In this document: piece after piece, positions 1 to 10,746 of the stretch
Position numbering within the stretch: position 1 is the first letter of the stretch
Layout: every line of letters starts with the position of its first letter
From: Candidatus Dadabacteria bacterium
GTDB taxonomy: Bacteria > Desulfobacterota_D > UBA1144 > Nemesobacterales > UBA2774
Direction: 5' to 3'
Assembly: GCA_030632765.1 (NCBI GenBank)
Contig: DAOVUC010000029.1
Location: forward strand, 1 to 10,746
DNA length: 10,746 nt
The notes under the pieces: model-generated
Told to the model about the DNA's origin: nothing
Seen by the model: the letters and a program-made list of their open reading frames with translations, nothing else
Databases searched by the model: none
Translations under genes and position numbers: made by a program

Positions 1-3
1 GGG

Positions 4-330
4 TTAGGTTTCGGTATCTTCCGGTAGGGTGAGGTTCTTTTCTCTGATTATTTCATCGGCTTGGAGGGAGTCAAGCGGGATCATATTGTCTTTGCCGCAG
101 CTAGGGCACAAGCGTCCGTCTGAGTAGGAATCGATGATGTTTATTATCCCGGCGATTGCGATGATTGCCGCGACCACAGCACCGTATATAAAGGATCCCA
201 TAAAATCTCCGCCAAACTTCAGGATTAATACTGCGAGCGCTACTTCTAGTATTCCTACATAGAGGTTGCCTGAGAGGAGGCCGTGTTTGCCTTTTCCGAT
301 GAAGTTGCATTTGGTGCAGAGTTTTTGCAT
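4..330 (-). CDS. Small zinc-ribbon membrane protein, hypothetical
   Basis: About 108 residues from the chosen ATG at 330. Seen: an N-terminal CTKC pair at residues 5-8 and a C-terminal CPSC pair just after the membrane part, which together could bind one zinc. Between them lie two hydrophobic stretches (about residues 25-42 and 48-68) separated by a short polar turn, so the Cys pairs would be brought together on one face of the membrane. An upstream in-frame ATG at 399 exists, but the 330 start puts the CTKC motif at the N-terminus, and a perfect TATAAT lies six bases before it. There is no Shine-Dalgarno. The stop is TAA at the window edge. I do not recognise a named family; function unknown. 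Confidence 0.72.
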   Translation of the reverse strand: MQKLCTKCNFIGKGKHGLLSGNLYVGILEVALAVLILKFGGDFMGSFIYGAVVAAIIAIAGIINIIDSYSDGRLCPSCGKDNMIPLDSLQADEIIREKNLTLPEDTET

Positions 331-336
331 GGGGGT

Positions 337-345
337 ATTATACCA
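337..345 (-). promoter_or_regulatory. Extended -10 promoter, probably giving a leaderless mRNA
   Basis: Read on the minus strand the sequence is TGGTATAATACCCCCATG. It has a consensus TATAAT with the TGn extension and only six bases between the hexamer and the ATG at 330. Transcription would start at or within a base or two of the start codon, which fits the missing Shine-Dalgarno. No good -35 hexamer is seen, as expected for extended -10 promoters. That the mRNA is leaderless is inferred from spacing. Confidence 0.5.
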
Positions 346-545
346 TGACCGGATTTTGAGGGTGAGTTGGTTTATGAATAAGGTTTGAAAGAAAGGCAAA
401 TGATGTATATCTACTTTTCATCACGGAAAGGTAGAAGTAGATCATCTATCAATTCTACATTTTGTGGACAAATCCCTACCTACAGTCAATCTTCACGGCA
501 TTAGTTATAAAGACAAGAGACCAGTCAAAGCAATAAAAATAAAAA

Positions 546-581
546 TTAGGGCCGCGGCGCATATATAAGCAGGATGGACAT
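546..581 (-). CDS. Possible 11-residue leader peptide inside the hairpin
   Basis: The minus-strand ATG at 581 is preceded by two GGAGG boxes, the outer one nine bases away, and is followed by ten sense codons and TAA. Most of the frame lies in the loop and the 3' arm of the GC-rich stem, so a ribosome translating it would block hairpin formation. That arrangement is typical of leader-peptide attenuators, but no regulated gene immediately downstream is obvious: the next minus-strand start is about 215 bases away and has its own promoter. Speculative. Confidence 0.25.
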   Translation of the reverse strand: MSILLIYAPRP

Positions 582-614
582 CCTCCTTTACCTCCTTTAC
601 ACGCGCCGCGGCCC
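549..614. repeat. Perfect 12-bp GC-rich inverted repeat with tandem SD/anti-SD loop
   Basis: GGGCCGCGGCGC at 549-560 pairs perfectly with GCGCCGCGGCCC at 603-614 around a 42-base loop. The loop contains CCTCCTTTA twice in tandem (582-590, 591-599), which on the plus strand resembles the anti-Shine-Dalgarno tail of 16S rRNA and on the minus strand reads AAAGGAGGTAAAGGAGGATG. On the minus strand the stem is followed by TAATTTTTATTTTTATT, a terminator-like U tract, and an 11-codon frame (581 to 546, peptide MSILLIYAPRP) runs through the 3' arm and stops with TAA at the stem base. It could be a terminator/attenuator, a small RNA, or a mobile palindrome. Confidence 0.6.
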
Positions 615-635
615 CTTTATTTCATGGTATAAAAA

Positions 636-1030
636 ATGAATTTAGCATGCCTTAAAAAATTTACAAGTGATTTTGTAAAACGTCTTATGCCGAGGCAAAT
701 AAGATGTATATCAAGCAGTATTGGCCCGTGGTCTATATGGCATTTGATGAGTATGGGCTCGACTATGAAGAAATGCTGCTGATGGCTCTGGGCACGATCG
801 CGGCTGAGACCGGGAATTTCAATATCATAATCCGTGAGTATGTATCGCAATATAACACGTCTCCCAACGGCAGGATAATGGACTATAGTTTCGACCTTTA
901 TGATCATCGGGACGACCTGGGCAATATAGGCAATCTCGACGGCGAGTGCAACCGTGGGGAAGGGGCGATTCAGCTTACCGGAAGATATAACTTCCGAGAA
1001 GTAGGCCGGGAAATTAAAGATCCCGCTTGA
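636..1030 (+). pseudogene. GH19/lysozyme-like endolysin, frameshifted and C-terminally truncated
   Basis: Cell-wall or chitin hydrolase of the lysozyme-like GH19 fold, the type common in phage endolysins. Seen: AAETGNF, matching the family's catalytic HETG-like helix, then YNTSPNGR, DLGNIGN and GEGAIQLTGRYNF, matching the family's FxGRGxIQLTGRxNY signature. The conserved N-terminal helix (DFVKRLMP) is in the frame starting with ATG 636, while the rest (EANKMYIKQYWP) is one frame away. One missing base near 690-692, in CTTATGCC/GAGGCA, explains this. The frame ends at DPA-TGA, about half the usual domain length (around 180 residues), so the C-terminal helices are missing. A shortened protein could start at ATG 704, but it would lack the first helix. 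Almost certainly not a functional full enzyme as sequenced. Confidence 0.72.
639..666 (-). promoter_or_regulatory. Candidate sigma-70 promoter for a minus-strand RNA through the hairpin
   Basis: On the minus strand TTGTAA (666-661), a 16-base spacer and TAAATT (644-639), with TGC directly before the -10 hexamer (extended -10). The predicted transcription start is near 632, so the RNA would enter the GC-rich hairpin after about 18 bases and end in its U tract, giving a product of roughly 100 nucleotides. The motif match is moderate and it overlaps the start of the lysozyme relic. Confidence 0.3.
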
Positions 1031-1062
1031 GTCGATAAATGTAAATTAACAAAGGAAGTTTC

Positions 1063-1440
1063 ATGGACGGTAGATTAGTAGAGCTCGGGGTAGGGCTGAT
1101 AGCGGCGATTATGGTAATCAGGGAAGTCCTTGGTTTTCTGGACAAGAAGAAATTTCACAACGTAGATTCACTTGAGCACGGAGCGGTAATGAGTGAACAT
1201 GTAAATGACGTAAGGTTTGCAATATTGAAAGTTAAGGACAAGGTGGATGACCTTCACGACTGGCACAATAAGACCGACGAGGATGGGGTGTTCAACTGGT
1301 ATGTCAGGCGCTCTCTTGAAGATGTAATTAAAGACCTGGGCGTTAAGATAGAGATGCAGATTGGAGTACAGACCAAAATCCTCCAGCATATGCAGAGGAT
1401 GGAAGAGCATTACAGAGAGAAGGCCGAAAAGGGCAGGTAG
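1063..1440 (+). CDS. Membrane-anchored coiled-coil protein, phage holin/spanin-like
   Basis: 125 residues with a good AAAGGAAG ribosome binding site before ATG 1063. Seen: one N-terminal hydrophobic helix (about residues 5-25, rich in L, I, V and A) followed by a basic DKKK stop-transfer patch, then a long charged, predominantly helical region with heptad-like spacing of hydrophobics toward the C-terminus (about residues 80-120). It starts 32 bases after the lysozyme relic on the same strand. Phage lysis cassettes pair an endolysin with small membrane proteins of this shape, so a holin- or spanin-like role is an inference from position and topology. No family-specific motif is recognised. It ends 20 bases from the convergent acyl-CoA synthetase, with no clear terminator between. 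Confidence 0.7.
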   Translation: MDGRLVELGVGLIAAIMVIREVLGFLDKKKFHNVDSLEHGAVMSEHVNDVRFAILKVKDKVDDLHDWHNKTDEDGVFNWYVRRSLEDVIKDLGVKIEMQIGVQTKILQHMQRMEEHYREKAEKGR

Positions 1441-1460
1441 TAGTTGGCTTTACAATCTCT

Positions 1461-2981
1461 TTAGTCTTTAGGCAGCAGGTCATACAACTTTTTATGATTG
1501 ATTTTGCCGCTTGAGGTAAGGGGCATCTCTTCTATGAAATAAATTTTAGCCGGTACTTTGTACTCAGCAATCTGAGTCGCGGTGAATTCTTTTAAATCTC
1601 CCTCTTTTAGAGTGGATCCATCTTTTTTAACCACAAAAGCTACAGGCACGTGGCCTTCCTCGGCATCTTCTACGCCAATCACAGCTGCTTCCTTAACATC
1701 CGGGTTTTTGTATAGAGCCTGCTCAACTTCAGCGGGCGTAATATTCGAAGTGTTCCGAATGATTATGTCTTTAATCCGGCCCGAGTAATAAATTGTGCCC
1801 CCGCTGTCTCTAAAAGCTAAGTCCCCTGTCTTAAACCATCCGTCTTCAAGCACCTTTTCAGTCTCTTCTTCGTTTTTCCAATATCCGGGAGTCACCATCT
1901 GACCCTTCACCCATATCTCTCCAACTTCACCATCCTCTACATCATTCCCGTCTTTAGAGACCAACCTAATCTCGACCCCCGGTAGGACGGTACCTATAGA
2001 ACCTTTGCCCTCTGTGTCGAGCCCTCTATTAATAGTTAGCCATATGGCCTCTGTCATGCCGTAGCCTAGCTGAATGACTAGCCCACAATGGTCATAAAAA
2101 CTTTGTTGAAACGCGCTCGGGAGTGAGTCGCCGCCTGTGTATATCCCGCGCAAAGACCCGAACGTATCTTTGTTTGTAAGCCCGGAGTCCAGGATTTTTA
2201 CGTATACGTCAATGTGAGTAGTAAGCAGAGTAGGGCGCTCGTTCACAAGAGCGGGTATGCACCTGTCCAGCTTAAATCCTTCATCCAGGATTACGGTTGC
2301 CCCTTTATAAAGTGCTGAGAATGTTTCAAGGAATCCGCTTATATGCACCAGGGGGTCCATGACCAGCACTCTGTCATTTTCGTTTATATCATCAAGCGCG
2401 CGGGATGTGGAATCCAGAATTCCATCGACCGACGCATAGCTATGGACTACACCCTTGGGCTCTCCTGTAGAACCTGATGTGTATAGAATTACAGCGGGGT
2501 CGTCAACGTCAATTTCTCGCTCAATATATTGCCCGGCGGGACCAAGGAGAGTATAAAAGTTGCTATATCCCTCTCTTGGCATAACTCCATTTAAATAGAT
2601 CTTTTTCACAGAGGTTTTTGAAAGATCAATTTCATTTAGGAGATGTAATTTCTCAAGTTCGATGATGAGACACCTTGCCTCTGAATTTATGAGCGTTCTT
2701 TCAAGCTCGGGAGCGGCGTAACGTCTGTTTAGCGGCATTGCCACAGCGCCTGATTTAAAGCAGGCAAGGTATGTGATCAATATTTCAAAACCATTTGGGA
2801 GCATAAACGCAACCGGCTCTCCCTTTAGTTCCATAGCCGTGAACCAGGTCGACATGTGACGGGAAAGCAGTTCGAGATCCCCATAGGTATAAACCTCATC
2901 CTTGAACTTCATTGCAATTGCGTCCAGGTTTCTCTCTAAAGTGAAATCTATAATGTTTTCTATTCTATTTGAGTCGCTCAT
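1461..2981 (-). CDS. Acyl-CoA synthetase (AMP-forming), class I adenylate-forming enzyme
   Basis: 506 residues, full length for a fatty- or aryl-CoA ligase. The family activates a carboxylic acid with ATP to an acyl-adenylate, then transfers it to CoA. Seen in order: phosphate loop YTSGSTGEPKG at residues 167-177, GYGMTE at 306-311, WFKTGD at 382-387 with the ribose-binding Asp, the hinge GRIKD at 401-405 followed by TPAEVE, and the C-terminal PLTSSGKI near 487-494 with the catalytic Lys. The hinge loop reads IIRNTSNITP, where many relatives have a Gly. The acid substrate cannot be read from sequence. ATG 2981 has no Shine-Dalgarno within 20 bases; a weak start signal or a leaderless message is possible. 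No CoA-pathway genes lie beside it. Confidence 0.95.
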   Translation of the reverse strand: MSDSNRIENIIDFTLERNLDAIAMKFKDEVYTYGDLELLSRHMSTWFTAMELKGEPVAFMLPNGFEILITYLACFKSGAVAMPLNRRYAAPELERTLINSEARCLIIELEKLHLLNEIDLSKTSVKKIYLNGVMPREGYSNFYTLLGPAGQYIEREIDVDDPAVILYTSGSTGEPKGVVHSYASVDGILDSTSRALDDINENDRVLVMDPLVHISGFLETFSALYKGATVILDEGFKLDRCIPALVNERPTLLTTHIDVYVKILDSGLTNKDTFGSLRGIYTGGDSLPSAFQQSFYDHCGLVIQLGYGMTEAIWLTINRGLDTEGKGSIGTVLPGVEIRLVSKDGNDVEDGEVGEIWVKGQMVTPGYWKNEEETEKVLEDGWFKTGDLAFRDSGGTIYYSGRIKDIIIRNTSNITPAEVEQALYKNPDVKEAAVIGVEDAEEGHVPVAFVVKKDGSTLKEGDLKEFTATQIAEYKVPAKIYFIEEMPLTSSGKINHKKLYDLLPKD

Positions 2982-3033
2982 TTGGTGTGTAATGTTAACA
3001 GGAACGGGCGGATTTTGGTAGAAATTCTGAATA

Positions 3034-3446
3034 TTAATTTAGAGGGAGTATGGGAGTGCATGAAAAATCAAACGGGCCCCCGCCGTTTAACAGAGCTACG
3101 CCGATAAATTCATTGCTTGCGAGAATCTCCTCACCAACAACCTCGCCTGTCTCTGATCTGAGGTCGCATTCGAGGTTGAAACAAAAGTCTACTCGGCTGC
3201 AGTCGCTTGGGTTTATCTCTAAAAGCGCATCAAGAGGCGCTGGGATTCCACCAATTTGAGTAGTCAGCACGCAGTCAAAAGAGTTGCATATCTGCTTAAT
3301 CCCGTCATTCGGGCATTCCTGAAAAGCTAGGAGGAAGTTGTTGTCATCTACAAGCTCTATGCAAGAGTTGCCCCCCCACTGTCACAAGCCGCAAAGCAAA
3401 AAATCAAGAGCATCGGGATGAATAGAAGAGGGTTCTTGCTTTGCAT
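3034..3446 (-). pseudogene. Cys-rich lipoprotein, frame interrupted at a G7 tract
   Basis: ATG 3446 opens a classic lipoprotein signal: a short basic N-terminus, a hydrophobic core with LLIFCF, and the lipobox FAAC with the lipidated Cys at residue 21. After CDSGG the frame runs into seven Gs (3371-3377, minus strand) and stops eight codons on from the Cys. Shifting by one base in the tract (as if eight Gs were present) opens a frame to TAA at 3034 with no stop, giving about 137 residues. The mature part would carry eight further cysteines (NSC, EC, IC, DC, DC, FC, EC, SC), probably disulfides in the periplasm or on the surface. Family not recognised. The join is my reconstruction; an assembly indel, phase variation or true decay are all possible. 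No Shine-Dalgarno before ATG 3446. Confidence 0.68.
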
Positions 3447-3536
3447 AGTACTACTGTCTATGATTCTTCATGATATATCTATAATTATTTCCAAAGATAT
3501 TAGTACGGCTAAAGGTAAACTGGGATACTACTTGTT

Positions 3537-3920
3537 TTAATCATCTTCCTCGATCCATGTAATCGCCTGGTCGAATTCTGCGTTGTGGAATACTTTTACA
3601 AGACCCGAGACCGACATAGTTTCAATCGCGAATCCGAATATCCTTCCCGCCTTTTTGATCCAGTTCACATCTGTGACAATAGCGATCTTCTCCCACGCTG
3701 TAATATGGGCGAGTCCCACCTTTGCGTCGTCCCACATCGCCCCCGCTTCAAACCCCTCAAACTCGTCGCCCAGATGATAAAGCAGGCGTACTTTATCGTT
3801 ATTTTTGAGTTTCTCTTCCACAGCCGGGATAAGGACTGTTTCGTAGTCCTTAGATGTTACCTTTCCCTTGGCTGTAAATCCCAAAGCATTATCCGGTAGT
3901 CCTTCTATTGTCTCTAACAT
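3537..3920 (-). CDS. SpoIIAA/STAS-like domain protein
   Basis: 127 residues, the normal size of the SpoIIAA-like (STAS/SEC14-type) single-domain family. Seen: the N-terminal strand and turn with GFTAKGKVTSKDYETVLIP, a central RLLYHL strand followed by the acidic DEFEGFEAGAMWDD segment, WEKIAIVTD, and a C-terminal VKVFHNAEFDQAITWI helix, all in the family's order. Members are small soluble proteins of unclear role; some are thought to bind lipid or act in regulation. A strong GGGAGGAG ribosome binding site lies four bases before ATG 3920. It follows the NTF2-like fragment on the same strand with a 25-base gap, so the two may be co-transcribed. Confidence 0.85.
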   Translation of the reverse strand: MLETIEGLPDNALGFTAKGKVTSKDYETVLIPAVEEKLKNNDKVRLLYHLGDEFEGFEAGAMWDDAKVGLAHITAWEKIAIVTDVNWIKKAGRIFGFAIETMSVSGLVKVFHNAEFDQAITWIEEDD

Positions 3921-3945
3921 TGCTCCTCCCTCAGATGGTTGCTAA

Positions 3946-4164
3946 CTATATAATACAATAAAATTGGCAAGAGTTGGGATTTTTTTTTATTTCCGGAGAG
4001 TTTTTCTTCTCCAAAATCTTCTTGCTAAAATCATCCAAATTTCCGGAGCTGCCGTTCCCATCGAATGTGAAGTTAGGATCAAAATATTCTTCGAGAACCT
4101 GCAAGTCATTATCATTTTCACAAAGCATATTTGTGACATGTTTAACAAGGTCAATATTGTTCAT
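3946..4164 (-). CDS. Short NTF2/SnoaL-like protein, probably truncated
   Basis: 72 residues from ATG 4164, chosen because GGGAGGGAG sits five bases upstream; an ATG at 4197 lacks such a site. Seen: an amphipathic helix (DLVKHVTNML), then LEEYFDPNFTFDGNG, which resembles the start of the NTF2/SnoaL fold where a helix leads into the first strand of the cone. The family is usually 110-140 residues, so the sheet is missing. The tail passes through a nine-base A run (minus strand, 3980-3988) and reads NPNSCQFYCII, which looks out of frame. The run may be a frameshift site, but neither alternative frame gives a recognisable continuation. Family assignment is tentative. Confidence 0.45.
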   Translation of the reverse strand: MNNIDLVKHVTNMLCENDNDLQVLEEYFDPNFTFDGNGSSGNLDDFSKKILEKKNSPEIKKNPNSCQFYCII

Positions 4165-4493
4165 AACTCCCTCCCAGGAAAGAATCTTTAGCTTCATATT
4201 ACAATAAAGTTGAGGATGATAATAGTTTTTCCGCTACACTATGGTCAATGCCGATTTAAGTTGGAATGCGGATAGCATCCGCAGGCATACGGTTTCTAAG
4301 GTGCGTCAATGGATAAGAGGGACTTCGTAGCTTATATATTGCAGGGGAGATGTGCAGAACTCCTATGGGAGCACGCCCTGCGTGCAAAAAAGGGTGTATA
4401 TGCTCCCGTATTTCTATATACTATCTTTAACTTCATATAGAATAGCTACACTCGATCAAATTTCGAAGATCACAAATAGAGGGGGTTATCACT
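4165..4493. other. Gene-poor stretch with repeat copy 1 and competing hairpins
   Basis: No full gene seen. It holds repeat copy 1 (4255-4282) inside a 29-codon open frame (4241-4330, ATG to TAG). It also holds two mutually exclusive hairpins that share GCA 4371-4373: GCACGC/GCGTGC at 4371-4376 and 4380-4385, followed by six As, and GGGAGCA/TGCTCCC at 4367-4373 and 4401-4407. The glutathione S-transferase promoter must lie in the AT-rich 4408-4478, but no clear pair of hexamers stands out. Confidence 0.45.
4255..4282 (+). repeat. Dispersed 28-base repeat with GCGGATAGCATCCGC palindrome, copy 1
   Basis: TTTAAGTTGGAAT followed by the 15-base palindrome (4268-4282: GCGGAT, AGC, ATCCGC). The 28 bases are identical to those at 5369-5396, and similarity continues for about 20 bases downstream. 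In this copy the reading frame is MVNADLSWNADSIRRHT. Confidence 0.85.
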
Positions 4494-4496
4494 ATT
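4479..4496 (+). promoter_or_regulatory. Ribosome binding site that decides a non-ATG (ATT) start
   Basis: GAGGGGG at 4479-4485 is eight bases before ATT 4494. There is no ATG, GTG or TTG between the upstream in-frame stop at 4443 and the TTG at 4557, and that TTG would remove the enzyme's active-site segment. ATT (infC-type rare start), or an ATG lost by one substitution, is the best reading. Confidence 0.55.
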
Positions 4497-5261
4497 TCAA
4501 AAACTGTTCTCAATATCTTTGCTAATTCGCACTTTTGCGAGAAGGCGCGCTGGGCGTTGGACTATCACGGCATTGAATATGAGATTTGCTATCTCCCGCC
4601 TGGTCTCCATAGCTTCACAGCTAAGAAACTCGGAGCCCCGGGCACGTCTCTCCCCATTTTGGTAGCTGACGGGCAAGTTGTGCAGGGCTCGAGCAATATT
4701 ATTGACTGGGCGGAAGCCCAAAGCACTGCGGTATCGATACGTCTGACTCCAAATACAAATATTGATGCTTGCCGAGAACTGGAAAAACGCCTCGATGATG
4801 TCGCGGGCGTGCATGTGCGTCGCTACTACTATTCTGAAGCCCTCATCGATCATCCGGAGATTGTCCGGCAGGTCTTTGCCAACGACTTATCGTTCTTTAA
4901 AAAATTGGTTTTATATGGGACATGGGGTGTGGTTCGTAAGCTAATGATTGACCTCATGGATCTGGGACCGGAGCAGGGTAGGGAATCCAGGAAAATCATT
5001 GAGAAGGAACTTGCCTGGATCGACAGCCTGATATCTGACGGCAGGCGTTTTCTGGTTGGAGATAAATTTTCGCGAGCAGACGTGACCGCAGCAAGCCTGC
5101 TAGCTCCTCTGGCAATACCTAACGAGCATCCTACCTATGCCAAGCTAAAGTTGCCTCCACACATGACTGCGGATTTGGCAATCTGGGAAGACCGTCCGTC
5201 AATCAAGTGGGTGAATGAGATCTATAGTCAATATCGCCAATGCATGCCTGACGTAGACTAA
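4494..5261 (+). CDS. Glutathione S-transferase family protein
   Basis: 255 residues if it starts at ATT 4494. Two-domain GST: an N-terminal thioredoxin fold and an all-helical C-terminal domain; the family conjugates or reduces substrates with glutathione in the cytosol. Seen (numbered from 4494): active-site region NSHFCEKARWAL at 11-22, cis-proline loop TSLPIL at 51-56, the glutathione gamma-glutamyl binding GSSNIIDW at 65-72, and the C-terminal fold box GDKFSRADVTAAS with the capping Ser and Asp. The SHFC motif lies upstream of the first standard start codon (TTG 4557), so a start there would give an N-terminally clipped, probably inactive protein. It stands alone, flanked on both sides by copies of the same 28-base repeat in direct orientation, which hints at a mobile or duplicated segment. 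Confidence 0.87.
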   Translation: MSKTVLNIFANSHFCEKARWALDYHGIEYEICYLPPGLHSFTAKKLGAPGTSLPILVADGQVVQGSSNIIDWAEAQSTAVSIRLTPNTNIDACRELEKRLDDVAGVHVRRYYYSEALIDHPEIVRQVFANDLSFFKKLVLYGTWGVVRKLMIDLMDLGPEQGRESRKIIEKELAWIDSLISDGRRFLVGDKFSRADVTAASLLAPLAIPNEHPTYAKLKLPPHMTADLAIWEDRPSIKWVNEIYSQYRQCMPDVD

Positions 5262-5596
5262 GTTAACTTTCAGGAATTATAGATTGAATTTTAGGGCTAC
5301 TGGAAACAAAAAATAGAGCCTGAGCCCACCTTTGAGGATTTGTACTGCTCACCTTTTGTCAAACTCGGTTTAAGTTGGAATGCGGATAGCATCCGCCGGC
5401 GTACAATTGCTAAGATACTTCTGCTGGGTTTAAGGTCGATTTTTGAACTCAAAATATTCATTTATTTCCGAGCGAACCTTTCAAATATTAGCGGCTTTAT
5501 GAACATGAGCCGGGGGAGCCTTACGGTTCCTATCGGCTTGGGTTGTACGTGAAACGGTGGGTCAGGTGCTTAGGGTCTTGGTTTTTCAAGTGATTA
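5262..5596. other. Gene-poor stretch with repeat copy 2 and a structured GC-rich patch
   Basis: No gene supported. A plus-strand frame to 5552 contains repeat copy 2 and reads GLSWNADSIRRRTIAKI, parallel to copy 1, but its remainder is low-complexity and lacks a ribosome binding site. At 5491-5538 three mutually complementary segments occur: CGGCT (5492-5496), AGCCG (5508-5512) and CGGCT (5534-5538). GAGCCG at 5507 can also pair with CGGTTC at 5524. Nothing else recognised. Confidence 0.4.
5369..5396 (+). repeat. Dispersed 28-base repeat, copy 2
   Basis: Identical over 28 bases to 4255-4282, in the same orientation, with the palindrome at 5382-5396. Downstream differences from copy 1 in the shared frame are AGG/CGG (both Arg), CAT/CGT (His/Arg), ACG/ACA (both Thr), GTT/ATT (Val/Ile), TCT/GCT (Ser/Ala) and GTG/ATA (Val/Ile), a pattern more like related coding sequence than a plain palindrome. 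Confidence 0.85.
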
Positions 5597-6079
5597 TCAC
5601 AATGATCCCGGAACTTGGTTGTGTCCGGCCGCTATCCAGTCGATGAATAGCGATGACTCTGTGAATCCCCCAATATCCGCTACACCTTCTAGCACAACCA
5701 CTTTAAAAATTACCGAACCGCTTTTCTGCTTTACACTTGTTAGCTCAACCACCACATTTTTAGCTCCATCTTTGTTCAACACGGAAAGAGTAGCGTTTGG
5801 CGGGTCTGCTTTGTAGTTATCGACCCCCTTATTTCATGACTCTACAAATTTCTCAAGCGAGAGATGCCCTGCTACTCGATCCGGACGGTCTGAGAAATAG
5901 ATTACGTTCGGTACTCCGTTTAATGTCAAAGTATCCCCATCCAACGAACCCGACGTCCCGCTTATAACAAATAGATAACCTGGGTTCTTAGAATCGTCGA
6001 TTACATGCTCAGCGAATACCAAGCCGGGAAGGAGCGTTAACATCACGGCAAATATTCCTAATATAGTTGCATATCTCAT
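5597..6079 (-). pseudogene. Secreted hypothetical protein with in-frame TGA at a probable Trp codon
   Basis: ATG 6079 with CAGGAG eight bases upstream. Residues 1-23 form a Sec signal peptide ending VFA|EHV. The body contains GTLxG-like SGSLDGDTLTLNGV, the FSDRPDRVAGH motif, KFVES, then TGA at 5836-5834, and in the same frame NKGVDNYKADPPNATLS and VVVELT...VLEGV...SSLFIDW up to TGA at 5599-5597. From memory, exported proteins with the SDRP-AGH motif usually have FVxxWxxG here, so the TGA replaces a Trp and the two halves are one gene of about 160 codons. Function unknown; periplasmic or extracellular. A one-base nonsense change (TGG to TGA), readthrough, or sequencing error could explain it. 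The terminal TGA is followed at once by TAA. Confidence 0.75.
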
Positions 6080-6140
6080 AGCTATATCTCCTGATTCTTT
6101 AATATATGGCTTAAGATGAAATCTATTACATCCTTATTAT

Positions 6141-6146
6141 ATTATA
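6141..6146 (-). promoter_or_regulatory. Consensus TATAAT -10 box, candidate promoter of the secreted protein gene
   Basis: On the minus strand TATAAT lies about 60 bases upstream of ATG 6079. The best -35 at standard spacing is the weak CAACTT (6169-6164); TTGTAC is present but only 13 bases away. Only the -10 match is good. Confidence 0.3.
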
Positions 6147-6201
6147 GCCCAGTTTCTAAGTACAAGTTGTGTTTCTGTATAGAAAATTACTTAGGAGCAA
6201 C

Positions 6202-6777
6202 TTAGTTTGCCGGAGGATTGCAAATCTCACAGCTCTCGTGGTTGAAGTTGTCGGATATTAGCTTGCCATCCGCATTGTGCTGATAGCAGCAGCAATTCAT
6301 AAACATTTCTTTTATCATCTCACGCCCACGCTGCACACGGGACTTGAGTCCTGAATAAGATAGATTCATTTGCCCCGCTATATCCTTTTGCTTCATACCC
6401 TTTATGTCGCTTAGGATGAGAGGCTCTTTATATTTCTCTGGAAGGCGGCTTATAAAAACGTTTAAACATTTAACGAGTCCCTTGATCTCAGCCTCTTCGT
6501 GATCGTCTTCTACATACTCCCCGTTTTCATCAAGCTCCTGCTCCGGGATTCTATTTTTTCTGTAGTAATCAGTGAGCGAGTTTCTGACTATCCGGTATAT
6601 CCATGGGGCGAGTTTTTTCTCATCCTTAAGGTTGCCAAGGCTGCTGTGGATTTTGATAAAAATCTCCTGCAGCAGATCCTCAGCGTCATCTTCCTGCTTG
6701 ACCTTCCCAAGTAGATAACCCCTAATTTGTCCCGAGAACTCGTTCCATATGTCGGCTGTATTTTCTGTGGCTTTCAT
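6202..6777 (-). CDS. sigZ: ECF RNA polymerase sigma factor, SigZ-type, with Cys-rich tail
   Basis: 191 residues from ATG 6777, chosen over the upstream ATG 6807 because GGAAG sits seven bases before it. Directs RNA polymerase to a specific promoter set. Seen: region 2 with the family hallmark DAEDLLQEIFIKIH (31-44) and WIYRIVRNSLTDYYRK (59-74, the -10 binding part), an acidic linker, and region 4 with LPEKYKEPL...GMKQKDIAGQMNLSYSGLKSRVQRGR (112-152), the -35 helix-turn-helix. The C-terminal extension has CCC at 162-164 and CEIC at 183-186, spaced by a DGKL turn, as I recall for SigZ-type factors. Such Cys could bind zinc or sense redox state (inference). No anti-sigma gene is adjacent, so the tail may be the sensor. 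The upstream same-strand gene, 98 bases away, encodes the ten-Cys peptide. Confidence 0.9.
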   Translation of the reverse strand: MKATENTADIWNEFSGQIRGYLLGKVKQEDDAEDLLQEIFIKIHSSLGNLKDEKKLAPWIYRIVRNSLTDYYRKNRIPEQELDENGEYVEDDHEEAEIKGLVKCLNVFISRLPEKYKEPLILSDIKGMKQKDIAGQMNLSYSGLKSRVQRGREMIKEMFMNCCCYQHNADGKLISDNFNHESCEICNPPAN

Positions 6778-6875
6778 TTCCTGTCTTCCAAAAATATAGG
6801 CGCACACTATATATATTAATCACTAAATATATCTAAATACATAATGTGCACCCATATCCATTGAAATCAAATTTC

Positions 6876-6974
6876 CTATCCGCACTGACAGTCCTTACAT
6901 TCACAGCTGCATCTGCATGTCTCACACTTACAGTTCTCGCACTCGCACGTTACTTTCTCTTTCTGTTCACTCAT
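6876..6974 (-). CDS. Ten-cysteine 32-residue metallothionein-like peptide
   Basis: ATG 6974 to TAG 6876, with GGAGG ten bases upstream (6989-6985). The charged N-terminus MSEQKEKVT is followed by alternating CxC and CxxC motifs: Cys at 10, 12, 15, 17, 20, 22, 24, 26, 29 and 31. There are no aromatic or hydrophobic core residues, so the peptide can hardly fold without metal. That is the design of metallothioneins, which bind Zn, Cd or Cu(I) in thiolate clusters. It does not match the longer SmtA/BmtA pattern with His and Tyr, so it may be a separate minimal type. Directly upstream of the Cys-tailed SigZ gene on the same strand, which suggests one metal or thiol response unit. Too short for ordinary gene finders. 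A random frame with ten Cys in 23 residues plus a GGAGG site is very unlikely. Confidence 0.83.
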   Translation of the reverse strand: MSEQKEKVTCECENCKCETCRCSCECKDCQCG

Positions 6975-7189
6975 GGGGTTAATACCTCCAGTATTTTTTG
7001 TAGCAAATAATTTTTGCTCTCAATTAAATAGACGAAGGTAGTTAAAAAAAGACGCAAATTTATTCTATATAGCTCGTTAAAAATATCGCTAGATATAAAT
7101 CCGTTTGAATGATATTTATAGAGTGATTAATTCTAAAGAGGGGCACGCCATGCATCCGCTTTTTAAACTCTAGAAATAAAGCTATAAGA
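6975..7189. promoter_or_regulatory. AT-rich upstream region of the Cys-peptide/sigZ unit with dyad symmetry
   Basis: About 215 bases without a gene between the ABM protein's stop and the Cys peptide. Seen: TATAAAT at 7094-7100 and ATTTATA at 7114-7120 form a 7-bp dyad with a 13-base centre, and ATATC-GCTA-GATAT at 7083-7096 overlaps it. This is operator-like, but AT-rich dyads arise readily by chance. No clear promoter hexamers chosen. Confidence 0.3.
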
Positions 7190-7485
7190 TTACAGGTCTC
7201 TTATTCTTGTATACAGAGAAGGATAATGAGGATAAGTGTCCATACTCCCTGAAGTAATTTTTTGAAATTCGTCGGTTTGTACAGCGCTGAAGAATGATTC
7301 GGGTGTTTCCCATTCAGCGACATTGATAAAACGGAATTTTGAGTCCTCTAAAATAGATTGGTGTAGCTTCGTGTTGATAAATCCCGGCTGATTCTTTAAA
7401 AACTCAGCTGCTTCTCCCACATTTTTAAACATTCTTCTTCCTTTCCCTTAGGAACTTCAAATGGGTTTATTAAAGTTACCGACAT
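7190..7485 (-). pseudogene. Antibiotic biosynthesis monooxygenase (ABM)-fold protein, frameshifted
   Basis: The true start is ATG 7485 (AGGAG seven bases upstream), giving MSVTLINPFEVPKGKEEE and CLKMWEK, the ABM family's first strand and helix. This frame then stops soon (TAA). The rest of the domain, AAEFLKNQPGFINTKLH, then FINVAEWETPESFFSAV and YPSLYTRI, lies one frame over, to TAA 7190. Restoring one base near 7411-7416 (GAGAA/GCAGCT) joins the parts into about 98 residues, exactly the family size. ABM-fold proteins are small dimeric ferredoxin-like enzymes (quinol or heme monooxygenases) or stress proteins; the catalytic type cannot be told here. The ATG at 7432 would give a fragment lacking the first strand. 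It follows the PAS protein on the same strand. Confidence 0.8.
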
Positions 7486-7554
7486 AGTTCTTCTCCTAAG
7501 TTTTACTTATAAAATTTTGCTTAAATTTACCCCAAAATCTCCCGACAAGTAAAT

Positions 7555-7884
7555 CTATTCTTCTATCACAAAAGAAATCCCAAAGGCGCAGCGTTTGCCT
7601 TCAAAGTCCTCCAGATATTTACACACGCTTAGTTTGTCTTTATTGGGTTTCCGCACGTACTCAAAAGCGAACATAGGCTCTCCAGTCTCTAGCACCTTTA
7701 AATCATCAGCCCTTAAAGCGTCCGCGTCATCAGCCCAGGGCAGATCTTTGTCTTTTTTCCCGACAATCTCCTCAGTTGCCATTGCACGGAGCGCTTCGTT
7801 TACCCAGAGATATGTGCCTTCCTCGTCCTTTACCCAGAAGAAGAACGGCATGTCATTAAAAATCTCAAGATCTTTACTAGTCAT
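7555..7884 (-). CDS. Free-standing PAS domain protein
   Basis: 109 residues from ATG 7884 (AGGAG ten bases upstream; a GTG at 7893 would sit on top of that site). Seen: MPFFFWVKDEEGTYLWVNEAL, matching the PAS PxxIxxKDxxGxYLxxNxA core; GKKDKDLPWADDADALRADDLKVLETGEP, matching the helix region after it; and KLSVCKYLEDFEG with CAFGISFVIEE, the C-terminal strands. It is a single sensor domain with no kinase, cyclase or DNA-binding part, so it would act by binding a partner or ligand in the cytosol. Upstream of the ABM gene on the same strand, and divergent from the PaaK-like gene. Confidence 0.86.
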   Translation of the reverse strand: MTSKDLEIFNDMPFFFWVKDEEGTYLWVNEALRAMATEEIVGKKDKDLPWADDADALRADDLKVLETGEPMFAFEYVRKPNKDKLSVCKYLEDFEGKRCAFGISFVIEE

Positions 7885-8015
7885 AGTTAGCACTCTCCTG
7901 CTTTATTATCGGGCTTTTTTAGTCCAGCCATCTAGTTCCTAATTATACCAGAATTATTGTCTATGTGATAGAATTGTTTTGGTAGATAGAAGTACCCGAT
8001 ATGGCGGAGAGTAAA

Positions 8016-9386
8016 ATGGACTATAAAAAAATACTAGAGAATGTTTGGACAGATGTGCAGAAGCTTATGCCCGAGCACTTAGAGCGTCTGGCATGGACTC
8101 GTGAGCAGCTCCGGGACTACCAAACAAAAGCGCTTAGAGACTTGTTAAGAGACGCAAAAGAGAACACCGTATTTTATAAAAATGTACTTAGCTCGGTTGA
8201 TATAGATAATTTTAATCTTGAGGATTTACCAACACTTCCGCCAAATGATAAAAACATGCACATGGACCGCTGGGACGATTTTGTGGCAGCCCCCGTTACG
8301 TACGACATCGCGGAGAGACACCTTGAAGGGGTCAGGACGGGAGAGACTTCAAACCCGTTTTTTAATAACGAGTATCTCTTTATCGCAACCGGCGGCTCCA
8401 CTGGAAAAAGAGGTCTGTTTCTCTGGGACATGGAGTTTCTTAAACAAATAATCTGCTATACATACCGCTATCTCATCAATGACGAGAAAAAAAATGGCTA
8501 CAATGGCCCGATGAAACTCGCCGCGGTTGAAGCCCCCACGCTTCTTCACGGAAGCCCGTACGTGTTTCCGAGTAAGCCGCTTCCTCAAATTGAGCTATTA
8601 AGTCTTGGCTCGACAGACCCGATTCCCGAGGTGTGCGAGAAGCTAAATGCATTCCAGCCAACTTATTTAAACGCTTACGCCTCATCGGTTGCAGAGCTGG
8701 CATCAGCTCAGCTTAGGGGGGAGCTCGACATACACCCAAGATGGGTCTGCACTAATTCAGGCCCGCAGGACGAGGATATTCGTGAGCGCGTGATGAGGGC
8801 ATGGGGCGTAAAAGCAAGCAATTCGTGGGGCTGTGTAGAGATAGGGCAAATGGGGGTTGAAACAGAGTTCAGCCCGGGGATGATAATTTGTGAGGACGGA
8901 GCAATACTCGAAATCGTAGATCACAACAATCAGCCGGTCGCTAAAGTCGAGGACGCTGCAAAAGTGCTGGCCACAAATTTGACAAACCACTCGCTCCCCA
9001 TGATCCGCTACGAAGTGGATGATATAATAGAGATAGGGGAGGGGATTGCCGAGTATCCGGCCTACAAGAGGGTTCTCAGAATCTTGGGTAAGGCTACAAA
9101 CTGGTTTCTATACGGTGAGGTGAAAGTTCACCCGACGTCATACAGTGATATTTTGGAGCTGGAGAAGGAAGTTGATGAATTTCAGGTTGTTCAAACAAAA
9201 GAAGGCGCACACATAAAGCTTGTTTGTAACGGCGAGCCGAATATTCAAGAGATGAAAGATACAATCTTAAAAAACCTTGATAAATACGGTCTACCTAATC
9301 CAATAGTCACCTTTGAAGTAGTAGATTCTCTCCCTCACCACCCAGAAACCGGGAAAATAAAACGCTTTATCCCACTTAAGATATAA
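8016..9386 (+). CDS. PaaK-like adenylate-forming enzyme (phenylacetate-CoA ligase family)
   Basis: 456 residues from ATG 8016, which has GGAG six bases upstream; ATG 8001 in frame would add five residues (MAESK) but has a poor site. The family adenylates aryl or other acids and usually forms the CoA thioester. Seen (numbered from 8016): phosphate loop ATGGSTGKRG near 124-133, NAYASSVAELA near 219-229, SWGCVEIGQMGVE near 270-282 (adenine/ATP region), LPMIRYEVDD near 327-336 where PaaK-type enzymes have RYxxGD, the hinge RILGKATNWF near 355-364, and the C-terminal ETGKIKRF with the likely catalytic Lys. The Gly of RYxxGD is replaced (YEVDD), keeping the Asp. Substrate not predictable; no phenylacetate pathway genes nearby. 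No obvious terminator after TAA 9386. Confidence 0.9.
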   Translation: MDYKKILENVWTDVQKLMPEHLERLAWTREQLRDYQTKALRDLLRDAKENTVFYKNVLSSVDIDNFNLEDLPTLPPNDKNMHMDRWDDFVAAPVTYDIAERHLEGVRTGETSNPFFNNEYLFIATGGSTGKRGLFLWDMEFLKQIICYTYRYLINDEKKNGYNGPMKLAAVEAPTLLHGSPYVFPSKPLPQIELLSLGSTDPIPEVCEKLNAFQPTYLNAYASSVAELASAQLRGELDIHPRWVCTNSGPQDEDIRERVMRAWGVKASNSWGCVEIGQMGVETEFSPGMIICEDGAILEIVDHNNQPVAKVEDAAKVLATNLTNHSLPMIRYEVDDIIEIGEGIAEYPAYKRVLRILGKATNWFLYGEVKVHPTSYSDILELEKEVDEFQVVQTKEGAHIKLVCNGEPNIQEMKDTILKNLDKYGLPNPIVTFEVVDSLPHHPETGKIKRFIPLKI

Positions 9387-9416
9387 CTTTAAGTATTATA
9401 CACATACTATTGTCGA

Positions 9417-9560
9417 TTATGCACAATTAATACAACCAGCTATAGAAATCTTCCAGCCCATAGTAGCGTAGCGGGTCCAGACGCTCCAGGGGTTGGCGTG
9501 ACGCGCCCACACATCGTCTAACACCTTAAAGAGTTTAGAGATCGCCTTCTCAAGGGTCAT
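9417..9560 (-). pseudogene. N-terminal remnant of a DUF6653-family protein
   Basis: A 47-codon frame, ATG 9560 to TAA 9419-9417. Residues 1-33 contain DDVWARHANPWSVWTRYAT, which I recognise as the conserved N-terminus of DUF6653 proteins (WxRHANPWSVWTR), normally much longer with several membrane helices after this motif. Here the sequence becomes unrelated after residue 33 and stops. No good ribosome binding site. The conserved part begins close to the palindrome at 9583, so insertion of that element or deletion may have cut the gene. Family assigned from memory of the motif, so moderate certainty. Confidence 0.58.
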
Positions 9561-9582
9561 TCAAGGTGTCTCTATTTAAAGA

Positions 9583-9674
9583 AAAGATCTCTCCCGATGG
9601 TCGAGATGACGGTGGTGTTTTCGATATAGTATCATAAAAACACCCGTCATTTCGAGCGTAAGCGAGAAATCTTT
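9583..9674. repeat. Long imperfect palindrome upstream of the GIY-YIG gene
   Basis: Left arm 9583-9620 (starts AAAGATCTCTC, contains GGTCGAGATGACGG) and right arm 9636-9674 (contains CCGTCATTTCGAGCG, ends GAGAAATCTTT) are inverted and about three-quarters identical, with a central AT-rich loop. The core GTCATYTCGA...GAGARATCT recurs at 10018-10061 (inverted) and 10128-10157. I recall palindromes of this look beside small GIY-YIG genes in other bacteria. Confidence 0.72.
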
Positions 9675-9675
9675 C

Positions 9676-9704
9676 TTTACAGTTTTTATTTTTATAAATA
9701 GATA
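9676..9704 (+). promoter_or_regulatory. Candidate promoter of the GIY-YIG gene
   Basis: TTTACA at 9676-9681, a 17-base AT-rich spacer, and TAGATA at 9699-9704, 16 bases before ATG 9721. The spacing is right, but the region is so AT-rich that chance matches are likely. Confidence 0.33.
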
Positions 9705-9720
9705 TTGTATATTTCAGAAA

Positions 9721-10020
9721 ATGTCTAAGCGGAGTTACTACCTCTATATAACTACCAATCCAAGCAAGACGACACTATATATAGGTGTCACGAACAACCT
9801 GCCCAGAAGACTCCAGGAACATTTGGAAAATAAAAATAATGAAGATACTTTTTCAGGTAAATACCATTGTTATAACTTGGTTTACTGTGAAGTTTATGAA
9901 ACTATGGCAGATGCAATTAGAAGGGAAAAAGAAATAAAGAAGTGGAGAAGAAATAAGAAAACAGAGCTGATCGAACAGCAAAATCCTAATTGGGAATTTA
10001 TGAACGATAAAATGCTTTAG
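9721..10020 (+). CDS. GIY-YIG endonuclease domain protein (URI/YhbQ-like)
   Basis: 99 residues, the full size of the single-domain GIY-YIG family, which cuts DNA with one metal ion. Seen: YLYI at 7-10 (GIY equivalent), LYIGVTNNLPRRLQEH at 19-34 (YIG plus the catalytic Arg and the His of the first helix), YCEVYE at 55-60, the metal-binding Glu within REKEIKKW at 68-75, and the conserved QNPNW at 87-91. All expected catalytic positions are present, so it looks active. The ribosome binding site is weak (CAGAAA). The stop codon TAG overlaps the start of the right-hand palindrome, and the left-hand palindrome ends 46 bases before the ATG. This tight packaging suggests the enzyme acts on, or moves, these palindromes (inference). 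Confidence 0.93.
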   Translation: MSKRSYYLYITTNPSKTTLYIGVTNNLPRRLQEHLENKNNEDTFSGKYHCYNLVYCEVYETMADAIRREKEIKKWRRNKKTELIEQQNPNWEFMNDKML

Positions 10021-10157
10021 ATCTCTCACATGCACACAATGTGTGCTGGTCGAGATGACATCACGCGCTGGACAAACTATTTCTAAGGAGTTTCGGAGTC
10101 AAAGCTCGCCAGCGGATGCTATCCGCCCGTCATTTCTAGCGTAGAGAGAAATCTGTC
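10018..10157. repeat. Palindromic element downstream of the GIY-YIG gene
   Basis: Left arm 10018-10061 (TAGATCTCTCA...GGTCGAGATGACA) and right arm 10128-10157 (CGTCATTTCTAGCG...GAGAAATCTGTC) are inverted. Inside the left arm is a perfect 7-bp hairpin, GCACACA (10032-10038) and TGTGTGC (10040-10046). The arms match those of 9583-9674. Confidence 0.65.
10112..10126 (-). repeat. GCGGATAGCATCCGC palindrome, copy 3
   Basis: The 15-base palindrome core appears in the opposite orientation to copies 1 and 2 and without their TTTAAGTTGGAAT flank. Read on the minus strand it continues YGGCG as in copy 2. It lies within the right palindrome of the GIY-YIG unit. Confidence 0.75.
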
Positions 10158-10180
10158 TTTTATTATTAAGAGAAATTTAA

Positions 10181-10209
10181 TTGCTAGTCAAATCAGGGAT
10201 CGTTAGCTA
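10181..10209 (+). promoter_or_regulatory. Candidate promoter of the small exported peptide gene
   Basis: TTGCTA at 10181-10186, a 17-base spacer, and TAGCTA at 10204-10209, 36 bases before ATG 10246. Reasonable hexamers at ideal spacing; not exclusive. Confidence 0.33.
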
Positions 10210-10245
10210 CACTTTTTATATATCCAAAAGCAGGAGGCGTTAATA

Positions 10246-10398
10246 ATGAAGAGATTAGTACTTACATTGGCAATTGCATTAGGACTGGCATTGGGAAGCT
10301 TCGCTATCACATCCTCTGACGTACAAGCTTGCGGCGGAAAAGATAAAGGCGCTACAACTGAAGACACCACTGGTACTTCAGACGGCACCCAGTCCTAA
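10246..10398 (+). CDS. Small exported or lipid-anchored peptide, hypothetical
   Basis: 50 residues with a perfect AGGAGG eight bases before ATG 10246. Residues 1-28 form a signal peptide: basic MKRL, hydrophobic core LTLAIALGLALGSFAI, and VQA just before Cys 29. VQA|C could be a weak lipobox or a normal signal peptidase I site. The mature part (from CGGKDKG) is only about 22 residues, rich in Thr, Gly, Ser and Asp, with no fold visible. A strong terminator follows, so it is probably its own transcription unit and expressed. Family not recognised; possibly a surface peptide, signalling peptide or toxin-like entericidin analogue, with no direct support for any of these. Confidence 0.75.
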   Translation: MKRLVLTLAIALGLALGSFAITSSDVQACGGKDKGATTEDTTGTSDGTQS

Positions 10399-10429
10399 AT
10401 AAGGTTTACTTCATAAGAGAAGCAATAGA

Positions 10430-10473
10430 AGCCCTGGCGCAGTCATTCCAAACTACGTCAGGGCTTTTTTTTT
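10430..10473 (+). terminator. Strong intrinsic terminator
   Basis: AGCCCTGGCG at 10430-10439 pairs with CGTCAGGGCT at 10456-10465 (one G-U pair) around a 16-base loop, followed by nine Ts (10465-10473). It ends the small exported peptide's transcript. The T run overlaps the stop codon of the convergent PPOX gene. Confidence 0.9.
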
Positions 10474-10746
10474 ACCCTTCGATTTTAAAGACTTTCTCTG
10501 GTTTAATTTTAAAAATTACCCTCTGCTCTCCGGGCTGACGGTGAGGGTATTCATCTACGCCCAAGTATTTCTTTGCCAATGAGTTTATATGCTCGTCTGC
10601 GCCTTGGTGGGTATCTTCAACGACCCTGCCTCTGATCATGGCCTGATTATAATGGTTCTCTGAGTCTGCCAATGCAAAGGCGACTGCGCCGGTTCTCCTG
10701 ATATTAAGTTCGGCAGCGGGTACTATACGCAAATAAAAAAGGGGCA
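10472..10746 (-). CDS. Pyridoxamine 5'-phosphate oxidase-like (PPOX/FMN-binding split barrel) protein, C-terminal part
   Basis: Partial: the frame is open to the window edge, so the N-terminus lies outside. Seen: NIRRTGAVAFALADSENHY, then MIRGRVVEDTHQGADEHINSLAKKYLG, then DEYPHRQPGEQRVIFKIKPEKV. This order and the IRGRVVE and AKKYLG motifs fit the PPOX-class proteins that bind FMN or F420 on a split beta-barrel; the C-terminal strand and PEKV end are complete. Some members reduce deazaflavin- or flavin-dependent substrates; the cofactor here cannot be told from this fragment. It converges with the small exported peptide gene and shares the terminator region. Stop codon TAA. Confidence 0.8.
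   Translation of the reverse strand, partial: PLFYLRIVPAAELNIRRTGAVAFALADSENHYNQAMIRGRVVEDTHQGADEHINSLAKKYLGVDEYPHRQPGEQRVIFKIKPEKVFKIEG

Follow-up and report, generated by a model that had tools for sequence, protein, structure and literature searches.

Does a very short cysteine-rich peptide, encoded just in front of a sigma factor that itself ends in a cysteine-rich tail, form with it a regulatory circuit against toxic metals? The question is raised by a stretch of 10,746 nucleotides from a Candidatus Dadabacteria genome (the window), which belongs to a fragmented assembly of 1.83 Mb in 292 contigs, 83.6% complete. The original prediction was that the sigma factor senses metal or thiol state through its own tail, whilst the peptide buffers the same metal. 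Our comparison of related loci makes it reasonably probable that we are dealing with a self-amplifying stress operon for metals or metalloids, in which SigZ would be a self-sensing ECF sigma factor that transcribes its own gene together with that of a detoxifying partner, here the metallothionein-like peptide.

The locus itself is largely as predicted. Direct reading and translation give, behind a GGAGG ribosome-binding site, a peptide of 32 residues with ten Cys (31%), without His and without any aromatic residue (MSEQKEKVTCECENCKCETCRCSCECKDCQCG). The strict alternation of CxC and CxxC attributed to it is ruled out by the sequence, as the order is broken in the middle of the peptide (CxC-xx-CxC-xx-CxCxCxC-xx-CxC). 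The gene that follows on the same strand does encode an ECF sigma factor with CCC and CEIC in its tail, which passes the curated NCBIfam cut-off of TIGR02959 (SigZ; 180.8 bits, cut-off 168.65) and lies narrowly below that of the narrower NF007215 (PRK09637, SigZ; 203.1 against 212). Its reading frame (6202-6807, minus strand) is open to a GTG at 6807, but the ATG at 6777, giving 191 amino acids, is the likelier start, because relatives (e.g., L006, L007 and L009) have their first in-frame Met at this place. Read along the minus strand, the promoter-like site comes first, followed by GGAGG, the peptide, the hairpin and sigZ (Table 1). In line with the prediction that no anti-sigma partner is nearby, none was recognised among the listed ORFs of the window and the 10 window proteins scanned, and so no recognisable anti-sigma gene adjoins sigZ as in canonical ECF sigma factors. 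By Pfam, the flanking proteins scanned are one monooxygenase-like and one PAS protein, and the frame at 5834-6079 has no match.

Table 1. Features of the peptide-sigZ locus, in window coordinates.
Feature	Position	Strand	Basis or remark
Promoter-like site before the peptide gene	7028..7055	-	GCGTCTTTTTTTAACTACCTTCGTCTAT; sole pattern match in the window
-35-like GCGTCT; -10-like CGTCTAT	7055-7050; 7034-7028	-	Parts of the promoter-like site
Ribosome-binding site GGAGG	6985..6989	-	Direct reading; 10 nt 5' of the peptide ATG
Metallothionein-like peptide gene, 32 aa, 10 Cys	6876..6974	-	Translation, conservation, synonymous bias
Long hairpin (inverted repeat), peptide stop to sigZ	6792..6859	-	Folding energy against shuffles
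sigZ, ECF sigma factor, likely 191 aa	6202..6777	-	TIGR02959; start inferred from relatives
CCC of SigZ tail (contains first Cys pair of the conserved CC...CxxC)	6286..6294	-	Sequence and family columns
CEIC of SigZ tail (second Cys pair)	6220..6231	-	Sequence and family columns

If such a small frame is a real gene, it should be kept in relatives, and it is. What we call the Dadabacteria family comprises the genomes G000-G015; the nearest named SigZ relatives (61-70% identity) come from bins labelled Candidatus Dadabacteria, Deltaproteobacteria or Thermodesulfobacteriota. A Cys-rich peptide is encoded directly upstream of sigZ, on the same strand, at 11 of the 11 family loci with upstream DNA (10 genomes), and GGAGG is equally placed in the 10 loci other than that of the window. 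In G001 and G014 the peptide is close to a contig end and sigZ is out of view; in G004 sigZ is at a contig start and the peptide side is cut off. Neither gene was found in G011, G012 and G015, an absence of little weight because the same peptide search also missed divergent peptides present in other genomes. Amongst 12 family peptide genes pS exceeds pN in 64 of the 66 pairs, which share sequences, so are non-independent, and are in many cases saturated; the remaining two are equal to two decimals. For pairs with pN below 0.25, pS is the higher in 11 of 11 (e.g., 0.62/0.11, 1.16/0.20 and 0.55/0.03). Judging from these alignments, the Cys-rich peptide is a conserved gene.

The peptide is also of the metallothionein kind in its sequence, being short and rich in Cys, with both CxC and CxxC and no aromatic residue, and yet it matches no known metallothionein family in NCBIfam (E up to 0.1) or Pfam (E up to 1). 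A search of about 5.8 billion collected proteins, in which such short queries perform poorly, gave one match (P0003) to the alignment of Dadabacteria peptides and none to that of Bacteroidota peptides. Outside the Cys positions the sequences are highly variable, and the peptides accompanying SigZ range from 24 to 78 amino acids, as counted from the ATGs seen.

To what extent does the pairing go beyond this family? We compared 78 SigZ-family loci (11 from the Dadabacteria family, 4 from the same order, 13 from the phylum of G328, which we infer to be probably Planctomycetota, 36 from Bacteroidota, 1 from Bacillota, 7 others and 6 on plasmids) with 33 control loci of other ECF sigma factors. The Bacteroidota loci are 35 from the phylum of the Flavobacterium AS60 genome and one Saprospiraceae record, and the plasmid loci were drawn from 6 of 26 matching plasmid records. 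Excluded were the truncated gene of G004, same-genome duplicates (L027-L032 and L035), a second Saprospiraceae record (L034) and 12 weaker or partial matches (L037-L048). A small ORF was considered Cys-rich at 20-110 amino acids with at least 6 Cys and at least 12% Cys, and SigZ was divided from the controls at a TIGR02959 E of about 1e-38; both thresholds were chosen by the analyst after examples had been seen.

With these thresholds, and in a sample of non-independent lineages where 11 of the 78 loci are closely related, a Cys-rich small ORF accompanies sigZ on the same strand at 38 of the 78 loci, against 2 of the 33 controls (Fisher p 8e-6). On the opposite strand the counts are 5/78 and 0/33. 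Both positive controls (L112 and L192) are ECF sigma factors with 4 and 5 Cys in the tail, and two further Cys-tailed controls (L116 and L173) are without a peptide. In a tree of SigZ (a quick one with many weak forks, tail columns included), a group of 20 with SH-aLRT 92, made of 11 Dadabacteria, 7 Bacteroidota and 2 same-order sequences, has the peptide in 20/20, and the peptide and ars labels exchange at least six times over the tree, although no more than 2 changes per label are forced if just the starred branches are considered. It would have counted against the original prediction if the frame were not kept in relatives, or if it were never found beside SigZ elsewhere. What we find is a frame kept with synonymous bias and a Cys-rich small ORF at 27 of the 67 SigZ loci outside the Dadabacteria family, from which the pairing is seen to extend across phyla and not to be merely local.

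The Cys tail, on the other hand, is a mark of SigZ rather than of the pairing. The window SigZ ends in CCC-x18-CxxC and has one Cys in the linker between sigma2 and sigma4; the four tail columns hold Cys in 95, 88, 95 and 90% of the 78 SigZ loci, against 0, 21, 9 and 9% of the 33 controls, and the linker Cys is found in 71% and 18%, respectively. By pattern, CC...CxxC is present at 66 of the 78 SigZ loci and at none of the 33 controls, 12 of the 78 being without the full tail. This tail was recognised as a SigZ trait in the present comparison and is no part of the TIGR02959 criterion. That the tail is a peculiarity of the window SigZ can be ruled out, as it is family-wide, and SigZ genes with no peptide beside them possess it as well. 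The predicted combination of a Cys-tailed SigZ and the peptide stands in that the tail is there, but the tail is not tied to the peptide.

A further link between peptide and SigZ, one that the original prediction did not contain, is suggested by a site in front of the peptide gene. The 14 peptide genes first compared (11 from the Dadabacteria family, 2 from the same order and 1 from Flavobacterium) share an upstream bipartite element, TTTTGCGTCTTTTTT, a spacer and CGTCTATA, with single changes in three of them (GCATC in L015 and L017, GGTCT in L035). The element looks like an ECF promoter. Its G-35 C-34 agrees with the promoter of B. subtilis SigZ, a member of the same TIGR02959 family, which reportedly has a C at -34 (PMC6713349, in the portion available). 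The pattern occurs once in the window and never in 200 shuffles of it. The usual form of the site is TGCRTCYTTT-N11-13-CGTCT, and its relaxed form GCRTCY-N15-17-GTCT, a pattern partly tuned on loci in which it was then counted, lies beside sigZ on the same strand at 46 of the 78 SigZ loci and at 0 of the 33 controls (p 2.7e-10). The opposite strand has it at 1 of the 78, and shuffles would yield 0.42. A stricter form is found in 32/78 and 0/33 (p 1.4e-6), including 18 of the 64 loci outside the 14 of its discovery. The 38 loci with a peptide have the relaxed site in 33 cases and the strict one in 23; L130, L152, L154, L195 and L197 are without it.

How the site is spread over whole genomes is more telling than how often it occurs. 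Among 34 Bacteroidota genomes with SigZ, exact GCGTCTTTTT-N9-12-CGTCT occurs 11 times, in 10 genomes, and all but one of these sites are within about 1 kb of SigZ; among 34 Bacteroidota genomes without SigZ at threshold it gives 1; the reversed pattern gives 5 and 7, respectively. One of the ten sites near SigZ (in G906) points the opposite way, towards a MATE-type efflux gene. A looser version of the exact pattern finds 5 sites in 22 SigZ genomes, 4 of them at SigZ, where its reversal finds 9. In the Dadabacteria family, peptide genes account for 8 of the 11 sites (reversed control, 3), and for 13 of 30 when two mismatches are allowed (reversed control, 9). By these counts the frequency of the site is ordinary, and it is by its position that it is unusual. 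Of the family sites away from peptides, thirteen were set aside as chance, being within or antisense to genes or implausibly placed (L053, L059, L062, L065, L072, L075, L076, L077, L080, L081, L084, L085 and L087); L078, L079, L082 and L088 are outside this rejected set. In G008, the only genome with such an arrangement, an exact site precedes a fragment of a P-type ATPase (492 amino acids, at the end of the locus), which scores above the cut-off of the general heavy-metal model TIGR01525 (371.8 bits against 346.25) and below the copper-specific ones (TIGR01511, 377.6 against 397; CopA model, 538.6 against 1316). The gene behind the site in L131 has no NCBIfam match.

Where SigZ lacks the peptide, arsenic genes often take its place. 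An ArsM, ArsI, ACR3, ArsC, aquaporin or ArsR match is found within 1.5 kb of 26 of the 78 SigZ loci and of none of the 33 controls; restricted to arsM, arsI/cadI or acr3 the counts are 23/78 and 0/33, and none of those 23 has a Cys peptide. Six neighbour proteins from four loci exceed curated NCBIfam cut-offs, namely three methyltransferases (376, 364 and 341 bits; cut-off 263), two ArsI/CadI (145 and 125; cut-off 116) and one ACR3 (366; cut-off 283), and the remaining ars neighbours were recognised solely by their similarity to these six. Left out of the counts were the weak ArsM matches beside SigZ in G007 and G008 (L012 and L014; 4e-12 and 1.9e-9) and L152, which has an ArsR-type match only; the ArsC-like protein of L016 is below its curated cut-offs. 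In six of the 23 loci the site directly precedes an ars gene, being in front of arsM in L016, L036 (where the arsM-like frame ends early), L145, L196 and L221 (the L144 locus), and in front of arsI-acr3 in L153. Within the stretch scanned beside sigZ the site is present in 6 of the 23, to which L144 adds one just outside, and in L090 it is not before the ars gene; most ars loci are without a site in that stretch, and their tie to SigZ is therefore one of neighbourhood alone.

Of the 70 loci scored with TIGR02959, 33 pass its curated cut-off, and among these 15 have the peptide, 20 the site, 14 ars genes and 4 neither peptide nor ars. Over the whole set 17 of the 78 loci have neither, including all 6 plasmid loci (for one of them, on the Hymenobacter plasmid L136, the annotation places arsC and ACR3 at a greater distance), and 7 of the 17 have the site. 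The simplest reading of this distribution seems to be an exchangeable effector beside one sigma factor, and the neighbours of SigZ suggest a response to toxic metals under its control. The metal circuit that was originally proposed is in this way partly supported: the pairing and the conservation of the frame hold, but the peptide is not universal, and many SigZ genes without it adjoin genes for arsenic or related metals.

The gene, its pairing, the shared site, the conserved tail and the exchange with ars genes come directly from the sequences, and from them we infer that SigZ transcribes the operon and senses metal, that the peptide binds metal and so closes a feedback loop, and that the hairpin has a role. 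SigZ would sense the very metal that the peptide would bind. A metal or metalloid ion entering the cell would be bound by the CC...CxxC tail of SigZ, with the linker Cys in most members, as in CorE and CorE2; SigZ, which has no recognised anti-sigma partner, would thereby turn active and guide RNA polymerase to TGCRTCYTTT-N11-13-CGTCT in front of the peptide-sigZ operon, so that both products rise. The short peptide would then capture the toxic ion in the cytosol, the free ion would drop and SigZ would be switched off, whilst the hairpin between the two genes would probably hold the output of SigZ under that of the peptide. In other lineages arsM, arsI/cadI or acr3 would take the place of the peptide beside sigZ, and this substitution makes As(III), or the similar Cd(II) or Cu(I), the likeliest signal. 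For the SigZ family overall As(III) would be our best single guess, because of the arsM and arsI neighbours; in Dadabacteria it could be any of Cu(I), Cd(II) and As(III). A wider reading, offered tentatively and in our judgement slightly likelier to fail than to stand, is that SigZ is across phyla a self-sensing and autoregulated sigma factor for arsenite or similar thiophilic ions, with one promoter (TGCRTCYTTT-N11-13-CGTCT) and a swappable detoxifying partner, either a metallothionein-like peptide or arsM/arsI/acr3, and that its peptides form a large and mostly unannotated class of metallothioneins, some of them for arsenic.

Could the same features have another cause? Thiol or redox stress is one, in which SigZ would respond to disulfides or electrophiles and the Cys-rich peptide, instead of storing metal, would buffer thiols or act as a redox partner. 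Cys pairs are able to form disulfides, a GST-like gene whose end is rich in Cys stands next to peptide-sigZ in G005, preceded by a site-like sequence with 2 mismatches, and the efflux gene behind the exact site of G906 is of the MATE type. The recognised neighbours across phyla are, however, arsenic and heavy-metal genes, arsM, arsI/cadI and acr3 being found in 23/78, and the Cys-tailed ECF sigma factors with data (CorE, CorE2 and OrbS) respond to metals, as far as the available portions of PMC8999054 and PMC9023288 go, so that we find this explanation unlikely. Equally one may imagine the peptide as a direct regulator of SigZ, which binds the sigma factor or strips the metal from its tail in the manner of a small anti-sigma factor or metallochaperone. 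It is tightly linked to sigZ, with the peptide present beside all 20 SigZ genes of one tree group, and the window ORFs and proteins scanned offered no other recognisable partner for SigZ; but the peptides diverge strongly outside their Cys, and at 23 SigZ loci ars genes are present and the peptide is missing. Because of this variability and of those 23 loci, an effector fits better, and a regulatory role for the peptide appears distinctly improbable.

The peptide could also buffer or store essential Zn or Cu, with SigZ being a general stress sigma factor and the ars neighbours coincidental. To our knowledge, those bacterial metallothioneins that have been characterised (SmtA and MymT) bind Zn or Cu, which speaks for this possibility, as does the site of G008 in front of an ATPase above the heavy-metal and below the copper-specific cut-offs. 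Coincidence is hard to reconcile with ars matches in 23/78 SigZ loci and in 0/33 loci of control ECFs, and leaves such an account very improbable. That the frame is a chance run of Cys with no function we consider hardly conceivable. Nothing was found in its favour, and conservation refutes it: shuffling the window 300 times (first-order Markov) yields at most 7 Cys per 22 residues in any frame, against 10 in the peptide, the gene has a synonymous bias, and its site and ribosome-binding site are conserved.

The self-sensing operon, which we thus prefer, has parallels on the side of the peptide. Caulobacter bufferins are small Cys-rich metal-binding products linked to an ECF sigma factor, but they are exported and modified, whereas the window peptide does not begin like a signal peptide, and none of the 10 window proteins scanned matched a modifying enzyme. 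SmtA/BmtA and MymT, which bind metal in the cytosol, resemble it in being small and rich in Cys, with CxC and CxxC; SmtA is longer and contains His. Control of bacterial metallothioneins by a repressor is represented by SmtB. MymT is under the control of RicR and of no sigma factor according to the text available of PMC10141476, unlike what we propose for SigZ and its peptide.

On the side of the sigma factor, the closest parallels are CorE (Cu) and CorE2 (Cd/Zn) of Myxococcus xanthus, from the group ECF238 (formerly ECF44), which are described in the accessible parts of PMC8999054 and PMC9023288 as metal-responsive, with a Cys-rich C-terminal tail and no anti-sigma factor. SigZ is like them in the Cys tail and in having no recognised anti-sigma factor, and the tail of CorE2 also begins with CC. 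Their spacings, however, as given in those parts of PMC9023288, are CX4CX2CX1C (CorE) and CCX3CX2CX1C (CorE2), both with a CxC in the linker, against the CCC-x18-CxxC and single linker Cys of the window SigZ. Since it has neither tail spacing nor the linker CxC of the CorE-like group (ECF238/ECF44), we do not class SigZ as CorE-like, even if by analogy it may work like CorE. The word metallothionein does not occur in PMC8999054. OrbS of Burkholderia cenocepacia, too, senses metal by its own C-terminal Cys cluster (PMC9023288, same parts), as we suppose for SigZ; it differs in being inhibited by its metal, Fe, and in having as targets genes for making and using a siderophore. In the part seen of PMC10141391, B. 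subtilis SigZ is entered in a table of sigma factors merely as 'ECF', its function not being given.

Metallothioneins, Cys-tailed ECF sigma factors that sense metals, and ars operons are already known. In the open-licence literature of PubMed Central (preprints being outside the scope of the search) we found neither a pairing of SigZ with a peptide or metallothionein nor, in the same literature, a metal or arsenic role for SigZ. What would be new with respect to it is that SigZ is tied across phyla, by one site, to tiny metallothionein-like peptides and elsewhere adjoins ars genes. In this way SigZ gains a predicted promoter, a predicted class of signals and predicted targets, all amenable to direct reporter tests, and control by a sigma factor would join that by repressors (SmtB and RicR, the latter as portrayed in the excerpted source) among bacterial metallothioneins. 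Many very short peptides of this kind seem to be missing from protein collections, being of a type that gene finders overlook.

Two smaller observations concern the tail and the space between the genes. The SigZ relative on a Priestia plasmid is missing the last Cys pair, and has neither site nor peptide. The intergenic RNA from the peptide to sigZ folds with -29.8 kcal/mol (z -6.56), which none of 200 shuffles equals. Six matches of the hairpin to Rfam, all to microRNAs and below threshold, were taken as chance. When 7 of the 11 family loci are aligned, both partners have changed in 3 of the 19 pairs, and two of these three cannot form in 3 and 2 sequences, respectively; the covariation term is unfavourable (+1.12). 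An inverted repeat is kept, with weak support from covariation. As RNA, the hairpin may set the ratio of the peptide and SigZ products; as DNA, the inverted repeat is a possible operator.

Among the control loci, which carry ECF sigma factors other than SigZ, two (L192 in genome G205 and L112 in genome G119) encode sigma factors with Cys-bearing tails of their own, and in each of them a Cys-rich small ORF lies immediately upstream of the sigma factor gene. Since these Cys-tailed controls, too, have Cys-rich ORFs upstream, the pairing of a sigma factor with a Cys-peptide may extend past SigZ.

The database match P0003 (ENA, from a contig of 585 nt) is identical to the window peptide, letter for letter, in its N-terminal part, and continues for 30 further residues. 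The Cys-rich ORFs upstream of SigZ at loci L125 and L129 start with a stretch resembling a signal peptide, and therefore the location of these peptides would be outside the cytoplasm. One genome (G010) has two distinct peptide-sigZ loci (L007 and L021), with a separate site at each.

At L213 (G906) the promoter-like site occurs in its exact form, oriented divergently from sigZ and 35 nt ahead of an efflux gene, presumably of the MATE type. At L086 (G005:C129, near 3235) a site-like sequence with two mismatches precedes a gene, adjoining peptide-sigZ, for a glutathione-S-transferase-like protein whose C-terminus is rich in Cys; the window also holds a GST-like gene. Another site with two mismatches, at L082 (G009:C20, near 123056), is followed 75 nt downstream by a gene that presumably encodes a reductase of the flavodoxin family.

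Features near sigZ in Dadabacteria relatives, and further genes of the window
Feature	Locus	Position	Strand
CDHC/CEHC-type protein	L027	886-1554	-
CDHC/CEHC-type protein	L029	5653-6321	-
CDHC/CEHC-type protein	L030	5588-6247	-
Near-identical-repeat protein, unit SKDCRTTSAGNVACGGL	L029	6409-6924	-
Near-identical-repeat protein, unit SKDCRTTSAGNVACGGL	L030	6348-6893	-
GST-like gene	window	4557-5261	+
Chitinase/endolysin-fragment-like ORF	window	704-1030	+
ORF similar to the preceding	L031 (UBA2774)	5533-6087	

In three Dadabacteria relatives, the product of a gene convergent to sigZ bears a CDHC- or CEHC-type motif and is presumably related to carboxymuconolactone decarboxylase/AhpD, and in two of the three a protein of near-identical repeats is encoded close to sigZ. 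The window ORF presumed to resemble a GH19-type chitinase or endolysin fragment has a similar ORF near sigZ in the UBA2774 locus.
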